This document shows positions 1 to 64,000 of a stretch of DNA of 64,000 nucleotides, piece by piece. How positions within the stretch are numbered: position 1 is the first letter of the stretch; the number at the start of each line of letters is the position of its first letter. The stretch covers positions 78,036-142,035 of the forward strand of contig JAFTXJ010000017.1 of NCBI GenBank assembly GCA_017461625.1. The letters are read 5' to 3'. The notes under the pieces are model-generated. The model had not been told where the DNA came from. It worked only from the letters and a program-made list of their open reading frames with translations, and did no database searches. Made by a program: the position numbers and the translations under genes. This stretch comes from Clostridia bacterium (GTDB taxonomy: Bacteria > Bacillota > Clostridia > Oscillospirales > Acutalibacteraceae).

Positions 1-3000
1 AGTCTTGCATACTCAGCGGTGTCGGGAACAACAAATTCAAGAACAACAGTGCCCTGCTGTTTGCTTGCTACACTCGGGTAAGTTGAGCCCTGAATATAGC
101 CGGGGCAGCCATTATGTGCCGGGAAACCTATGCTTCCCCAAGCATTGTTTTTAGCATCTGTTTCGTTTGCATAGTAGAAGAAGTGGTTCTGAATACCGCC
201 GCCTGATACGTAGTTTGTGACATTATAATCATATGAAACTCTGTATCTGTGACCGGGAGCAATGTCCATTATGCTGTTGGAAAGGATGCTGTTATCTGCA
301 CTTGATGCATTTGCTAATGTTGTTAAGGTTAATTTGTTCTCGTCTGTATCGACAGTGAGAGTACCGTTTGCTGAGCTCGGATTTGACCAACCCTGGTCAA
401 AATCAAACTCATTATCAAAGGTGATGTCGTATCTGTTGATTTTCCAGCTTGCGAGAACGGTATCTGAAGAAACACCGTAGGTGTAGTTTGAGTTCAATGT
501 GCCTGCAAGAGCACCGTTAAATGGTGCAGAGCCCTCTGACCAGCCTGTGAAGGAGTAACCCTCCCATACAGGGTCGGGGAGAGTGTAGCTTTCACCTGCA
601 GCACCGATTTCAACATAGTCGCCCTCGGTGATTCTGATGTTATCAACCCAACCTGCAATGGGAGTATCGTTAGTGATACAGAAGCCGAGGTTGATTACAG
701 AGCAGCCTGACGGCATTGTGAATGTGCCGATAGTACCGCCTGATGTTATGTCGGTTGTAACACGAACGGGAACAGTGTAGTTATAAAGGTCGTCGCCGTC
801 CTTTGATGTGGACATAAACATCTGAATTGTGCCCTGTTCATGAGCCCAGTCCATTTCAGGAGTAGCACCGCCATACATATTGATAGCGTACCAACGATAG
901 TCGTCGTAACGAAGTGATGATTCAAATGAAACGGTGTAGGTCTTTCCGCCCTCAAGGCCTGTGGCAACGCTCGGGAAGAAAAGGTCGTTCATCTTTGCGA
1001 ACTGAGAGCTGTCAGCAGTGTCAACAATAGTAATATCCGAGAAAGTAACATCCATTCCCGAACCATTGTTGATACCGAGACGCAATGAAACATATGGCAT
1101 TCCGTCCGGAACGGTAAATTCAATTTCATGAGTACCGTTTCTGCCGGATGTTGACTGAGGATAACTCTTAAGTGTGCCGCCGTTGCTGTAACTGAACGGA
1201 TTGTTTGATGCACTGTAGAAAATATACGGCAAGAGGGCTACAGAGTCTTCTCCGTTATTGTTATACCAGTTATAAGAGAAAACATATGACCTGCCGGGAA
1301 CAAGTGTCATATATGTGGCACTTGAGCCGTCATAGTTACCTGCATAAGCATCGGCACCGGTTGTTACCATTCTTAAGGTATTATTTGCTGTATCCGGTGT
1401 TACGGTACATCTTGAGGAGTTCCAGCCATAGGTATCAAAGTTAAACAAGTTATTAAGACCTGCGGCTTTAGGTGTGTAGGTGTTATAACCTGTGTTTAAA
1501 ATTGAGAAGCTGAAAGCATCTGTGTCTGTTTTTGAAACCATAGCGGCACCGCTTGTGTAAGTTCCGTTGCCGTCGTGAGTGGTTTCAAGAGAGTTGATTT
1601 CATAAAGTGTTCCGTCCTCGGTGTAGGCTGTGTCAACATCTACGTTAGTGAGGTCGGCAAGGTTCTGCTTGTTTTCAAAGGCGAGGTCTGAAACACCCCA
1701 ATCCATATAAACACCTGAGGGGTCTTTTGAGTAAACGTAGGTGTATGTTACATTTGGCACCTTAACAAGGGCGTAAGAGTTTTGACCCGAGGTACCGTAA
1801 GTACCCTGAGCAGCCATATCACCTTTGAGCACACCTGTGCCAAGGCTTTCTGTCCACTTTGTTGTGCCTTCATTGAGGTAATAACCAAAGTAGTTATAAC
1901 CCTCATACTGGTTATAGCCTGAAAGAACAGTTTCACCGTAGTAATAAGTTTTGGTTTCTGTTGCTGCAAGGTCTGAAACAGAAGCAAGTGAGCCGTCATC
2001 ATTAAAGTCGGCAAGAACATGGTGAACTGTTGCTGTACCTTTGTTAAGAATGTCTGCACGGTTAGCTGTTGCAGTTGTTCCGTCTGACTTAGTGTAAGTA
2101 AATGTTTCGGTTGTTGCAGTAACAGCACCAACCATCATTGCTACCTGGTTATTAAGGTTGGCAGCAATGTTATTAAAGTCTGACTGTGAAGTTCCGGAGT
2201 TTGGAAGAACGAGGTTTGCAGCAGCCTGAAGAACCAAAATATTTTCATAAGTTGACCATACATCAGCCTTAAAATATTCTTCCTGAAGGAACTGGCTCTT
2301 TTTGATTGCGTTATCATAAGCTTCACGAACGCCACCCTTGTCTATGAAGTTACACTTAAGGTAGAATGAAGCCTTACCTGTTCTGGTGTAATCGCTTCGA
2401 TTACCATAACAATAAGCCATAAGAACAAGAGTCTTTGTTCCTGTCTGGTTAAGTGTGTTTGTAGCACTTGAAAGCGTGCCGGTAGTTCTTCTTGCACTTA
2501 TTGATTTACTACCGTGACTAAAAGTATCGCTTGCTGTAGAATATGTGGTGGGCTGAGTTGACCCTGAATACCAATCATAATAAAGACATGAATTAAGCGT
2601 CAAGCTCCATTCCTTACTGTGAGTGCTTCGGTTAAGGTCAACGCCGACCTTGAGGTTAGGAATCTGACCAAGGTTGGTATAACGGCTGGAGTCAACAGTA
2701 ATTGAGCCGATACCACCTGTGGTGTAGTCAACACTCTTTTCTGTTGCCCAATAACCCGAACCGCCTGTGCCTGAATCAAAGAGTCCACTGACATCTCTGT
2801 CTCCACTGGTGGCAATTGTGCCTGATGCCAATGAGTCAAAGCCCAACTTATAACTACCGGATCCGTCGCCTGTTGTGGGGTTGAGGGTACCTGATGTTGT
2901 GTCTGAAATTGTGTAAGAGTAACCATCAACAGTATGTGCACCGAGAATCCAACCGGTAACACCTATATCCCATGTAGATGAAGAAGTGTTTCTAGGCTGA

Positions 3001-5147
3001 GCTGTTGCTGAAATTACTGAGTCCTGGCTCTGATATACCAAGGGAAGTGCGTAACAGCTTGAATACGCATGAACCTTAAGGGTCTGACCAAGGTTATTGA
3101 CATAGGTAACTGTCCACTCAACATATGAGGTTGTGTATGAGTTGATTGTACCTGTCATTGTTGTTGAAAGGGTACCTGATGTTGAACTTGTCTGACCAAG
3201 TGAAATGTTCACGGTATTTCCGCCGTATTCATTCATCCAACGCCATGAAAGGGATGTTACCTTGGTAGCATTTGTGGCGTGGAAATAAACGTTACCTGAT
3301 GTCTGAGCGTTGTTTGTGTTAAGCTTACCGTTGTCTTCGCTTACACGGTCAACATAATACTGAAGGTCGTATGTTCCGCTGCTGTTTGCAACAGGGTTGA
3401 TATAAATTACTTCAGGAACATAGAAGTAAACCTCGGGAGCTGAACCTGCTGCAATAGCCTTTGTAGCATTTTCAACAAATGTTACAAGGTTCTGGTTGTT
3501 TGTGAGTGAATGGGCTGTAGGGTCAGCCAACTCCTCACCAACTGCTTTAAGGTTAGTGTAATAGTTTGAAACGTATGTATCTTTATATGCTGTGGCATAA
3601 GCACAGATATTCTGATAGTCAACATAAGATTTAAGGGCAGTGTTATACTGCTGACGGAGCTGATACTGGCTCCATGTGGTTGTGTGGAAAGCAATGTTTG
3701 AAGTGATAATCATTCGGTGGTCCGAAACAGTACGGTCACGGGTAACCTGGCTCTTAAATTCAATAAACTTAAGGCCTGCTGAAATCGCACCGGTAATAGA
3801 ATAAAGACCTCTTGTGGTTGAAAGAACATTGTTGTTATCGTTTGTAGCGTCACCTGTGTCAACACCGGCTATAGAATAGTTTGAGTCAACAGATGTACCG
3901 TTATCTGAGCAAACGTTAATAGAAATAACGTTGTTATCACGTGTTGCGTCGTAAGCATAAAGCTGAGTCCAACCAACCTTAAGGTTAGGAATCTGGTTAT
4001 AGTTAGAGTAACGTGATGTATCAACAAGAAGGTATGCTACACCTGTCATCAAAGATTCATTCTCGGCAAAATTGCTTGAGAATGAACGGCGAAGAACACC
4101 TGTGGCGTTGGGGCTGTCATAAGTACCAACACTGTATGAACCCTGAGAAGACTCATAACGGTGAACAGAGTTAACCTCAACGGTACCTGCACCTGTGTCA
4201 GCACCACCGCAGGACTTTTCATCATAAGTCTGTGCAGCAACACCGCCGCCTGCCTTGGCAGGGAAATAGCTTGAGCCAAGCTGATATGCAGTCTTACTAC
4301 CTGTGATGGTGTAAGATGATGAGTTATTAGTCTGACCGACAAAGCCAAGAAGGGGATTGCGCTTTGTGTTGCCTGATGTATCGGTCACTGCAGAGTATGC
4401 GTTACCGCCGGAGACCTTGTGACCACCGGTGATGAAGTTATACTGATGTGATGCAGCGTCGTCATTCTGATGGCGGGCAGCAAGGGTGATACCTGCCTGG
4501 TCATCGGGGGCGGCATAAATACCTGTGTATGCAAAGGCATAGTGCAGGTCTAAGTCAGTGTCGGATGCACTGTTATCACCGTCATCAATAACATAAGCAA
4601 CAAGCCACTCAATAATATATACGCCACCCTCGGCCCAACCTGAAAGTGAGCCTGAAGTGATGTTATAGTCCATAGTACCGCCTGTTACCTGTGAAAGGAT
4701 GGTACCTACAAATTTATAAGAATCAGTACCGTTAGCAAGGCCTGTATATGCTTCGACAGTTTGGTTATTTATAACAAGCTTACCTGCAGGCACCTGGGTT
4801 TTGGTTGACCTTTCATAAACATTGTTTACAGCAAGGTAAACCGCTGAGGCGTCATTGTTTTTAAAATAAACCTCACCGCTTGTGTCAACAGGGCTTGCAA
4901 CTGCACCTGTAGCATAGCTGTAGTTTTCATAATATTGGAACGCATTTGTTCCTGTTTGAAGATAGATTGTTTCTGTTGCGTACAAAGTCTGGTCTGAAAG
5001 GAATGCACCTGCTTCAGCACCCTGAACGTCAACATAAGCATCTGACTCGACTCTTAATAAGTCGGGGTCAAAGATGAAAAATGTTGTTACAACAAGCACG
5101 AGAGCCAAAGCCAAGCTTAAGCCGCGCTTTAAATGTTTTTTTATCAT
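1..5147 (-). CDS. Giant secreted repeat protein, 3' end outside the window
   Basis: An open frame of 1715 codons runs without a stop from an ATG at 5147, behind a GGGAGG ribosome site, to the window edge. The first ~30 residues are a basic, then hydrophobic signal peptide. The rest is Thr/Ser/Asn/Tyr-rich and beta-type. A domain containing a QIPNLKVG motif occurs twice, near residues 386 and 826. Two stretches (about 1040-1135 and 1510-1570) resemble InlB B-repeats (Listeria-Bacteroides repeat), with the pattern Y-x-G-Y-x-F-x-G-W. About residues 1235-1510 and 1575 onward look like tandem jelly-roll, carbohydrate-binding-like modules, each ending in a variant of 'EFTVPDG'. It is probably a cell-surface adhesin or glycan-binding protein. 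Attachment and exact ligand cannot be told because the C-terminus is missing. The protein was translated by eye, so single-base errors could hide a frameshift. Confidence 0.85.
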   Translation of the reverse strand, partial: MIKKHLKRGLSLALALVLVVTTFFIFDPDLLRVESDAYVDVQGAEAGAFLSDQTLYATETIYLQTGTNAFQYYENYSYATGAVASPVDTSGEVYFKNNDASAVYLAVNNVYERSTKTQVPAGKLVINNQTVEAYTGLANGTDSYKFVGTILSQVTGGTMDYNITSGSLSGWAEGGVYIIEWLVAYVIDDGDNSASDTDLDLHYAFAYTGIYAAPDDQAGITLAARHQNDDAASHQYNFITGGHKVSGGNAYSAVTDTSGNTKRNPLLGFVGQTNNSSSYTITGSKTAYQLGSSYFPAKAGGGVAAQTYDEKSCGGADTGAGTVEVNSVHRYESSQGSYSVGTYDSPNATGVLRRSFSSNFAENESLMTGVAYLLVDTSRYSNYNQIPNLKVGWTQLYAYDATRDNNVISINVCSDNGTSVDSNYSIAGVDTGDATNDNNNVLSTTRGLYSITGAISAGLKFIEFKSQVTRDRTVSDHRMIITSNIAFHTTTWSQYQLRQQYNTALKSYVDYQNICAYATAYKDTYVSNYYTNLKAVGEELADPTAHSLTNNQNLVTFVENATKAIAAGSAPEVYFYVPEVIYINPVANSSGTYDLQYYVDRVSEDNGKLNTNNAQTSGNVYFHATNATKVTSLSWRWMNEYGGNTVNISLGQTSSTSGTLSTTMTGTINSYTTSYVEWTVTYVNNLGQTLKVHAYSSCYALPLVYQSQDSVISATAQPRNTSSSTWDIGVTGWILGAHTVDGYSYTISDTTSGTLNPTTGDGSGSYKLGFDSLASGTIATSGDRDVSGLFDSGTGGSGYWATEKSVDYTTGGIGSITVDSSRYTNLGQIPNLKVGVDLNRSTHSKEWSLTLNSCLYYDWYSGSTQPTTYSTASDTFSHGSKSISARRTTGTLSSATNTLNQTGTKTLVLMAYCYGNRSDYTRTGKASFYLKCNFIDKGGVREAYDNAIKKSQFLQEEYFKADVWSTYENILVLQAAANLVLPNSGTSQSDFNNIAANLNNQVAMMVGAVTATTETFTYTKSDGTTATANRADILNKGTATVHHVLADFNDDGSLASVSDLAATETKTYYYGETVLSGYNQYEGYNYFGYYLNEGTTKWTESLGTGVLKGDMAAQGTYGTSGQNSYALVKVPNVTYTYVYSKDPSGVYMDWGVSDLAFENKQNLADLTNVDVDTAYTEDGTLYEINSLETTHDGNGTYTSGAAMVSKTDTDAFSFSILNTGYNTYTPKAAGLNNLFNFDTYGWNSSRCTVTPDTANNTLRMVTTGADAYAGNYDGSSATYMTLVPGRSYVFSYNWYNNNGEDSVALLPYIFYSASNNPFSYSNGGTLKSYPQSTSGRNGTHEIEFTVPDGMPYVSLRLGINNGSGMDVTFSDITIVDTADSSQFAKMNDLFFPSVATGLEGGKTYTVSFESSLRYDDYRWYAINMYGGATPEMDWAHEQGTIQMFMSTSKDGDDLYNYTVPVRVTTDITSGGTIGTFTMPSGCSVINLGFCITNDTPIAGWVDNIRITEGDYVEIGAAGESYTLPDPVWEGYSFTGWSEGSAPFNGALAGTLNSNYTYGVSSDTVLASWKINRYDITFDNEFDFDQGWSNPSSANGTLTVDTDENKLTLTTLANASSADNSILSNSIMDIAPGHRYRVSYDYNVTNYVSGGGIQNHFFYYANETDAKNNAWGSIGFPAHNGCPGYIQGSTYPSVASKQQGTVVLEFVVPDTAEYAR

Positions 5148-5155
5148 AAATATGA

Positions 5156-5161
5156 CCTCCC
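5156..5161 (-). promoter_or_regulatory. Ribosome binding site of the giant gene
   Basis: On the minus strand GGGAGG lies about nine bases before ATG 5147. It fixes this start, and a signal peptide follows directly. Confidence 0.7.
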
Positions 5162-5242
5162 TATAGTCACCGTTACGCCTGATAAACTTTTCAGCCTGAC
5201 CAACCTACTTGTTTCACCATTTGTAACGTTCTGAAAAATTGC

Positions 5243-5276
5243 ATAGGTATACCACTACACCTATAGTTGTAACTAT
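5243..5276. promoter_or_regulatory. Two overlapping dyads upstream of the giant gene
   Basis: ATAGTT-GT-AACTAT at 5263-5276 is a perfect 6-2-6 inverted repeat. ATAGGT (5243-5248) pairs with ACCTAT (5259-5264). They lie about 100-130 bases upstream of the surface-protein start, where an operator could sit. No regulator is identified and the function is inferred only from symmetry. Confidence 0.3.
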
Positions 5277-5329
5277 CATAACAGATAAATTTTCTTCCGT
5301 CAACTGTTTTTTTAACATTCTTGTCAATT

Positions 5330-5417
5330 TTTTTCACACATTTTACACAGGGCGATTTTTGGCTCTATATATTGTGTTTTTAAGTTTTAATAACCACATT
5401 TGCACAACTTTTGCACA
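5330..5417 (+). other. Cluster of DnaA-box-like 9-mers
   Basis: Three matches to TTWTNCACA lie within 88 bases: TTTTTCACA (5330-5338), TTTTACACA (5341-5349) and TTTTGCACA (5409-5417). A near match, ATTTGCACA, is at 5398. The stretch is AT-rich, so chance matches are possible. It lies in the gene-poor interval next to the ParABS genes. It could be a minor DnaA-binding site or nothing. Confidence 0.25.
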
Positions 5418-5421
5418 GAAA

Positions 5422-5529
5422 AAAGCCTCCCCCGAAACCGGGGGAGGTAGTGAGCACAGCGAGCCGGTGGGGGCGTTTTTACCCCCTCAGTCACTTTGTG
5501 ACAGCTCCCCCTATTAAAATATGGGGAGC
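5422..5529. repeat. GC-rich palindromic repeat, right next to the DUF559 3' end
   Basis: The first hairpin is CCTCCCCC-6 nt-GGGGGAGG (5426-5447), followed by a spacer ending in CGGTGGGGG. A second hairpin contains GTCAC-ttt-GTGAC (5490-5502) between C-rich arms. The sequence is much more GC-rich than its surroundings. A second copy of the first part lies at 5902-5953 in the same orientation, so the DUF559 gene sits between two direct copies. It may also act as a terminator for the DUF559 gene. Confidence 0.75.
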
Positions 5530-5886
5530 CTATTCTATCCGTTTCTTGACCTCCGAATCTATATATTCACAAACTCCATAAAAGTTTTTATCAATATCAA
5601 GATTACATACTCTTATAACATCTATATCCAAACTCTCTATCTCTGATGTGCGAATAAAATCTCGCTGTTCGTTTTTCTGAATATAATGGTGTCCGCCGTC
5701 AAGCTCTATAACCAGTTTTGCTTTGGTGCAATAGAAATCCGCAATGTAATCACCAAGCGTTGCTTGCCTGCGGAACCGAACAGGATAAGAGTGCAAAAAT
5801 TCATACCATAGCTTGCGTTCCCACGGTGTCATATTCCTTCTTAATTCACGTGCAAGCGACAGATTGTCTTTGTTATAGTTTTTCAT
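5530..5886 (-). CDS. DUF559 (Vsr-like) endonuclease-domain protein, 118 aa
   Basis: A small PD-(D/E)XK-type nuclease of the DUF559 family, related to very-short-patch repair endonucleases. The visible candidate active-site residues are D50 in 'YIADFYC', then E61 and D63 in 'VIELDGG', followed by H66/H67. The N-terminal part carries the family signature 'LRRNMTPWERKLWYEF'. The start chosen is ATG 5886, preceded by AGGAGG. A longer reading frame upstream only translates the palindromic repeat. A homologue of identical length lies at 32668-33024, also between GC-rich palindromes. Substrate and role are unknown; mobility or repair of the repeats is a hypothesis. Confidence 0.85.
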   Translation of the reverse strand: MKNYNKDNLSLARELRRNMTPWERKLWYEFLHSYPVRFRRQATLGDYIADFYCTKAKLVIELDGGHHYIQKNEQRDFIRTSEIESLDIDVIRVCNLDIDKNFYGVCEYIDSEVKKRIE

Positions 5887-5901
5887 AAAGCCTCCTAAAA
5901 A

Positions 5902-5953
5902 GCCTCCCCCGAAGTTCGGGGGAGGTGGTGAGCGTAAGCGAATCGGTGGGGGC
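5902..5953. repeat. GC-rich palindromic repeat upstream of DUF559
   Basis: CCTCCCCC-7 nt-GGGGGAGG (5903-5925), then a spacer ending CGGTGGGGG, the same layout as the copy at 5425-5474. Its edge supplies sequence just before the DUF559 ribosome site. Confidence 0.75.
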
Positions 5954-5965
5954 TGAGACTTATGT

Positions 5966-6038
5966 AAGTGCTTTTGCGATTTTAGTTGTAAGGCTCCCTT
6001 GTGCAAAGGGAGGCTTACGAAAGTGCTTTTGCGATTTT
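5966..6038. repeat. Palindromic mini-insertion in the parB 3' end with an 18-bp direct duplication
   Basis: The 18-mer AAGTGCTTTTGCGATTTT occurs at 5966-5983 and again at 6021-6038. Between the copies are 37 bp containing a near-perfect 13-bp inverted repeat with a 5-base loop (5988-6018, arms GTAAGGCTCCCTT and AAGGGAGGCTTAC). The right copy encodes parB's current C-terminal 'KIAKAL'. The left copy still reads K-I-A-K-A-L-T-stop in the parB direction. This is the footprint expected if the hairpin inserted near the stop codon and duplicated its target; the inserted palindrome now supplies the parB stop. Confidence 0.8.
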
Positions 6039-6854
6039 GGCGAGGTCGTCTTTGTCGAAAAATTCGATTTCAAGAGTTTTTGTGCCTTCTTTAACCTTAA
6101 CCTTTCTTCCGGTTGCCTTACCCAGAGCAAGTTCAACCTCATCAAAATATGTGTCACGCTTTTTGGGTGCTTTTGGCTTTATTTCTTTTTTAGAATTTTT
6201 AGCCATCTTTTCGATTTCACGAACAGAAAGACCTTTGCTGATTATAATTTTTGCAACCTCAAGCATCTGAGCCTCACTTTCAAAGCTGAGCAAAGCCCTT
6301 GCGTGGCCGGGGGAAAGCTGTTTATTTTCAACCATTGTCTGAATTTCATCGGGAAGTTTTAAAAGTCGCAATGCATTAGCCACTGCAGGGCGGGATTTAC
6401 CCACCTTCTGTGCAGCTTCGTCCTGCGTGATAGACAGCTTTTCCATCATATATTTATAACCAAGGGCTTCTTCAAGGGGGTTCAGGTCTTCACGTTGAAG
6501 GTTTTCTACCATAGCAAGCTCAACGGTTTCGCTGTCGTTCAATTCTTTGATAACAACGGGAACTTCTGTAAGACCTGCCATTCTTGAAGCACGCCAACGG
6601 CGTTCACCGGCAACAAGCTGATATCCGCCGTCTTTAATCGGGCGAACAAGCAACGGCTGAATTACTCCGTGCTTTGCAATGCTGTCGGCAAGTTCACCAA
6701 GAGCCGCTTCGTCAAAAATCTTTCTCGGCTGCTCACGGTTGGGTTCAATTTCCATTATTTTAAGCTTAACAGGGGTCTGTGATGATTCCTCAACTGAATT
6801 ATCTGCAAACAGAGCGTCAAGACCTCTGCCTAATCCACCTTTTTTAACTGCCAT
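6015..6854 (-). CDS. parB: ParB, chromosome partition DNA-binding protein
   Basis: A 279-residue ParB/Spo0J. It binds parS, loads as a CTP-dependent clamp and spreads, recruiting SMC and stimulating the ParA ATPase. The N-terminus 'KKGGLGRGLDALF' is typical. The ParB nuclease-like fold follows, with the CTP-box region 'GERRWRA' near residue 84, then the helix-turn-helix around 'TQDEAAQKVGKSRPAVANAL' and a short dimerising C-terminus. It starts 3 bp after soj stops and is therefore its operon partner. The last residues were altered by a palindromic insertion (see 5966-6038), changing the inferred ending ALT to ALS, which is probably neutral. Confidence 0.95.
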   Translation of the reverse strand: MAVKKGGLGRGLDALFADNSVEESSQTPVKLKIMEIEPNREQPRKIFDEAALGELADSIAKHGVIQPLLVRPIKDGGYQLVAGERRWRASRMAGLTEVPVVIKELNDSETVELAMVENLQREDLNPLEEALGYKYMMEKLSITQDEAAQKVGKSRPAVANALRLLKLPDEIQTMVENKQLSPGHARALLSFESEAQMLEVAKIIISKGLSVREIEKMAKNSKKEIKPKAPKKRDTYFDEVELALGKATGRKVKVKEGTKTLEIEFFDKDDLAKIAKALS

Positions 6855-6857
6855 AAT

Positions 6858-7622
6858 TTACACACTCTTTCTTATAAATTCATCTGCAAGGTCGTTGTAT
6901 GCCTGTGCACCTTTGGAGCTTTTATCATAATACATTACAGGCTGACCGTAGCTGGGGGCTTCTGAAAGCTTTACGTTTCGTGGAATCGGTGTTGAATAAA
7001 CTTTTTTGGGAAAGAAACGCTTAAGCTCCTCAACAACCTGATTGGTAAGGTTAAGTCTGCCATCATACATTGTGAGCAGAACTCCTTCAATTTCAATCAT
7101 AGGGTTATAAAGTCGCTTAACCTGACGGATTGTTGCCATAAGCTGTGAAAGACCCTCAAGGGCATAGTATTCACACTGAATCGGCACAAGCACCGTATCA
7201 GAAGCACAAAGGGCATTGAGAGTAATCAAGCCTAAAGATGGGGGACAATCCATAAAAATATAGTCATATTCCGCTTTTACAAGGGCAAGAGCCGTTTTAA
7301 GGCTGGATTCACGGCGGTTGGTGTCAACCAATTCAAGCTCTGCACCTGCAAGGTTCATATTGGCAGGGAGAACATCAACGCCCTCAAACTCGGTTTTGTG
7401 AATAACCTCACGGGCAGGAGTGCCGTTGATGATAACATCGTAAGAGGATTTTTCAAGCTCACGCTTGTTAAGACCCATTCCGCTTGTAGCATTTCCCTGA
7501 GGGTCAATGTCAACAAGAAGCACATTTTTGCCCTTTGCACCAACGGCCGCTGCAAGGTTAACGGCAGATGTGGTTTTGCCCACACCGCCTTTCTGATTAA
7601 CAACTGCAATAATTTTTCCCAT
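6858..7622 (-). CDS. soj: ParA/Soj chromosome partition ATPase
   Basis: A 254-residue deviant-Walker ATPase that works with ParB/parS in origin segregation and, in relatives, modulates DnaA. The Walker A motif 'NQKGGVGKTT' is near residue 8, and 'LLVDIDPQGNATSG' and 'IFMDCPPSLGLIT' follow. The start is ATG 7622, the beginning of the conserved core; an upstream in-frame ATG gives an atypical 17-residue extension with no advantage. A ribosome site AAAGGAA precedes it. The gene lies between noc and parB, with a parS site in the noc-soj gap. Confidence 0.95.
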   Translation of the reverse strand: MGKIIAVVNQKGGVGKTTSAVNLAAAVGAKGKNVLLVDIDPQGNATSGMGLNKRELEKSSYDVIINGTPAREVIHKTEFEGVDVLPANMNLAGAELELVDTNRRESSLKTALALVKAEYDYIFMDCPPSLGLITLNALCASDTVLVPIQCEYYALEGLSQLMATIRQVKRLYNPMIEIEGVLLTMYDGRLNLTNQVVEELKRFFPKKVYSTPIPRNVKLSEAPSYGQPVMYYDKSSKGAQAYNDLADEFIRKSV

Positions 7623-7701
7623 ATATATCAATTCCTTTGGTTTCGTTTGTCTTTGTTTTGTTTTACCTGTCAATTATACATTCAGCTATGTTTTTTGTCA
7701 A

Positions 7702-7717
7702 TGTTTCACGTGAAACA
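7702..7717. promoter_or_regulatory. parS site (noc-soj intergenic)
   Basis: The perfect 16-bp palindrome TGTTTCACGTGAAACA matches the Bacillota parS consensus exactly. It lies a few bases past the noc stop codon. Confidence 0.95.
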
Positions 7718-7719
7718 CA

Positions 7720-8541
7720 TTAAACTTCGTTTTTCTGTATTCTGACCACATATTCCACAAACAAATCCGTTTCTCTGTGGGCAGATATTGCGTCAATTCC
7801 GTTTTTGCGTATGGTTGCAACAGCACGGTCAAGAGTGTTAAGGATTATTTTAACATCTTTAAAAGCTCTTGCCGTTTTCTTTTTTTGCTTTTGTTCAGGC
7901 TCCTCGGTGGAGTTTTGCAGAAGCCCTTCAACAAGAAGCTCCGTTTCTGCAACATTCAGTCTGTTGGTTACAACCGCTTCAACCACACTGCTCATCAGCT
8001 CAAAATCGGTGAGCCGAAGCAATGACCTTGCGTGGCGTTCGGTAAGACCACCGGAAATAATCCTTTTCTGAATTTCGGAAGGGAGCTTCAGAAGTCGCAG
8101 CTTGTTTGATACAGCAGAGGGGGATTTACCAAGCTTTTTAGCGATTTTATCTCTGTCCATACCAAAATCACGGGCAAGCTCCGATATTGCCGCTGCTTCT
8201 TCAAAAAAATGGAGGTCCTGCCGTTGCAGATTTTCAATCACGGCAAGGACTGCAGACTTCTCTTCGCTGACAGTGACCACAATTGACGGAATTGCCGAAA
8301 GACCTGCCATTTTGGAGGCCCTGAGCCGTCGTTCACCTGCGATAAGCTCAAACTTGCCATCGCCAAGTTCCCTTACGGTTATAGGCTGAAGCAAGCCGTT
8401 CTGGTATATGCTCTGAGCAAGCTCCTCCAAGTCACCCCATTCAAAAGTCTTTCGCGGTTGGTGGGGATTGGGGCGGATGCTGTTGACAGGGATCTCTACA
8501 ACCTCACCGCACCGTTTTAGTTTTTCGCTGAATTTTACCAT
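7720..8541 (-). CDS. noc: Noc, ParB-paralogue nucleoid occlusion protein
   Basis: A 273-residue second ParB-family protein. By position (after rsmG, before soj) and sequence it matches Noc, which binds its own sites and blocks Z-ring assembly over the nucleoid. It contains 'NPHQPRKTFEWGDLEELAQSI', the CTP-box 'GERRLRASKMAGL' and the HTH region 'DRDKIAKKLGKSPSAVSNKL'. The start is ATG 8541 with GAAAGGAT upstream; an in-frame extension upstream would read through a hairpin leader and is not credible. Noc and parB share domain order but are diverged. The leader carries a hairpin that may control expression. Confidence 0.85.
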   Translation of the reverse strand: MVKFSEKLKRCGEVVEIPVNSIRPNPHQPRKTFEWGDLEELAQSIYQNGLLQPITVRELGDGKFELIAGERRLRASKMAGLSAIPSIVVTVSEEKSAVLAVIENLQRQDLHFFEEAAAISELARDFGMDRDKIAKKLGKSPSAVSNKLRLLKLPSEIQKRIISGGLTERHARSLLRLTDFELMSSVVEAVVTNRLNVAETELLVEGLLQNSTEEPEQKQKKKTARAFKDVKIILNTLDRAVATIRKNGIDAISAHRETDLFVEYVVRIQKNEV

Positions 8542-8548
8542 TGACACT

Positions 8549-8608
8549 ATCCTTTCTGAAAAATAAAAGCTGTACGCTACTTTGAAAGTAACATACAGCC
8601 GAAAGGAT
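8549..8608 (-). terminator. Hairpin/terminator in the noc leader with an anti-Shine-Dalgarno pairing
   Basis: A 15-bp stem with two G-U pairs (8569-8599 on the minus strand) is followed by TTTTATTTTT, as in an intrinsic terminator. It separates rsmG from noc. Outside it, ATCCTTTC (transcript, 8608-8601) is complementary to GAAAGGAT (8556-8549), the noc ribosome site. Whether it only terminates or also regulates noc is inference. Confidence 0.6.
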
Positions 8609-8648
8609 GTCCAGTTTTTTTCATCGGGCAAATTCGCCTGAATAAGAC

Positions 8649-9362
8649 TTATGCGAGAGGTTTTTTGGCAATCTGTGCCGATGCTCTCGGATATTTTGGC
8701 GGAGTTTGCGAAATCTTTTTAACGCAGAGGATGCTTCTTTCACCGCAATCGGGGAGAGTAAACTCCTTTGCCGAATGAACCTGACCGCCCAGAATTTTGA
8801 TTGCACCCTTGGCAATATTAAGCTCGTCAGATGCCTTTGCACCTTTCATAGCAGCAAAAATTCCGCCAACCTTTAAAAAGGGAAGGCAATATTCAGAAAG
8901 GGTCTGCATATTTGCAACTGCCCTTGCTGTTACAAAATCATATTGCTCACGGAACTTTTTATCTTTGCCTGCCTCCTCAGCACGGGAGTGAACAACGTTT
9001 GCATTAAGTCCAAGGGCATCAACAACACTCTGAACAAAAACAAGTCGTTTATTAGTTGAATCCATAAGAGTTATTTTAAGGTCGGGTCGGGCAATGAGAA
9101 GCACCACACCCGGGAAACCTGCACCTGTGCCCACATCTATCAGCTTTGAGCCTTGGGGGATCTCAACCTCTTTTAAAAGAGAAAGGCAATCGCAAAAATG
9201 CTTTGAAACGATTTCATCGGGCTCAGTTATGGCAGTGAGGTTTAAGGTTTTGTTTGTTTCCACAAGCATTTCTGCGTATTTGTCAAAACGGTCAAGGCTT
9301 TCGGAAGAAAGCTCAATTCCCATATCTGCCGACATTGTTTTTAACAAATCTTTATTTATCAT
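8649..9362 (-). CDS. rsmG: RsmG, 16S rRNA m7G527 methyltransferase
   Basis: A 237-residue SAM-dependent methyltransferase (formerly GidB) that methylates N7 of G527 in 16S rRNA; loss gives low-level streptomycin resistance in other bacteria. The SAM motif is 'LIDVGTGAGFPGVVL'. 'ITLMDSTNKR' and 'VTARAVANM' are also diagnostic. ATG 9362 overlaps the mnmG stop as TGATG and sits 7 bases from GGAGGG. A GTG one codon earlier is possible but closer to the ribosome site. It is translationally coupled to mnmG. Confidence 0.93.
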   Translation of the reverse strand: MINKDLLKTMSADMGIELSSESLDRFDKYAEMLVETNKTLNLTAITEPDEIVSKHFCDCLSLLKEVEIPQGSKLIDVGTGAGFPGVVLLIARPDLKITLMDSTNKRLVFVQSVVDALGLNANVVHSRAEEAGKDKKFREQYDFVTARAVANMQTLSEYCLPFLKVGGIFAAMKGAKASDELNIAKGAIKILGGQVHSAKEFTLPDCGERSILCVKKISQTPPKYPRASAQIAKKPLA

Positions 9363-11233
9363 CACTTGCCCTCCTTTTCAAGGTAAATAAGCAAAACAGA
9401 TATATCTGCAGGGCTTACACCTGAAATTCTCGAAGCCTGACCAACGCTCTTTGGTCGGATTTTGTTAAGCTTTTCTCTCGCTTCAAGGCGAAGACCGATA
9501 ATTGAATCATAGTCAATATCTGCAGGAAGGGTACGCACCTCAAGGCGATGCATCTCATCAACCTGAGCTTTTTGTCGTTTTATGTATCCCTCATATTTAA
9601 TATCTATTTCAACCTGCTCAAAGATTTCATATGGCAGGTCGGGGCGAGTTGTGTCAAACTCTGTGAGTAAATCGTAATTTACCTGCGGTCTTTTAATAAG
9701 CTCAGCAAAACGAACACCTGTGGTTATAGGTGATGTTTCACGTGAAACAAGCAATTCATTGAGCTTATCGCAAGGGCTGATAACAATCTTTTCCGCACGC
9801 TTGCGTTCAGCCTCAATCAATTCAAGCTTTTTAAGATATTTGTTATATCTCTCTTCGCTGATAAGTCCAAGCTCATAGCCAAGGGGGGTAAGACGGCGGT
9901 CTGCGTTATCCTGACGGAGAAGCAGACGGTATTCGGAACGTGAAGTCATCATTCTGTATGGGTCAGAGCAACCCTTTGTAACAAGGTCATCAATAAGTGT
10001 GCCGATATATGAGCCTGAACGCTCCAATATAATCGGTTCTTTGCCCTGAACCTTTCTTGCTGCATTGATACCTGCAACAAGACCTTGTGCGGCAGCTTCT
10101 TCATATCCGCTGGAGCCGTTGAACTGACCTGCACCAAAAAGACCGCCGTGTTCTTTAAATTCGAGAGTTGCATCAAGAGCAGTAGGATCAACGCAGTCAT
10201 ATTCAATAGCATACGCCGTTCTCATCATCTGAGCATTTTCAAGGCCGGGGATAGTATGCATAAACTCAAGCTGCACATCTTCAGGCAAAGAAGATGACAG
10301 ACCCTGAAGATACATCTCCTGAGTGTTATATCCGCAAGGCTCAATAAAAATCTGATGCCTTTCTTTTTCGTGGAAACGGACAATCTTATCTTCAATACTG
10401 GGGCAATAGCGAGGTCCTTTGCCGTCAATTTTGCCGCCGTAAAGAGGGGAACGGTGAAGATTATCAAGAATAACCTTCTTTGTTTTTTCATTTGTGTATG
10501 TTACGTAACAACACATTTTATTTTCTATTTTAGAATTATTATCAAAAGAGAAGGGGACAATTCTTTCATCGCCCAACTGTTCTTCAAGAACGGATGTATT
10601 GACACTTCTTCTATTGACCCTTGCAGGTGTGCCTGTTTTAAATCTTCTTAAAGGAATGTTCATCTCTTTAAGTGACTTTGAAAGCTCCTTTGCAGGGAAC
10701 ATTCCGTCAGGTCCGCTTTCGTAGGCAACATCGCCAACATAAATCCAGCCGCCAAGGAAAGTTCCTGTTGCAATAATCACACACTTTGCTTTATACACGG
10801 CTTCAAGGTTTGTTTTCATTGTCCATAAGCCGTCATCGGTTTTTTCTAATTTAACAATTTCAGCCTGACGGATTTCGAGGTTATCCTCGCTTTCCATCAC
10901 TTGCTTCATATATTCTGAATAAGGTCTTCTGTCAATCTGTGCTCTCAGGGAATGAACGGCAGGACCTTTACCCAAATTCAGTATTCTGCTTTGAAGAGTG
11001 TTGGCATCTGCCGCCTTGCCCATTTCACCGCCAAGGGCATCAATCTCTCGCACAAGGTGGCCTTTTGAAGTGCCTCCGATAGACGGATTACAGGGAAGGT
11101 TACCCACCCAGTCAAGGTTAACGGTGAACACACCTGTCTGCACACCAAGGCGTGCGGCGGCAAGCCCCGCTTCAATACCTGCGTGACCTGCACCGATAAC
11201 AACAACATCATAAGTTTTTGCAAAATACTCCAT
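9362..11233 (-). CDS. mnmG: MnmG, tRNA wobble uridine cmnm5 synthesis (FAD subunit)
   Basis: A 623-residue FAD-dependent partner of MnmE that installs the carboxymethylaminomethyl group at U34 of several tRNAs. The dinucleotide-binding motif '[12 protein letters not shown]' is at the N-terminus, with 'GTFLGG' and the conserved 'CPSIEDK' and '[11 protein letters not shown]' segments. The C-terminal helical domain binds MnmE. Length is normal. It starts 1 bp after mnmE stops. A parS site is embedded in its coding sequence at 9734-9749. Confidence 0.96.
9734..9749. promoter_or_regulatory. parS site inside mnmG
   Basis: A second exact copy of TGTTTCACGTGAAACA, about 2 kb from the first. Coding-sequence parS sites near the origin are known in Bacillota. 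Confidence 0.95.
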
Positions 11234-11234
11234 A

Positions 11235-12605
11235 TTACTTTCCTACACAAAAATTACTGAATACTTTATCTACAACTGCTTGGGTAGCTTTTTCACCAGT
11301 AAGCTCCAAAAGTGCCGAAACAGCATCATCAATGCAAACTCCTGCAGCATCAAGGGTGATTCCCATCATAAGGGCATTTTCTGCCTCCGTAAGGGATTCC
11401 ACTGCCTTAAGGCAGCACTGACGCTGACGCTCATTTGTTAGCATTGCGGCGTTGGGGTCAAAATTCTTTGTTCCGAGCAAGGTTGTGATTTTATCTTTTA
11501 ATTCCTGCAAGCCGTTGCCGTCAATGGCACTCATTTCAACAGGGTCACCCATAGTGGCAACAATATAATCTCTGTCGATTTTTGCAGGTTTATCTGTTTT
11601 ATTAAGAACGGGGATAACGGGTTTACCCTCGCAAAGAGAGATAAGCTCTTTATCCTCTTTTGAAAGCTCGTCACCCGAATCAAACACGGCAATGACAACC
11701 GAGCTTCTTCTTATTTTTTCACGGCTTCTTTTAACACCGATTTTTTCAACAGTATCGCCTGTTTCACGGATGCCTGCGGTGTCAGAAAGGCGAAGAATAC
11801 AGCCGTCAATGTTGACTGTTTCTTCAACAACATCACGGGTAGTTCCTTCAATGTCGGTTACAATGGAACGGTCATAGCCTGTAAGCAGATTCATAAGAGT
11901 TGATTTACCTGCATTGGGCTTGCCGATAATTGCGGCTTCAACACCGCCCGTTACAGCCATACCGCTGTCAAAACGGTCAAGGAGTGAATTGATCTCACCT
12001 TTTGCCTGTGAAACAGTTTTTAATATTTCAGCTTCATTCAGTTCTTCAATTTCTTCATCGGGGTAGTCAACCCATGCAGAAATGTGAGCACAGATTTCAA
12101 CAAGGGAATTGTTAATTTCACTGACCTTTCTGCTTAAAGAGCCTTCAAGCACATTCAGTGCCGCACTCATACCTTGCTCACCCTGAGAGTTGATGAGGGT
12201 CATAATACCCTCTACACCCGACAAATCCATTTTGCCGTTTAAAAAAGCACGCTTTGAAAACTCACCTGCCTGAGCAGGTACTGCTCCACAATCAAAAATC
12301 ACACGCAAAACTTTTTTAACCACAAAAATTCCGCCGTGGCAGGTGATTTCAACAACATCCTCACCCGTAAAGCTGTGAGGACCTTTAAAAACAAGGCAAA
12401 CAGCCTCATCAACAGGCTGTTCACCATCATAAATTTTTCCGTATAATGCCTGATAGCCGTTTAATTTGCCAAGCTTTTTTCCGCTGACGGATTTAAAGGC
12501 TTTGTCGCATATTTCAACCGCCTGATTGCCCGATACTCGGATTGTTGCAATTCCACCCACACCTGCAGGGGTAGCAACGGCGGCAATTGTTTTATTATCA
12601 ATCAT
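11235..12605 (-). CDS. mnmE: MnmE, tRNA modification GTPase
   Basis: A 456-residue potassium-dependent GTPase (TrmE) that partners MnmG in U34 modification. The N-terminal folate-binding domain begins '[20 protein letters not shown]'. The G domain has G1 'GKPNAGKST', G2-region 'GTTRD', G3 'DTAGIRET' and G4 'NKTD'. The C-terminus is 'FCVGK', matching the family's C-[IV]-G-K ending with the catalytic cysteine. Its start overlaps the stop of the upstream MinD-like gene by 8 bp. The usual upstream partners jag, yidC and rnpA are not here. Confidence 0.96.
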
Positions 12606-13674
12606 TGTTTTTCTCCAAGCCCTTGCCTGTCATGGCAGAGGCAATAACTCTGTCGCCGATTTTCATCTCTGAAAAAATTATTTTTCCATCTTCATCATAG
12701 CGAACTTCAAATGAATAAAGAATACCGCGGTAAAGCTTTCCGTTATCCTTTTCAACGGTAAGCATCGGGATTTCAAAAAGAGGCTCTTTGCGTCTGTTGC
12801 CGTTATATATTTCAAGCACGGTTGTACCACCCACGAGGGCAATAGTTAAAGCAACAAGAACTGCAAAAAATTTAAAAGCAAATTTTAATACACTGTCACT
12901 TTTACGTCTCTTTTCTTTTTTCTTTTTGTTTTCAAAATTCTTCTTTTTATTGCTTAAGTCAAGCTTGATATATCCGCCTGAAACTCTTATCGCAATTCTT
13001 TCATACGCAGCCTTGGCAGGGCAATCCTTCAAAGAAGCAAATCCTGTTGAAGAAGCAAAAGAAATTTCTTTATCTTCGGGCACAACACCTATAAGCTGAG
13101 TTGCAACGCCGTCAATGGTTTCATCAATGTTATAAAAATTGCCCTTTTGAGTCTGCTCTTTATCAAATCTGTTAATAACAAGCTTCACATCGTCAACGCC
13201 TGCATTATAAAGCTCATCAGCAGCCCTTGATGCAGCTTTGATACACACTTCATCAGGTGTTGACACAATAATTCCTTTATCTGCACAGCTTGCAGCCAAA
13301 GAAAAGCCTCCTCTGATACCTGCAGGTGAGTCAAAAAGAATGAATAAATATCTTTTTTCTAATTCATTTATAATTTTTTTAAAGGCTTCTGTTGTGTATT
13401 CATCACTGAATGAACCGGGAGCAATGAGGTAATCAACTCCGTTTGCAGTGTAAACGGCATCATTCAACTCACAGTTTCCGGTTATAACGTCACCCCATGA
13501 GTTAACAGCCTTTCTCTCATTGCTTAACATAAAGTCAATGCAACCCTGAGCGATGTCACAGTCAACAACCAAAACATAATTTCCGTTGTCTTTAAGTGCC
13601 AGGGCAAGGCCTGAACAAAGGGATGTTTTACCTGAACCGCCTTTGCCTGAAGCTATAATAATTTTCTGTGCCAT
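12598..13674 (-). CDS. MinD-like ATPase with a C-terminal transmembrane anchor and extracytoplasmic tail
   Basis: A 358-residue protein. Residues 1-~240 are a MinD/ParA-type deviant-Walker ATPase ('SGKGGSGKTS' near 9-18, 'VLVVDCDIAQG', 'ILFDSPAGI'). A very basic Lys/Arg linker follows, then one transmembrane helix around 262-285 ('FAVLVALTIALVGGTTVL') and about 70 residues predicted to be outside the cell. Normal MinD ends in an amphipathic helix and has no such domain. The gene sits after mreBCD and the PBP, where minC-minD often lie, but no minC or minE is present. ATG 13674 with AGAGGTG is preferred over a GTG nine bases upstream. The function, perhaps division-site or wall-machinery positioning, is inferred. 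Confidence 0.75.
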   Translation of the reverse strand: MAQKIIIASGKGGSGKTSLCSGLALALKDNGNYVLVVDCDIAQGCIDFMLSNERKAVNSWGDVITGNCELNDAVYTANGVDYLIAPGSFSDEYTTEAFKKIINELEKRYLFILFDSPAGIRGGFSLAASCADKGIIVSTPDEVCIKAASRAADELYNAGVDDVKLVINRFDKEQTQKGNFYNIDETIDGVATQLIGVVPEDKEISFASSTGFASLKDCPAKAAYERIAIRVSGGYIKLDLSNKKKNFENKKKKEKRRKSDSVLKFAFKFFAVLVALTIALVGGTTVLEIYNGNRRKEPLFEIPMLTVEKDNGKLYRGILYSFEVRYDEDGKIIFSEMKIGDRVIASAMTGKGLEKNND

Positions 13675-13694
13675 TATTTTCACCTCTTATCTTT

Positions 13695-15896
13695 TTAGCC
13701 GATAAGTTCGCCTGTCTGATTATTTGTTGTATCTGATTCGTTAGTTTTAAAATATTCTTCATAAATCTTCTGTGCAACAATTGCACAGCTTGCACCTGAC
13801 TGACCGCCCTCAATAGCAACTGCTACTGCAATCTCAGGCTCATCATAAGGAGCAAAGGTTATAAAAAATCCGTTGGTGAGCACCTTTTTGCCACCGCCGA
13901 CATTGTGTTCAACCTGGCTTGTACCTGTTTTGGCTGCACAGTCAACAACCTTGCCGATACCGGTTGAAAGGGTGTATGACTTGCCGATAACCCTTTTCAT
14001 GCCCTGTTGAACAATGTTGATGTTTTCAGGGCTTATGCCTGTTTCAACAGCAACAGACGGTTCTTTTTTCAATACGGTCTCTGACAAATCAAAGCTTTTG
14101 ATTTCTTTAATTATATTAACGTTATATCGTGTTCCTCCGTTAGCTATTGTTGCGCAATAGTTGGCAAGCTGCAACGGAGTAAAAAGATTGGCTGCCTGAC
14201 CGATTGCTGACTGTAAAGTAAAACCGGGACGCCATACCTGATTGATTGAGGTACGGTAGCTCGGTGAGTCAAGTACACCTGTGTTTTCTTTAAGCTCAAT
14301 GCCTGTTGACTGACCAAGACCGAGAAGCTCTCGGTAGGTGTTCATTTTTTCAACCCCAAGCTCCTGGCTTACTTTATAAAAGAAGATATTGCACGAATCC
14401 TGCAATGCCTGCCTTACATCGATATTTGAATCAGCGTGGTTTGCAATGCAGCTGAAGGTCATATCAAGGTATCTGTAAGAATAGTGGCAGGTGTGAGATG
14501 TGTTTTCATCAATTACCTCTTCTTCAAGGGCTGCAAGAGCTGTTGAAGGCTTTGATGTTGAACCGGGAGCATAAATGCTCTGAATAGCTCTGTTCCAAAG
14601 GGGTGATGCCTTGTTTTTAACAAGCTTTGAATAATCGTCTGTATATGTGGTTATATCATAAGACGGATAAGTTGCCATTGCAAGCACTTCACCTGTGTTG
14701 CAGTTAAGGGCAACCACTGCTCCTCCGTGAGGAACAGGGGATTCAATTGAATCACACTTTTCTTTCAGTGCGTCCTGAGCAATCTTTTGTAAAGGTGCAT
14801 CAAGGGTAAGAACAATGCTGTTGCCGTTTTTTACTTCTTTAGTATATTCGGTTTCAACGGTTCCGTCAGAATTTACCGTAACGGTTTTTTCACCGTTTTC
14901 ACCTTTGAGATAATCTTCCATAATCTGCTCAATTCCGCTTTTGCCTACAACAGCGTTCATTGCATAGCCTTTATCCTTAAGCTCTGCATACTCTTCGGCA
15001 TTGAGAGCACCAACCATACCTATTATATGAGGGGCAAGGGTGCCGTCAAAATATTCACGGTAGGTTTCAATCTGAACATCAACACCGCGGTAAATATGAT
15101 TTAATTCTTTGATGTAAGAAACAATAGTGCTGTCAACATCCTCTGCAAATTTATAAGGATTGGCAGAGTTAAAAACATTTAGCTTCATCTGATAGCATAC
15201 TGCAGCAATATCAAGAGCATCCTTTTGTGAATAGCCCTCAAGCTTATATTTTTCAATAAGCTGTTTCATACAGTCTTCAGCCGTAGCATAACGGTTAAGG
15301 TCAAGCATATCTTCCCCAAGCATTTTTTTAACTTCATACTCGCTTTCGGGAACAAACTCATACTTGCCGTCAATATTGATATATATAGGAAATTCGTTTA
15401 TCCACACAGCATTGTTTTTATTAAAAAGCTGAATCAGAGAAAGGATAATTTTGTTTCTCTCCTCCTGCTCACTGTAGGAAGGAAATTCGGTTGCATCAAA
15501 AATAATTGCATTACCCTGACGGTTACCCACAAGCACTCTGCCGTTTCTGTCAAGAATTTCGCCTCTTGTGGCTTTAACATCACTTACAGACACCGAAGCA
15601 GAGCCTTCACGGGCATATTGCTCACCGTTAATAATCTGCATATTAAAAAGAAGGGCAGCAAAGCCGATAAAAATTGCAACAATTAAAAAAACAGTTGTAT
15701 ACTGCCTGCCTTTTTTTTCGCTGTTATTTTTTTCCTTTATTCTTGTTACTTTGATTTTGGCACTGCCTGCATCAAAATAATCCTGAGGGTCATCGTCAGC
15801 TTTGATACCTGACAGAACACCAAAAAACATTAAAAAGCCGCAAAGAAATGAAGATAAAATAAAGCTGTGATTATTTTTTCTTCTTTTAAATTTCAT
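13695..15896 (-). CDS. mrdA: Class B penicillin-binding protein, PBP2-like elongation transpeptidase
   Basis: A 733-residue D,D-transpeptidase that crosslinks peptidoglycan, most likely the elongasome PBP2 because it follows mreBCD. The active-site motifs are 'STSKP' (SxxK), 'SCN' (SxN) and 'KTGT'. The N-terminus is unusual in having two hydrophobic helices (about 13-33 and 68-88) separated by an acidic linker; the second matches the ordinary PBP anchor. The PBP dimer region begins 'TRGEILDRNGRVL'. ATG 15896 follows GGTGAAGAG; a GTG 18 bases upstream has no good ribosome site. Confidence 0.92.
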   Translation of the reverse strand: MKFKRRKNNHSFILSSFLCGFLMFFGVLSGIKADDDPQDYFDAGSAKIKVTRIKEKNNSEKKGRQYTTVFLIVAIFIGFAALLFNMQIINGEQYAREGSASVSVSDVKATRGEILDRNGRVLVGNRQGNAIIFDATEFPSYSEQEERNKIILSLIQLFNKNNAVWINEFPIYINIDGKYEFVPESEYEVKKMLGEDMLDLNRYATAEDCMKQLIEKYKLEGYSQKDALDIAAVCYQMKLNVFNSANPYKFAEDVDSTIVSYIKELNHIYRGVDVQIETYREYFDGTLAPHIIGMVGALNAEEYAELKDKGYAMNAVVGKSGIEQIMEDYLKGENGEKTVTVNSDGTVETEYTKEVKNGNSIVLTLDAPLQKIAQDALKEKCDSIESPVPHGGAVVALNCNTGEVLAMATYPSYDITTYTDDYSKLVKNKASPLWNRAIQSIYAPGSTSKPSTALAALEEEVIDENTSHTCHYSYRYLDMTFSCIANHADSNIDVRQALQDSCNIFFYKVSQELGVEKMNTYRELLGLGQSTGIELKENTGVLDSPSYRTSINQVWRPGFTLQSAIGQAANLFTPLQLANYCATIANGGTRYNVNIIKEIKSFDLSETVLKKEPSVAVETGISPENINIVQQGMKRVIGKSYTLSTGIGKVVDCAAKTGTSQVEHNVGGGKKVLTNGFFITFAPYDEPEIAVAVAIEGGQSGASCAIVAQKIYEEYFKTNESDTTNNQTGELIG

Positions 15897-15925
15897 CTCT
15901 TCACCGACTTTCACTTATTTTATAA

Positions 15926-16453
15926 TTATAAATTTATTTTTTTATAAACAGTTCTTACAATCCAATACATAAGCGGAACAAAAAGCATTGTGTAAAAAAC
16001 ACTTGCCACATAAACATCCGAATAAAGATATGCAAACCCTTCTTCACCCGAAGAGTTATAATTTATCAGATAAAAAAGCGTGTTGTTTATAAAAAGAAAA
16101 ACAATATTTAATAAAAGGCAGGTTTTAAGGTTATTTCGCATAAGCCTTGTAATCAGCACACCTGAAATATAACCGGCTGCCGTCAGCATTATTGAATGAA
16201 AACAAACAGTCTGAGAAGAAAAGGTGTCCATAAGTACACCTGCAAACAGACCAAAAAACATACCTGCATATTCCCTTTCAAACATACCTATGCTGATAAC
16301 AAGGGGAACCATCAGCATTGCAGGAATACCCCAGGGTTTCGGAAAAAGACCGTCAGTGTTCCAGATAAAAAAAACAGCAAGCACAACCGCCGCAAGAGCA
16401 ATACGACGGTTACGGATTATCTTTTTTTCAGCCTGAATGCTGCTGTTTTCCAT
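15926..16453 (-). CDS. mreD: MreD, rod-shape membrane protein
   Basis: A 175-residue, highly hydrophobic protein with about five membrane segments, in the correct place between mreC and the PBP. MreD is part of the elongasome with MreC, RodA and PBP2. Sequence conservation in MreD is low; the call rests on size, topology and position. The ribosome site CGGAGGAAA supports ATG 16453. Confidence 0.88.
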   Translation of the reverse strand: MENSSIQAEKKIIRNRRIALAAVVLAVFFIWNTDGLFPKPWGIPAMLMVPLVISIGMFEREYAGMFFGLFAGVLMDTFSSQTVCFHSIMLTAAGYISGVLITRLMRNNLKTCLLLNIVFLFINNTLFYLINYNSSGEEGFAYLYSDVYVASVFYTMLFVPLMYWIVRTVYKKINL

Positions 16454-16468
16454 AGTTTCCTCCGATTA

Positions 16469-17329
16469 TTAATCTTCAATATTCTGACTTATTCCCTGAC
16501 CTTCAAAATCAGTTATAACAAAAACTTCTGTAAGCTCAGAAAAATCTACATTTGATTCAATTATTCCGTAATAAGAAATGTCACTTTTTGACTTTCTGAT
16601 TTCTTTAACTGTTCCCACAATAAGGTCTTTGGGGTAAATTCCTCCGATACCTGTGGTGTAAATAACACCGCCTGAGGCAATATTACTGTCTTTAGAAAGA
16701 CCTGGTAATTGATAGATTGTTGTGTCAATACCGTCTTCAAAGCCTGTAACATAACCGAATTCGTTGCTTCTTGCTTCATAAACGGCAACACTGACATCAG
16801 GGTTGGCAAGGGTTTTAACAGTGCAATTTGTGGGGTTTACGCTTGTAACGATTCCTACAAGATTTTTTCCGAAAATCACAGGGTCATTAACTTCAATGCC
16901 TTTTACCGAACCCTTGTCAAGAATAAAAGAGCCGAAAGCATCAACATTGTCACGTGACAAAACAGATGCATTTTCAAAAATATAATCAGAGTGTTCTTCT
17001 TTAACTCCTAAAAATTCTTCATAAATTTTAAGGGTTCTTTTTGTGTTTTCATAATCTGCCAGTTCATACTGGTAATCGGCAATTTTTTGCTTAAGCTCTT
17101 CATTTTCTTTTTGAAGAGTTGATGAAGACCTGAAGCTGTCACAAAATGAATCGATATGATTGCCGACTGAAGCAGAAACTTTTTGCAACGGATAAGTTAC
17201 CGCAGAAATTGCAGAAGAAAGAGGATTATTTTTCCAATGAGTTATACCTGCAATAACCGAGCCCAAAAGCAAAGCGGCAATTATAACTATAAAAATTTTA
17301 AACGATTTACTTTTAAAAAATCGGTTCAT
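16469..17329 (-). CDS. mreC: MreC, rod-shape-determining protein
   Basis: A 286-residue bitopic protein: one N-terminal membrane helix ('IFIVIIAALLLGSVIAGI'), a coiled coil around residues 70-105 ('LQKENEELKQKIADYQYELA'), then the beta-rich MreC domain with 'PVIFGKNLVGIVTSVNP'. MreC bridges the MreB filaments and the PBPs. It is co-transcribed with mreB upstream (31-bp gap) and mreD downstream. Confidence 0.94.
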   Translation of the reverse strand: MNRFFKSKSFKIFIVIIAALLLGSVIAGITHWKNNPLSSAISAVTYPLQKVSASVGNHIDSFCDSFRSSSTLQKENEELKQKIADYQYELADYENTKRTLKIYEEFLGVKEEHSDYIFENASVLSRDNVDAFGSFILDKGSVKGIEVNDPVIFGKNLVGIVTSVNPTNCTVKTLANPDVSVAVYEARSNEFGYVTGFEDGIDTTIYQLPGLSKDSNIASGGVIYTTGIGGIYPKDLIVGTVKEIRKSKSDISYYGIIESNVDFSELTEVFVITDFEGQGISQNIED

Positions 17330-17360
17330 GCCAATCCCCTTTCTTAAAATATTTTAAAAA

Positions 17361-18347
17361 TTAAAGCTTCTTTTCAAGGCAAACACCAATGCCGTCAGCT
17401 GCACAATCAATAGGAGTGTCTGCAATTTCAACAGGAATTTTAAGCTCTTCTTCAATAAGCTTATCAAGGCCTCTGAGCAAAGCACCACCGCCTGTGAGAG
17501 TAATTCCGTTATCCATAATATCGGCAGCAAGCTCGGGTGGTGTGTTTTCAAGGGCAGTTCTCACTGCGTCAACAATCTGCTTAACTGCATCTGCAAGGGC
17601 ATCACGCACTTCTTCAGAAGAAATTTCAACATTAAGCGGAAGTCCGTCAACAAGGTTTCTTCCTTTAACGTCCATTGCTCCCTCACCGTCATAAAAATAG
17701 GCAGAGCCAAGCTTAATTTTAATATCCTCTGCTGTTCTTTCACCAATCAGAAGACCGTACTTTTTCTTAACGAAGTTGATAATAGCTTCGTCCATATCGT
17801 CACCGGCAGTTTTGATAGAAAGTGAAGTAACAATATCTTTAAGGGCAATAACGGCAACCTCACTTGTTCCGCCGCCTATATCAACAACCATACTTCCCGT
17901 TGCACTTGTAATAGGAAGCCCTGCACCGATTGCAGAGGCAAGGGGTGATTCAATGATGCTTATATATTTAGCACCTGCAGATTTAACTGCATCATTAACG
18001 GCGCGGCGTTCAAACTCGGTAACACCTGACGGAACACTTACCATTACTCTTGCTCTGTTAAAAGGTGAATTGTTAATAGCTCTTTTAATAAAACGGCGAA
18101 GCATTTCAGCTGTTGCATCAAAGTCTGCAATAACACCGTTCTGAACAGGGTGAAGAGCAACAATTGAACCGGGGGTTCTGCCGATCATCTCTTTAGCCTG
18201 TGTGCCGACTGCAACAACTCTGGGAGGGTTAAATCTCTGGTCAACTGCAACAACAGAAGGCTCTCTTATTATAATTCCTTTGCCTTTAACAAAAACAAGA
18301 ACGTTAGATGTACCTAAATCAATGCCTATATCCTGTGAAAAAAGCAT
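17361..18347 (-). CDS. mreB: MreB, actin-like cell-shape protein
   Basis: A 328-residue bacterial actin that organises lateral wall synthesis. The phosphate 1 motif 'DIGIDLGTSNVLVFV' is at the N-terminus, phosphate 2 is 'VVDIGGGTSEVAVI' and the adenosine motif is 'GITLTGGGALLRGLD'. Length is normal. Directly upstream, only 15 bp away, is a lipoprotein gene in the same orientation, so both are probably expressed from the promoter at 19074-19102. Confidence 0.96.
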   Translation of the reverse strand: MLFSQDIGIDLGTSNVLVFVKGKGIIIREPSVVAVDQRFNPPRVVAVGTQAKEMIGRTPGSIVALHPVQNGVIADFDATAEMLRRFIKRAINNSPFNRARVMVSVPSGVTEFERRAVNDAVKSAGAKYISIIESPLASAIGAGLPITSATGSMVVDIGGGTSEVAVIALKDIVTSLSIKTAGDDMDEAIINFVKKKYGLLIGERTAEDIKIKLGSAYFYDGEGAMDVKGRNLVDGLPLNVEISSEEVRDALADAVKQIVDAVRTALENTPPELAADIMDNGITLTGGGALLRGLDKLIEEELKIPVEIADTPIDCAADGIGVCLEKKL

Positions 18348-18362
18348 TATTTTACCCCTTTC

Positions 18363-19034
18363 TTACTCAAAAACTTTAAGAGTTACATTTTCAGTGATAA
18401 ATTTCTCAGCAGAAATTTTGTCTGCACATTCATCACCTATAATAAGTTTAATTGCCACTGCGGCATAAGCGTGAGAAAATGCATAATAATAAATTGTGGA
18501 ACCCGAAGAATATTTACAGCTGTATGCCTGAACATCTTTACCGAAAAGCTCAGTTTCATATTTTTTTACATCTGTTACAAAATCAGGCTGAATCATCTGC
18601 AAATGAAGTTCTTTTGCATAAGCATTGTCAAAAATAACCTCAACATCACCTGTTGATGACGATTCAAATGAAAGCTCACACATTGCTTTACCCTCTTCGG
18701 CACATTTGCTGTCATGCTGAATTCTGAAAGAGCTGAGATTTTCCGCATATGTCCAACCGGAAGGAACATCTATTACAAAATAAGCATTTTCAATTGTGTT
18801 TTTATTTTTCTGATAAACTTCAGGGAATGAAAATGGCTGAGTTACCTTATTTCCCTCAGAGTTTGTTACCTCTTCAATAAGGTTTCCGTATTTATCCTGA
18901 ACCAATTCACCTTTTTCAATAACTGCGGTATGCTCATTTCCTTCTTTATCAATAATTATGTTATTATTGCCGCAAGAAGAAAATGTTAAAATTATCATTA
19001 TTAAACTAATAAAAATTGCTATATATCTTTTCAT
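18363..19034 (-). CDS. Lipoprotein of unknown function, first gene of the mre operon
   Basis: A 223-residue predicted lipoprotein: a hydrophobic N-terminus ending in a lipobox-like 'LTFSSC-G', so Cys is the likely lipidation site, followed by a soluble domain with no motif I recognise. It is the first gene after a strong promoter and lies 15 bp before mreB, suggesting co-expression with the rod-shape machinery. ATG 19034 lies 8 bases after GGTAGGTG. No specific role can be assigned. Confidence 0.75.
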   Translation of the reverse strand: MKRYIAIFISLIMIILTFSSCGNNNIIIDKEGNEHTAVIEKGELVQDKYGNLIEEVTNSEGNKVTQPFSFPEVYQKNKNTIENAYFVIDVPSGWTYAENLSSFRIQHDSKCAEEGKAMCELSFESSSTGDVEVIFDNAYAKELHLQMIQPDFVTDVKKYETELFGKDVQAYSCKYSSGSTIYYYAFSHAYAAVAIKLIIGDECADKISAEKFITENVTLKVFE

Positions 19035-19073
19035 AAAAGACACCTACCCAGTTTCATTATTATTCAGTATAAA

Positions 19074-19102
19074 AGTATATCATTCAACCGAGTTGTTGTC
19101 AA
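19074..19102 (-). promoter_or_regulatory. Sigma-A promoter of the lipoprotein-mreBCD operon
   Basis: TTGACA (19102-19097), 17-bp spacer, TATACT (19079-19074). Confidence 0.8.
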
Positions 19103-19137
19103 TGATAAAACAGTTGCTATTTGTTAACAAATTATAA

Positions 19138-19171
19138 AAAAAATTACCGTTCCGATTACTCAGAACGGTAA
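19138..19171 (-). terminator. Intrinsic terminator of the beta-helix gene
   Basis: The stem TTACCGTTC/GAACGGTAA is followed on the minus strand by a run of T, just past the stop of the gene at 19177. Confidence 0.8.
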
Positions 19172-19176
19172 AATTA

Positions 19177-20790
19177 TCAATCATTCATTAAATCTATTAT
19201 ATCGTTTTTAAGTATTTCAAAAAGAACTTTGATTATATTTATAACTTCTTCAAAAAAGTTTGATCTGTCACCTTTAACATCAACACCTTTTCCACCGTAA
19301 CAGCCGATGTTGTTGCTGACAATTTCTTCACCGAAAAAGTCTTTTGCCATTCCGTCAACAATTTCTGAGCCTTCGCCGATAAGCGGTGAATTTTTGGCAA
19401 GCTTAAAGCTTTCTGCCTTTGTAAAATCATCACCTGCAAAACAAGGATACTCATTCATTGAGCTTAAATCACAAACAGGATTTATTGCATTATAATAACA
19501 GTTATTTTCAAATGTATTATTTCCTTCGGTTGCAGTTTTCCAGTCACAACGTACCTTATAACCTACTCTCGGCATAACTATATTATTTGCAACATAACTG
19601 TTTTGGAGACCTGAATAATCAAAATGTCCGCAATTTACAACTGTATTGTTATAAAAATTGAAGCCGTCTTCACCTTTACTGCTTGCAACTCTGTTATAAC
19701 CGATACCGTCATTAACAGAAAGACAGTAACGAACAGTATTTTCTCTTTGAGGAACAAGCTTTGCATTATTCATAACAAATCTTACATTGTCGTGAGAATA
19801 AACATACTGATAAGTGCAATTATTTGTGTAAGAGTCAAAGTCAACGGTCATTCCGTCGCCATAATTTTTCTGGTCTGAAATTTCACAATGCTCAATAACG
19901 CAGTTGATACTTCCCCAATACCACATAGCAGCGGTAAAATATTTAATTTCTCCGTTTTCATCAGGTTTATCAGCACCAAGGCAGCATCTTTTGCTCACAC
20001 AGTTTCTTACAACTGCACCGTCATTGATACCCACAATAATTGCTTCAGCGTCCATATCGGCAAAATAGCAATTTTCAATCAATAAACCTTTATTGAAAAC
20101 AGGCTCAATATTTTCTACCTGGTCGGGGCTGTATTTGCACTGACCCCAGGCACTGATACCGTTAGCACAGTCAATCATTTCACAGTTACTGATTGTTACA
20201 TTGTTAACAGGATATAACGAACCGCTGGGAAGACCTTTAATAACAATGCAGGCTCTTGCATAAGCAGGACCTCTTGATAAATCATCTCTCCAGCCTACTT
20301 CATAGTTCTGAATACCGAAGAATTTAACATTATCAATAATAATACCTTCACTTGTTTTGTTCTGAGTGTTAATCCAGATTCCACCGCCGTCAGGTGCAGT
20401 TATCTGCAAATCAGAAACGGTTACATAAGAACAATCAATAAGATTTAAAATATTAGTTTTTCCTTTTGCATAAAGTAAGGGTCTGTCACCCTCACCGTAA
20501 GATGAAATAACAATGGGATTTTCCTTTGTTCCTTCAACTGTAAGAGAAACATCGGTAAATTCATAAGCACCGCCGCATTTAAAAAGCACCTTTGTTCCGG
20601 GAACAAAAATATAATCGTGACCGTAAATTGTTTTCCAGGGTGAGCTTTCACTTGTTCCGCTGTTAGCGTCATCACCGTTTATGCTGTCAACATAAAAGCA
20701 GGGGTAGTTTTCTTCAACAGCAGAAGAACAAAGTGATGCACATGAAAAAGAAATAACAATGCATAATAATAAAGAAATAACTTTTTTCAT
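19177..20790 (-). CDS. Secreted right-handed parallel beta-helix protein
   Basis: A 537-residue secreted protein: a signal peptide (to about residue 25) and then a domain beginning 'FYVDSINGDDANSGTSESSP', the typical opening of polysaccharide-lyase-like and DUF1565-type beta-helix proteins. Many repeats of the type 'NVTISNCEM', 'NCVIEHCEI' and 'NNTVVNCG' stack as coils. It probably binds or cleaves polysaccharide, but no catalytic signature is certain. The C-terminus is a hydrophobic/acidic tail 'EEVINIIKVLFEILKND', resembling the tail of the large LRR protein in this window. ATG 20790 lies behind AGGAGG. Confidence 0.8.
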   Translation of the reverse strand: MKKVISLLLCIVISFSCASLCSSAVEENYPCFYVDSINGDDANSGTSESSPWKTIYGHDYIFVPGTKVLFKCGGAYEFTDVSLTVEGTKENPIVISSYGEGDRPLLYAKGKTNILNLIDCSYVTVSDLQITAPDGGGIWINTQNKTSEGIIIDNVKFFGIQNYEVGWRDDLSRGPAYARACIVIKGLPSGSLYPVNNVTISNCEMIDCANGISAWGQCKYSPDQVENIEPVFNKGLLIENCYFADMDAEAIIVGINDGAVVRNCVSKRCCLGADKPDENGEIKYFTAAMWYWGSINCVIEHCEISDQKNYGDGMTVDFDSYTNNCTYQYVYSHDNVRFVMNNAKLVPQRENTVRYCLSVNDGIGYNRVASSKGEDGFNFYNNTVVNCGHFDYSGLQNSYVANNIVMPRVGYKVRCDWKTATEGNNTFENNCYYNAINPVCDLSSMNEYPCFAGDDFTKAESFKLAKNSPLIGEGSEIVDGMAKDFFGEEIVSNNIGCYGGKGVDVKGDRSNFFEEVINIIKVLFEILKNDIIDLMND

Positions 20791-20883
20791 AACAATTCCT
20801 CCTTTAAACAATTATATTTTCTATTTTAGATATTGTCAATGAAATAATTTAGATTTATAATAAATTAAAAAGGAGGTATCTTT

Positions 20884-21585
20884 ATGAAAAAGATTATTAT
20901 TCCGTTTTTACTTATTTTAACTCTTTGTTCCTGCTCTTCTTTTTTTTCCGGTCCTGTTGAGCTTGACATTGAATACCCTGAGGCAACTGTTAACGGAGAA
21001 ACAGTTACATATTCTGAACTGGAATATTTTGAAGAACATCATAAATCAGAAGTTATGTCTGAATTTATTCTTAAATATGATGCTGTTCCTGATGATGATT
21101 TTTGGGATACTCCCATAAACGGCGAAACACCCCGTCAATATCTTTATAATTTATGTAAAGAAAAAATTTTAGAAGCTAAAATTCAGCTTATTCTCTGCAA
21201 GGAAAATAATATTTATAAAGATATTTCTATTGATCATTTTTATCAGTTAAAAGAACATCACAACAAAACTTTTAAAAACAATGAAACAATAGGTGTCAGT
21301 CAGATACCTGTTATGTATTATGATTATTATATTGATAACGGTGTTATGGAGCTTAAAAACATCCTTGGTAAAACCTCTCTTGCTCCCACTGACGGAGAAA
21401 TTAAAAATAAAATGATTTCCATCAAAGAAAAATATCCTGATAAAATAGAAGATGAACAGCTTTCAATCGCAAAAGATATTTTAGTTGAAGAAAAATATGA
21501 AGCTTATATAGAAAAATTATGTGATGAAGCTCATGTTGATTGGGGCAGCTTTGACGAATTTCAAAATGAATTATACAGCAACTAA
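20884..21585 (+). CDS. SurA/PrsA-like peptidyl-prolyl isomerase-related lipoprotein
   Basis: A 233-residue lipoprotein with signal 'IIPFLLILTLCSCS'; the Cys after LCS is the likely lipidation site. The segment 'ATVNGETVTYSELEYFEE' matches the start of SurA_N/PrsA foldase domains ('VNGExIT..El'). The rest is helical and Lys/Glu-rich. A parvulin rotamase domain is not evident, so it may be only a chaperone-type module. It is transcribed alone and away from the beta-helix gene, with AAGGAGG before the ATG, and ends at a shared bidirectional terminator. Confidence 0.65.
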   Translation: MKKIIIPFLLILTLCSCSSFFSGPVELDIEYPEATVNGETVTYSELEYFEEHHKSEVMSEFILKYDAVPDDDFWDTPINGETPRQYLYNLCKEKILEAKIQLILCKENNIYKDISIDHFYQLKEHHNKTFKNNETIGVSQIPVMYYDYYIDNGVMELKNILGKTSLAPTDGEIKNKMISIKEKYPDKIEDEQLSIAKDILVEEKYEAYIEKLCDEAHVDWGSFDEFQNELYSN

Positions 21586-21613
21586 AAAACCGACCAATTA
21601 AGGTCGGTTTTTT
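21584..21613. terminator. Bidirectional intrinsic terminator
   Basis: AAAAAACCGACC-aatta-aGGTCGGTTTTTT serves the convergent lipoprotein gene and remB. Confidence 0.9.
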
Positions 21614-21878
21614 AATCTAACTTATTATTTTGCATTCTCTTCAATAGAGTCTGAGTTGAAATCGGTGAAATATATAAAATTTCTTCTTTTGTTCTTTTAT
21701 CTCTGCAAAGAATGAAGGATTTAGGAAGATCATAGCTTACATTCACAACCTTATTTTCTTTTTGCATTTTTGTAAGATAATCTCTTGTAATTTTTGATAC
21801 GGTTGTGTTATCCATATCAAAAATTCCGACTAAATTTTCAGTTGAAATAACCGTATTTTCACCAAGATGAAGAAACAT
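21612..21878 (-). CDS. remB: RemB-like DUF370 regulator
   Basis: An 88-residue DUF370 protein directly after recF, the position of B. subtilis remB (yaaB), an extracellular-matrix regulator. It begins 'MFLHLGENTVISTENLVGIFD', typical of the family. RemA relatives bind DNA as rings; a direct DNA role for RemB is less certain. The 10-bp gap to recF implies co-transcription with dnaN-recF. Confidence 0.88.
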   Translation of the reverse strand: MFLHLGENTVISTENLVGIFDMDNTTVSKITRDYLTKMQKENKVVNVSYDLPKSFILCRDKRTKEEILYISPISTQTLLKRMQNNKLD

Positions 21879-21887
21879 ATATATTCC

Positions 21888-22985
21888 TCACATTTCTTTA
21901 ATTGTTCCGTCTTGTACATAAAATGCTTTTGCGTGGTTTATTTTTTCAATATGTGCTTTATCACAGCAGGTAACAAAAACCTGCCATCCGTCAAGGTAAG
22001 AGAGCAAATCCTCCTGCCTTTTTGAATCAAGCTCACTCATAACATCGTCAAGCAAAGCAACCGGCTGCTCACCTGAAAAGTCTTTTATTATAAACCCTTC
22101 TGCAATTTTAAGCGAAAGGGCACATGAACGCTGCTGACCCTGTGAACCGAATACTCTTGCAGACTTTCCGCTTAAAGTTATTTCCAAATCATCTTTATGC
22201 GGACCTGCAGAGGTGAGAAGCCTGAAAATGTCACTTTCTCTGTTTTTTTGAAGCTTATCATAAATAGCCTGTGACCATTCAGAGGCATTTATTCCGCTTT
22301 CTTTAACACTGCACAGATATGTTAAATCAAAAATTTCTCTGCCGTTTGAAATTCCTTTATAGATTTCGGCGGCATTTTTCTTTAGCTTTTCAAGGTAATC
22401 AATGCGGTATTCAATAATCTTACCGCCAAGGCGTGCAACCTCTTCATCAAAAGCAAATAAAAAGTCAGCCTTAGATGAGCCGTCATTAATTTTTTTAAGA
22501 AGTGCATTCCTCTGGCTTACGGCCTTGTTATATTTTGAAAGAGTTGCGGCATAGTTTGGTTTTAAAAGGCTTATTGCAATGTCAATAAACTTCCTTTTTT
22601 CACCGGGACCTTCTTTAATTACAGACAAAACAGACGGAGAAAAAACCACCGCCTGAAACTCACCCAACAGCTGCCTGTGGGTGTTCTTTTTTATTCCGTT
22701 AATACGAACTTCTTTATTTTCACCGATTTTGATTTCAACCTCTTGCTCACGGTTAAAGGCAAAAAAGTCCATATCAAGCTGAGCTTCTTTTTCATTCTCT
22801 TTAATAAGCTCAGTGTTTTTCCTTGTGCGAAAACTGTTACATCCGGTAAAAAGCCAGATACTTTCAAGAATATTGGTTTTTCCGTGACCATTTTCGCCAT
22901 AAATCACATTTACCCCCTCGTGGGGAGTAAATGAAAGGCTTTCAATATTTCTGTAATTTTTAATTTCGTGATGTAAAATTTTCAT
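21888..22985 (-). CDS. recF: RecF, recombination mediator ATPase
   Basis: A 365-residue SMC-like ABC ATPase that helps load RecA at gaps, with RecO and RecR. The Walker A motif is '[10 protein letters not shown]' (near residue 29), the signature is around '[16 protein letters not shown]', and Walker B is '[13 protein letters not shown]'. The start overlaps the stop of the S4 gene by 4 bp (ATGA). Length is normal. Confidence 0.96.
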
Positions 22986-23233
22986 ATCAAACGATAAATT
23001 TTGCCGTCAACTTCCATCTCATCGCCAACGTGAAGCTTTTTACCCCTCTGGGTACATACTTCACCGTTAACTTTAACTTCGCCATCCTGAACCAAAAACT
23101 TAGCGTGGCCGCCTGTCTGGGCAACGTCACAGAATTTAAGCAATGAGTCAAGCTTAATGGAATCGGTTGTTATCTTTTTTTCAATAATCGGCTTTTCTTT
23201 AATTTTAAGTTTAAAATTAGGTTTTTTAGTCAT
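22982..23233 (-). CDS. yaaA: S4-domain RNA-binding protein, YaaA-like
   Basis: An 83-residue protein consisting mainly of an S4 domain ('[20 protein letters not shown]' then '[15 protein letters not shown]'). It lies between dnaN and recF as B. subtilis yaaA does and is thought to act in ribosome assembly. It overlaps dnaN by 8 bp and recF by 4 bp, so the three are translationally coupled. Confidence 0.9.
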
Positions 23234-24341
23234 TCTTTTTTAACCTCACGGGAAGAACAAGGAATGTAAAATCGTCACCTTCAGGCGGAAGTACGAGAAC
23301 GGGAGAAACCGAGCCGTTAAGCTCAATTTTAACCATATCTGTGTTGCAGGCCCTCAGTGCATCAAGAAGGTATCTGTTATTAAAGCCGATTTCAACTTTA
23401 TTACCTTCAACCTCGGCTGCAACCTTATCATTAGCCGTACCCAAAGCAGTAACGCTGTTAACTTTAACACATTCTTCATCAAATGTGCAGCAAACAAGGC
23501 TCTTTGTTTTGTCGGTGATAATAAGTGAAGTTCTTTCAATGCTGTCAATAAAGCTTCTTGTGTCAATCTTAACAGTTGTTGAAGAAGTAACGGGAATTGC
23601 AGCTTTATAATTTAAAAATTCACCTTCAAGAAGTCTTGAAACTATTGTATAGCCCTCTGTTTCAAAAAGAATGTGGCGTTTGCCCACACCGAGAGAAACA
23701 TAAGCTTCATCATCATCGCTGTTAGAAAGCTTAACAACTTCTGAAAGAGTTTTTGAAGGAACTATAAAGGTCATATCTTCGCCTTGATAATCAATAGCTT
23801 CTTTTCTGATAGCCATTCTGAAACCGTCAACGGCAATGAGCTTGATTTCACCTGCAGTGAGTTCAAATTTAATGCCTGTGTAAACAACCTTTGAATCAGT
23901 TGTGGCAACGGCAAAAATGGTCTGATGTACCATTTCACGAAGAATTTTCTGATTAATAACAACAGGAAAACCGCCTTTAACAGTGGGAAGCTCAGGGTAT
24001 TCATCACTTGCCATACCCATAATTTCATATTTGATTTCTCCGCTTCTGATAACAGCAAGGTTTCTGTCGTCAGCTTCAAACTTAATCTGATTATTAGGTA
24101 TTCTTCTTAAAATTTCACAAAGAACACGAGCATTTAAAATGATACTGCCCGATTCTTCAACATTTGCATTAATGGAGGTATTTATGCCTATTTCCAAATC
24201 GTATCCTGTTAAAATAAGCTCATTGCCTAAAGCTTTGATATGTATACCTTCAAGAGCAGGGATAGATGTTTTGTTAGAAACTGCTCTTTGAACATTCTGG
24301 CAAGCAAGTGATAACAGATTTGTGTCACATTGGAATTTCAT
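23226..24341 (-). CDS. dnaN: DnaN, DNA polymerase III sliding clamp
   Basis: A 371-residue beta clamp, a ring dimer that tethers Pol III. It begins '[20 protein letters not shown]', contains 'GYDLEIGI', and ends '[10 protein letters not shown]', the region contacting clamp-binding peptides. The ribosome site CGGAGG precedes ATG 24341. dnaA, normally upstream, is absent; recR lies there instead. Its own promoter is visible at 24378-24406. Confidence 0.96.
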
Positions 24342-24377
24342 AATTTTTCCTCCGTTAATAAAAATAATAATATTATA

Positions 24378-24406
24378 TATTTAGTAGTAGTATTAGGGCA
24401 TGTCAA
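24378..24406 (-). promoter_or_regulatory. Sigma-A promoter of dnaN
   Basis: TTGACA (24406-24401), 17-bp spacer, TAAATA (24383-24378), about 37 bases before the dnaN start. Confidence 0.75.
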
Positions 24407-24564
24407 AACTGTTTAAAACTCAAAGAGACAAGCCGCATCAACAAAAAATTAAGAATTTATCGGTGTAAAAAAATGTTTAAAAATTCTTAATAAAAGTGAC
24501 AGAAGTTTAACGATGTCAAAGTTGTCAAAACCTGTCAGTTAATTGTGGAAAAAGTTGTGTAAAA
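24407..24564. other. AT-rich gap with DnaA-box-like sites and a long inverted repeat
   Basis: Two matches to TTWTNCACA lie side by side on the minus strand: TTTTCCACA (24552-24544) and TTTTACACA (24564-24556). A near match, TTTTACACC, is at 24470-24462. An 11-bp perfect inverted repeat, ATTAAGAATTT/AAATTCTTAAT (24448-24458, 24481-24491), brackets it. This resembles parts of Bacillota oriC, where boxes flank dnaA, but dnaA is missing. It could be an origin remnant, a DnaA-responsive control region for dnaN, or chance in AT-rich DNA. Confidence 0.4.
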
Positions 24565-25164
24565 CTAAATTTCACTTCTTCCCTCAATCGCTCTTGTTAA
24601 AGTCACTTCGTCTGCGTATTCAAGGTCTGCACCAACGGGCACACCGTAAGCAAGGCGGGTAACTTTTATGCCTAAAGGCTTAATTAAACGTGAAATATAC
24701 ATAGCCGTGGCTTCACCCTCAACAGTGGGGTTGGTTGCCATAATAATTTCTTTAATATTATCGTCACTTAAGCGTGAAATAAGATGTTTAACGGTAATAT
24801 CATCAGGGCCGATATTATTCATTGGTGAAATTGCACCGTGAAGCACGTGATAAAGGCCGTTATATTCTCTTGTGCGTTCAAAAGCCATAACGTCTTTGGT
24901 GTTTTCAACAACGCAGATTGTGGAATTATCCCTTTTTTCATCGCTGCAGATATAGCATTTGTCGCTGTCGGTTAAGTCACAGCAGACTTCACAGCGGTGA
25001 ATCTTTTCATGAGCGTTGGTGATAGTATCGGTAAAATACTTAATCTGAGCGTCGTTCATATTAAGAATATGAAAAGCTAACTTTTGTGCACTTTTGTTGC
25101 CGATACCGGGTAATCTTTCAAATAATTCGATAAGCCTTGCAAGAGGCGCTGCTGAATTAGCCAT
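24565..25164 (-). CDS. recR: RecR, recombination mediator
   Basis: A 199-residue zinc-binding protein that acts with RecO and RecF at gaps. The HhH segment 'RLPGIGNKSAQKLAFHIL' is followed by the zinc finger 'CEVCCDLTDSDKCYIC' and the Toprim motif 'ICVVENTKDVMAFE'. The C-terminal Walker-B-like region reads 'RLAYGVPVGADLEYADEVTL', where G-x-P-x-G-x-x-x-x-Y-x-D is characteristic. The start overlaps the ybaB stop as TGATG. Confidence 0.96.
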   Translation of the reverse strand: MANSAAPLARLIELFERLPGIGNKSAQKLAFHILNMNDAQIKYFTDTITNAHEKIHRCEVCCDLTDSDKCYICSDEKRDNSTICVVENTKDVMAFERTREYNGLYHVLHGAISPMNNIGPDDITVKHLISRLSDDNIKEIIMATNPTVEGEATAMYISRLIKPLGIKVTRLAYGVPVGADLEYADEVTLTRAIEGRSEI

Positions 25165-25496
25165 CAGAAAAGACCGGGGATTGAAAGACCACCTTTAGCC
25201 TTTTCAATGCCCTGTTCCATAGCATCATTAGCTTTTTTAATGCTTTCATTAAGGGCTGCGATGAGCATATCTTCAAGCATTTCAATATCTTCAGGGTCAA
25301 CAATATCGGGCTGCATTTTAATAGAAAGAACTTCGTGTGAGCCGTTAACTGTAACTTCAACTGCTCCGCCGCCTGCTGTTGCAGTAAATTCTGAGCTTTC
25401 TACCTCAGCCTGAGCATTCTGCATATCTTCCTGCATCTGCTGAATTTTTTTCATCATATTGCCTTGGCTCATACCGCCTGGGATTCTTGCTTTCAT
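25164..25496 (-). CDS. ybaB: YbaB/EbfC nucleoid-associated protein
   Basis: A 110-residue DNA-binding dimer between dnaX and recR, as in most bacteria. It shows 'NMMKKIQQMQEDMQNAQAEV' and 'GAVEVTVNGSHEVLSIK'. The start is ATG 25496 after AAAGGAAAA. A longer in-frame reading (eight codons more) would overlap dnaX and has no ribosome site. Confidence 0.93.
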   Translation of the reverse strand: MKARIPGGMSQGNMMKKIQQMQEDMQNAQAEVESSEFTATAGGGAVEVTVNGSHEVLSIKMQPDIVDPEDIEMLEDMLIAALNESIKKANDAMEQGIEKAKGGLSIPGLF

Positions 25497-25516
25497 AATA
25501 TATTTTCCTTTCAAAG

Positions 25517-27109
25517 TCAATTATTTATTTTGTTAATAAGCTCTGCCAAAGGGTCACGTGCTTTTTGTGAATTTTCAGGGCTTCTGTAAATACCGAGGCG
25601 GTATTTTCTGCCTGTAACTTTTGTAACAGCTTCCCTTAAAGCAGCAGCGTGAATGCCTGTTTTAATAAACTGGGGGAAAGTGGGATTATCACACTTTATA
25701 AGAAGATGGTCGCCTCTGATAAAAGCAGACGAGCCTGTTAAAATACCGGTAAGAGGACGGTCAGTATTCTGAAGTTCCTGAATAACTTCTCCCCATGAAG
25801 TGAAGGGGGTGTCAACGCCGGGGTCATTGTTTTGAACAGGTGAAGTTGCAGATTGTGCATAACTTTCTTCATCAACCGGTGGAGGTGGGGGAAGAGGAGC
25901 TTCGTCCTTCTTTTCTTCTTTAGCCGCAGGTTTAATATCCTTTTTAACGGCTTCAACTTTGATGCCGTTTTTGAATATTTCTTCAAGCCTTTCAATTCGC
26001 TGAATAAGAGCAGAATTATCTTCCGAAAGCTCGGGCGAGCAAAGGCGAACAACAGTCATTTCAGTTTCAATTCTCTTATTTATGCTGTTTTTAAGGGCTA
26101 CAAGTCCGCTTTCAATAACAGAAAGGCAATAAAGAATATTCTGAAGTGTAAAATTTTCTGACTGCTGTTTATACTGAACCATATCATCATCAACACAAAT
26201 GATAAGACTTTCGGGATTTTTAACCGTCTTGATTATCATAAGGTTTCTGAAATGATTTAAAAGCTCGGTGCAAAGTCGCTCCATATCACAAGCGTTGTTA
26301 TGCAAGGTATTAATTAAATCAAAAGCAGAGGAAATATCCCTTTCTTTAACAGCATCAACCAAAGAAAATAGGTATCCCTTCTGAGCAAGCCCTGCTGCGG
26401 CACTTACAATATCAGGAGTAATTTTTTCACCTGAGCCTGAGCAACGGTCAAGGAGTGAAAGTGCATCACGTAAAGCACCGTCAGCAATACGGGCAATAAG
26501 AAAAGCGGATTCTTCCGTAAGGTCAATATTTTCCTGCCCGGCAACGAACATCACTCTTTTAGCAATTGCTTCGGGGGTAATTCGGTGAAAATCAAACCTC
26601 TGGCACCTTGAAAGAATGGTTGAGGGGATTTTATGAACCTCAGTTGTGGCAAGCACAAACTTAACGTGTTCGGGTGGTTCTTCAAGGGTTTTTAGCAGTG
26701 CATTGAATGCACCTGTTGAGAGCATATGAACTTCGTCAATAATATAAACTCTGTATCTTGCGTTAACAGGGGTAAAGTTTGATTCTTCAATAATATCTCG
26801 GATATTATCAACACCGTTGTTGCTGGCAGCGTCAAGCTCAATAACATCAAGGATTGTGCCGTCATCAATACCGCGGCAGACCTCACATTCGTTACAAGGG
26901 TTGCCGTCAACAGGGTGGAGGCAGTTAACTGCCTTGGCAAAGATTTTGGCGCAGGTGGTTTTACCTGTTCCTCGGGAGCCGGTAAACAAGTAAGCATGAG
27001 AAACCTTGCCCGAAACAATTTCGTTGGCAAGGGTAGAGGTTATATGCTCCTGCCCTGCAACATCTGCAAAGCAACGGGGCCTCCATTTTCTGTAAAGCAC
27101 CTGATACAA
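25517..27109 (-). CDS. dnaX: DnaX, DNA polymerase III gamma/tau subunit
   Basis: A 530-residue clamp-loader AAA+ ATPase. It starts with TTG: 'MYQVLYRKWRPRCFADVAGQ' is the invariant family N-terminus, and AAGGTGA precedes it. Walker A is 'GSRGTGKTTCAK', the zinc finger is 'CLHPVDGNPCNECEVC', Walker B is 'IDEVHMLS' and sensor 1 is 'LATTE'. After residue ~365 comes a Pro/Glu linker ('EAPLPPPPPVDEE') and a tau-like C-terminal domain. The SRP RNA is immediately upstream. Confidence 0.96.
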   Translation of the reverse strand: MYQVLYRKWRPRCFADVAGQEHITSTLANEIVSGKVSHAYLFTGSRGTGKTTCAKIFAKAVNCLHPVDGNPCNECEVCRGIDDGTILDVIELDAASNNGVDNIRDIIEESNFTPVNARYRVYIIDEVHMLSTGAFNALLKTLEEPPEHVKFVLATTEVHKIPSTILSRCQRFDFHRITPEAIAKRVMFVAGQENIDLTEESAFLIARIADGALRDALSLLDRCSGSGEKITPDIVSAAAGLAQKGYLFSLVDAVKERDISSAFDLINTLHNNACDMERLCTELLNHFRNLMIIKTVKNPESLIICVDDDMVQYKQQSENFTLQNILYCLSVIESGLVALKNSINKRIETEMTVVRLCSPELSEDNSALIQRIERLEEIFKNGIKVEAVKKDIKPAAKEEKKDEAPLPPPPPVDEESYAQSATSPVQNNDPGVDTPFTSWGEVIQELQNTDRPLTGILTGSSAFIRGDHLLIKCDNPTFPQFIKTGIHAAALREAVTKVTGRKYRLGIYRSPENSQKARDPLAELINKINN

Positions 27110-27156
27110 AAAATCACCTTAAAAATAAAAATAGTGAAGCATTACCTTTATCATAT

Positions 27157-27258
27157 GGCATGCAGGCGGGCTGTGGCGCACAGTGCTGACCGCTTAATGC
27201 TGCTCGGTTCCCCGCCTGACATGGTTCACGGCGCCCCATCGCACAGGACCTACACGCC
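27157..27258 (-). ncRNA. ffs: Signal recognition particle RNA (small bacterial 4.5S type)
   Basis: The minus strand has the conserved core: GTCAGG, then GGGGAACC with a GGAA loop, then GAGCAGC. The ends pair (5' GGCGUGUAGG with 3' CCUGCAUGCC), as does CUGUG with CACAG inside, giving the expected ~100-nt hairpin. It sits directly upstream of dnaX, the usual Bacillota place. There is no Alu domain, as far as I can see, so this is the short form. The mature ends are estimates. Confidence 0.92.
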
Positions 27259-27297
27259 ACATGACAAAAGTAACGCTCCACATTCAATTACCAATCA

Positions 27298-27326
27298 ATT
27301 ATAATATATTTTGCCACTATAATCAA
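27298..27326 (-). promoter_or_regulatory. Sigma-A promoter of the SRP RNA (and dnaX)
   Basis: TTGATT (27326-27321), 17-bp spacer, TATAAT (27303-27298). Transcription would start about 30 bases before the mature RNA. Confidence 0.8.
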
Positions 27327-27371
27327 GAGGTAATTCAACAATTTTTTAAAAAGATAAGAATAAATTAAAAA

Positions 27372-27406
27372 GGCAGACACATTGTGCCCGCCCTGTGTTT
27401 GTTGCC
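27372..27406 (-). terminator. Terminator of the ECF sigma operon
   Basis: An imperfect stem, GGCA..ACACA pairing with TGTGT..TTGCC, is followed on the minus strand by TTTTTAATTT, right after the stop at 27407. Confidence 0.5.
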
Positions 27407-27967
27407 CTAATCTAAAAACAGAAAATAAACTCTGTTTTCTTTTTCAGAGAGTAAAACCATCCAATGGTTATTATTTTCTTCAAGAAGCTTTTGTGAAAAA
27501 TAATAATCATTATTTTTTATGAATGAAACAAATTCGGAATCTGCAAAGCTCATTATATTTTCAACGGAAAAAGGATAATGAGTATCGGGAAAATCTTTTG
27601 ATAAAAGATGCCAATCATCAAAAGAATTTTTTAATTCACTATAATATTCTTGTGTAATGAGCATATTGCCTGATAAATTATGCCCTTGAAGAACACCCAT
27701 TAAAAATTCGGTTGGAGTAAAGAAAGCGTCGATTTCTAAAATCTCTGAAGATTTAAAAATATTGATGTGCTCTGCATATTTTTCAAAGTCTTCAACATTT
27801 GTTATTGCTATGGGTTTACCTATTAGCTTATCTGTTTCTTCATCAACCTTTTCAACAGAATGAATAAACCACCAAGGAAAAATGACATATACAAGAAAAG
27901 CAAGTGAAACAATTATACAAATAATTATTATCAATGCTTTTTTTCCGGAAGATTCTTTTTTCTTCAT
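27407..27967 (-). CDS. Membrane-anchored protein of the ECF sigma operon
   Basis: A 186-residue protein with one N-terminal membrane helix ('ALIIIICIIVSLAFLVYVIF') after a Lys/Glu-rich cytoplasmic start, and an extracellular domain I do not recognise. It starts 2 bp after the anti-sigma stop, so it is the third gene of the operon and could be a stress sensor or target. No function is assigned. Confidence 0.7.
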   Translation of the reverse strand: MKKKESSGKKALIIIICIIVSLAFLVYVIFPWWFIHSVEKVDEETDKLIGKPIAITNVEDFEKYAEHINIFKSSEILEIDAFFTPTEFLMGVLQGHNLSGNMLITQEYYSELKNSFDDWHLLSKDFPDTHYPFSVENIMSFADSEFVSFIKNNDYYFSQKLLEENNNHWMVLLSEKENRVYFLFLD

Positions 27968-27969
27968 TT

Positions 27970-28611
27970 TTATTCCTTTCCCAGCATAGTTGCATATTTA
28001 TAGGAAGTAAATTTTGAAAGTGCACAGAAAAATGTAGTTATGAGAATGTTCGGAAGAGCTAAAAAAGCAAAAACAAGCAGTGCTTCAAAAAAATCAGTCG
28101 TGCTCATATTTGTGAATTCTACAAAAATTTCCGATATATCTATTTCATAGTGAAAAATCGCCCACACATCAGCAACAACTGTAATGCCAAGTGTGGCAAG
28201 CCATGAGAAATTTGAAAAAGCTTTTTTGCTTTTATAAAATCTTACAAAATACCAGTTTGCCAAAGAAAGCATGAAACCGGTTGTAGGGATAACCAAGTAA
28301 AACGCCCAATTACCGTTGGTTGCATCTGAAAAAGAAGTTGCGACTTCAAGGAAAACACCTATGGTAATCAGTGCGAAAGATACAAATAACAGCACTGATT
28401 GAAGAATTGAAGCCTTCCAACTATTAAGACTTTTTAATTTTTTTGGTGCAGGAACAATAGGTTTTGCAATAGTCGGAGCTTTCATTTCTTCAAAAAGGGA
28501 GTTACAATCGGGGCATTTTTCAAGATGCTCTTTTACAATAGCCCTGCTCTCTTCACTGCAGCAATCATCAATATAAAGGGGAATTAAATCTCTGATAACA
28601 TCGCATTTCAT
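27970..28611 (-). CDS. Anti-sigma factor with zinc-finger domain and several membrane helices
   Basis: 213 residues. The N-terminus 'MKCDVIRDLIPLYIDDCCSE' followed by 'HLEKCPDCNSL' is the zf-HC2 anti-sigma type. The H-x3-C-x2-C pattern (HLEKCPDC) is visible. About four membrane segments follow. Such proteins hold the ECF sigma factor at the membrane until a signal. It is encoded 1 bp after the sigma stop. Confidence 0.85.
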   Translation of the reverse strand: MKCDVIRDLIPLYIDDCCSEESRAIVKEHLEKCPDCNSLFEEMKAPTIAKPIVPAPKKLKSLNSWKASILQSVLLFVSFALITIGVFLEVATSFSDATNGNWAFYLVIPTTGFMLSLANWYFVRFYKSKKAFSNFSWLATLGITVVADVWAIFHYEIDISEIFVEFTNMSTTDFFEALLVFAFLALPNILITTFFCALSKFTSYKYATMLGKE

Positions 28612-28612
28612 A

Positions 28613-29089
28613 TTATTTTATCCTTTCTGACAGTTTTTGTTTTGCACGGTAAAATGTGACCCTTGCCCAGCTTTCACTTTTACCAAAAAGGTTACTGATT
28701 TCTTTGAGTGAAAATCCGCCAAAAACGCTGAGCATAAAAACCTCTTTATAAGGCTCTTCAAGCTGATGTAAACAAGTAAGAGCCTTTTGTGAAAATTCTT
28801 TTTGAATAAAGATGTCTTCAATATTTTCATCTTCATTTTGAATATTCCGATTTTCAAAAGAATCAAATTTTTTATTTTCATTATAATGAGCAAAGTATGT
28901 ATTCTTTGCAATCTGACAAAGCCAGACGGAAGCTTTTTCTTTATCCCTCAGAGATGAAAAATTCATATATGCTCTGAAAAAGGTTTCCTGAGTTAATTCT
29001 TCAGCAAGGGAAGAATCCTTTGTGAGCTTCATTAAATATTTAAAAATAAAATCTCGGTTATCAATAAAAAGCTGTTCAAATTCGGTCAC
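28613..29089 (-). CDS. ECF (sigma-70 family) RNA polymerase sigma factor
   Basis: About 158 residues. Region 2: 'LMKLTKDSSLAEELTQETFFRAY'. Region 4: 'PYKEVFMLSVFGGFSLKEIS' followed by 'GKSESWARVTFYRAKQKL', a helix-turn-helix. The start chosen is GTG 29089, eight bases after AAAGGTGG; an ATG 18 bases upstream overlaps that site. The sigma/anti-sigma/third-gene order suggests a surface-stress circuit. The regulon is unknown. Confidence 0.9.
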   Translation of the reverse strand: MTEFEQLFIDNRDFIFKYLMKLTKDSSLAEELTQETFFRAYMNFSSLRDKEKASVWLCQIAKNTYFAHYNENKKFDSFENRNIQNEDENIEDIFIQKEFSQKALTCLHQLEEPYKEVFMLSVFGGFSLKEISNLFGKSESWARVTFYRAKQKLSERIK

Positions 29090-29172
29090 AGTTTCACCAC
29101 CTTTCAACTATTAGATAAGAAAAATATTAAAACGTTACAAAAATTATAACATATTTTTTAAAAACAAAAACA

Positions 29173-29190
29173 GGTGGCATTTCTGCCACC
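29173..29190 (-). terminator. Intrinsic terminator
   Basis: GGTGGCAGAAATGCCACC followed on the minus strand by TGTTTTTGTTTTT, ending the gene at 29202. Confidence 0.9.
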
Positions 29191-29201
29191 CGTAATTTCA
29201 A

Positions 29202-30245
29202 TTAGTATGTGAACTTAACGTTCTGTTTCCAGCTTGCGTCGATAACGATTGAAGCTTTAACAACAGTCCATTCAACATCGCCTACTACGTCAACAGGCTC
29301 GTTTACATCGAACTCTGTGAGGAGGTTTTTGTCATTGATTGTTGCTGTGAGTGTTGCACCGGGATATGTAATATCCATTGTCTTTGCTGTGAAAGGCTTA
29401 ATGTCATCAGCTGTGATGTCAAGAACGTCCATACATGATGAATGATGCTTTGGCTTGTCATCAAGGCTGTGGATTGTTTCGGGCTTAAGAACAAGTGTTA
29501 CTTTGTAGCCGCCTGCAACCTTTTCACATTTTGCACTCTTAACACCTGCAGCAGAAAGTGTGCTCATCTTTGCATTGCCGTCAATGGGAAGAATGTCAGC
29601 GAGAGGCTTTGATTCATTTTCCTGTTTTCTTTCGTTATAGCCTTCACCCTGACCGTTTTTAACTGTGAAAGTTTTCTTTGTAGGATAGTCGTTGGGAAGA
29701 AGCTCGTTAACAATTGAAATTGCAGCACTTGGAAGGCTTGTTTCAGTAACCTTTGAAGTTGTACCCTGGAGGATAGCAAGCTTCATTGTGCCTTTATAAG
29801 CCTTTGTGTTGTTAGCGGCTGCGTTGTAATATGCAACGATTTTTGCAATGTCGTTACCAACAGGAGCACCTGTTGAAGCAGCAGCGTTATTGCCTGCAGG
29901 AGCACTTGCATCGGGAGTTGCAGCAGCACCGTCATCAGCAGCAGTTGAATCATCAGCAACAGGAGCATCTGCATCGGGAGCAACAGTGCCGTCATCAACA
30001 ACAGCGTCAACACTATCATCAACATAAGATGAACCGTCATCAGTGCTTACAGAGCCTGAGTTTGAGCCTGCAGAAGTAGCACTTTTTTCAGCAATAGCAA
30101 GGTTTGTTTCACAAATTTTACCTGTGATGCTGATACTTGTAATAACAACAGCAACAACACACAGAACCGCAGTAACGGCAGAAATGATAGCTTTTACCAT
30201 TTCAGGATTTGAAGCTTTTTTAGCTTTCTTTTCAGATTTAGCCAT
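29202..30245 (-). CDS. Membrane-anchored protein with a low-complexity Ser/Asp/Ala linker
   Basis: 347 residues: a Lys-rich cytoplasmic start, one membrane helix (about 17-43, 'AVTAVLCVVAVVITSI'), a linker of about 90 residues rich in Asp, Ala, Ser and Thr with repeats like 'VADDSTAADDGAA', then a globular extracellular domain of about 200 residues with mixed beta pattern. I do not recognise the domain. The linker is encoded by short degenerate DNA repeats that may vary in length. It is monocistronic between terminators. Confidence 0.75.
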   Translation of the reverse strand: MAKSEKKAKKASNPEMVKAIISAVTAVLCVVAVVITSISITGKICETNLAIAEKSATSAGSNSGSVSTDDGSSYVDDSVDAVVDDGTVAPDADAPVADDSTAADDGAAATPDASAPAGNNAAASTGAPVGNDIAKIVAYYNAAANNTKAYKGTMKLAILQGTTSKVTETSLPSAAISIVNELLPNDYPTKKTFTVKNGQGEGYNERKQENESKPLADILPIDGNAKMSTLSAAGVKSAKCEKVAGGYKVTLVLKPETIHSLDDKPKHHSSCMDVLDITADDIKPFTAKTMDITYPGATLTATINDKNLLTEFDVNEPVDVVGDVEWTVVKASIVIDASWKQNVKFTY

Positions 30246-30393
30246 TTTTAATTAACCCCTTTCAGTTAACAAATAATATTGCACATAATACAATAACATA
30301 AAAAAACACAAATTAAAAGTACATTTTGCAAAATTTGTCTTATTTACGGCAAAAAAATATAGATTACTGCACTTTTTTGAAACTCTAAATGAA

Positions 30394-30417
30394 AACGCCC
30401 CGGAAAACCGAGGCGTT
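30394..30417 (-). terminator. Intrinsic terminator of gapdh
   Basis: AACGCCTCGG-TTTT-CCGGGGCGTT stem, then TTCATTT on the minus strand. Confidence 0.8.
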
Positions 30418-30436
30418 AATTTTAGCTTAAATCAAA

Positions 30437-31474
30437 TTATGCAAGCTCTGCGAAGTATTTGATTGTGCGAACCATCTGGCTTGTGTAGCTGTTTTCATTG
30501 TCATACCATGAAACAACCTGAACCTGATATGTGTCGTCATCAATCTTAGCAACCATTGTCTGAGTTGCATCGAAGAGTGAGCCGTAACGCATGCCGATAA
30601 CGTCTGAAGAAACGATTGGCTCTTCGTTGTAGCCGAATGAATCGTTAGCAGCAGCCTTCATAGCAGCGTTGATGCCGTCAACTGTGATGTCCTTACCCTT
30701 AACAACAGCAACAAGGATTGTAGTTGAACCTGTAGGAGTAGGAACACGCTGAGCAGAACCGATGAGTTTGCCGTTGAGCTCAGGAATTACAAGACCGATA
30801 GCCTTAGCAGCACCTGTTGAGTTAGGAACGATGTTAGCAGCACCTGCACGTGCACGGCGAAGGTCACCCTTTCTGTGAGGACCGTCAAGGATCATCTGGT
30901 CACCTGTGTAAGCGTGAACAGTTGTCATAATACCGCTCTGAACGGGAGCATAATCGTTAAGAGCCTTAGCCATAGGAGCAAGGCAGTTTGTTGTGCAAGA
31001 TGCAGCAGAGATGATTGTATCATCAGCTGTAAGTGTGTTTTCGTTAACTGAGTAAACGATTGTGGGAAGGTCGTTACCTGCTGGAGCAGAAATAACAACT
31101 TTCTTAGCACCTGCATCGATGTGAGCCTGAGCCTTTGCTTTTGAGCAATAGAAGCCTGTGCACTCAAGAACTACGTCAACACCGATTTCGCCCCAAGGAA
31201 GCTCTGCAGCGTTAGCCATAGCATAGATTTTAAGAGTTTTACCGTCAACTGTGATTGTGCCTGCTTCGTCATCAGCAGAAACAGTGTGAAGGTTTTCACC
31301 GATTGTTCCGCAATAACCGCCCTGAGCTGTGTCATACTTAAGAAGAGCAGCGAGCATTGAAGGCTTTGTGAGGTCGTTGATAGCAACAACATCATAACCT
31401 TCTGCGCCGAACATCTGACGGAATGCAAGACGACCGATGCGGCCGAAACCGTTAATAGCAACTTTTACTGACAT
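30437..31474 (-). CDS. gap: Glyceraldehyde-3-phosphate dehydrogenase (type I)
   Basis: A 345-residue NAD-dependent glycolytic enzyme. '[16 protein letters not shown]' binds NAD. The catalytic Cys is in '[12 protein letters not shown]', and '[17 protein letters not shown]' is typical. '[16 protein letters not shown]' is the C-terminal signature. ATG 31474 is eight bases after GGAGG; an ATG five codons earlier lacks a ribosome site. It is expressed from its own promoter at 31519-31547. Confidence 0.97.
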
Positions 31475-31518
31475 TTGAATTACCTCCAAATATTTAAATT
31501 TTAATTTTAACCTTGTAT

Positions 31519-31547
31519 ATTCTATATCTTTTTTATTATTTTTGCAA
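31519..31547 (-). promoter_or_regulatory. Promoter of gap
   Basis: TTGCAA (31547-31542), 17 bp, TAGAAT (31524-31519). Confidence 0.7.
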
Positions 31548-31657
31548 GTGAATTTGTTAATTTTTTAACTGTTTAAGGAATATTTTGTAAACTTTTACAA
31601 AAAAATCGTTGCGAGCAGAAATTTTGCTACATTATCAACAATATTTTTACCCGATAG

Positions 31658-31686
31658 TTGCAAAAAAATCCCTGAGGAATTATAAT
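31658..31686 (+). promoter_or_regulatory. Promoter of the pseudouridine synthase gene
   Basis: TTGCAA (31658-31663), 17 bp, TATAAT (31681-31686). The distance to the GTG start is only 24 bases. Confidence 0.75.
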
Positions 31687-31709
31687 AATCGAAAAAAGGC
31701 GGTGATTGT

Positions 31710-32585
31710 GTGGCAAGAAAAATTGAATACATAATCCCCGAAGAGTATGATTCAAAAAAGGTTCTGCATTATCTGAGAGGTGAAGCAAAGCTTTCGGCAA
31801 AGCTTGTAAGAACCCTCAAGCATTATTATGACGGCATCACCCTTAACGGTGAGCACATACGCACCATTGACACCCTTCACAAGGGCGATGTGCTTGCAGT
31901 TAACATCCCTGACTTTGACGGTGATATTGAGCCGGTGAAAATGGACATTGACATTGTTTATGAAGATGACGATATTGTGATTATCAATAAAAATCCCTTT
32001 CTTGCTATGCACCCTACTCACAATCACCAGGGTGACACCCTTGCAAACGCCTTGGTTTATCACCTGCAACAAAAGGGTAAACCTACGGTTTTTAGAGCAG
32101 TGGGCAGGCTGGATAAGGGTACATCAGGTCTTGTGGTGTGTGCTCTCAACAGCTACAGCGCGGACAGAGTTTCGGATTTTACCGAAAAGGAATACCTTGC
32201 AATAGTTAATGGAAAAACAGAAGGCGGAACAATAGATGCCCTCATTATAAGACCTGACCCGATGAAAACCATACGTGCTGTGGGCGAGGGCGGAGCAGCT
32301 GCTGTTACCCACTATGAAAAAATCAAGGGGAACGAAAAAATGACCCTTGTTCGGGTTACCCCGGAAACAGGCAGAACCCATCAGATAAGAGTTCACTTTG
32401 CTCACATCGGAATGCCTATTGTGGGCGACAGCCTTTACGGTGAAGATGAAAGAGGGCTCGGTCACCAGCTTTTGCACCGTTCAAAGCTTGTTCTTCGTCA
32501 CCCGGTAACCAAAGAAATTATGACTTTCACCGCACCGATGCCGCTTGATATGCAGTCGGTTGCAGACGAGATAGATAATTCGTAA
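31710..32585 (+). CDS. RluA-family pseudouridine synthase
   Basis: A 291-residue RNA pseudouridine synthase. An N-terminal S4-like part ('KLSAKLVRTLKHYYDGITLN') is followed by the catalytic motif 'GRLDKGTSGLVV', whose Asp attacks the uridine. 'TPETGRTHQIRVHF' and 'GDSLYG' complete the family pattern. It is RluD/YtzF-like; rRNA or tRNA targets cannot be separated by sequence alone. The GTG start sits behind GGCGGTGA. Confidence 0.93.
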   Translation: MARKIEYIIPEEYDSKKVLHYLRGEAKLSAKLVRTLKHYYDGITLNGEHIRTIDTLHKGDVLAVNIPDFDGDIEPVKMDIDIVYEDDDIVIINKNPFLAMHPTHNHQGDTLANALVYHLQQKGKPTVFRAVGRLDKGTSGLVVCALNSYSADRVSDFTEKEYLAIVNGKTEGGTIDALIIRPDPMKTIRAVGEGGAAAVTHYEKIKGNEKMTLVRVTPETGRTHQIRVHFAHIGMPIVGDSLYGEDERGLGHQLLHRSKLVLRHPVTKEIMTFTAPMPLDMQSVADEIDNS

Positions 32586-32602
32586 TTATGAATTTTTAGA
32601 AT

Positions 32603-32660
32603 CCCCCAGTCATTTTCTTCAAAAATGCCAGCCCCCTTTAGGGCAAGGGGGCCTGAGAGG
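32603..32660. repeat. GC-rich palindromic repeat upstream of the second DUF559 gene
   Basis: CCCCC-AGTCA...TGCCAGC-CCCCC (32603-32636) resembles the AGTCA/TGACAGC unit at 5482-5511. It is followed by GCCCCCTT/AAGGGGGC (32631-32652). The repeat's tail GAGAGGTGA also serves as the DUF559 ribosome site. Confidence 0.65.
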
Positions 32661-32667
32661 TGAAACC

Positions 32668-33024
32668 GTGAACAGAAAGCATAACCACAAACTTACCGAA
32701 AATGCGAAAACTCTCAGAAAAAATATGACAAAAGAAGAAAGGCATCTCTGGTATGACTTCTTTCGGACTTATCCTGTCAGATTTCTTCGTCAGAAAGTTA
32801 TTGATAACTACATAGTAGATTTCTATTGCCACGAAGCGAGGTTGATAATTGAGCTTGATGGTTCACAACATTACGAAGATAAAGGACTAGTGAAGGATAA
32901 TATCAAAACAGAACGGTTAGAAGAAAGAAATCTTACAGTTTTACGCATACCGAATAATGAAATACATTCAAACTTTGGTAGCGTATGTGAATATATTGAT
33001 TTATTTGTAAAAAGCCAATTGTGA
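32668..33024 (+). CDS. DUF559 (Vsr-like) endonuclease-domain protein, 118 aa
   Basis: Same length as the gene at 5530-5886 and clearly homologous in the core ('LRKNMTKEERHLWYDFF', 'YPVRFLRQ', 'DFYCHEARLIIELDG'). The candidate PD-(D/E)XK residues D51, E62, D64 and H68 are all present, so it is probably active. The GTG start (32668) is five bases after AGAGGTG. It lies between GC-rich palindromes on both sides in an otherwise unrelated neighbourhood (pseudouridine synthase and a GH98-like gene), consistent with a mobile unit. Confidence 0.85.
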   Translation: MNRKHNHKLTENAKTLRKNMTKEERHLWYDFFRTYPVRFLRQKVIDNYIVDFYCHEARLIIELDGSQHYEDKGLVKDNIKTERLEERNLTVLRIPNNEIHSNFGSVCEYIDLFVKSQL

Positions 33025-33030
33025 CCTTTG

Positions 33031-33073
33031 CCCTCCTTGCCTAAAGGAGGGGGGACCGCGAAGCGGTGGGAGG
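33031..33073. repeat. GC-rich palindromic repeat downstream of the second DUF559 gene
   Basis: CCCTCCTT-5 nt-AAGGAGGG (33031-33051) and ACCGC-gaa-GCGGT (33055-33067), then GGGAGG. Same two-hairpin layout as the copies near 5.4 and 5.9 kb, though the sequence has diverged. Confidence 0.65.
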
Positions 33074-33135
33074 ATAAAAAGAGCATTTTTAACATTAAAA
33101 ATTCAAGATAAAATATAATAATAGGAGAGATTAAT

Positions 33136-35091
33136 ATGAAAAGAATATTATCAGCAATTCTTGCTCTTATAATGATTGTGATGATTCCCTTGGAAATCAC
33201 CGCACTTGGGCCGGTTGAAAAAAGCGGAGAATTTGTGGCTTTACCTGAAAAGGTAAACACGACAACAGAAATCCGTACCCGCAAAAAGGTTGACGGACTT
33301 CGTATGTATGTTGATGAAGAAAATCCGCTGTTTATGATAAGAAACTGCCCTTTATACACCGGTGACCTCAGCGCAAAAGCTTTTGCAAATGCTGCTATTA
33401 AAACATATTATGCTTTGCCTGAGGATGTTCGCAACTTTGCTGTTATCTATATTGATGAAGGACCTACATATATGACCCCTGAGCAGCAGATTACTTTCTG
33501 GGATGAAATGCTCTGCATAACCGATGAAGCAGGTGTTCCCGTTGTGTGCCAGTCAGAGTGCTTCTGCACCAATAAAACCCGTGAGCCTTTCACTCAGCAG
33601 CAGCTTTCTGATATTATGAAACGTCACGAAACCCTTATCGGTTTTGTTCAGGTTGAGCTTTCAACCAACGGCGTTACAAATGAGAAGCTCGCTTATGATG
33701 AAGTGACAGAGGACAACGGTGTTAACAAAAATATTCTCGCAAGGCTTAAATCTTGCGTCAGAGCCTGTAAAGAAAACGGCGGTCTTTTTATCTGGCAGGA
33801 TATGGAATATATATATTGGAAAAAGGCAAACTATGTTAACTTTATTCTTCAGGATAAGGAGCTTTATAATCTTCTTAAAAGCTGCACCGAAAATGTGATT
33901 ATTATGGATAAGCACAACGGCCACGGCAGGCACTTTGCCTCTCAGTCAAATATTATGGGTTGTTGGCTTGACGATGTTTGCGGCAACTGGGGCGTTAACC
34001 TTGAAAACTTCCTTTGGTATGAAGAGGGGCTTCTTGAGTATGACGAAATAGGTGTTGCACCCAACGAGCCTGATTTTGCTTACACAGCCAAATATCCCCC
34101 TGCGCTTTACGGCATTGATATGATAGCCGACCTTGTTGGCGGTGCAACGGTTTATGCCATTGAGGGCACATTCAGCCGTGGCGGACTTTATCATTGGATT
34201 GACGGCGAGGTTGTAATGACCCCCACTTTCTATGATGTGCTTTATCCTTTCTATCAGCTTGTTTTAAACGGAGCAGTGCCAAATAAAGAGCAGGTAAAAG
34301 AAAAAATCAAGGTTGCCTACAAAATGACAAGCCCTGTTGCCTATGCATTAAGCGGTAATGATGCCCATATTCTTCAGGGACTTTATTGTGATTCCTTCTC
34401 TTTCTTTAATGAAAACTTTGATGTTAAAAGCAACCCCTACAACGACTGCACCAAAGACTGGGTTCCTTCAACAGGCAGATATTGGATTATGCCAATTCTT
34501 CCCATTCATTCTGACCCCGATGAGGTTTTGCCCAACAGCTGTGTTCTCAACGATTTTACGTATTTCTTAAGGCTTCTTTTTATTAAACCCATTAAGCAGA
34601 TGTTCTTTAATTCAAAATATAAAGAAACATACAAGGGTGACGGCGTTCTTTTTGACATCAATGACTATATCTATGTATTCAACAGCAACGAAAGCAAGGT
34701 AACCGGCAGCAACCAGACAGTAAGCTACACCCTGCCCGAAAGCGGACTCGAGCTTAACACAAACTTTGTTGCTCATACTTACGCAATTTTCAAAGAAGAC
34801 GGCAACAAAATCAATATAGATTTGTGCAACCTTCGCCTTGATACGGATGAAGTGTGTGCAGGTCTTGAGGGCGAAGACGAGTTTATGCGTGAATATGCTA
34901 TGGGCGAAAAAATGGATGACCCCAAGGATTTCAGAGAGTCTGTTATTGAGCTTTCGGGCTTTGACAGTGAACCTACCGTTCTGGCAGACGGAAGTAACAC
35001 AGCAAAGCTTAAAAAAGAGTGGAACTCTTCAACCAAAACCCTTGCAATTACAGTAATTTCAAACGGTGAAGTGAGAATAACAATAGAATAA
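33136..35091 (+). CDS. Secreted protein, probable GH98-like glycoside hydrolase
   Basis: 651 residues: signal peptide (to about 24, 'ILALIMIVMIPLEITALG'), then a long domain with 'MYVDEENPLFMIRNCPLY', 'AVIYIDEGPTYMTPEQQ', 'PVVCQSECFCTNKT' and 'GFVQVELS'. This order (a conserved N-P-L-F-x-I opening, then TIM-barrel-like strands carrying Glu/Asp) resembles the GH98 catalytic module, whose known members cleave blood-group or related host glycans. The C-terminal ~150 residues are beta-type, as in the GH98 C-terminal domain. I am not certain of the family; a distant barrel hydrolase is the alternative. It has its own terminator. Confidence 0.5.
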   Translation: MKRILSAILALIMIVMIPLEITALGPVEKSGEFVALPEKVNTTTEIRTRKKVDGLRMYVDEENPLFMIRNCPLYTGDLSAKAFANAAIKTYYALPEDVRNFAVIYIDEGPTYMTPEQQITFWDEMLCITDEAGVPVVCQSECFCTNKTREPFTQQQLSDIMKRHETLIGFVQVELSTNGVTNEKLAYDEVTEDNGVNKNILARLKSCVRACKENGGLFIWQDMEYIYWKKANYVNFILQDKELYNLLKSCTENVIIMDKHNGHGRHFASQSNIMGCWLDDVCGNWGVNLENFLWYEEGLLEYDEIGVAPNEPDFAYTAKYPPALYGIDMIADLVGGATVYAIEGTFSRGGLYHWIDGEVVMTPTFYDVLYPFYQLVLNGAVPNKEQVKEKIKVAYKMTSPVAYALSGNDAHILQGLYCDSFSFFNENFDVKSNPYNDCTKDWVPSTGRYWIMPILPIHSDPDEVLPNSCVLNDFTYFLRLLFIKPIKQMFFNSKYKETYKGDGVLFDINDYIYVFNSNESKVTGSNQTVSYTLPESGLELNTNFVAHTYAIFKEDGNKINIDLCNLRLDTDEVCAGLEGEDEFMREYAMGEKMDDPKDFRESVIELSGFDSEPTVLADGSNTAKLKKEWNSSTKTLAITVISNGEVRITIE

Positions 35092-35097
35092 AAATTT

Positions 35098-35128
35098 CGG
35101 TCTGCATCAAAAGGTGCAGACCGTTTTT
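35098..35128 (+). terminator. Intrinsic terminator of the GH98-like gene
   Basis: CGGTCTGCA...TGCAGACCG, then TTTTTGC. Confidence 0.88.
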
Positions 35129-35140
35129 GCTGACTAAAAA

Positions 35141-35177
35141 TGCCGATAAATGTTAAATAATGTCGACAAATGTCGAA
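35141..35177 (+). promoter_or_regulatory. Three phased Spo0A-box-like heptamers
   Basis: TGCCGAT (35141), TGTCGAC (35161) and TGTCGAA (35171) resemble the 0A box TGTCGAA and begin 20 and 10 bp apart, that is, on the same helix face. They lie between two convergent genes, not at a promoter. Function unproven. Confidence 0.4.
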
Positions 35178-35204
35178 TGGTTCTAAAACGGAAATAAAAT
35201 CAAT

Positions 35205-36194
35205 TCAGGCTTTGCTTTTTGAGGGTGTCGGTATACCTGCAAGGCGTTCAAGCAAATGAACAAATGGAAGCCATATCACTGTGCATAATATATTAAAAAC
35301 AGTGTGAACAAAAGCAATTCCCGCCTGGTCAATATCCATACTGTCAACCCATTCAAGGGAAAATAGTTTTTTAACAAAATAATATGCTGTGAGCAAAACC
35401 ACCGTTCCGCCAATATTAAAATAAAGGTGAATCAGCGCGGCATTTTTTGCGTTTTTGGATGTACCTACGGAAGAAATCATCGCCGTAACGCAGGTGCCGA
35501 TATTTTGCCCCATTATAATAGGTATTGCAGAGCCGAATGTAACTGCCCCCGTTACCGAAAGAGCCTGTAAAATTCCCACCGAAGCAGAGGAAGACTGTAT
35601 AATTGCAGTAATCAGAGTGCCGGCAAGCACGCCGAGAATCGGATTGGTAAAAAGAGTGAGGATGTTTGTGAACTGAGGAATATCTTTAAGCCCTGACACA
35701 GATTCTGACATAGCATCCATTCCCATCATAAGTGTTGCAAAGCCCAAAAGAATCAGACCGGTATCTTTGTGCTTTTCATTTTTTACAAAAAGAAAAAGAA
35801 CAATACCTATAACCGCAAGAACAGGCACAAATGATGACGGCTTAAAAATCTGAATATACCACGCATCACCCACAAGACCGGTAAGGCTCAAAATCCATGA
35901 GGTTACGGTTGTGCCGATGTTTGCCCCCATAATTATTCTGATAGCCTGCCTCAAATTAAGTATACCAGAATTTACAAGGCCGACTACCATAACCGTTGTT
36001 GCCGAAGAGGACTGAATAACAGCAGTAACAACAATACCCAAAAAAAATCCCTTTGCAGGCGAAGATGTCATTTTTGATAAAACATTGCTGAGCTCGCCCT
36101 CAGCCTTTTTTTCAAGGGCACCGCCCATTAACTGCATACCGAAAAGAAAAAGTGAAAGTCCGCCCAAAAGACTCAGCAAATCAAAAATATCCAT
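35205..36194 (-). CDS. Na/Pi cotransporter family protein (NptA-like), no PhoU domain
   Basis: A 329-residue membrane protein with two repeats of the Na/Pi signature ('VVTAVIQSSSATTVMVVG' and 'LITAIIQSSSASVGILQ'), each with QSSS, plus 'GANIGTTVT' and 'GQNIGTCVT'. It probably imports phosphate with sodium. Many bacterial homologues are about 540 residues with a C-terminal PhoU-like part; here the protein stops after the membrane domain. ATG 36194 lies behind GGAGGGC. Confidence 0.88.
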   Translation of the reverse strand: MDIFDLLSLLGGLSLFLFGMQLMGGALEKKAEGELSNVLSKMTSSPAKGFFLGIVVTAVIQSSSATTVMVVGLVNSGILNLRQAIRIIMGANIGTTVTSWILSLTGLVGDAWYIQIFKPSSFVPVLAVIGIVLFLFVKNEKHKDTGLILLGFATLMMGMDAMSESVSGLKDIPQFTNILTLFTNPILGVLAGTLITAIIQSSSASVGILQALSVTGAVTFGSAIPIIMGQNIGTCVTAMISSVGTSKNAKNAALIHLYFNIGGTVVLLTAYYFVKKLFSLEWVDSMDIDQAGIAFVHTVFNILCTVIWLPFVHLLERLAGIPTPSKSKA

Positions 36195-36385
36195 AATGCC
36201 CTCCAAAAATATGTTCCTGATTATTTTATGCAGAGCAAGGGGAATAAATGTATAATTAAATTTTAAAGCAAAAAAAACGATAAATTACGATATTTCAGAT
36301 GTTTTATTTCTCTATTATGACCGATTAATTTAAAGGTTTTCTTTTATTGGCGAAAATTTTATTTATGTTGCTTTTCTCGGCACGG

Positions 36386-36392
36386 TTCGACA
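36386..36392 (-). promoter_or_regulatory. Spo0A-box-like site before the Spo0A-C-like gene
   Basis: TTCGACA on the plus strand (TGTCGAA on the minus) lies about 50 bases upstream of ATG 36444, where Spo0A boxes are found at controlled promoters. Confidence 0.35.
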
Positions 36393-36443
36393 CACGACTG
36401 TGATAAAATAACAACAAAAGCGATGCCAAAAGGAGAGTAAAGA

Positions 36444-36653
36444 ATGAATATCTTAAAAAAAGTAGCCCGTAAATATAAAACCGATATAGCTGAAGTTGAG
36501 CGTGAAATAAATAAAGCGATTGCTGTGGGAATGTCAGACTCTGACCCCGAGGTTCAGGCAAAGTGGCGAGAGCTTTTTCCCGACGGAAGAACTCCGACAC
36601 CCGAAGAGCTGATCATCACTCTTGCAAAAGAAGTGCAAAAGCACAAAATTTAA
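36444..36653 (+). CDS. Small Spo0A C-terminal-domain-like protein, 69 aa
   Basis: The sequence aligns by eye with the end of the Spo0A effector domain: 'VARKYKTDIAEVEREINKAI' corresponds to Spo0A 'IAKKFNTTASRVERAIRHAI', and 'RTPTPEELIITLAKEVQ' to 'KAKPTNSEFIAMVADKL'. It lacks a receiver domain. It may be a DNA-binding or regulatory stub, or just a homologous helical fold. The ribosome site is AAAGGAGAG and an intrinsic terminator follows, so it is a normal single gene. The role is unknown. Confidence 0.7.
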   Translation: MNILKKVARKYKTDIAEVEREINKAIAVGMSDSDPEVQAKWRELFPDGRTPTPEELIITLAKEVQKHKI

Positions 36654-36680
36654 CGGCACGGATTTCCGTGCCGTTTTGCT
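36654..36680 (+). terminator. Intrinsic terminator
   Basis: CGGCACGG-att-TCCGTGCCG, then TTTTGCT, immediately after the stop at 36653. Confidence 0.85.
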
Positions 36681-36687
36681 GTTGGTT

Positions 36688-38931
36688 TTAGTTGTAAAAG
36701 TTTTCGGGAACCCATTTAAGGGCTTTTTCATAAGGCTCTTTTATAAGCTCAAAGGTAAGTGTTCCGCCTTCGGTCAGAGCTTCATAAGTAAGGTAAGCCG
36801 TTTTTATTTTTTGGCCGTTGAAATAAACTCTTCTTATGTATGGGTATTCAAGGGGGTCCTTGTCGCACTCAATTGTGAGAGTATCTGCAACACAACAGGA
36901 ATGAAAATCCTTGTTGAGCTTTACCGTTGCTTTTTTGAAAAGCGGAGTGTTTAAAAAGTAAGCATCGTAACCCGGGCAAACCTGAGCGAAGCCCAATGCC
37001 GAAAGAACATACCACGCTGAAAGCTGACCTACGTCTTCATTTCCGCAAAATCCGAATGCACCTGTGCGGTAAGCCTCTTTCTGCACTCGGCGTGTCCAAT
37101 ACTGAGTGCGGTGGGGAAGACCCAGCAAGCTGAAATAATGGGTAATGTTGTGGCAAGGCTCGTTTGAATGGTTGTAGTCATTGCTCCAGAGCTTGTCAAA
37201 TTTTGCCTTTTTAAAGAACTTTTCCAAAAGGCGAATGGTTCTTTTTTCACCCATAAGACGGCTGAGACCCTTAACGTCATAAGGAACAAACCATGACTGC
37301 TGATAGATATTGCTTTCAACACAGCAGTTGTCATCATACTTTCCGTAGATAAACATAAACTTGCCGTTTTCTTTTCTCGGTGCCATAAAGCGGAGAACAG
37401 GCTTGAAATTTTCTTTATATCTTTTTGCTCTTGATTCAAAATGCTCTGCATCCTTTTGCTTGCCCATAGCTTTTGCAAAGCGTGACATTGTGTAATCAGC
37501 AAGCAGATATTCAAGAGTATCGCTGATTTTTTTGGGAACGAATGCATCTTTTGTATATTGCTCACAATCCGGTCGGATTGAATGAAAGCTTTTGCCGAAA
37601 AGCTCTTTCTTTGAAAGGCTTGACGCTTTTGCAATTTCATAGCTCAGATTATCGTCATAGCTTTTAATGCCCTTTATGTAAGCATCGGCAATCACAATCA
37701 ATCCCGGGTCGCCGACCATACACCCCGCGTTTATGTTCATAAGCTCCCAACGGGGGAAAGAAGAATTGTTTACTTCAGCAATTTTTAAAAGTGAGCATAC
37801 TTCATCACGTACCACATCAGGGCGGATAAGTGAAAGCAGAGGAAATTCACTTCTGTAAACATCCCATCCGCTGAAAACGGTGCGGTGGGTGTAGCTGTCT
37901 GCCTTGATAATTTGATCATTAAGGGCAAACCTGCCGTCAACGTCTGCCGAAATTCTCGGGTCAAGGAGGGTGTGATAAAGGCAGGTGTGGAAAATTTTCA
38001 TGTCAGTTTCGTCACTGCCTTCAATGTCAACACAGTCAAAAACCTTTTCCCATGCGTCGTTTGCCTCAGACCTCATTTTGTCAAAGTCAAAGCCTTCAAA
38101 CTCAGTGAAGTTGTTTTTTGCACCGTCAAGGTCGGTGTAAGCAATTGAGCATTTGATTTTAAGAGGTTCTTTAAACTCAGAACCAAAATGAGCAACAAGA
38201 CCTGTATCCTCATGCTCAAAATATGTCAGGTCAGGGGATTTTAATTCTTCGTTTGAAAAGAACTGCATTTTTTCAGCAGGGTGAGAAAATTCACACACAA
38301 ACGAAAGGTTGTATGAAATATTGCCGTGACCTCTGCCAAATCCACCGCCCTTGGGGGTGCAGATAATTGTACCCTCGAGCCGGTGGTCGTTAACAATTTC
38401 AATCTTTTCAAAGTCTGCCTTACCGCCGATTCTGCGAGAGAAGTTAAAAATTACCCTTGCATCTGATTTTTCGGGGTAAGTGAAACGAAGCATGCCCATA
38501 TGAGGTGAAACAGTTGCTTCGGCCAAAACATTGTATCGCTGAAGCTTTACGGAATAATAGCCGGCTTCGGCCTTTTCCTCTTCGTGAGAAAAAGCAGACT
38601 TCCAGCCCTCTGTACCCTTTGTGAAGGTTACTTCCTCGTTACTGCCCGAACGCAGGTCTGTGTCGCCCACAACGGGCATAATCTGCAGGTTGCCAAGGTC
38701 ACCGTACCAGCCGATACCACTCATATGATTGAAGCTGAAACCCTCAATAGTGCTTTGGCAATAGTTATATCCCGTTCCGTTATCGCCACCTGTTACCGTA
38801 TCGGGGGATAATTGCACCATTCCCCCGGGAACACACGCACCGGGATGAGTTTTTCCTCCGCCGTGAGAGCTTTCACCTTGCTCATCACCGACAGTACCGA
38901 TTATCGGGTCAACATATTTAGCTTTTTTCAT
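36688..38931 (-). CDS. GH92 family glycoside hydrolase (alpha-mannosidase type), cytoplasmic
   Basis: 747 residues. It opens 'YVDPIIGT' and 'GKTHPGACVPGGMVQLSPDT', the GH92 N-terminal signature. The catalytic domain has 'VESNIYQQSWFVPYD', 'NHSNEPCHNITHYF' and 'GNEDVGQLSAWYVLSALGF', the segments that carry the catalytic acid/base and the calcium-site residues in this family. Most members are exo-alpha-mannosidases acting on N-glycans. There is no signal peptide, so it would act on imported oligosaccharide or be released otherwise. ATG 38931 lies behind GGCGGTGA. Confidence 0.93.
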   Translation of the reverse strand: MKKAKYVDPIIGTVGDEQGESSHGGGKTHPGACVPGGMVQLSPDTVTGGDNGTGYNYCQSTIEGFSFNHMSGIGWYGDLGNLQIMPVVGDTDLRSGSNEEVTFTKGTEGWKSAFSHEEEKAEAGYYSVKLQRYNVLAEATVSPHMGMLRFTYPEKSDARVIFNFSRRIGGKADFEKIEIVNDHRLEGTIICTPKGGGFGRGHGNISYNLSFVCEFSHPAEKMQFFSNEELKSPDLTYFEHEDTGLVAHFGSEFKEPLKIKCSIAYTDLDGAKNNFTEFEGFDFDKMRSEANDAWEKVFDCVDIEGSDETDMKIFHTCLYHTLLDPRISADVDGRFALNDQIIKADSYTHRTVFSGWDVYRSEFPLLSLIRPDVVRDEVCSLLKIAEVNNSSFPRWELMNINAGCMVGDPGLIVIADAYIKGIKSYDDNLSYEIAKASSLSKKELFGKSFHSIRPDCEQYTKDAFVPKKISDTLEYLLADYTMSRFAKAMGKQKDAEHFESRAKRYKENFKPVLRFMAPRKENGKFMFIYGKYDDNCCVESNIYQQSWFVPYDVKGLSRLMGEKRTIRLLEKFFKKAKFDKLWSNDYNHSNEPCHNITHYFSLLGLPHRTQYWTRRVQKEAYRTGAFGFCGNEDVGQLSAWYVLSALGFAQVCPGYDAYFLNTPLFKKATVKLNKDFHSCCVADTLTIECDKDPLEYPYIRRVYFNGQKIKTAYLTYEALTEGGTLTFELIKEPYEKALKWVPENFYN

Positions 38932-39079
38932 AATATCACCGCCTGTTTAACTTTCTAAATTCTAACAGATTTTGTTATAAGTTTCAATACTAATCTTTCC
39001 GTTTTCTATACACATTCTTTATCGGTTCTTTACTTTGAATTGTTATGATGATACAATAAAACGGTCGGAGTGATTACTA

Positions 39080-39902
39080 ATGAAAAAGAGATTTATAATA
39101 ATTCCAATTTTAATAGCTGTTATTTTTGTTGTGTGTCTGCTTTTTGGTAAAGATATGGTCAATAAAATTTTACTTAAGGAAACAGCCATAACATATTCTG
39201 CACAGGAAGAACGCGCGGTTACCCTTAAAAAGGGTGACTATGTTTTATTTGGTGAATATCTGAATGAGCCGATTTTGTGGTTTGTGGCAGACACCCAAGA
39301 CGGCAAGCCCCTTTTGCAGACCGAGCATATTATTACATTTAAAGCATTTGACGCTTCTGGTGACGGTGATGCTGATACTCAGAAGTTGGGCTCTTCCGAT
39401 TTTGAAACATCCTCTCTTAAACAATGGCTTAATTCACAGGGTAAAGTAAATTATAACGGCTCTGCACCCAATGAAAAAAATGTTTTCGGCAGCAAAAATG
39501 CTTATGCAGAAGAGTCGGGATTTTTAAGTGAAGAAAATTTTACTGAAAATCAAAAAAATCTGATTTCTGACAAAGGAGTTTTTATTCTTTCAAAGGAGCA
39601 GATTTCCAAGCTCTTCCCTGAAGAGCTACGGGTAAAAACTGCAACCAAAAGTGCAATTCTCAAAGATGAATCGAGCTATATTTTTACCTCTTCAAGGGGT
39701 ATATGGTATTGGACATCGACACCCTCTGATACTAACCGAACAAGCGTTGCAACGGTTACGGCATCAGGCGGATTTTACAGAGCATCCGCCTTTGACGGGG
39801 TAACGGGAGTTTGCCCTGCGGTGTATATTGAAAATGATGATGTGATTTCTGTGTGGGGTGTCGGAAGCAAGGACAAGCCTTATGTAATAACGGAGGGAGC
39901 AT
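39080..39902 (+). CDS. Membrane-anchored DUF6273-like protein
   Basis: About 274 residues: one N-terminal membrane helix ('IIPILIAVIFVVCLLFG'), then an extracellular domain with 'GDYVLFGEYLNEPILWFVAD', 'SSLKQWLN' and 'YIFTSSRGIWYWTSTPSD'. This W-V...S-L-x-x-W-L-N...W-T-S pattern matches the DUF6273/formylglycine-enzyme-like domain often found on Clostridia surface proteins; ligand unknown. It ends in TAATG, overlapping the next start (the stop codon's last base is 39904). Confidence 0.7.
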
Positions 39903-39903
39903 A

Positions 39904-41271
39904 ATGAAAAAAGTAATAAAAGACAACTATCATTTGCTTATTTTCAGCATAAGTATAACTGCGTTTGTGCTCGTTTTCACAAGATATTTTATGAAGATGG
40001 ATGACGGCAACTTCCTCGGAATTGCAACAGCACCCGATTTCAGCTATGAAAACTTTTTATCTTACCGTTACAACAATATTTCAGGCAGAACAGTTAATGA
40101 ATTTCTCGTGATGTTTTTTTGCCGTCACAATATAATTTGGTGGAAGATTTTTGTAAGCTCACTTTTAATTTTTATCGCCTGCTTTTTTTCAAAGTTAAGC
40201 TCTTTTTTTGCAGGTGAATTTTTAAAAGTGCAACGGCAGATTTTTGCATCTCTCACATTTTTTATGATGATGGTGTCCTGCCTTAATCCTGCCGTCTTCT
40301 GGTTTGCCGGATCGTTTACGTATCTCTTTCCTTTCGCAGGATTGTGTGCTGTTTCACTGCCATTTTTAAAATACATTTATGAAAAACAGATTTCTCTGCC
40401 TTTAAGCATTGTTGGTGTCTTGGGCTGTGCGGCTGCCTGCTCACAGGAGCAGGGTGCGGTGTGCTGCATTGCACTTATTCTGATTTTCTTTGTTTTTATT
40501 AAAGTTAAAAAGCTGTCATTCAAACCGTTGTTTCTGCTTGATTTAATTGTGAGCGTTGGTCTTACGGTGCATCTTTTCACTTCCCCCGGGATGGCAAAAA
40601 GGGGAGAAATGGAATCGGCAGGCTTTGAACGCTTTAATGAAATGAATGTTTTGCAAAAGCTCTTTTGCGGAATCTCCGTCTTTTTTGCTAACAGCTTTTA
40701 TCTTTCTTTTGTGCTGATAATTGTGCTTGTTGCTTTGTTGAGCCTTGCAGTATATCACGTTTCAAAAAACAAAAAATCAATAAAGCTCTTGTTAATATCT
40801 GCAAACTGCCTTAGCGTTTTTATCTGCGTTGTTTTAAACATTGTCTGCTGTGTGTCAGGCAAAGGGCTTGCCCATATGCAAATGCGTTCAGCCTTTAAAA
40901 GCGGAGAGTTCACCCCCGAAGTGATTATGATGATTACCTTCGGATTTTTGCTCTTGGCTGTGATTGTTTCGCTTTGCTTTTTGCTTGCCGTTAAAAAGAG
41001 TGAAGCAGGCATTCCTGTTTTACTGTGCCTTGCAGCCGGATTCGGATGTGCAATGATGATGAGCTTTTCATCTTCAATTTTTTCATCGGGTCAAAGGGTG
41101 TTTTTCTTTACCAATATGTTTGTGGGGGCTGCTTGCCTGATTCTTTTATCAACATTGCCCGAAACAAAGCTTTCAAAAATGGTATATAATCTTGCGATTT
41201 TTTATGCCCTTGCAACAGCAGGAGTAAATGTTTTTGCGTTCACATTTATTGAGCATCCGTTAATGGGCTGA
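39904..41271 (+). CDS. Polytopic membrane protein, DUF6056-like
   Basis: 455 residues with about ten membrane segments. An early extracytoplasmic loop, 'MKMDDGNFLGIATAPDFSYE' followed by 'SGRTVNEFLVMFF', resembles DUF6056 proteins, which look like GT-C glycosyltransferases. The Asp-Asp in the first loop could be catalytic. ATG 39904 overlaps the previous stop, so the two are coupled and probably work together on a surface glycan. Function is inferred from fold type only. Confidence 0.65.
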   Translation: MKKVIKDNYHLLIFSISITAFVLVFTRYFMKMDDGNFLGIATAPDFSYENFLSYRYNNISGRTVNEFLVMFFCRHNIIWWKIFVSSLLIFIACFFSKLSSFFAGEFLKVQRQIFASLTFFMMMVSCLNPAVFWFAGSFTYLFPFAGLCAVSLPFLKYIYEKQISLPLSIVGVLGCAAACSQEQGAVCCIALILIFFVFIKVKKLSFKPLFLLDLIVSVGLTVHLFTSPGMAKRGEMESAGFERFNEMNVLQKLFCGISVFFANSFYLSFVLIIVLVALLSLAVYHVSKNKKSIKLLLISANCLSVFICVVLNIVCCVSGKGLAHMQMRSAFKSGEFTPEVIMMITFGFLLLAVIVSLCFLLAVKKSEAGIPVLLCLAAGFGCAMMMSFSSSIFSSGQRVFFFTNMFVGAACLILLSTLPETKLSKMVYNLAIFYALATAGVNVFAFTFIEHPLMG

Positions 41272-41288
41272 TTTTTGACAAATTTTGC

Positions 41289-41317
41289 TTTACAAAAAGG
41301 CTGATTCGTATTAAAAT
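41289..41317 (+). promoter_or_regulatory. Promoter of alr
   Basis: TTTACA (41289-41294), 17 bp, TAAAAT (41312-41317). Confidence 0.65.
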
Positions 41318-41346
41318 ATATTTAAGTATGTTTCAGAGGTGAAAAA

Positions 41347-42489
41347 ATGGCAAACCATCGCACAGCGGTTATAATTGACCTTGATGCAATTAAATATAAT
41401 GTGGCAAATATTAAAGCAAAAATCGGCAAAGCAGGGCTTTTGGGTGTTATCAAAGCTGATGCCTACGGTCACGGCGTAGCTGAAGTGGCAAAAGTGATTG
41501 AAAACGATTGCTCCTTTTTTGGTGTTGCCGTTATTGAAGAGGCAGTTGAATTAAGAAAAGCAGGTTTTGATACGCCCATTCTTGTTCTTGGCAGGGTTGA
41601 GCCGTATTATTCGGATTTGCTTGTTAAATATGACATTCGCCCCACCATTTTTAGCTTTGAAGATGCCAAAAGCCTTTCTGACGAAGCGGTGAAACAGGGA
41701 AAAACCGCACAGTATCACCTTGCTGTTGACACAGGCATGAGCCGAATCGGTTTTCAGGTAACTGAAGCTGATGCCGATATATGCAAAGAGATTGCAATGC
41801 TCCCCTGCATTGAAGCAGAGGGTATTTTTACCCACTTTGCAACGGCAGACGAGAAAGACCTGAGTAAAACCCTTATTCAAAAAGAGAAGTTTGAGCTTTT
41901 TGTTAAAATGCTTGCAGACAGAGATATAAATCCCCCGATTAAGCACGCCAACAACTCGGCAGGGATAATGAATTTTGACGAGCATTACGATATGGTGAGA
42001 GCCGGCATTGTGCTTTACGGAATGTATCCCAGCGAAGATGTAAAAAAATCTGACCTGTGCATTAAGCCTGCAATGAAATGGGTTGCAGAAATTTCTCACC
42101 TTAAAGAGCTTGAAAAAGGCAGAGAAATAAGCTACGGCGGAACTTATACCACCAAAGGCAAAACGTTGGTTGCCACCGTTCCCGTAGGGTATGCTGACGG
42201 CTACCCGCGTTCCCTTTCAAACATCGGTAAAGTAATGGTTAAGGGTAAGGCTGCCCCCATTATCGGCAGAGTGTGTATGGATCAGTTTATGATTGACGTG
42301 ACCGATATTCACGATGTTAAAGTCGGTGATGAAATCACCCTTGTGGGTGACGGACTGACTATGGAAGAGGTTTCAAACGCTGCCCACAGCTTTAACTATG
42401 AGCTGCCTTGCAGAATTTCAAGACGAGTACCTAAAATTTATTTAAAAGACGGTGAAGAATACAAAACCGTCAGCTATTTGTTGGATTAA
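41347..42489 (+). CDS. alr: Alanine racemase
   Basis: A 380-residue PLP enzyme that makes D-alanine for peptidoglycan. PLP Lys36 lies in 'VIKADAYGHG'. The catalytic Tyr lies in 'PVGYADGYPR'. 'DTGMSRIGF' and 'IIGRVCMDQFMIDVTD' are family motifs. Length is normal. The MBL-fold gene begins two bases after its stop. Confidence 0.97.
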   Translation: MANHRTAVIIDLDAIKYNVANIKAKIGKAGLLGVIKADAYGHGVAEVAKVIENDCSFFGVAVIEEAVELRKAGFDTPILVLGRVEPYYSDLLVKYDIRPTIFSFEDAKSLSDEAVKQGKTAQYHLAVDTGMSRIGFQVTEADADICKEIAMLPCIEAEGIFTHFATADEKDLSKTLIQKEKFELFVKMLADRDINPPIKHANNSAGIMNFDEHYDMVRAGIVLYGMYPSEDVKKSDLCIKPAMKWVAEISHLKELEKGREISYGGTYTTKGKTLVATVPVGYADGYPRSLSNIGKVMVKGKAAPIIGRVCMDQFMIDVTDIHDVKVGDEITLVGDGLTMEEVSNAAHSFNYELPCRISRRVPKIYLKDGEEYKTVSYLLD

Positions 42490-42490
42490 T

Positions 42491-43273
42491 ATGATTATTA
42501 AAACATTAACAGAAAACACAACTGAAAATTGCAATTTAAAATCTGAGCACGGTCTGAGCCTTTATATTGAAACCGAAAAGCATAAAATTCTTTTCGATAT
42601 GGGTCAGACCGACCTTTTTTATAAAAATGCTCAGACTTTGGGTGTTGACCTCGGGGAAGTTGACGTTGCCGTTTTATCTCACGGCCATTATGACCACGGC
42701 GGAGGACTTGAAAAATTTTTTGAAATCAACAAGACTGCTTTTGTTTATCTCAGTCGGTTTGCTTTTGGTGAATATTATAACGGCACCGAAAAATATATCG
42801 GTCTTGATGAATCATTAAAAAACAATCCCCGACTGATTTTTGCACAGGATGAAAAAATAATTGACAGTGAACTTAGTTTGTTTTCATTAAACAATGAAAT
42901 AAAAAAAGAAAAAATCGAGCCTTTCGGTCTTAATCAAAAAATCGGTGAAAATTTTTCTCATGACGCATTTCGTCACGAGCATTATCTTGTCATTAATGAA
43001 AACGGTAAAAAAACAGTTATCAGCGGCTGCTCGCACAAGGGTGTGGTGAGCATAGCAAACGCACTTGACCCCGACGTGCTGGTGGGCGGATTTCATTATT
43101 CAAAAATCGACCCTGACTCAGGGATTCTTGACAAGCGTGCCGAAGAACTGTTAAAAACAAAGGCAACATTCTTTACCTGCCATTGCACAGGTGAAGAGCA
43201 ATATAAATATATGAAAAAGATAATGCAAAACCGACTGCATTATCTTCATACGGGAACCGTGATTAACCTGTAA
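42491..43273 (+). CDS. MBL-fold metallo-hydrolase
   Basis: 260 residues with the metal-binding signature 'LSHGHYDHGGGL' (H-x-H-x-D-H), 'ISGCSHKGVVSIA' and 'CHCTGEEQ'. It resembles the subgroup annotated as 7,8-dihydropterin-6-methyl-4-(beta-ribofuranosyl)-aminobenzene-5'-phosphate synthase-like, but the substrate is not known. It begins 1 bp after alr stops, so it is in the alr transcript. ATG 42491 is preferred; a longer in-frame reading runs back into alr. Confidence 0.85.
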   Translation: MIIKTLTENTTENCNLKSEHGLSLYIETEKHKILFDMGQTDLFYKNAQTLGVDLGEVDVAVLSHGHYDHGGGLEKFFEINKTAFVYLSRFAFGEYYNGTEKYIGLDESLKNNPRLIFAQDEKIIDSELSLFSLNNEIKKEKIEPFGLNQKIGENFSHDAFRHEHYLVINENGKKTVISGCSHKGVVSIANALDPDVLVGGFHYSKIDPDSGILDKRAEELLKTKATFFTCHCTGEEQYKYMKKIMQNRLHYLHTGTVINL

Positions 43274-43282
43274 ACAGAAAAG

Positions 43283-43311
43283 TTGCAATCAAATTTGTAA
43301 AATGATATAAT
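43283..43311 (+). promoter_or_regulatory. Promoter of the glycosyltransferase pair
   Basis: TTGCAA (43283-43288), 17 bp, TATAAT (43306-43311). Confidence 0.75.
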
Positions 43312-43343
43312 ACCTTTGTTAAGTAAAAATAAGGTGAATGACT

Positions 43344-44255
43344 ATGAAAAAACTTTTGCTTGCTCTTTGGGATTTTTTACATAAAGCCAAAAAAAGTTTT
43401 GCAGATTTTTTGTGGTGCTTTTTTGACTTTTTTTATTCAAAAATTAAAAAGCCACCTATTGTTGCTTCAGTTGAAGAAACTATTGACAAATTAGCCGAGG
43501 GTCGTTATTCAATCGCACGTTTTGGCGACGGTGAAATTAAGCTTGTTGCAGGTAAAGATATTTCTTTTCAAAAAGCAACACCGTTTGTTGTTAAAAAGCT
43601 GCGTGAAGTTTTATCTTGCGATGTTGACGGGCTTCTTGTGGGTGTTGCCGACATTTTTGGTGACAGAAGCAGATACAGTGAAAAAGCAAATCTGTATTGG
43701 AAAAATCACCTGCATCGCTACAGAAAAGTCTGGTACAAATATCTCAGAAAAAACAAAAAATATTATAACGCTTCTATGACAAGGCAGTATATTTCACTCA
43801 AAGACCGTTCGCGAGGAATTTCAATATATAACAGAATGAAAAAAATCTGGAACGGTAAAGACATTGTTTTTATTGAAGGTGAAAAAAGCCGAATGGGAGT
43901 CGGCAACGATTTGTTTGCAGATGCAAAATCAATAAAAAGAATTCTCGCCCCCTCCACTCAGGCGTTTAAGAAATATGATGAGGTTTTAAAAGAAGCGATG
44001 AAGTTTGAGAAAGACACGCTGTTTCTCATAGCCTTGGGTCCCGCCGCAACAGCACTGGCTTATGACCTTCATCTCAACGGTTATCAGGCCGTTGATATCG
44101 GTCATGTTGACGTTGAGTATGAATGGCTTTTGATGAATGCCGAAAGTAAAATGCCAATTAAAAACAAAATGGTTTTTGAAGCTCAGAGCAATTCGGCTGT
44201 TGAAGATTGCGAAGACGAAGAATATTTATCTCAGATTGTTGCGAAAATTTTATAA
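43344..44255 (+). CDS. GT-D fold (SP_1767-type) glycosyltransferase
   Basis: 303 residues. 'SIARFGDGEIKLV' carries the D-x-E motif (D62, E64) that binds nucleotide-sugar and metal in GT-D enzymes (formerly DUF1792), such as the one that extends glycans on streptococcal serine-rich adhesins. 'IEGEKSRMGVGNDLF' and 'LFLIALGPAATALAYDL' also fit. The start is taken as ATG 43344, seven bases from AAGGTGA; ATG 43338 abuts it. It is followed by a pyruvyl transferase-like gene. Confidence 0.85.
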   Translation: MKKLLLALWDFLHKAKKSFADFLWCFFDFFYSKIKKPPIVASVEETIDKLAEGRYSIARFGDGEIKLVAGKDISFQKATPFVVKKLREVLSCDVDGLLVGVADIFGDRSRYSEKANLYWKNHLHRYRKVWYKYLRKNKKYYNASMTRQYISLKDRSRGISIYNRMKKIWNGKDIVFIEGEKSRMGVGNDLFADAKSIKRILAPSTQAFKKYDEVLKEAMKFEKDTLFLIALGPAATALAYDLHLNGYQAVDIGHVDVEYEWLLMNAESKMPIKNKMVFEAQSNSAVEDCEDEEYLSQIVAKIL

Positions 44256-44266
44256 GGAGAATTAAT

Positions 44267-45379
44267 GTGGGATTGTATAAAAAAATTGAAGAAGCGTTAG
44301 GTGAAAAATCTGCTTCTTCTGTCTTGAAAATCTTTTTAAGTATAAAGAGTTTTCCTTTTTCTGTTCAACGCTGTTTAAAAATATTTTCAAACTCCATAAA
44401 GAAGCTGTTTATAAAAGAAAAAAGAATTTTTCTTATCAGCACACCTAATCACGGAAATATGGGTGACCAGCTTATTGCCGTGGCTGAAATTAAATGGTTA
44501 AAAGATTATTTTCCTGATTATGAGATTAAAGATTTTGTTCAGAGCATACTTATGCAAGATAAAAAGCTTAAGCTGCTTTCATCTCAGATTAAAAAGGACG
44601 ATTTAATCTTTCTTCATGGCGGAGGCAATGTTAACAACTGGTATCTTATCAGTGAAGATATTCGCCGAAATGTTATAAAAAACTGCCCTGAAAACAAACT
44701 GGTTCTTTTTCAGCAATCAATAAATTTGACCACTCCCGTGAACGGCGTTTCAATTAAAGAAGAAACTGAAAAGATTTATAACAATCACAAAAATTTTACA
44801 ATTATCGCCCGAGAAGAAACAAGCTATCAGAATGCACTTAAAAGCTTCCCTCGCCTGAATGTTTTGAAATATCCTGATATGGCAACATACCTTTTCAACA
44901 AGCTTAAACCGTCTCACTCGGAGCATCGCAACGGAGTTATCTCTTGCGTGAGAAAAGATGTTGAAAAATTTTATTCTGACGAGCAGATTCAGATGATGTA
45001 TGACAAAATCAAAAACGATTTTGACCTGACTGTTTCCGATACCCATGTGGGTCATCACGTATCAGCTCAAAACAGAATGTCAGAGGTGCAGAAACTTATT
45101 GATTCTATCGCCAAGCATAAAGTAATGGTTACCGACCGCTTTCACGGTGCTGTGTTTTCAATTCTTGCAAACACTCCCTGTGTTGTGCTTCGCTCGGCTG
45201 ACCATAAAATAACCGATGGAGTAAAATGGTTCAAAGATGTTGAAGGAATATTTTTTGCAGATGATATTTCGCAAGTGCCTGACCTTGTTAAAAAGGCAGA
45301 AAAATATTCACCCTTAACTCAGCCGGATTTTTCTCATTACTTTGAAAAGCTGTATAATGACATAACAAAAAAACCGTAA
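44267..45379 (+). CDS. Polysaccharide pyruvyl transferase family protein
   Basis: 370 residues. 'STPNHGNMGDQLIAVAEIKW' is the typical N-terminal motif. 'FLHGGGNVNNWY' and 'VTDRFHGAVFSILANTPCVV' are the conserved core of the CsaB-like pyruvyl transferase superfamily. Some members transfer pyruvate to wall polymers and others are GT-B glycosyltransferases, so the reaction is not fixed. The start is GTG 44267, seven bases after AAGGAG; a nearby ATG is out of frame. The stop codon lies inside the terminator stem. Confidence 0.85.
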   Translation: MGLYKKIEEALGEKSASSVLKIFLSIKSFPFSVQRCLKIFSNSIKKLFIKEKRIFLISTPNHGNMGDQLIAVAEIKWLKDYFPDYEIKDFVQSILMQDKKLKLLSSQIKKDDLIFLHGGGNVNNWYLISEDIRRNVIKNCPENKLVLFQQSINLTTPVNGVSIKEETEKIYNNHKNFTIIAREETSYQNALKSFPRLNVLKYPDMATYLFNKLKPSHSEHRNGVISCVRKDVEKFYSDEQIQMMYDKIKNDFDLTVSDTHVGHHVSAQNRMSEVQKLIDSIAKHKVMVTDRFHGAVFSILANTPCVVLRSADHKITDGVKWFKDVEGIFFADDISQVPDLVKKAEKYSPLTQPDFSHYFEKLYNDITKKP

Positions 45380-45410
45380 CCACCGAGCAAGTGGTTACGG
45401 TTAAATTTTT
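45367..45410. terminator. Bidirectional terminator, first of two identical 44-bp copies
   Basis: CCGTAACCAC-7 nt-GTGGTTACGG, flanked by A and T runs. Ends the pyruvyl transferase-like gene and, from the other side, the lipoprotein gene. Identical to 46471-46514 over 44 bp. Confidence 0.9.
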
Positions 45411-46249
45411 TACCAATCTGTTGCTCCGCTTGGGTCATCAAATTCAAGAGAGTTGAAATATGGATAATTATTTATAGTTATGAGCATATTTCCCAAGCCA
45501 CTTTCTATACCAAGATATTCTTTATCTTTGATTTTTGTTGGTCTGATTAAAGAATGAAAATCTATTTCAGCCGCAGTTCTGTTTATATTAACTTGATAAT
45601 AAGGGTCTCCGGGATGAACGTCTATTTTATATTCTAAGCCAAAAATTTTTATTTCTTCATTTTCCAACTTATTACCACTGTCATCTAAATATCCCTTATA
45701 TTGGATATTGAAAGGAAGAGGTGCGGCAGAAAAAACATTGTCTGAGCCAACAACAACACCTTTCTCATCATATGTATGACTGAAATCCAAATTATATGTT
45801 GTGTTTGCATTTGCATATACCGCTTTTAATGCATTGATTATTTCATCATCGCTCATACCCTCAAAATCCGAAAGAACAAATTTTTCTCCGGAAATCGGGT
45901 TTGGTATTGCATTTTTTCCTGCCGAGAAAAGGCTAGGGGCAAAGGAATAATACATTCCTATAACTTTTTTGTTTTCGATGACGAATACTTGCTGAACAGG
46001 ACAATCGTACCTTAGTCCATCGTCTGCATCTTCACTATCAATATAAAACCAAAGTCTTCTCTCACCGTCAAATAAATCCATAACGGTTTTGGGCGCAACA
46101 AGAGTTGTCTGTGTTATGTCTTCTGCTACTTCGTTGTTAACAACATCGCTTTCCTCTTGTTTTTCTGCCGGGACATTTTCTGTTTTTGTGCACGAAGCCA
46201 AACAAAGCAACATCGCAAATGCACAAAACAAGCTGACAATTCTTTTCAT
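45410..46249 (-). CDS. Lipoprotein of unknown function behind a structured leader RNA
   Basis: 279 residues. The signal ends in the lipobox 'LCLASC', then an acidic linker and a soluble domain ('LWFYIDSEDADDGLRYDCPV') without a family I recognise. ATG 46249 is seven bases after GAGGA. Upstream are a promoter, a ~115-base structured RNA and an intrinsic terminator (46265-46446), so expression may depend on read-through. The gene and its leader are bracketed by 44-bp direct copies of a terminator, suggesting arrival as one insertion. Confidence 0.75.
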   Translation of the reverse strand: MKRIVSLFCAFAMLLCLASCTKTENVPAEKQEESDVVNNEVAEDITQTTLVAPKTVMDLFDGERRLWFYIDSEDADDGLRYDCPVQQVFVIENKKVIGMYYSFAPSLFSAGKNAIPNPISGEKFVLSDFEGMSDDEIINALKAVYANANTTYNLDFSHTYDEKGVVVGSDNVFSAAPLPFNIQYKGYLDDSGNKLENEEIKIFGLEYKIDVHPGDPYYQVNINRTAAEIDFHSLIRPTKIKDKEYLGIESGLGNMLITINNYPYFNSLEFDDPSGATDW

Positions 46250-46264
46250 TTTCAAATCCTCAGT

Positions 46265-46437
46265 TAAATAAAAAAGTGTGTAGCTTCAACCGAAACTACA
46301 CACCGAAAAATGCCCAGCTCCGATTGTTGCGACACAATTCTGCTATTCAACACGAGAATGCAAGAATAGAGCATGCATTTTTACCAAAGTAAAAACACAA
46401 ACCCGTGTCCAATAGCATATTGAATTGTGTCGCAACA
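46265..46437 (-). ncRNA. Structured RNA with its own terminator, leader of the lipoprotein gene
   Basis: The transcript would begin near 46435. Its ends form a perfect 16-bp stem, UGUUGCGACACAAUUC (46437-46422) with GAAUUGUGUCGCAACA (46340-46325). Inside, UGCUAUU pairs with AAUAGCA and ACACG with CGUGU. UUUUUAC-UUUG-GUAAAAA and AUGCA/UGCAU form two inner hairpins. After it comes an intrinsic terminator, GUGUGUAG/CUACACAC (46303-46276) plus U6. It does not match any riboswitch or 6S RNA that I recognise, though a 6S-like RNA remains possible. Either a stand-alone small RNA or an attenuator. Confidence 0.65.
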
Positions 46438-46440
46438 GCA

Positions 46441-46469
46441 TTATACTATAACGAAGTTTAAAAAGCAAT
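46441..46469 (-). promoter_or_regulatory. Promoter of the structured RNA
   Basis: TTGCTT (46469-46464), 17 bp, TATAAT (46446-46441), placing the start at the first paired bases of the RNA. Confidence 0.8.
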
Positions 46470-46470
46470 A

Positions 46471-46514
46471 AAAAAACCGTAACCACCGAGCAAGTGGTTA
46501 CGGTTAAATTTTTA
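46471..46514. terminator. Bidirectional terminator, second identical copy
   Basis: Same 44 bases as 45367-45410. It ends glyA. Confidence 0.9.
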
Positions 46515-47753
46515 TCAATCTTCATAAAGCGGGAACTTTTTGCAAAGGTCAACAACTTCTTTTGCAACCTGTTCTTTTGTTGCTTCAAAGTCGGTGGCTG
46601 TCTTTTTCATCCAGGAGGCAATAAGTGCCATTTCGCTTTCTTTAAAGCCTCTTGAGGTTACGGCAGGGGTGCCGACTCTTACACCGCTTGTAACAAAGGG
46701 GCTTTCCGGGTCGTTAGGAATTGCATTTTTGTTAACGGTGATATGAACCTCGTCAAGTCTGTGTTGAAATTCCTTGCCTGTGATGCCCATGTTTCTCAAA
46801 TCGAGGAGCATAAGGTGGTTGTCTGTTCCGTCAGAAACCATGTTGAAGCCTTCTTTTTTAAGGCAATCTGCAAGAGCCGCAGCGTTTTTGACAATCTGTG
46901 TCTGATACTCTTTAAATTCGGGGGCAAGAGCTTCACCAAATGCAACAGCCTTGGCTGCAATAATGTGCATAAGAGGTCCGCCCTGGGTGCCGGGGAAGAT
47001 AGCTTTATCAATTGCTTTTGCAAGGCTTTCTTTGCAAAGAATAAGTCCGCCTCTCGGTCCGCGGAGGGTTTTGTGGGTTGTGGTGGTTACAATGTCTGCA
47101 TAAGGAACGGGACTTGGGTGAAGACCTGCAGCAACAAGACCTGCAATGTGAGCCATATCCACCATAAAATATGCACCCACTTCATCGGCAATTTTTCTGA
47201 ATTCGGCAAAGTCAATTGTTCTGGGGTAAGCTGAAGCACCTGCAAGAATGAGCTTAGGTTTGCATTCAAGGGCAAGGGCTCTTACCTTTTCGTAGTCAAT
47301 TTTGCCTGTATTTTCATCCACACCGTAAGGAACAATGTTAAAGTATTTGCCTGAAATATTAACAGGTGAACCGTGTGAAAGGTGACCGCCGTCAGCAAGG
47401 CTCATTGAAAGCACTGTGTCACCGGGAGTAAGCACGGCAAAAAAAGCGGCAAGGTTTGCATTGGCTCCGCTGTGGGGCTGAACGTTTGCATGCTCTGCAC
47501 CAAAAATCTTTTTTGCTCTTTCTCTTGCGATTTCTTCAACACCGTCAACGTGCTGACATCCGCCGTAATATCTCTTTGCAGGGTAACCCTCTGCATATTT
47601 GTTTGTAAGCACTCCGCCTGCAGCAAGAAGCACAGCCTTTGAAACAATATTTTCTGATGCAATCAGCTCAATGTTGTTTCTCTGCCTTGAAAGCTCCTCT
47701 TCACAATAAGCATACACTTCGCTGTCGTAATTTTTTAATTCTTCAAAAAACAT
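46515..47753 (-). CDS. glyA: Serine hydroxymethyltransferase
   Basis: A 412-residue PLP enzyme interconverting serine and glycine with tetrahydrofolate, the main one-carbon source. '[20 protein letters not shown]' and '[17 protein letters not shown]' are classic. The PLP Lys lies in '[14 protein letters not shown]'. ATG 47753 is behind GGAGGTCAG; an upstream in-frame ATG has no ribosome site. Confidence 0.97.
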
Positions 47754-47784
47754 AACTGACCTCCAAAAGAACAATACAGGGGCT

Positions 47785-47813
47785 ATTTTACATCAAAACA
47801 CTTATATAGTCAA
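47785..47813 (-). promoter_or_regulatory. Promoter of glyA
   Basis: TTGACT (47813-47808), 17 bp, TAAAAT (47790-47785). Confidence 0.75.
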
Positions 47814-47842
47814 GCAAAAAATCACTTTACTTCAATATAATT

Positions 47843-47882
47843 ACACCCCCGACACAATTCGTCAACTGCATCGGGGGGTATG
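47843..47882 (-). terminator. Terminator of the large LRR gene
   Basis: ACCCCCCGA...TCGGGGGT stem on the minus strand, followed by a weak AT-rich tail. Confidence 0.6.
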
Positions 47883-47894
47883 TGATAAATATGC

Positions 47895-50800
47895 TTATTT
47901 AAGCGGCATTGGGATATACGCAAAAAGCATTTCAAAGATTGATTTGATAAAGCTTATAATCATTTCAAAAATGCTGATCTCTGCATCCTGCTGAGTTGAA
48001 TTTTCTGTATCTGCCTCGGGGGAATCCTCTGTTTCATCTTCAACCTCAATTTCGGGTGACTGGTCGATGAGGTCGAGGTATTCGGCATAAGCCGCATCTG
48101 TTGCAAGCTCTTCAGATGCTTTTGACTGGTCAACGCTTGAAAGGAGTGCACCTGCCTGCTCAAGAAGAGCAACGTCAAGGGCATCAATTGTTCCGTCGTG
48201 GTTGCAGTCGGCAGCAGTATAAACAGCTTCGCTTACGTCATCCTTAGTGAGCATACCGTTGGCAAGGCAGGAAACAATAATTGAATCCGAGCCGTCATAC
48301 CAACCGTCACCGTTAACATCGCCGAAGATGACGATTGTGTACGCATCTACAATCTCACCGTCACACTCAACATAAACGATAGAATCTGTTCCTAACGAAT
48401 CATAATTGAGATTGCAATCGGGGTCAGAAACCTCTATGTAACCGTCAAGGGAATCAAGGTTTGATGAAAGGCCCATAATTGTTCCGTTTTGGTGGTCGAT
48501 TGTCGCAGTGGAAAGTGCTTCAATTCCGACAACCTTAACCACGCAGTAATCTCTCATTGATCCGTCTGTTGATGTGGCAACAACCATGGCGATACCTGCC
48601 CTGACACCCTTAATTTTGCCGGATGAGTCAACTGTTACAACAGATTCATCAGCACTTTCCCATACAACGCTTATGCTCTCTGCTATTGGCATTTTGAGAG
48701 TATATGTCATTGTCATTGTGCCGTTGATGCTGAGATAAACAACGTCTTTATCAATTTGGAGGGTTATGTATTCAACATCAATGTTATTGCTTTGGGCGAA
48801 TTCATCAGCATAAGAGCCTTCATAACACCAAATTGTAACATCATCACAACCGTCAAATGCAGTTGCACCGATTGAAGTTACGCTTTGAGGAATAATAACT
48901 GACTCAAGAGCTGTGCAGTTTTTGAAGGCATCTCCATAAATTCTGCTTACTCCTTTGCTGATTTCAACTTTTTTGATTACAGTGTTGTTTTCAAACGCAC
49001 CGTAGCCGATTTTGGTTACAGAAGGCAAGCAAACATCAGCGGAGTTTCCTCTGTAAGAAACAAGAACATCGCTTTTGATATTAAAAGTGGGGTTTCCGTC
49101 GCTGTCAAGGAGGCAGAAGCTCATACCGTTTGAATCAGCATAGTAATGAATCCATGAATTTTCTTCGCAACAAAACACTACATTTGGGTTTATCTCCATG
49201 CCTTCCAAAGCAAAAGGACTGGTACCAAATGTAATTTTTCCGTTGTTTCTGAATATAACATCTACCAGATTATAGCAAAGACCAAAAGCATAGTCTCCGA
49301 TTGCGGTAACATTTTCACCTAAAGTTACACTTATAAGGTTTTCACATTCCACAAATGCCCCTTCTCCGATTGTGGTAACACTGTCGGGGATTGTTACGCT
49401 TGTGAGGCTATAACAATCTACGAACGCATAATCTCCGATTGTTGTGACACTGTCGGGGATTGTTACGCTTGTGAGGTTACGGCAATATTTGAACGCATAA
49501 CTTCCGATTGTGGTGACACTGTTACCGATTGTTACACTTGTAAGGTTATCGCAATTATCGAATGCCATATAACCGATTGTGGTTATTCCTTCAGGAAATG
49601 ATACAAATCTGATAAAATCATTACACTCCACCCAATCAGGCTGTTTATCTGCATACATCGGACCCGAGCCTTCAATAATAAGCTCACCGTCGGCATATAA
49701 AGTGTAGGTCAGGTTTTCACCACATTTGCCCGGGAAACAATAGGGCCTTGATGAATTGTTTTCATAAACAACTCTGTATCGGTAGTCTGCTCCGCCTTCT
49801 ACCAAATCCCACTGCACCGGAGTACCCGGGTAATAAAGAACAGGAGAACCAAAAGCATTATCTCCGATTGTGGTAATACTTTCCGGCAAAATTACACTTT
49901 CAAGGTCGTAGCAAGAAGAGAATGCATTACTGCCGATTGAGGTCACACTGTTACCGATTGTTACGCTTGTGAGGTTGCCGCAAGAATTGAACGCATAACT
50001 GCCGATTGTGGTCACACTGTTGCCGATTGTTACGCTTATGAGGTTGTTACAATCATAGAACGCATAACTGCCGATTGAGGTAACACCGTTTCTGATAACA
50101 ACGGATTTGATTGAATCTTCATAACTCTCCCACGGACGGTTGTTATAATTATAATCTTTCATAGCCCCTGTTCCGCAGATAAAAAGTGAACCGTCGGAAT
50201 AATATTCCCAGGTGAGGCTGTCACCGCAGGTGCCGTTAGCAACTGCTTCTTCACAATGAAGGGTTGCAGAGGAGAGAACGGAGTTTCCGCTGTTGAATGC
50301 GATATTGTTCCACTGTGCACGCTTACCTTCAAAATAAACGTCGGTTAAATTGGTGCAACCGTCAAAGGCATTATCATCAACTGAGGTTACACCAACAGGG
50401 ATTGTCACTGATTTGATGCTGCTTTTGAAGCTGTCCCAGGGACATTCACTATAATCAATTTTACCTGTGCCACTTAAAATAAGTTCACCTGTTTCTTCTT
50501 CAAAAGTCCAGGTAAGGTCTTCACCGCAGGTGCCGCTTATAATAAGTTTTTGACAATGGATTGTTGCTTCAGTCAGCAATTCATTACCCCAACCGATATT
50601 GATATTATTCCATTGAGAACGGATGCCATTGTAATATACATCAGTTAAGCTTGTGCAACCGAAAAATGCATCAAAATCGATTGCAGTAACGCTGACAGGT
50701 ATTGTTACGGTTGTGAGAGTTTCGCAGGAATTAAACATACTGTCATAAATCTCGGTGATGCCCTCTTCAAGCACAACTTCTTTACAGCCCGATTCTGTAA

Positions 50801-53138
50801 ACCAATAAAAATAGTGCTCTTCAGGAACGGCTGCGTCGCCTTTGGTCAGGGTAACTTTTTCAACGTTAAAATAACAAGAAGCAAATTCTTCTTTTGCAGC
50901 CAAAGAGATGGGAAGAGTAAGTTCTTTAAGATTAAGGCAGCCGTCAATCACACCATATCCGATTGTGGTGACACTGGCGGGGATTGTTACGCTTGTGAGG
51001 CTTTCGCAACTGCTGAATGCAGAATCTCCGATTGTAGTGACACTGTTTGGAATGGTTAAGCTCTTAAGACCTTCGCAACCGGAAAATGCAGAACCACCGA
51101 TTTCGGTAACACCTTCCGGAATAATCACTGTTGAGAGATTGACACAACCGCAGAACATTCGATATTCTATTGTGGTGATGCCGTTTCCGATTGTGACACT
51201 TTTGAGATTTTTACAATTTTCAAAAGCCGCTTCTTCAACAGAGGTTACACTGTCAGAAATTGAGTAGCTTTCACTTTTGTTTCCGTTAGGATATTGTAAA
51301 AGTTTTGTTTTATCTTTGTTAAACAAAACTCCGTGTTCATCGCTTGAATATGCAAGGTTTTCAGCAGAAACGGTTATATTTGCAAGATTTGAACAACTAT
51401 CAAATAAATCCTCTCCAAGTGTTGTAACCCCGCTACCCAGTGTGACACTTGTGAGATTATTACAAACAGCAAATGCCATGTCTCCGATTTCGGTAACACT
51501 ATCAGGGATTATTATGCTTGTTAGGTTTTCACAATAACTGAACGCAACCATACCGATTGACGTTACAGTATTGGGAATTGTTACGCTTGTTAGGTTTTCA
51601 CAATAGCTGAACGCAGCCATGCCGATTGACGTTACAGTATCGGGGATTGTTACGCTTGTGAGGCTGGTGCAATCAGCGAACATATAATCTGAAATTGCGG
51701 TAAAGGTGTTTGGAATTGTTACATGTTTAAGATATAAGCAGCATGCAAAAGGACCCATTCCAACGGAGGTTACACCCTCAGGAATTGAATAGCTTTCACT
51801 TTTGTTTCCGTTAGGATATTGAAGGAGCACTGTTTTATCTTTGTTGAAAAGAACACCGTTTTCATCACTTGAATAAGCAGAGTTCTCTTCATCAACAATA
51901 ATTTCAGCAAGCGAACCACAGCCCATAAACACAAGATCACCGATTGTGGTAACGCTTTTAGGAATTGTGATGCTTGTGAGACTGGCACATTCTGAGAACG
52001 CATAATCGCCGATTGCAGTAACTCCATCAGGGATTCTGATATCTGCGAGACTTGAACAACCGGAGAATAATCCATATCCGATTGATGTCACGCCGTCAGG
52101 GATATGTATGCTTGTAAGACTCTCACAGTTTGAGAACGCATAATCGCCGATTGCAGTAACTCCATCAGGGATTTTGACATCTGTGAGACTTGAACAACCG
52201 TAGAAAGCTGAGCCATCAATTACAGTAACAGTATCAGGAATTATTACGCAGGTAAGACCTGAACAACCACGAAACAAATTGTGAGGAATGACTGTTACAC
52301 CCTCGGGAATTGTAACATTTATGAGACTTGAACAACCATAAAATACTTCTTCTCCGAGTAAAGTAATACCGCTACCAATTGCTACAGTTTCGAGGTTTTC
52401 ACACCAACCGAACACATAATCACCGATGGTTGTTACACTGTCCGGGATTGTTATGCTTGTGAGGTTACTGCAATATTGGAACGCATAATTGCCGATTGTG
52501 GTGACACTGGTGGGAATTGTTACACTTGCGAGGCTTTCGCAATTATAAAATGCACCGTCTCTGATTTCGGTAACACTATCGGGAATTACTACGCTTGTAA
52601 GGTATTCGCATCTGCCGAATGCATAATCTCCGATTGTAGTGACACTGGCGGGGATTGTTATACTTGTGAGATTGGTGCACCCAAGGAACGCCTCTCGACA
52701 GATTGTAGTGACACTATCGGGGATTACTACACTTGCGAGGCTTGAGCAACCATAAAATGCATTTTCTCCAATTGTGGTGACACTGTCAGGGATTGTTACA
52801 CTTGCGAGATTGTCGCAACCTTGGAATGCATAACTACCGATAATCGTGACACCATCAGCAATGGTAACAGATTTAAGTGAGGAATAATATTTGTACCAAG
52901 GTGCACTTTGCAAACTATAATCATTCATCGCCCCTGTGCCGGTGATGATGAGTTCACCTGTTTCGGTGTCAAGCGACCAGGTGAGGTTTTCACCGCAAGT
53001 ACCGCTGTAAGAAGCTGCACTTGCAAAAATATTAAACAAATCAGGAAGGTCAATTCCCACAAATCCACTCAGCGGTGCAGCGGTTAAAACCATAACAGCC
53101 ACCATAAATGATGCTAAAATTTTCTTTGCCTTATTCAT
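47895..53138 (-). CDS. Large BspA-type leucine-rich-repeat surface protein with Ig-like and dockerin domains
   Basis: 1747 residues. Signal peptide (to ~40). Then arrays of ~23-residue LRR_5 repeats of the type 'SVTIPDSVTTIGDYAF', interrupted by four copies of a 'CGENLTW...ELIITGTGAM' module (near residues 46, 869, 971 and 1137) and two 'YSSDENGVLFNKDKT' inserts. A Big_2-like Ig domain follows ('SVVWESADESVVTVDSSGKI'), then a dockerin-like pair of calcium loops ('GDVNGDGWYDGSDSI', 'ADCNHDGTIDALDVALLEQ'). It ends in an acidic linker and the tail 'IFEMIISFIKSIFEMLF'. It is probably a surface recognition protein docked to cohesin-bearing scaffolds. Ribosome site GGTGGAGG. Confidence 0.93.
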   Translation of the reverse strand: MNKAKKILASFMVAVMVLTAAPLSGFVGIDLPDLFNIFASAASYSGTCGENLTWSLDTETGELIITGTGAMNDYSLQSAPWYKYYSSLKSVTIADGVTIIGSYAFQGCDNLASVTIPDSVTTIGENAFYGCSSLASVVIPDSVTTICREAFLGCTNLTSITIPASVTTIGDYAFGRCEYLTSVVIPDSVTEIRDGAFYNCESLASVTIPTSVTTIGNYAFQYCSNLTSITIPDSVTTIGDYVFGWCENLETVAIGSGITLLGEEVFYGCSSLINVTIPEGVTVIPHNLFRGCSGLTCVIIPDTVTVIDGSAFYGCSSLTDVKIPDGVTAIGDYAFSNCESLTSIHIPDGVTSIGYGLFSGCSSLADIRIPDGVTAIGDYAFSECASLTSITIPKSVTTIGDLVFMGCGSLAEIIVDEENSAYSSDENGVLFNKDKTVLLQYPNGNKSESYSIPEGVTSVGMGPFACCLYLKHVTIPNTFTAISDYMFADCTSLTSVTIPDTVTSIGMAAFSYCENLTSVTIPNTVTSIGMVAFSYCENLTSIIIPDSVTEIGDMAFAVCNNLTSVTLGSGVTTLGEDLFDSCSNLANITVSAENLAYSSDEHGVLFNKDKTKLLQYPNGNKSESYSISDSVTSVEEAAFENCKNLKSVTIGNGITTIEYRMFCGCVNLSTVIIPEGVTEIGGSAFSGCEGLKSLTIPNSVTTIGDSAFSSCESLTSVTIPASVTTIGYGVIDGCLNLKELTLPISLAAKEEFASCYFNVEKVTLTKGDAAVPEEHYFYWFTESGCKEVVLEEGITEIYDSMFNSCETLTTVTIPVSVTAIDFDAFFGCTSLTDVYYNGIRSQWNNINIGWGNELLTEATIHCQKLIISGTCGEDLTWTFEEETGELILSGTGKIDYSECPWDSFKSSIKSVTIPVGVTSVDDNAFDGCTNLTDVYFEGKRAQWNNIAFNSGNSVLSSATLHCEEAVANGTCGDSLTWEYYSDGSLFICGTGAMKDYNYNNRPWESYEDSIKSVVIRNGVTSIGSYAFYDCNNLISVTIGNSVTTIGSYAFNSCGNLTSVTIGNSVTSIGSNAFSSCYDLESVILPESITTIGDNAFGSPVLYYPGTPVQWDLVEGGADYRYRVVYENNSSRPYCFPGKCGENLTYTLYADGELIIEGSGPMYADKQPDWVECNDFIRFVSFPEGITTIGYMAFDNCDNLTSVTIGNSVTTIGSYAFKYCRNLTSVTIPDSVTTIGDYAFVDCYSLTSVTIPDSVTTIGEGAFVECENLISVTLGENVTAIGDYAFGLCYNLVDVIFRNNGKITFGTSPFALEGMEINPNVVFCCEENSWIHYYADSNGMSFCLLDSDGNPTFNIKSDVLVSYRGNSADVCLPSVTKIGYGAFENNTVIKKVEISKGVSRIYGDAFKNCTALESVIIPQSVTSIGATAFDGCDDVTIWCYEGSYADEFAQSNNIDVEYITLQIDKDVVYLSINGTMTMTYTLKMPIAESISVVWESADESVVTVDSSGKIKGVRAGIAMVVATSTDGSMRDYCVVKVVGIEALSTATIDHQNGTIMGLSSNLDSLDGYIEVSDPDCNLNYDSLGTDSIVYVECDGEIVDAYTIVIFGDVNGDGWYDGSDSIIVSCLANGMLTKDDVSEAVYTAADCNHDGTIDALDVALLEQAGALLSSVDQSKASEELATDAAYAEYLDLIDQSPEIEVEDETEDSPEADTENSTQQDAEISIFEMIISFIKSIFEMLFAYIPMPLK

Positions 53139-53181
53139 TTTGAAGCCTCCACCAAAATATTCAAAATAAGATACATTTTAA

Positions 53182-53210
53182 AATATAACACTTTTAACAT
53201 AAAAATGCAA
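53182..53210 (-). promoter_or_regulatory. Promoter of the large LRR gene
   Basis: TTGCAT (53210-53205), 17 bp, TATATT (53187-53182). Confidence 0.65.
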
Positions 53211-53333
53211 TTGCTCAATATATCAAAACAGCCAAAATAAATCTGAAGCAACCTGAGTATCTGCTTTTTTAATATGCAATATATATAATAATCCGTGCTT
53301 TATAAACTTTGGAATATTATCTTAAATTTTCAA

Positions 53334-53362
53334 TAGACAAGTATTAAAAATTCTGCTATAAT
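53334..53362 (+). promoter_or_regulatory. Promoter of the ZIP transporter gene
   Basis: TAGACA (53334-53339), 17 bp, TATAAT (53357-53362). Confidence 0.7.
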
Positions 53363-53398
53363 TTTTTGTGTATCACCTTCTGATAAGGGGGTAATTAA

Positions 53399-54157
53399 AT
53401 GAACATTGTGTTTTTAACAGCTTTGGGCGTTGGCGGAGCATCTGTTATCGGTGCGATTTTCGGCTTTATTTTTAAAAAAATCAGCCACAAATTCAGCGAT
53501 ATTGTGCTCTCCTTTGCGGCAGGGGTTATGCTCGCCGCCGCTGTTATCGGGCTTATTCTTCCCTCACTTGATTACGGTGGCGGATTTTCCGTTGCCGTTA
53601 CGGTAATCGGTGTTTTTTGCGGAGCTGTTTGTGTTAACCTTATTGACAGGCTTGTTCCTCATCTGCACCGCCTGACCGGTGTTGACGGTGAACATCACCC
53701 CGAAAAGCAGGAGCAGCTTAACAAGGTTCTTCTTTTTGTGATAGCTATTGCTATTCACAACCTGCCTGAGGGTATTGCCGCAGGCGTGGGATTCGGCACA
53801 GGCAACACCACCGAGGCACTGACAATTGCAGGCGGTATCGCTTTGCAGAATATCCCCGAGGGTATGGTTATCATAGGGCCGATGCTTGCTACGGGAATGA
53901 GCCACGGCAGAGCTTTTTTGATTGCCGTTGTTACCGGTGTTATTGAGGTGCTCGGCACTTTGCTCGGCTTTTTTGCCGTAAGCGTTTCAACTGCAATTTT
54001 GCCATTTGCCCTTGCCTTTGCAGGGGGAACAATGCTTTATGTTATCAGCGATGAGATGATTCCCGAAACCCATTCTCACGGCAGTGAACGGGGTGCGACT
54101 TATTCGCTGCTGGTAGGCTTTTGCGTAATGCTTGTTTTTGATGTTTTATTAGGATAA
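53399..54157 (+). CDS. ZIP family metal transporter
   Basis: 252 residues with eight predicted membrane segments. The metal-binding motifs are 'HNLPEGIAAGVGFG' in helix 4 and 'QNIPEGMVIIGPM' in helix 5. A His-rich loop ('HLHRLTGVDGEHH') precedes them. It imports Zn or another divalent metal. It is followed 21 bp later by a flavodiiron protein, itself an iron enzyme, and may share its transcript. Confidence 0.92.
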   Translation: MNIVFLTALGVGGASVIGAIFGFIFKKISHKFSDIVLSFAAGVMLAAAVIGLILPSLDYGGGFSVAVTVIGVFCGAVCVNLIDRLVPHLHRLTGVDGEHHPEKQEQLNKVLLFVIAIAIHNLPEGIAAGVGFGTGNTTEALTIAGGIALQNIPEGMVIIGPMLATGMSHGRAFLIAVVTGVIEVLGTLLGFFAVSVSTAILPFALAFAGGTMLYVISDEMIPETHSHGSERGATYSLLVGFCVMLVFDVLLG

Positions 54158-54178
54158 TTATTTAAAGGAGATATAAAA

Positions 54179-55327
54179 ATGATTAGTGAAACAATTAAGT
54201 ATGTTGGTGTCAATGACCACAAAGTTGACCTTTTTGAGGGTCAGTATATCGTACCCAACGGTATGGCATATAACTCATATATTATTGAGGGCGAAAAGGT
54301 TGCTGTTATGGATTCGGTAGACAAAAACTTCACCGAAGAATGGCTTAACAATATTAAAACAGTTATGGGTGACAAAGCTCCCGATTATCTTGTTGTTCAG
54401 CACATGGAGCCTGACCATTCGGCAAACGTTTGCGAATTTATGAACACTTATCCCGAAGCCACCGTTGTTGCCACACAAAAAGCTTTTGGTATGATGACAA
54501 AGTTTTTCGGTACAGATTTTGCCGACAGACGTATCGTTGTGGCTGACGGTGACACCCTTGACTTAGGTGGCAGAACCCTTACCTTTGTAACCGCACCGAT
54601 GGTTCACTGGCCTGAAGTTATTATGACATATGACAGCAAGGATAAAGTCCTTTTCTCAGCTGACGGATTCGGAAAATTCGGTGCTCTTGATGCTGACGAA
54701 GATTGGGCATGTGAAGCAAGAAGATATTATTTCGGCATAGTTGGTAAATACGGCCCTCAGGTGCAGGCAGTGCTTAAAAAAGCAAGCGGACTTGATATTA
54801 AAGCAATTTACCCCCTTCACGGACCGATGCTTGAAGAAAACCTCGGCTATTACCTTGATTTGTATAATACATGGTCAAGCTACGGTGTTGAGAGCGAAGG
54901 TGTTGTAATTTGCTACACATCGGTTTACGGCAACACTAAAAAAGCTGTTGAGCTTCTTGAAAAAGAGCTTAAAGAAAACGGTTGCCCAAAAGTGGCTGTT
55001 AACGACCTTGCCCGTTGTGACATGGCAGAGGCTGTTGAAGATGCTTTCCGTTACGGCAAAATTGTGCTTGCCACCACCACATATAACAGTGAAATTTTCC
55101 CCTTTATGAGAAACTTCATTCACGAGCTTGTTGAAAGAGGCTATAAAAACAGAACCGTAGGTATCATCGAAAACGGCACATGGGCTCCCCTTTGTGCAAA
55201 GCTTATTAAAAGAATGCTTGAGGGCAGCAAGGATTTAACTTACACCGACACAACGGTTACAATCCACTCCGCTGTTAAGGATGAAAATATAGCACAGATC
55301 AAATCCCTCGCAAAGGAACTTATATAG
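54179..55327 (+). CDS. FprA-type flavodiiron protein
   Basis: 382 residues: an N-terminal MBL-like diiron domain with 'QHMEPDHSANVCEF' (H75, E77, D79, H80) and a C-terminal flavodoxin domain with 'YTSVYGNTKKAVELL' for FMN. Such proteins reduce O2 or NO in anaerobes, protecting oxygen-sensitive enzymes. Length is normal. The ribosome site is AAAGGAG. Confidence 0.95.
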   Translation: MISETIKYVGVNDHKVDLFEGQYIVPNGMAYNSYIIEGEKVAVMDSVDKNFTEEWLNNIKTVMGDKAPDYLVVQHMEPDHSANVCEFMNTYPEATVVATQKAFGMMTKFFGTDFADRRIVVADGDTLDLGGRTLTFVTAPMVHWPEVIMTYDSKDKVLFSADGFGKFGALDADEDWACEARRYYFGIVGKYGPQVQAVLKKASGLDIKAIYPLHGPMLEENLGYYLDLYNTWSSYGVESEGVVICYTSVYGNTKKAVELLEKELKENGCPKVAVNDLARCDMAEAVEDAFRYGKIVLATTTYNSEIFPFMRNFIHELVERGYKNRTVGIIENGTWAPLCAKLIKRMLEGSKDLTYTDTTVTIHSAVKDENIAQIKSLAKELI

Positions 55328-55343
55328 ATTGTGAGATGTTTAA

Positions 55344-56993
55344 ATGAAAGCTTTTGGATTATCTGAGGCTGTGAGCAACATAAAAAGCAATTGGCTTTTT
55401 ATGCTTTCGGCAATTGCTTTTTTCTGTTTAAATATACTGTTGACAATTGAAAATGTCATTGCGGTTGCACTTGCAATTATTTTTTGTTTTTTGTTTTCAA
55501 TAAAAAGCACATCTGTTTTCATGACTATAAAAACATCTTCTTTTGCTGCTGTTGCAGTTTCATTTTTAACAGCTGTGGGAGTCTGCTTGAGAAGCGGCAT
55601 GCATTTTTATGAAATATGGTCTGTTTCTTCAATGATAAAATCTTTGGAAGAGATGCTTCCTGTTTCTGTTAACATTCCCTTTGTTATTGCTGTTGTAGGA
55701 GCAGTGTTTTCTGTTTTTGCTGTTTTTGTTTGTGTTTTGCTTTTTTGGAAAGAAATGAAACAGATTGCTGATTGTAACGGAATATTCAGCAATATAAAAA
55801 TTGCAGAAATTATAGTTTATTCAGTTTTGTTTTTTGCCTTTGCATTGTTAACGGTAATTTCTTTTTTAAAAACAGACGCATTTTATGCAACCGAACACAT
55901 CTATGATGTGATTTTTACAAGTGATTCTCCGACTTTGGTTAAAGGCAATGCTTATCTGACTCTCTATCATACAGAGAATGACATAAGACAACCTCTGTTT
56001 GCTGTTTTTTCTGCTCCGTTTACGGGTATGCCTTATCTTTTGGGTAAGCTCTTTGGTGCAAGTGCAAGTGTTGAAGCTATTTTGCTAAACATAGCCCAGC
56101 TTATTATGCTTTTTGCGGCAAATTTTGTAGTTGCAAAAATGCTTGAATTTGATGCACCTAAAAGAATTTGTTATATGGTTGTTTCCTGTTGTACATATAC
56201 CGTGTTGCTGTTTTCGATGATGATGGAACAGTACATAGTTGCTTATTTTTGGCTGGTTTTATGTGTGTTTCTTATTTGTGAAAGCCAAAAGACATCTCAG
56301 CTTGCCTTTTGGGGAACAGGCGGAACATTGCTCACGGGAGCCGTTCTTTTGCCTTTTATGTCAACCCGTTCTCCGTTTAAGGATTTCAAGAAATGGTTTT
56401 GTGAAACCTTTAAGTATGGTTTAGGCTTTATTGCATTTATCTTTGCTTTTGGAAGAGCCGATATTTTTTTGAATCTTGTTGAGAAATATAACCGTTTTAA
56501 TTATTTTTCAGGCCACAGCATTTCTTTTACGGATAAGCTTGTGATGTACTCCTATTTTGTAAAGAACTGTTTTGTAGCCCCTGATGCAGGTGCGGATTTT
56601 GTATCAGCAGGTCACATCTCGTGGCAAATGAGTCAACCACAGACGTTTGATTTTATTGGTATAGCCATTTTTACTTTGGCAATTATCAGTGCAGTTTTAA
56701 ACCGTAAGAAAAAAAGCTCATTGTTTGCAATCGGTTGGATAGGCTTTTCTGTGATCATGCTTGTTTTTCTCGGTTGGGGCACTAAAGAAAACGGACTGAT
56801 TTTATACGCATTATATTTTGGGTGGGCTTATCTTATACTCGTTTTTCAATTGTTTGAAAAGATTGAAGAAAAACTTAAAATTAAGTTTATAACGCCTGTT
56901 TTGAGTTTTACTTTTTGCATTGTAATGCTAATTATTAATATTCCGGCGATTAAAGAAATGCTTGATTTTGCTACAACTTATTATCCTGTATAA
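55344..56993 (+). CDS. Polytopic membrane protein, possible GT-C glycosyltransferase
   Basis: 549 residues with about a dozen membrane segments and a loop 'TLYHTENDIRQPLFAVFSAP' reminiscent of GT-C enzymes that use polyprenyl-phosphate sugars. No diagnostic motif is certain. It lies 12 bp before a DPPR-synthase-like gene, so it may use the decaprenyl-phosphate pentose made there. The ribosome site is weak, and translation may couple to the preceding flavodiiron gene (16-bp gap). Confidence 0.6.
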   Translation: MKAFGLSEAVSNIKSNWLFMLSAIAFFCLNILLTIENVIAVALAIIFCFLFSIKSTSVFMTIKTSSFAAVAVSFLTAVGVCLRSGMHFYEIWSVSSMIKSLEEMLPVSVNIPFVIAVVGAVFSVFAVFVCVLLFWKEMKQIADCNGIFSNIKIAEIIVYSVLFFAFALLTVISFLKTDAFYATEHIYDVIFTSDSPTLVKGNAYLTLYHTENDIRQPLFAVFSAPFTGMPYLLGKLFGASASVEAILLNIAQLIMLFAANFVVAKMLEFDAPKRICYMVVSCCTYTVLLFSMMMEQYIVAYFWLVLCVFLICESQKTSQLAFWGTGGTLLTGAVLLPFMSTRSPFKDFKKWFCETFKYGLGFIAFIFAFGRADIFLNLVEKYNRFNYFSGHSISFTDKLVMYSYFVKNCFVAPDAGADFVSAGHISWQMSQPQTFDFIGIAIFTLAIISAVLNRKKKSSLFAIGWIGFSVIMLVFLGWGTKENGLILYALYFGWAYLILVFQLFEKIEEKLKIKFITPVLSFTFCIVMLIINIPAIKEMLDFATTYYPV

Positions 56994-57005
56994 GGAGATA
57001 TCGGA

Positions 57006-57866
57006 ATGAAAAACTATTTAAAACTCATGAGAGTACATCATTACATTAAAAATCTGCTTGTGTTTGCGGCGTTGGCTTGCAGCGGTCAGTTTTTTAATAA
57101 AGAAAAATTACTTTCAGGCACTTTAGCTTTTATTTCTTTTTGTATGATTTCATCTGTTGTTTATATCGTTAACGATATACGTGACAGAGAAAAGGACCGA
57201 AAGCATCCCACAAAATGTAACAGACCGATTGCGTCCGGAAAGGTATCGGTCAAAAATGCGTGGATTGTAGCCTGTGTACTTTTTATTGTTGCTTGTGTTT
57301 GCAATTATTTTGTTTTTAATGCTGCTTCCTCTGTATTGCTCCTTCTCTATTTTTTGCTTAATCTTGCATACAGCTTTGGTCTAAAAAACGTTCCTATTGC
57401 AGACCTTGCAATTCTTGTATCAGGTTTTTTAATAAGGATACTTTACGGTGCAATTGTTACTGATATTGTGATTTCAAACTGGCTTTATCTGACCGTTATT
57501 GCAATTGCTTTTTTCTTTTCTCTCGGTAAAAGAAGAAATGAACTCAAGCAGATCGGAAACGGTGAAACAAGAAAGGTGCTTAAAGCATATCCGATAAACT
57601 TTCTTGACAAGAGCATGAATATGTGCCTTACCCTTGCAAATGTATTTTACGCTTTGTGGAGTATGGATGATAACACAATGGCACACTACAATAATCAATA
57701 CCTTATTTTTACCGTGCCGATAGTTCTTCTTATTACAATGAAATACAGTATGACTATTGAAGGTGAGTCTGACGGAGATCCGGTTGAAGTTTTGCTTCAC
57801 GATAAAGTCCTTCTTCTGCTTTGTGGAGTTTATGCCGCAGCGATGTTTTTTATACTGTACATATAA
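57006..57866 (+). CDS. UbiA-family prenyltransferase, decaprenyl-phosphate phosphoribosyltransferase-like
   Basis: A 286-residue membrane enzyme. 'VNDIRDREKDRKHPTKCNRP' matches the first Asp-rich motif of DPPR synthases (N-D-x-x-D-x-x-x-D), which transfer phosphoribose from PRPP to a polyprenyl phosphate; the following 'IASGKVS' also fits. The second Asp-rich motif is less clear, around 'RRNELKQIGNGETRK'. The closest known role is formation of lipid-linked ribose/arabinose donors in mycobacteria. It ends in a 17-bp stem terminator. Confidence 0.85.
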   Translation: MKNYLKLMRVHHYIKNLLVFAALACSGQFFNKEKLLSGTLAFISFCMISSVVYIVNDIRDREKDRKHPTKCNRPIASGKVSVKNAWIVACVLFIVACVCNYFVFNAASSVLLLLYFLLNLAYSFGLKNVPIADLAILVSGFLIRILYGAIVTDIVISNWLYLTVIAIAFFFSLGKRRNELKQIGNGETRKVLKAYPINFLDKSMNMCLTLANVFYALWSMDDNTMAHYNNQYLIFTVPIVLLITMKYSMTIEGESDGDPVEVLLHDKVLLLLCGVYAAAMFFILYI

Positions 57867-57906
57867 AACCAGGACTGTTTCGTATCTTTCGAAACAGTCC
57901 TGGTTT
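57866..57906. terminator. Very stable bidirectional terminator
   Basis: A perfect 17-bp stem: AAACCAGGACTGTTTCG, 7-base loop, CGAAACAGTCCTGGTTT. It separates the convergent UbiA-type and MATE genes, and both stop codons touch it. Confidence 0.9.
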
Positions 57907-59240
57907 CAGCAATATTTATATTTCTTTTTGTACGCTATAAGGAAGATTATTGAAACGATGAAGCTCAGAATTTCACTGCCTACAAGGGAGAACCATACGC
58001 CGTCAATTTCAAAAAATATCGGCAGAACAAGAATAGAAATTGTGGGAAAAATCAGTGCTCTCAAAAAAGAAATGGCAGCGGAGACGCCTCCGTTATTAAG
58101 TGCTGTAAAAAGCGACGAGGTATACATATTTATGCTCATTATCATAAACGGCAAAGCACAGATTGCAAAGGCTCTGGCCGTAAGCTCAAGAAGAGTCTTA
58201 TCATAGCTTACAAAAACAAGGGCAATTGGCCTTGCCAGCAAAACCCCGGTCACGGTGAGTATAATTCCGCCTACACCGAGGAGAGTCATACTCTTTTTAA
58301 AAAGATTTTTCATCTCTTTGTGATTCTGAGCACCGTAATGGTAGCCCATAATCGGTGAACTGCCTGTGCAGAAGCCCATATAAATAGCAATAAAAACATA
58401 CGCCGCATACATCACCACGCCATAGGCGGCAACACCGTCTTCTCCGGCATATTTTATGAGCTGGAGGTTATATAAAATTCCCGTAATTGAGCCTGACACA
58501 CTTGATAACATTTCAGATGCTCCGTTGGCGCAGGCTTTGAGCATAGGTTTCAGCTCTATTTTTGTTTTAGTGAATCTTAGTGCAGATTTATTGCATTTGC
58601 TCAAAAACCAAATCAGAGGAATAATTCCGCCAACGCATTGGCTCAGCCCCGTTGCAAGGGCGGCACCGAAAATGCCCATATCAAAAACAGCCATGAACAA
58701 ATAGTCAAGCACCATATTTGTTACCCCGGCAAGCACTGTTACCAGCAAACCGAGTTTCGGTTTTTCGGCAACGATAAGATAGCTCTGAAAGGTGTATTGT
58801 GCGAGCATAGCAGTGTTAAAAATCAAAATCGTTCTGCCGTAAACCACGCATTCGTCAATCATCCCTTCAGTTGCACCGAAAAGATAAGACACAGGTCGCA
58901 TAAACACAATACCTAATACCGTGAACACAACCCCGACGATTACCATAATGTAAATCATCATTGTAAAATATCGCTGAGCTTTTTTGGTTTCGCCCTCACC
59001 GAGGGTTTTGGCAACAAGTGCACTTCCGCCCACACCAAACATCGCACCCATTCCGCCGAGCACCATAATAAACGGAAAAATCAGATTAACGGCGGCAAAG
59101 GCAGTTTTGCCCACAATATTTGAAACAAAAAATCCGTCAACAACGCTGTAAATTGAAGTGAAAATCATCATAACAATTGACGGAAAAGTAAATCGTAAAA
59201 GCTTAGAATAGCTGAAGCTGTCTGAGAGAGAAATTTTCAT
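57906..59240 (-). CDS. MATE family multidrug/Na+ antiporter
   Basis: 444 residues, twelve membrane segments in two related halves. 'FTFPSIVMMIFTSIYSVVDG' and 'AAVNLIFPFIMVLGGMGAMF' are typical of MepA-like MATE exporters. It expels cationic compounds using an ion gradient. ATG 59240 follows AAGGAAAA; a longer in-frame reading overlaps the upstream hydrolase. The EEP gene is 12 bp upstream, so the two form an operon. Confidence 0.92.
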   Translation of the reverse strand: MKISLSDSFSYSKLLRFTFPSIVMMIFTSIYSVVDGFFVSNIVGKTAFAAVNLIFPFIMVLGGMGAMFGVGGSALVAKTLGEGETKKAQRYFTMMIYIMVIVGVVFTVLGIVFMRPVSYLFGATEGMIDECVVYGRTILIFNTAMLAQYTFQSYLIVAEKPKLGLLVTVLAGVTNMVLDYLFMAVFDMGIFGAALATGLSQCVGGIIPLIWFLSKCNKSALRFTKTKIELKPMLKACANGASEMLSSVSGSITGILYNLQLIKYAGEDGVAAYGVVMYAAYVFIAIYMGFCTGSSPIMGYHYGAQNHKEMKNLFKKSMTLLGVGGIILTVTGVLLARPIALVFVSYDKTLLELTARAFAICALPFMIMSINMYTSSLFTALNNGGVSAAISFLRALIFPTISILVLPIFFEIDGVWFSLVGSEILSFIVSIIFLIAYKKKYKYC

Positions 59241-59251
59241 TTTTATTTTCC

Positions 59252-59968
59252 TTATTTTTTTGCTTTGAATTCTGCAACAACGGGCAGGTGGTCTGCAATC
59301 ACATCGTGAAGAGTTTCGGCACTCACGCACTCAAGTCCGCGGTAAAAAATATAATCAATTTTCTTAAACGGTTTATCTGAAGGGAAGGTAAGCTCTCTTG
59401 CACCTTCAAAACTGTCGGCAGTGTCAATAAGCCTTTTGCGAATGGGCAAAAGCACCTCGCCGTCAGGCTCAACATTGAAGTCGCCCATAAGAATAACGGG
59501 CATATCTGTTTCGTCAATCAAACGGCAGATAACCTCAACTGCATTTACCCTTTCAAGGTGGGCAAGACCCATGTGGCACACAAGCCAGCAGACATCAACA
59601 CCGTCAACCTCAACCACAGCTTTGATTACACAGCGTGATTCATAATACGTATCCTCACTTTTATCCTCAGGGTCGGGGATAGGAACATTTTCAACACTCT
59701 TTATGGGGTGCTTTGTTAAAATTGCGTTACCGAAAGGATTGTTGCCGTCAATATATGCTCCGAGTCCGAAAAAGCCGTTCCAGCCAAGCTCTTTTTTAAA
59801 GAAAGAAACCTGGTCTGTATATTCCTCATTGTCGCCCTCATTCATAACCTCATTAAGACCGAGGAAGTCGGGGTTAAGTCGGCGAAGCTCCTTTGCAAAA
59901 TAATCAAGGTCAATCACCTGGCGGATGTAATCAGTTGCGTGCTGAATATTAAAAGACATAAATTTCAT
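59252..59968 (-). CDS. Endonuclease/exonuclease/phosphatase family hydrolase
   Basis: A 238-residue metal-dependent EEP enzyme. The motifs are 'FNIQHATD', 'LGLNEVMNEG' (Glu ligand), 'WLVCHMGLAHLERV' (His), 'ILMGDFNVEP' (D-x-N) and 'ADHLPVVAEF' (D-H). The substrate may be DNA, a phospholipid or a phosphoester; no signal peptide, so cytosolic. The start is ATG 59968 after AGAGGTG; the reading frame extends upstream without a better site. Confidence 0.88.
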   Translation of the reverse strand: MKFMSFNIQHATDYIRQVIDLDYFAKELRRLNPDFLGLNEVMNEGDNEEYTDQVSFFKKELGWNGFFGLGAYIDGNNPFGNAILTKHPIKSVENVPIPDPEDKSEDTYYESRCVIKAVVEVDGVDVCWLVCHMGLAHLERVNAVEVICRLIDETDMPVILMGDFNVEPDGEVLLPIRKRLIDTADSFEGARELTFPSDKPFKKIDYIFYRGLECVSAETLHDVIADHLPVVAEFKAKK

Positions 59969-60032
59969 AAAAACACCTCTGCCCGATTGTAACATATTAA
60001 AGATATGTTTGCAACGCTCAGATATCAAAAAG

Positions 60033-60141
60033 CGGAAAGGGAACCCCTTCCGTCAGCTTTTTTCTCGAGCCTTTTTATCTGTTTGTCAAAGTAGTCTTTT
60101 GTAATAATAATCACCCTCAATATTTAATCAATACCGAGGGT
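60033..60141 (-). terminator. Two hairpins after the second LRR gene
   Basis: ACCCTC...GAGGGT (60141-60113) follows the stop at 60159. A second stem, CGGAAGGGG/CCCTTTCCG (60052-60033), is followed by CTTTTTG and looks like the effective terminator. Confidence 0.55.
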
Positions 60142-60158
60142 GTAAGATTCATAAGTTA

Positions 60159-61382
60159 TTAAAGACTTGGGATGAGACTTGTTGCATATTGTAAAATGCG
60201 AAGGGCATCAGCAGAGTTAATAGAGCCGTCTTTGTTAACATCTGCAATTTCTTTTTGTTCTGCTGTAAAAGTGATCAAACCGGTTGCACCTTGAAGAACT
60301 GAAAGAGCGTCGGCAGAGTTGATGGTATTATCATTATTGAGATCACCTATTTTTGCCTTGTTTTCAGAAGGAGCATTGCTGAAAACTTTTGTTGCACTGT
60401 AAAGGCAGTCATTGTATTCATCAATATCAATTTTTTTCCATTGATCCAATGTGCCGCCATAATAAACAGTTGTTAAATTTTCGCAATAGTCGAAAGCACA
60501 GAAATCAATAAATGTTACCGAGGCAGGAATATATACTTCCTTTAAATTTTTATTTGAGCTGAAGCAGTGTATAGGTATGTAGGTAATACCTTCCGGTAAA
60601 GTAACTTTTTCAAGATTCTGACACATATAAAAAGCAGAATAACCGAGAGATTTTACGTTATTAGGAATTGTTATTTCTTTAAGATAAACAGCAAATATAA
60701 AGGCATAATCCTCTATTGCTTTAACTGTAGAAGGAATAGTATAAGTTTCACGCGGATTGGCAATATTATACTGAATTATTTTAGATTTATCTTTATTAAA
60801 CAAAACTCCCGTAGAATCACTTGAAAAATATTTGTTACCACTCTCTACTTTGAAGTTTTCAACGTAACCGCACAAATTCAAAGCCCCAAGATCAATTTGT
60901 TCTACACTTGCAGGCAATGTGTAGGTTGTGTATGGGCTGCTGGAAGGATAATGATATAACGTTGTTTTATTTTTATTATATAATGCTCCGTTACTGTCAG
61001 ATGAATAATTGGTATTGCTTGGATCAACAGTGATTTTGGTCAAGCTTAAACAATAATAAAAAGCCCAATGACCTATATTTTTGATTCCTTTAGGAATATA
61101 AATTTCTTTAAGGTAGTAACATTCAAAGAAAGCGCCCTTGCCGATTGATGTTACACCATCACCGATTTTAACAGTCTCAACATTTTTCCACATATAATTT
61201 TCTTCGTAGCCATAGTCATACATATCGCCGGTGCCTGAAATAACAAGCTCTTTAGTTTCTATGTTATATGTCCAGGTTAGGCTTTCACCACATTTTCCGT
61301 TTGTTGTTTCTGCAGAAGCTGTTAACGGAATTGCTGTAAACAACAATGCTGCAACGATAATTACTGATAATATTTTTTTCAT
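60159..61382 (-). CDS. BspA-type LRR protein with dockerin
   Basis: 407 residues. Signal peptide (to ~24), one 'CGESLTWTYNIETKELVISG' module near residue 33, LRR_5 repeats ('EITIPNNVKSLGYSAFYMC'), two 'YSSDSNGALYNKNKT' inserts, and a C-terminal type I dockerin with twin calcium loops ('GDLNNDNTINSADALSVLQ', 'ADVNKDGSINSADALRILQ'). It shares its module set with the 1747-residue protein but has no Ig domain or hydrophobic tail. It probably docks to a cohesin on the surface. Ribosome site TGGAGG. Confidence 0.93.
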   Translation of the reverse strand: MKKILSVIIVAALLFTAIPLTASAETTNGKCGESLTWTYNIETKELVISGTGDMYDYGYEENYMWKNVETVKIGDGVTSIGKGAFFECYYLKEIYIPKGIKNIGHWAFYYCLSLTKITVDPSNTNYSSDSNGALYNKNKTTLYHYPSSSPYTTYTLPASVEQIDLGALNLCGYVENFKVESGNKYFSSDSTGVLFNKDKSKIIQYNIANPRETYTIPSTVKAIEDYAFIFAVYLKEITIPNNVKSLGYSAFYMCQNLEKVTLPEGITYIPIHCFSSNKNLKEVYIPASVTFIDFCAFDYCENLTTVYYGGTLDQWKKIDIDEYNDCLYSATKVFSNAPSENKAKIGDLNNDNTINSADALSVLQGATGLITFTAEQKEIADVNKDGSINSADALRILQYATSLIPSL

Positions 61383-61516
61383 AAATAGCCTCCAAAAAGA
61401 TTAAAGTTTTGAGTTAAACAAATCCTTCCAAAACTAATTATAAAGCTGCAAGAATTTTTTGTCAACAAGTGATATATCTATAACTTTAGAAAATTTACAC
61501 CAATAATCAAAAAAGA

Positions 61517-61535
61517 TTCCGACTAAATGTCGGAA
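61517..61535 (-). terminator. Terminator of tRNA-Arg
   Basis: TTCCGAC-ATTTA-GTCGGAA on the minus strand, then TCTTTTTTG. Confidence 0.85.
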
Positions 61536-61543
61536 CCTTTTTC

Positions 61544-61618
61544 TGGCACCCCCTGCGAGAATCGAACTCACAACTAACCCTTAGGAGGGGTTTATTATAT
61601 CCATTTAACTAAGGAGGC
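61544..61618 (-). tRNA. tRNA-Arg(CCU)
   Basis: A 75-base cloverleaf including the encoded 3' CCA. The anticodon arm is AACCC-CUCCUAA-GGGUU, so the anticodon is CCU (reads AGG). GTTCGATTC in the T arm is standard. The acceptor stem pairs GCCUCCU with AGGGGGU, with two G-U pairs. No attachment-site duplication is seen nearby. Confidence 0.93.
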
Positions 61619-61710
61619 AGATATTTATATTAACTTTATTACCGCATTATTTTATCAAATGCTTTGGCTATTGTCAACTTAAAATTATACGAAATATGTT
61701 TTTTACATTA

Positions 61711-61739
61711 TTGACACATTTTTTCGTTTGTGATAAACT
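61711..61739 (+). promoter_or_regulatory. Promoter of the PHP gene
   Basis: TTGACA (61711-61716), 17 bp, TAAACT (61734-61739). Confidence 0.75.
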
Positions 61740-61773
61740 GAACTTGTAAATTTTTCCGAAAGGATATGAGTTT

Positions 61774-63291
61774 ATGAGTAAAATATTAAAAAAATCATTA
61801 GCAGCTTTCCTTGCTCTTCTTATGTTTATGATGGGCATGGTTCCCTCTTATGCTGCAGTTGATGCAACGGATGCCAACCTCGCATTTTTTGATATGACCT
61901 ACGGTATCCCTGCTGACCAAAGAGATTATACCATTGAAAATCCCTACAAGGACATTGACTGGGACAAATGGGGCGAATACAAAACCCAGCTCCATTGCCA
62001 CACAACCGCTTCTGACGGATTTTTGACAATCCACGAGTTTGTTCAAGAGCATTATGACCTTAACTATGACATCGTTGCCCTCACCGACCACGGCACAACA
62101 AACCTCGGCTGGAACGTTGCCCCCGAAACAGTTCCTCTTATGAGATTTATCAAAAAAGAAAGAACTCAGATGGCCGACATTATTCCTCTCACCGATGAAG
62201 AATATCAGTCTTACCTCACAGGCACAGCCGAGTCTGACAGAAGAACTCACGAAAACGGTATGCTCGATGTTCCTTACGGCAACGAGCTTAACATGGCTAC
62301 TCCCATTGCTGACTGCCACCTTACCTGTTATTTTTCAAAATACGGTCAGGGTCTTGCAGGCGTTTTTGGTGACTATGAAACACCTACCGAAGAAGTGAGA
62401 AAAGACGGCGGTATCACCTTCCTTTCACACGTTGGTGAATATGTTTATACAGATAAAGACTCCGCAGACCATGTTGGTCAGGTGATTGATGCTTATTACC
62501 CCAATAAGTTTGCACGCTTGTTTATGGATAATGCAGGCTCATCTCTCGGTATGGGTATCAACAGTGCAACTGACGCTCACACCCGTTGCGACAGAATCCT
62601 CTATGACCAGATTCTTCAAAGAACAATTCCCAACGGTGTTGTTCCGTGGTGTAACACCTTTGCCGACTCTCATGACTGGGCTGCTGTAAACGATGCTTAC
62701 ACAATGACCTGGATGGAAAACTTCACAGTGGAAGACTTCCGTGAAAGCCTTGAAAAAGGTCAGTTCTTCTCAATTTCTCACTATTCCAACGGCTATGAGC
62801 TCAATGGTATGCCTGAAATTCCCGGCTTTGTTGAGCAGAAGGTTTATGATGAAAAGCTTTATCTTCTTGACAACACACCAAACGTTTCTAAAGTAACAGT
62901 TGACCAGGAAAATGACTCAATCTATGTTGAAGGCACAAACTTCAATCAGATCACCTGGGTTTCAAACGGTAACGTAATTCTTCGTGAAGACATCACTGAC
63001 GGCAAGGCAACCCTCGACCTTCACCGTGACGATTTGCTTGATGACCCATACCTCTTTGTAAGATTTTATATCACAGGTGAAAACGGCATCTGCTACTCTC
63101 AGCCATTCGTTCTGAATGTTGAAGGCTTCAGCTATGAAGAGGTTGATGTTCCCGAAACTCACGATATTTCAACCTTCCTTCGCGGACTTGTAACAGTTGT
63201 GGATGCTATCTTCTTCAGATTCAATCCTATCATCTGGATCTTCAAGTATTTCGCATTGGGCTATAACCCACTTGAAAGACTTTTCTGGTAA
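61774..63291 (+). CDS. Secreted PHP-domain phosphoesterase-like protein
   Basis: 505 residues. Signal peptide to 'PSYAA'. The PHP domain has 'QLHCHTTASDG' (H74-x-H76) and 'DIVALTDHGTTN', which hold the trinuclear metal site, with later histidines in 'FLSHVGEY' and 'DAHTRCDR'. PHP domains are usually cytosolic, so a secreted one is notable; the substrate may be a phosphorylated glycan or wall component. The C-terminus is a hydrophobic, aromatic tail ('LVTVVDAIFF', 'IIWIFKYF'). Confidence 0.85.
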   Translation: MSKILKKSLAAFLALLMFMMGMVPSYAAVDATDANLAFFDMTYGIPADQRDYTIENPYKDIDWDKWGEYKTQLHCHTTASDGFLTIHEFVQEHYDLNYDIVALTDHGTTNLGWNVAPETVPLMRFIKKERTQMADIIPLTDEEYQSYLTGTAESDRRTHENGMLDVPYGNELNMATPIADCHLTCYFSKYGQGLAGVFGDYETPTEEVRKDGGITFLSHVGEYVYTDKDSADHVGQVIDAYYPNKFARLFMDNAGSSLGMGINSATDAHTRCDRILYDQILQRTIPNGVVPWCNTFADSHDWAAVNDAYTMTWMENFTVEDFRESLEKGQFFSISHYSNGYELNGMPEIPGFVEQKVYDEKLYLLDNTPNVSKVTVDQENDSIYVEGTNFNQITWVSNGNVILREDITDGKATLDLHRDDLLDDPYLFVRFYITGENGICYSQPFVLNVEGFSYEEVDVPETHDISTFLRGLVTVVDAIFFRFNPIIWIFKYFALGYNPLERLFW

Positions 63292-63303
63292 TTGAATAAA
63301 GTT

Positions 63304-63330
63304 AAGGCAGTCCGGCAGGGCTGCCTTTTT
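63304..63330 (+). terminator. Terminator of the PHP gene
   Basis: AAGGCAG-10 nt-CTGCCTT, then TTT. Confidence 0.88.
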
Positions 63331-63352
63331 CACGTTTTGCGGTTAATTTAGA

Positions 63353-63381
63353 TTGACTTTTGCCATTTAAAGTAATATAAT
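63353..63381 (+). promoter_or_regulatory. Promoter of the last LRR gene
   Basis: TTGACT (63353-63358), 17 bp, TATAAT (63376-63381). Confidence 0.8.
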
Positions 63382-63433
63382 CATCACCATATAATGTCAT
63401 ATTATATTTAATATCAAAAAGGAGATGGGTATT

Positions 63434-64000
63434 TTGAAAAAATCTTTCAAAAAAATTATTTCGGCTGTATTGATAGCAGTGTTGATTCTTTCTGTTTCAC
63501 CTGTTGGTGCTCTTACAGAGTTTGACTTTTCATCACTGTTTTCAGTAAAAACAGCGGCTCTCACATCGGGTAATTATACATATGAGGTGTCCGGAACCAA
63601 TGCAACAATTACCGGATACAGCGGCTCAGAAACAAACCTCACCATTCCGTCAACCCTTGACGGCAAAACAGTTGTGGCAATTGAAAGAGGTGTGTTTAAA
63701 GACAATACAACTTTAAAGAGTGTATCGTTGCCTTCAACCCTCACAAGAATCGGTGTTGATTGGAACGGCGATGGTGTTTTTGCAAGATGTTCAAGACTCG
63801 AAACAGTAACTTTTGCAAAGGGAACCAACGATGCCGTAATTGGCTTTAATACATTTTTAGGTTGTCCTGCTTTGAAGAAGGTTGAAATTCCCGGCAACTA
63901 TGTTGCAATTCAGAACAGTGCTTTTGAAAGCTGCACAGCGTTGACCTCGTTTAAATGGGAAAAATCAGATGCTTCAAAACAATATATCGGAGAGTTTACA
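63434..64000 (+). CDS. BspA-type LRR surface protein, 3' end outside the window
   Basis: 189 codons are visible without a stop. A basic start and hydrophobic core ('IISAVLIAVLILSVSPVGAL') form a signal peptide. A beta region 'YTYEVSGTNATITGYSGSET' leads into LRR_5 units ('LKSVSLPSTLTRIG', 'ETVTFAKGTND'). The start is probably TTG 63434, nine bases after AAAAGGAG; the in-frame ATG at 63425 touches that site. It is the third LRR surface protein in the window. Confidence 0.85.
   Translation, partial: MKKSFKKIISAVLIAVLILSVSPVGALTEFDFSSLFSVKTAALTSGNYTYEVSGTNATITGYSGSETNLTIPSTLDGKTVVAIERGVFKDNTTLKSVSLPSTLTRIGVDWNGDGVFARCSRLETVTFAKGTNDAVIGFNTFLGCPALKKVEIPGNYVAIQNSAFESCTALTSFKWEKSDASKQYIGEFT

Follow-up and report, generated by a model that had tools for sequence, protein, structure and literature searches.

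Background

Short palindromic repeats fill the intergenic space of bacteria, and DUF559 is a protein family of unknown function. As described in the sections of one paper drawn on here (PMC3733652), the REP/RAYT system comprises short palindromes, often arranged as inverted pairs 3' of genes, together with one associated gene and gene-less copies genome-wide, while the CGTC-tagged REPs are palindromes without a known dedicated transposase, whose stems start with A/T pairs and which bear a CGTC tag. A literature search that covered mostly papers available without subscription returned no report linking DUF559 to palindromic repeats. Were the two linked, the open question about the protein family and that about the repeats would answer each other, and a nuclease-run element would be added beside the REPs run by tyrosine transposases. 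The E. coli protein YcjD and Caulobacter VsrA could then be seen as kin of mobile-element enzymes, or as such enzymes after domestication.

DUF559 genes and their palindromic units

The window, by which we mean the whole 64-kb stretch of DNA that was analysed, encodes two DUF559 proteins (Table 1). These score 91.7 (gene 1) and 99.7 bits (gene 2) against the PF04480 (DUF559) profile, whose curated cut-off is 20.6, and the gene coordinates and family identity given in a preliminary description of this DNA are accordingly correct. No tyrosine (HUH) transposase was found in either protein, a Pfam scan recovering DUF559 and weak, sub-cut-off relatives only.

Table 1. DUF559 genes, palindromic units and associated repeats in the window
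Feature	Positions	Strand	Remarks
DUF559 nuclease gene 1, 118 aa	5530-5886	-	downstream of parB and co-directional with it
DUF559 nuclease gene 2, 118 aa	32668-33024	+	profile match
Palindromic unit: stem-loop CCTCCCCCGAAGTTCGGGGGAGG, spacer, GGTGGGGG tail	5899-5953	+	single-strand DNA fold z -4.15
Palindromic unit, same orientation as 5899-5953: CCTCCCCCGAAACCGGGGGAGG and tail	5422-5474	+	fold z -3.04
Third unit, inverted, two hairpins (GGCTCCCC..GGGGGAGC, GTCAC..GTGAC), tail GAGGGGG	5481-5531	-	abuts gene 1 stop codon; fold z -5.04
Duplicated parB 3' end (AAAATCGCAAAAGCACTT twice) surrounding a 37-bp gene-less palindrome	5955-6038	.	repeat comparison
Gene-less palindrome at parB 3' end	5984-6016	+	fold z -4.99
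Unit upstream of gene 2, two hairpins, tail CTGGGGG	32598-32654	-	fold z -2.74
Unit downstream of gene 2, two hairpins, tail GGTGGGAGG	33028-33075	+	fold z -3.22

The usual full unit consists of two hairpins followed by a purine-rich tail, and when folded as single-strand DNA the five units and the gene-less palindrome after parB give z values ranging from -2.7 to -5.0. The window contains two copies of the motif CCTCCCCC-loop-GGGGGAGG, at 5426-5447 and 5903-5925, and 100 shuffles yielded none; of its six hairpins of such kind, five are no more than 110 bp away from one of the two DUF559 genes. The direct repeats around gene 1 are 478-479 bp apart, with 37-nt stems that are 73% alike and 17-nt GGTGGGGG tails that are 88% alike. 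The preliminary description had set gene 1 between two such repeats: the direct copies and their tails are indeed present, but the units number three, with an extra inverted one next to the gene. It had also regarded the hairpins of gene 2 (32631-32652 and 33031-33051) as related to those of gene 1, which they are in kind, though their sequence differs. The third DUF559 gene of the source genome, on a separate contig (L002), has two units upstream and none that we could see downstream, so that each of the three DUF559 genes of this genome has a unit on one side or both. The present stop codon of parB comes from the 37-bp gene-less palindrome, and the 18-bp duplication surrounding the latter is exact.

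Hairpin enrichment beside DUF559 genes

We compared the frequency of hairpins beside DUF559 genes with that in distant DNA and in other intergenic gaps, requiring arms of at least 7 in the genus density scan and at least 8 in the scans of named loci and in the gap controls. The genus set comprised 21 contexts, namely the window and 20 author-chosen 20-kb regions around DUF559 genes, with L026 and L036 left out. Here 40 of the 50 hairpins outside the DUF559 genes lay within 300 bp of these 22 genes and 10 beyond 1 kb; the density of pyrimidine-armed hairpins was 7.08/kb within 100 bp of these genes against about 0.024/kb beyond 1 kb, a difference of about 290-fold. Against a gap control, 21 of the 22 DUF559 genes had a hairpin as compared to 3 of 199 other intergenic gaps (p 3.5e-25). 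In a class sample of 29 fetched loci, three of which were unparsed (L151, L153 and L155), every one of the 26 parsed DUF559 loci had one.

The same tendency was recovered in 80 named loci, the best of at least 572 confirmed relatives, which come mainly from alpha-, beta- and gammaproteobacteria and include desulfobacterial, Chloroflexi, Nitrospirae and Planctomycetes records. A hairpin occurred within 300 bp of 70 of these 80 DUF559 genes (71 in a parallel count); among other intergenic gaps the count was 12 of 263 (p 7e-49). With one mismatch allowed the figures were 76/80 and 20/263, and four of the 80 loci had no such hairpin even under this relaxed rule. The hairpins have a marked polarity, with the pyrimidine arm 5' and the purine arm 3' in 138 of the 140 near named DUF559 genes. 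Among plasmid and phage records, including those of Cyanobacteria and Deinococcus, palindromes with perfect arms were seen by eye at 12 of 13 loci fetched from 38 records with a DUF559 match; in E. coli they are mainly imperfect. Thus, the palindromes whose enrichment near DUF559 genes the preliminary description had proposed checking are not equally frequent elsewhere, a result in favour of its reading.

Individual loci show further features. One Legionella anisa genome holds ten DUF559 matches, most of them fragments (L329, L339, L346 and L349-L355), and at L253 no such palindrome was found within 300 bp. DUF559 genes with palindromes also occur inside catabolic or housekeeping clusters (L167, L162 and L170): one site of this set separates the genes of two NAD(P) transhydrogenase subunits, another lies within an hpa cluster, and a third separates paaD from paaZ.

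A conventional reading would make DUF559 a Vsr-like mismatch-repair nuclease of the host and the palindromes ordinary terminators or stability hairpins. We consider this barely plausible, given the far lower incidence of such hairpins in the other intergenic gaps (12/263), together with the patchy presence of the genes, their several copies per genome, the sharp edges that they share and the existence of decayed copies (L018, L023 and L384).

RAYT loci and gene-less copies

As RAYT-type transposases are an obvious comparison, we searched the 18 genomes of the genus with PF01797 (RAYT-type or related) and obtained matches in 12. Any hairpin of our scan was contained in 6 of the 22 PF01797 loci fetched. 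All three hairpins within 300 bp of the match have the opposite arm polarity (L086, L093 and L097); the hairpin with a pyrimidine 5' arm that comes nearest lies at about 310 bp, in L083. The hairpin pattern is absent from the RAYT loci of the genus and is not a RAYT effect. An ORF following parB in G011 (L039) looks RAYT-like by its motif; the PF01797 search did not call it.

Gene-less copies of the unit were collected with a covariance model (R1) built from 14 author-chosen units, most of which flank DUF559 genes. It recovered 0-107 copies per genus genome, and genomes with more DUF559 genes tended to have more copies (Spearman 0.60, p 0.008, n=18, without kinship correction); two matches that lie in long reading frames did not enter the gene counts. 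Individual genomes depart from this trend: no DUF559 match accompanies the 31 copies of G006 or the 22 of G013, and in G014 three matches go with 10 copies. Among 291 genomes of the class, 37 were picked by hand as having a strong DUF559 match, of roughly 48 bits upwards; 36 of these had at least 5 copies, as did 13 of the other 254 (p 6.6e-34, uncorrected for kinship), copy counts being capped at 21. Many matches of the covariance model fall at contig ends.

When 20 gene-less copies were sampled from four genomes (G003, G004, G005 and G012), most appeared by eye to lie within larger composites with outer inverted repeats, which were not seen at DUF559 units; another enzyme may therefore amplify those copies. 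The composites of G004 have outer inverted ends AAATTCGGGTTTGTCGGG ... ACAAACCCGAATTT, and composites are closely similar within a genome (L289-L308 and L321-L326). It is conceivable in this light that some other transposase moves the palindromes and that DUF559 is mere cargo caught between two of them, a possibility to which the presence of PF01797 matches in two-thirds of the genus genomes (12/18) also lends itself. We judge it improbable, since the PF01797 loci have the few hairpins described above, none of them with a pyrimidine 5' arm within 300 bp, and since DUF559, unlike random cargo, recurs beside such palindromes across phyla.

Boundaries, sites and spread of the unit

Together the gene and its palindromes make up a sharp-edged unit that measures about 450 bp: alignments across families run from the left hairpin to the right hairpin and the flanks are unrelated (e.g. 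L133 1413-1861 with L146 1100-1551). In representatives of five families (L135, L137, L138, L141 and L145) a longer stretch of about 600-800 bp is common, and their DUF559 proteins are 91-94% identical; such identity across five families hints at horizontal transfer. The common stretch of these five includes a promoter-like segment outside the hairpins, and hence a larger carrier may exist. The same unit was also found in unrelated genomic places. Hairpin similarity tracks protein similarity (Mantel r 0.56 and 0.58, p 0.001), a co-variation that could stem from linkage alone, and several clades may share a genome, each with its own hairpin type (G004: L005, L019 and L029).

The unit lies 3' of a co-directional gene at 31 of 32 clear genus loci and 16 of 18 class loci; among the named loci this bias is weak (28/42, versus 194/357 background pairs). 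Of 57 loci, 44 had a purine-rich signal at the start codon, and 40 of these 44 had a unit closer than 60 nt on the upstream side (a raw count, without control), which suggests that the tail may act as a ribosome-binding site and that the gene may depend on read-through.

Sister species had been expected to preserve empty sites, and these were found at three places. The first is parB, present in all 18 genus genomes and directly followed by the unit after its stop codon in two; its 3' side has a short gap to the next gene in 13 others, other sequence without the unit in two, and the above-mentioned ORF in G011. At the presumed argS the unit of G007 has its counterpart in a gene-less palindrome at the same place in G011, and G000 has neither; in G007 and G011 the end of the gene is repeated beyond the insert. 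The third is a Mesorhizobium site for which 61 genomes were searched, the marker gene was found in 59, and 30 loci were fetched and classified by eye. DUF559 is present in eleven, where clade A accounts for eight and clade B for three, the proteins of the two clades being 62-71% alike and their hairpins different. Nine of the remaining loci have gene-less palindromes, six have junctions of about 10 bp, one more has a short but hairpin-free junction, two are degenerate and the last is cut off by the end of its contig. Some of the units encroach on the final codons of the gene before them (KKKGLW* versus KKKGLWNA*). This single intergenic site (L356-L385) has taken two DUF559 clades and several types of gene-less palindrome.

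With occupied and unoccupied versions of one site, as befits a mobile element, at parB, argS and the Mesorhizobium site, the mobility of the unit is well supported by sequence comparison. The sharp edges at about 450 bp, the patchy occupancy of 3' sites, the clade-matched hairpins, the closely similar copies across families and the gene-less pairs together favor a reading in which the DUF559 gene and its flanking palindromic units constitute one short insertable element, with the nuclease probably acting at its cognate palindrome. We put the probability of this at roughly 60%. We infer that DUF559 would be the mover of the unit, and its occurrence inside a palindrome-bounded insertable unit in several phyla recommends it as a good candidate for the enzyme, so far missing, behind the spread of common palindromic repeats.

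Repeated gene ends and the nuclease fold

Duplications of the target are not a constant feature. In a target-duplication test, the 99% null was exceeded at 6 of 46 loci in either version, where 0.46 would be expected, and several of the six are nested repeats; a duplication of 18 bp is found at parB and a repeated gene end at argS, and duplications are absent at most loci. Beyond the unit, a second copy of the host gene's 3' end follows at L005 and L023 in both versions of the test and at L013 in one; L139 is below threshold, yet the peptides of its repeated end match by eye. By eye, the repeated ends at L005, L013 and L139 differ mostly at synonymous positions, as if the end upstream of the unit had come from a related donor gene.

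The predicted structure of the nuclease has an EDxHD/Vsr-like fold with the corresponding catalytic residues; after the DUF559 structure 3hrl its closest fold is the homing endonuclease I-Bth0305I, for which a profile match was also obtained (E 2e-4), and it also resembles Vsr. The preliminary description had likened the role of DUF559 to that of RAYT transposases with REP sequences. The co-variation of hairpin and protein and their co-occurrence across genomes fit this analogy, but with its modelled Vsr/I-Bth0305I fold the enzyme is not RAYT-like in kind.

Both the fold and the repeated gene ends bear on homing, whereby a free-standing DUF559 endonuclease would cut the 3' ends of particular genes in genomes lacking the unit, repair from a donor would copy the unit into the same site, and the palindromes would be end structures and not the substrate. 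The repeated host-gene ends (L005, L013 and L023, less strongly L139) fit such one-sided repair and keep this alternative alive; the mostly synonymous differences at L005, L013 and L139 are what a co-converted donor end would leave. Moreover, the same sites are occupied in different genera: the same conserved gene is preceded by the unit in Mesorhizobium (L224) and Shinella (L228), and the site before dnaG is occupied in Sphingomonas (L166 and L188) and Sphingopyxis (L215), as judged from annotation and by eye. We nevertheless hold homing to be rather unlikely, as the unit also occurs in unrelated places, gene-less palindromes are spread through genomes, and the hairpin co-varies with the protein.

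Proposed mechanism

If the gene and its palindromes are indeed one insertable element, the Vsr/homing-endonuclease-like DUF559 protein would recognise its cognate palindrome as a hairpin, cruciform or duplex and cut or nick there, whereupon host repair could duplicate the DNA bounded by the palindromes at other intergenic positions. Palindrome pairs without a gene would be a non-autonomous form moved in trans. Expression of the DUF559 gene itself would rely on read-through transcripts of the gene before it, and its ribosome-binding site would be provided by the purine-rich tail of the palindrome. A more tentative extension, which we regard as possible, is that such elements, consisting only of palindromic ends and a DUF559 protein of Vsr/homing fold, make up an undescribed class of bacterial mobile elements that would spread by hairpin-directed cutting and repair. 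They might be the source of the neighbouring pyrimidine-armed repeats in Firmicutes, Proteobacteria, Cyanobacteria, Deinococcus and further phyla; pairs without a gene would be their non-autonomous members.

Comparison with known systems

E. coli YcjD is likewise a DUF559 protein and was matched in 3,365 of 5,426 genomes; in those listed it occupies a single site (sapF-fabI) and its palindromes are imperfect. A clean empty ycjD site was not found among the E. coli genomes opened. In three of these without ycjD an efflux operon adjoins fabI (L160, L173-L178 set), and two opened copies are broken, one by IS1 (L174) and one by truncation (L178). MITEs resemble the DUF559 units in that gene-less inverted pairs exist alongside a gene-bearing full unit, but the latter here carries a nuclease and not a DDE transposase, and its target duplication is not constant. 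The stems of 14 aligned DUF559 units begin with G/C pairs, in contrast to the A/T pairs given for CGTC-tagged REPs in the sections of the paper drawn on.

With REP/RAYT systems (REPtrons), as those sections portray them, the DUF559 units share palindromes 3' of genes, an associated gene and gene-less copies. They differ in having an enzyme of Vsr fold where REPtrons have a tyrosine (HUH) transposase, in arms that are pyrimidine 5' and purine 3', and in lacking a conserved GTAG tag: among the 14 aligned units this tag is not conserved at the foot of the palindrome, and the window copy at 5422-5474 carries it. Compared with EDxHD/Vsr-like homing endonucleases such as I-Bth0305I, the DUF559 unit is bounded by palindromes and has many sites, and no intron or intein was seen around the DUF559 gene. 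To our knowledge, neither REPtrons nor EDxHD homing endonucleases include a palindrome-bounded DUF559 unit. REPtrons come closest to it in behaviour, and the EDxHD homing endonucleases in protein.
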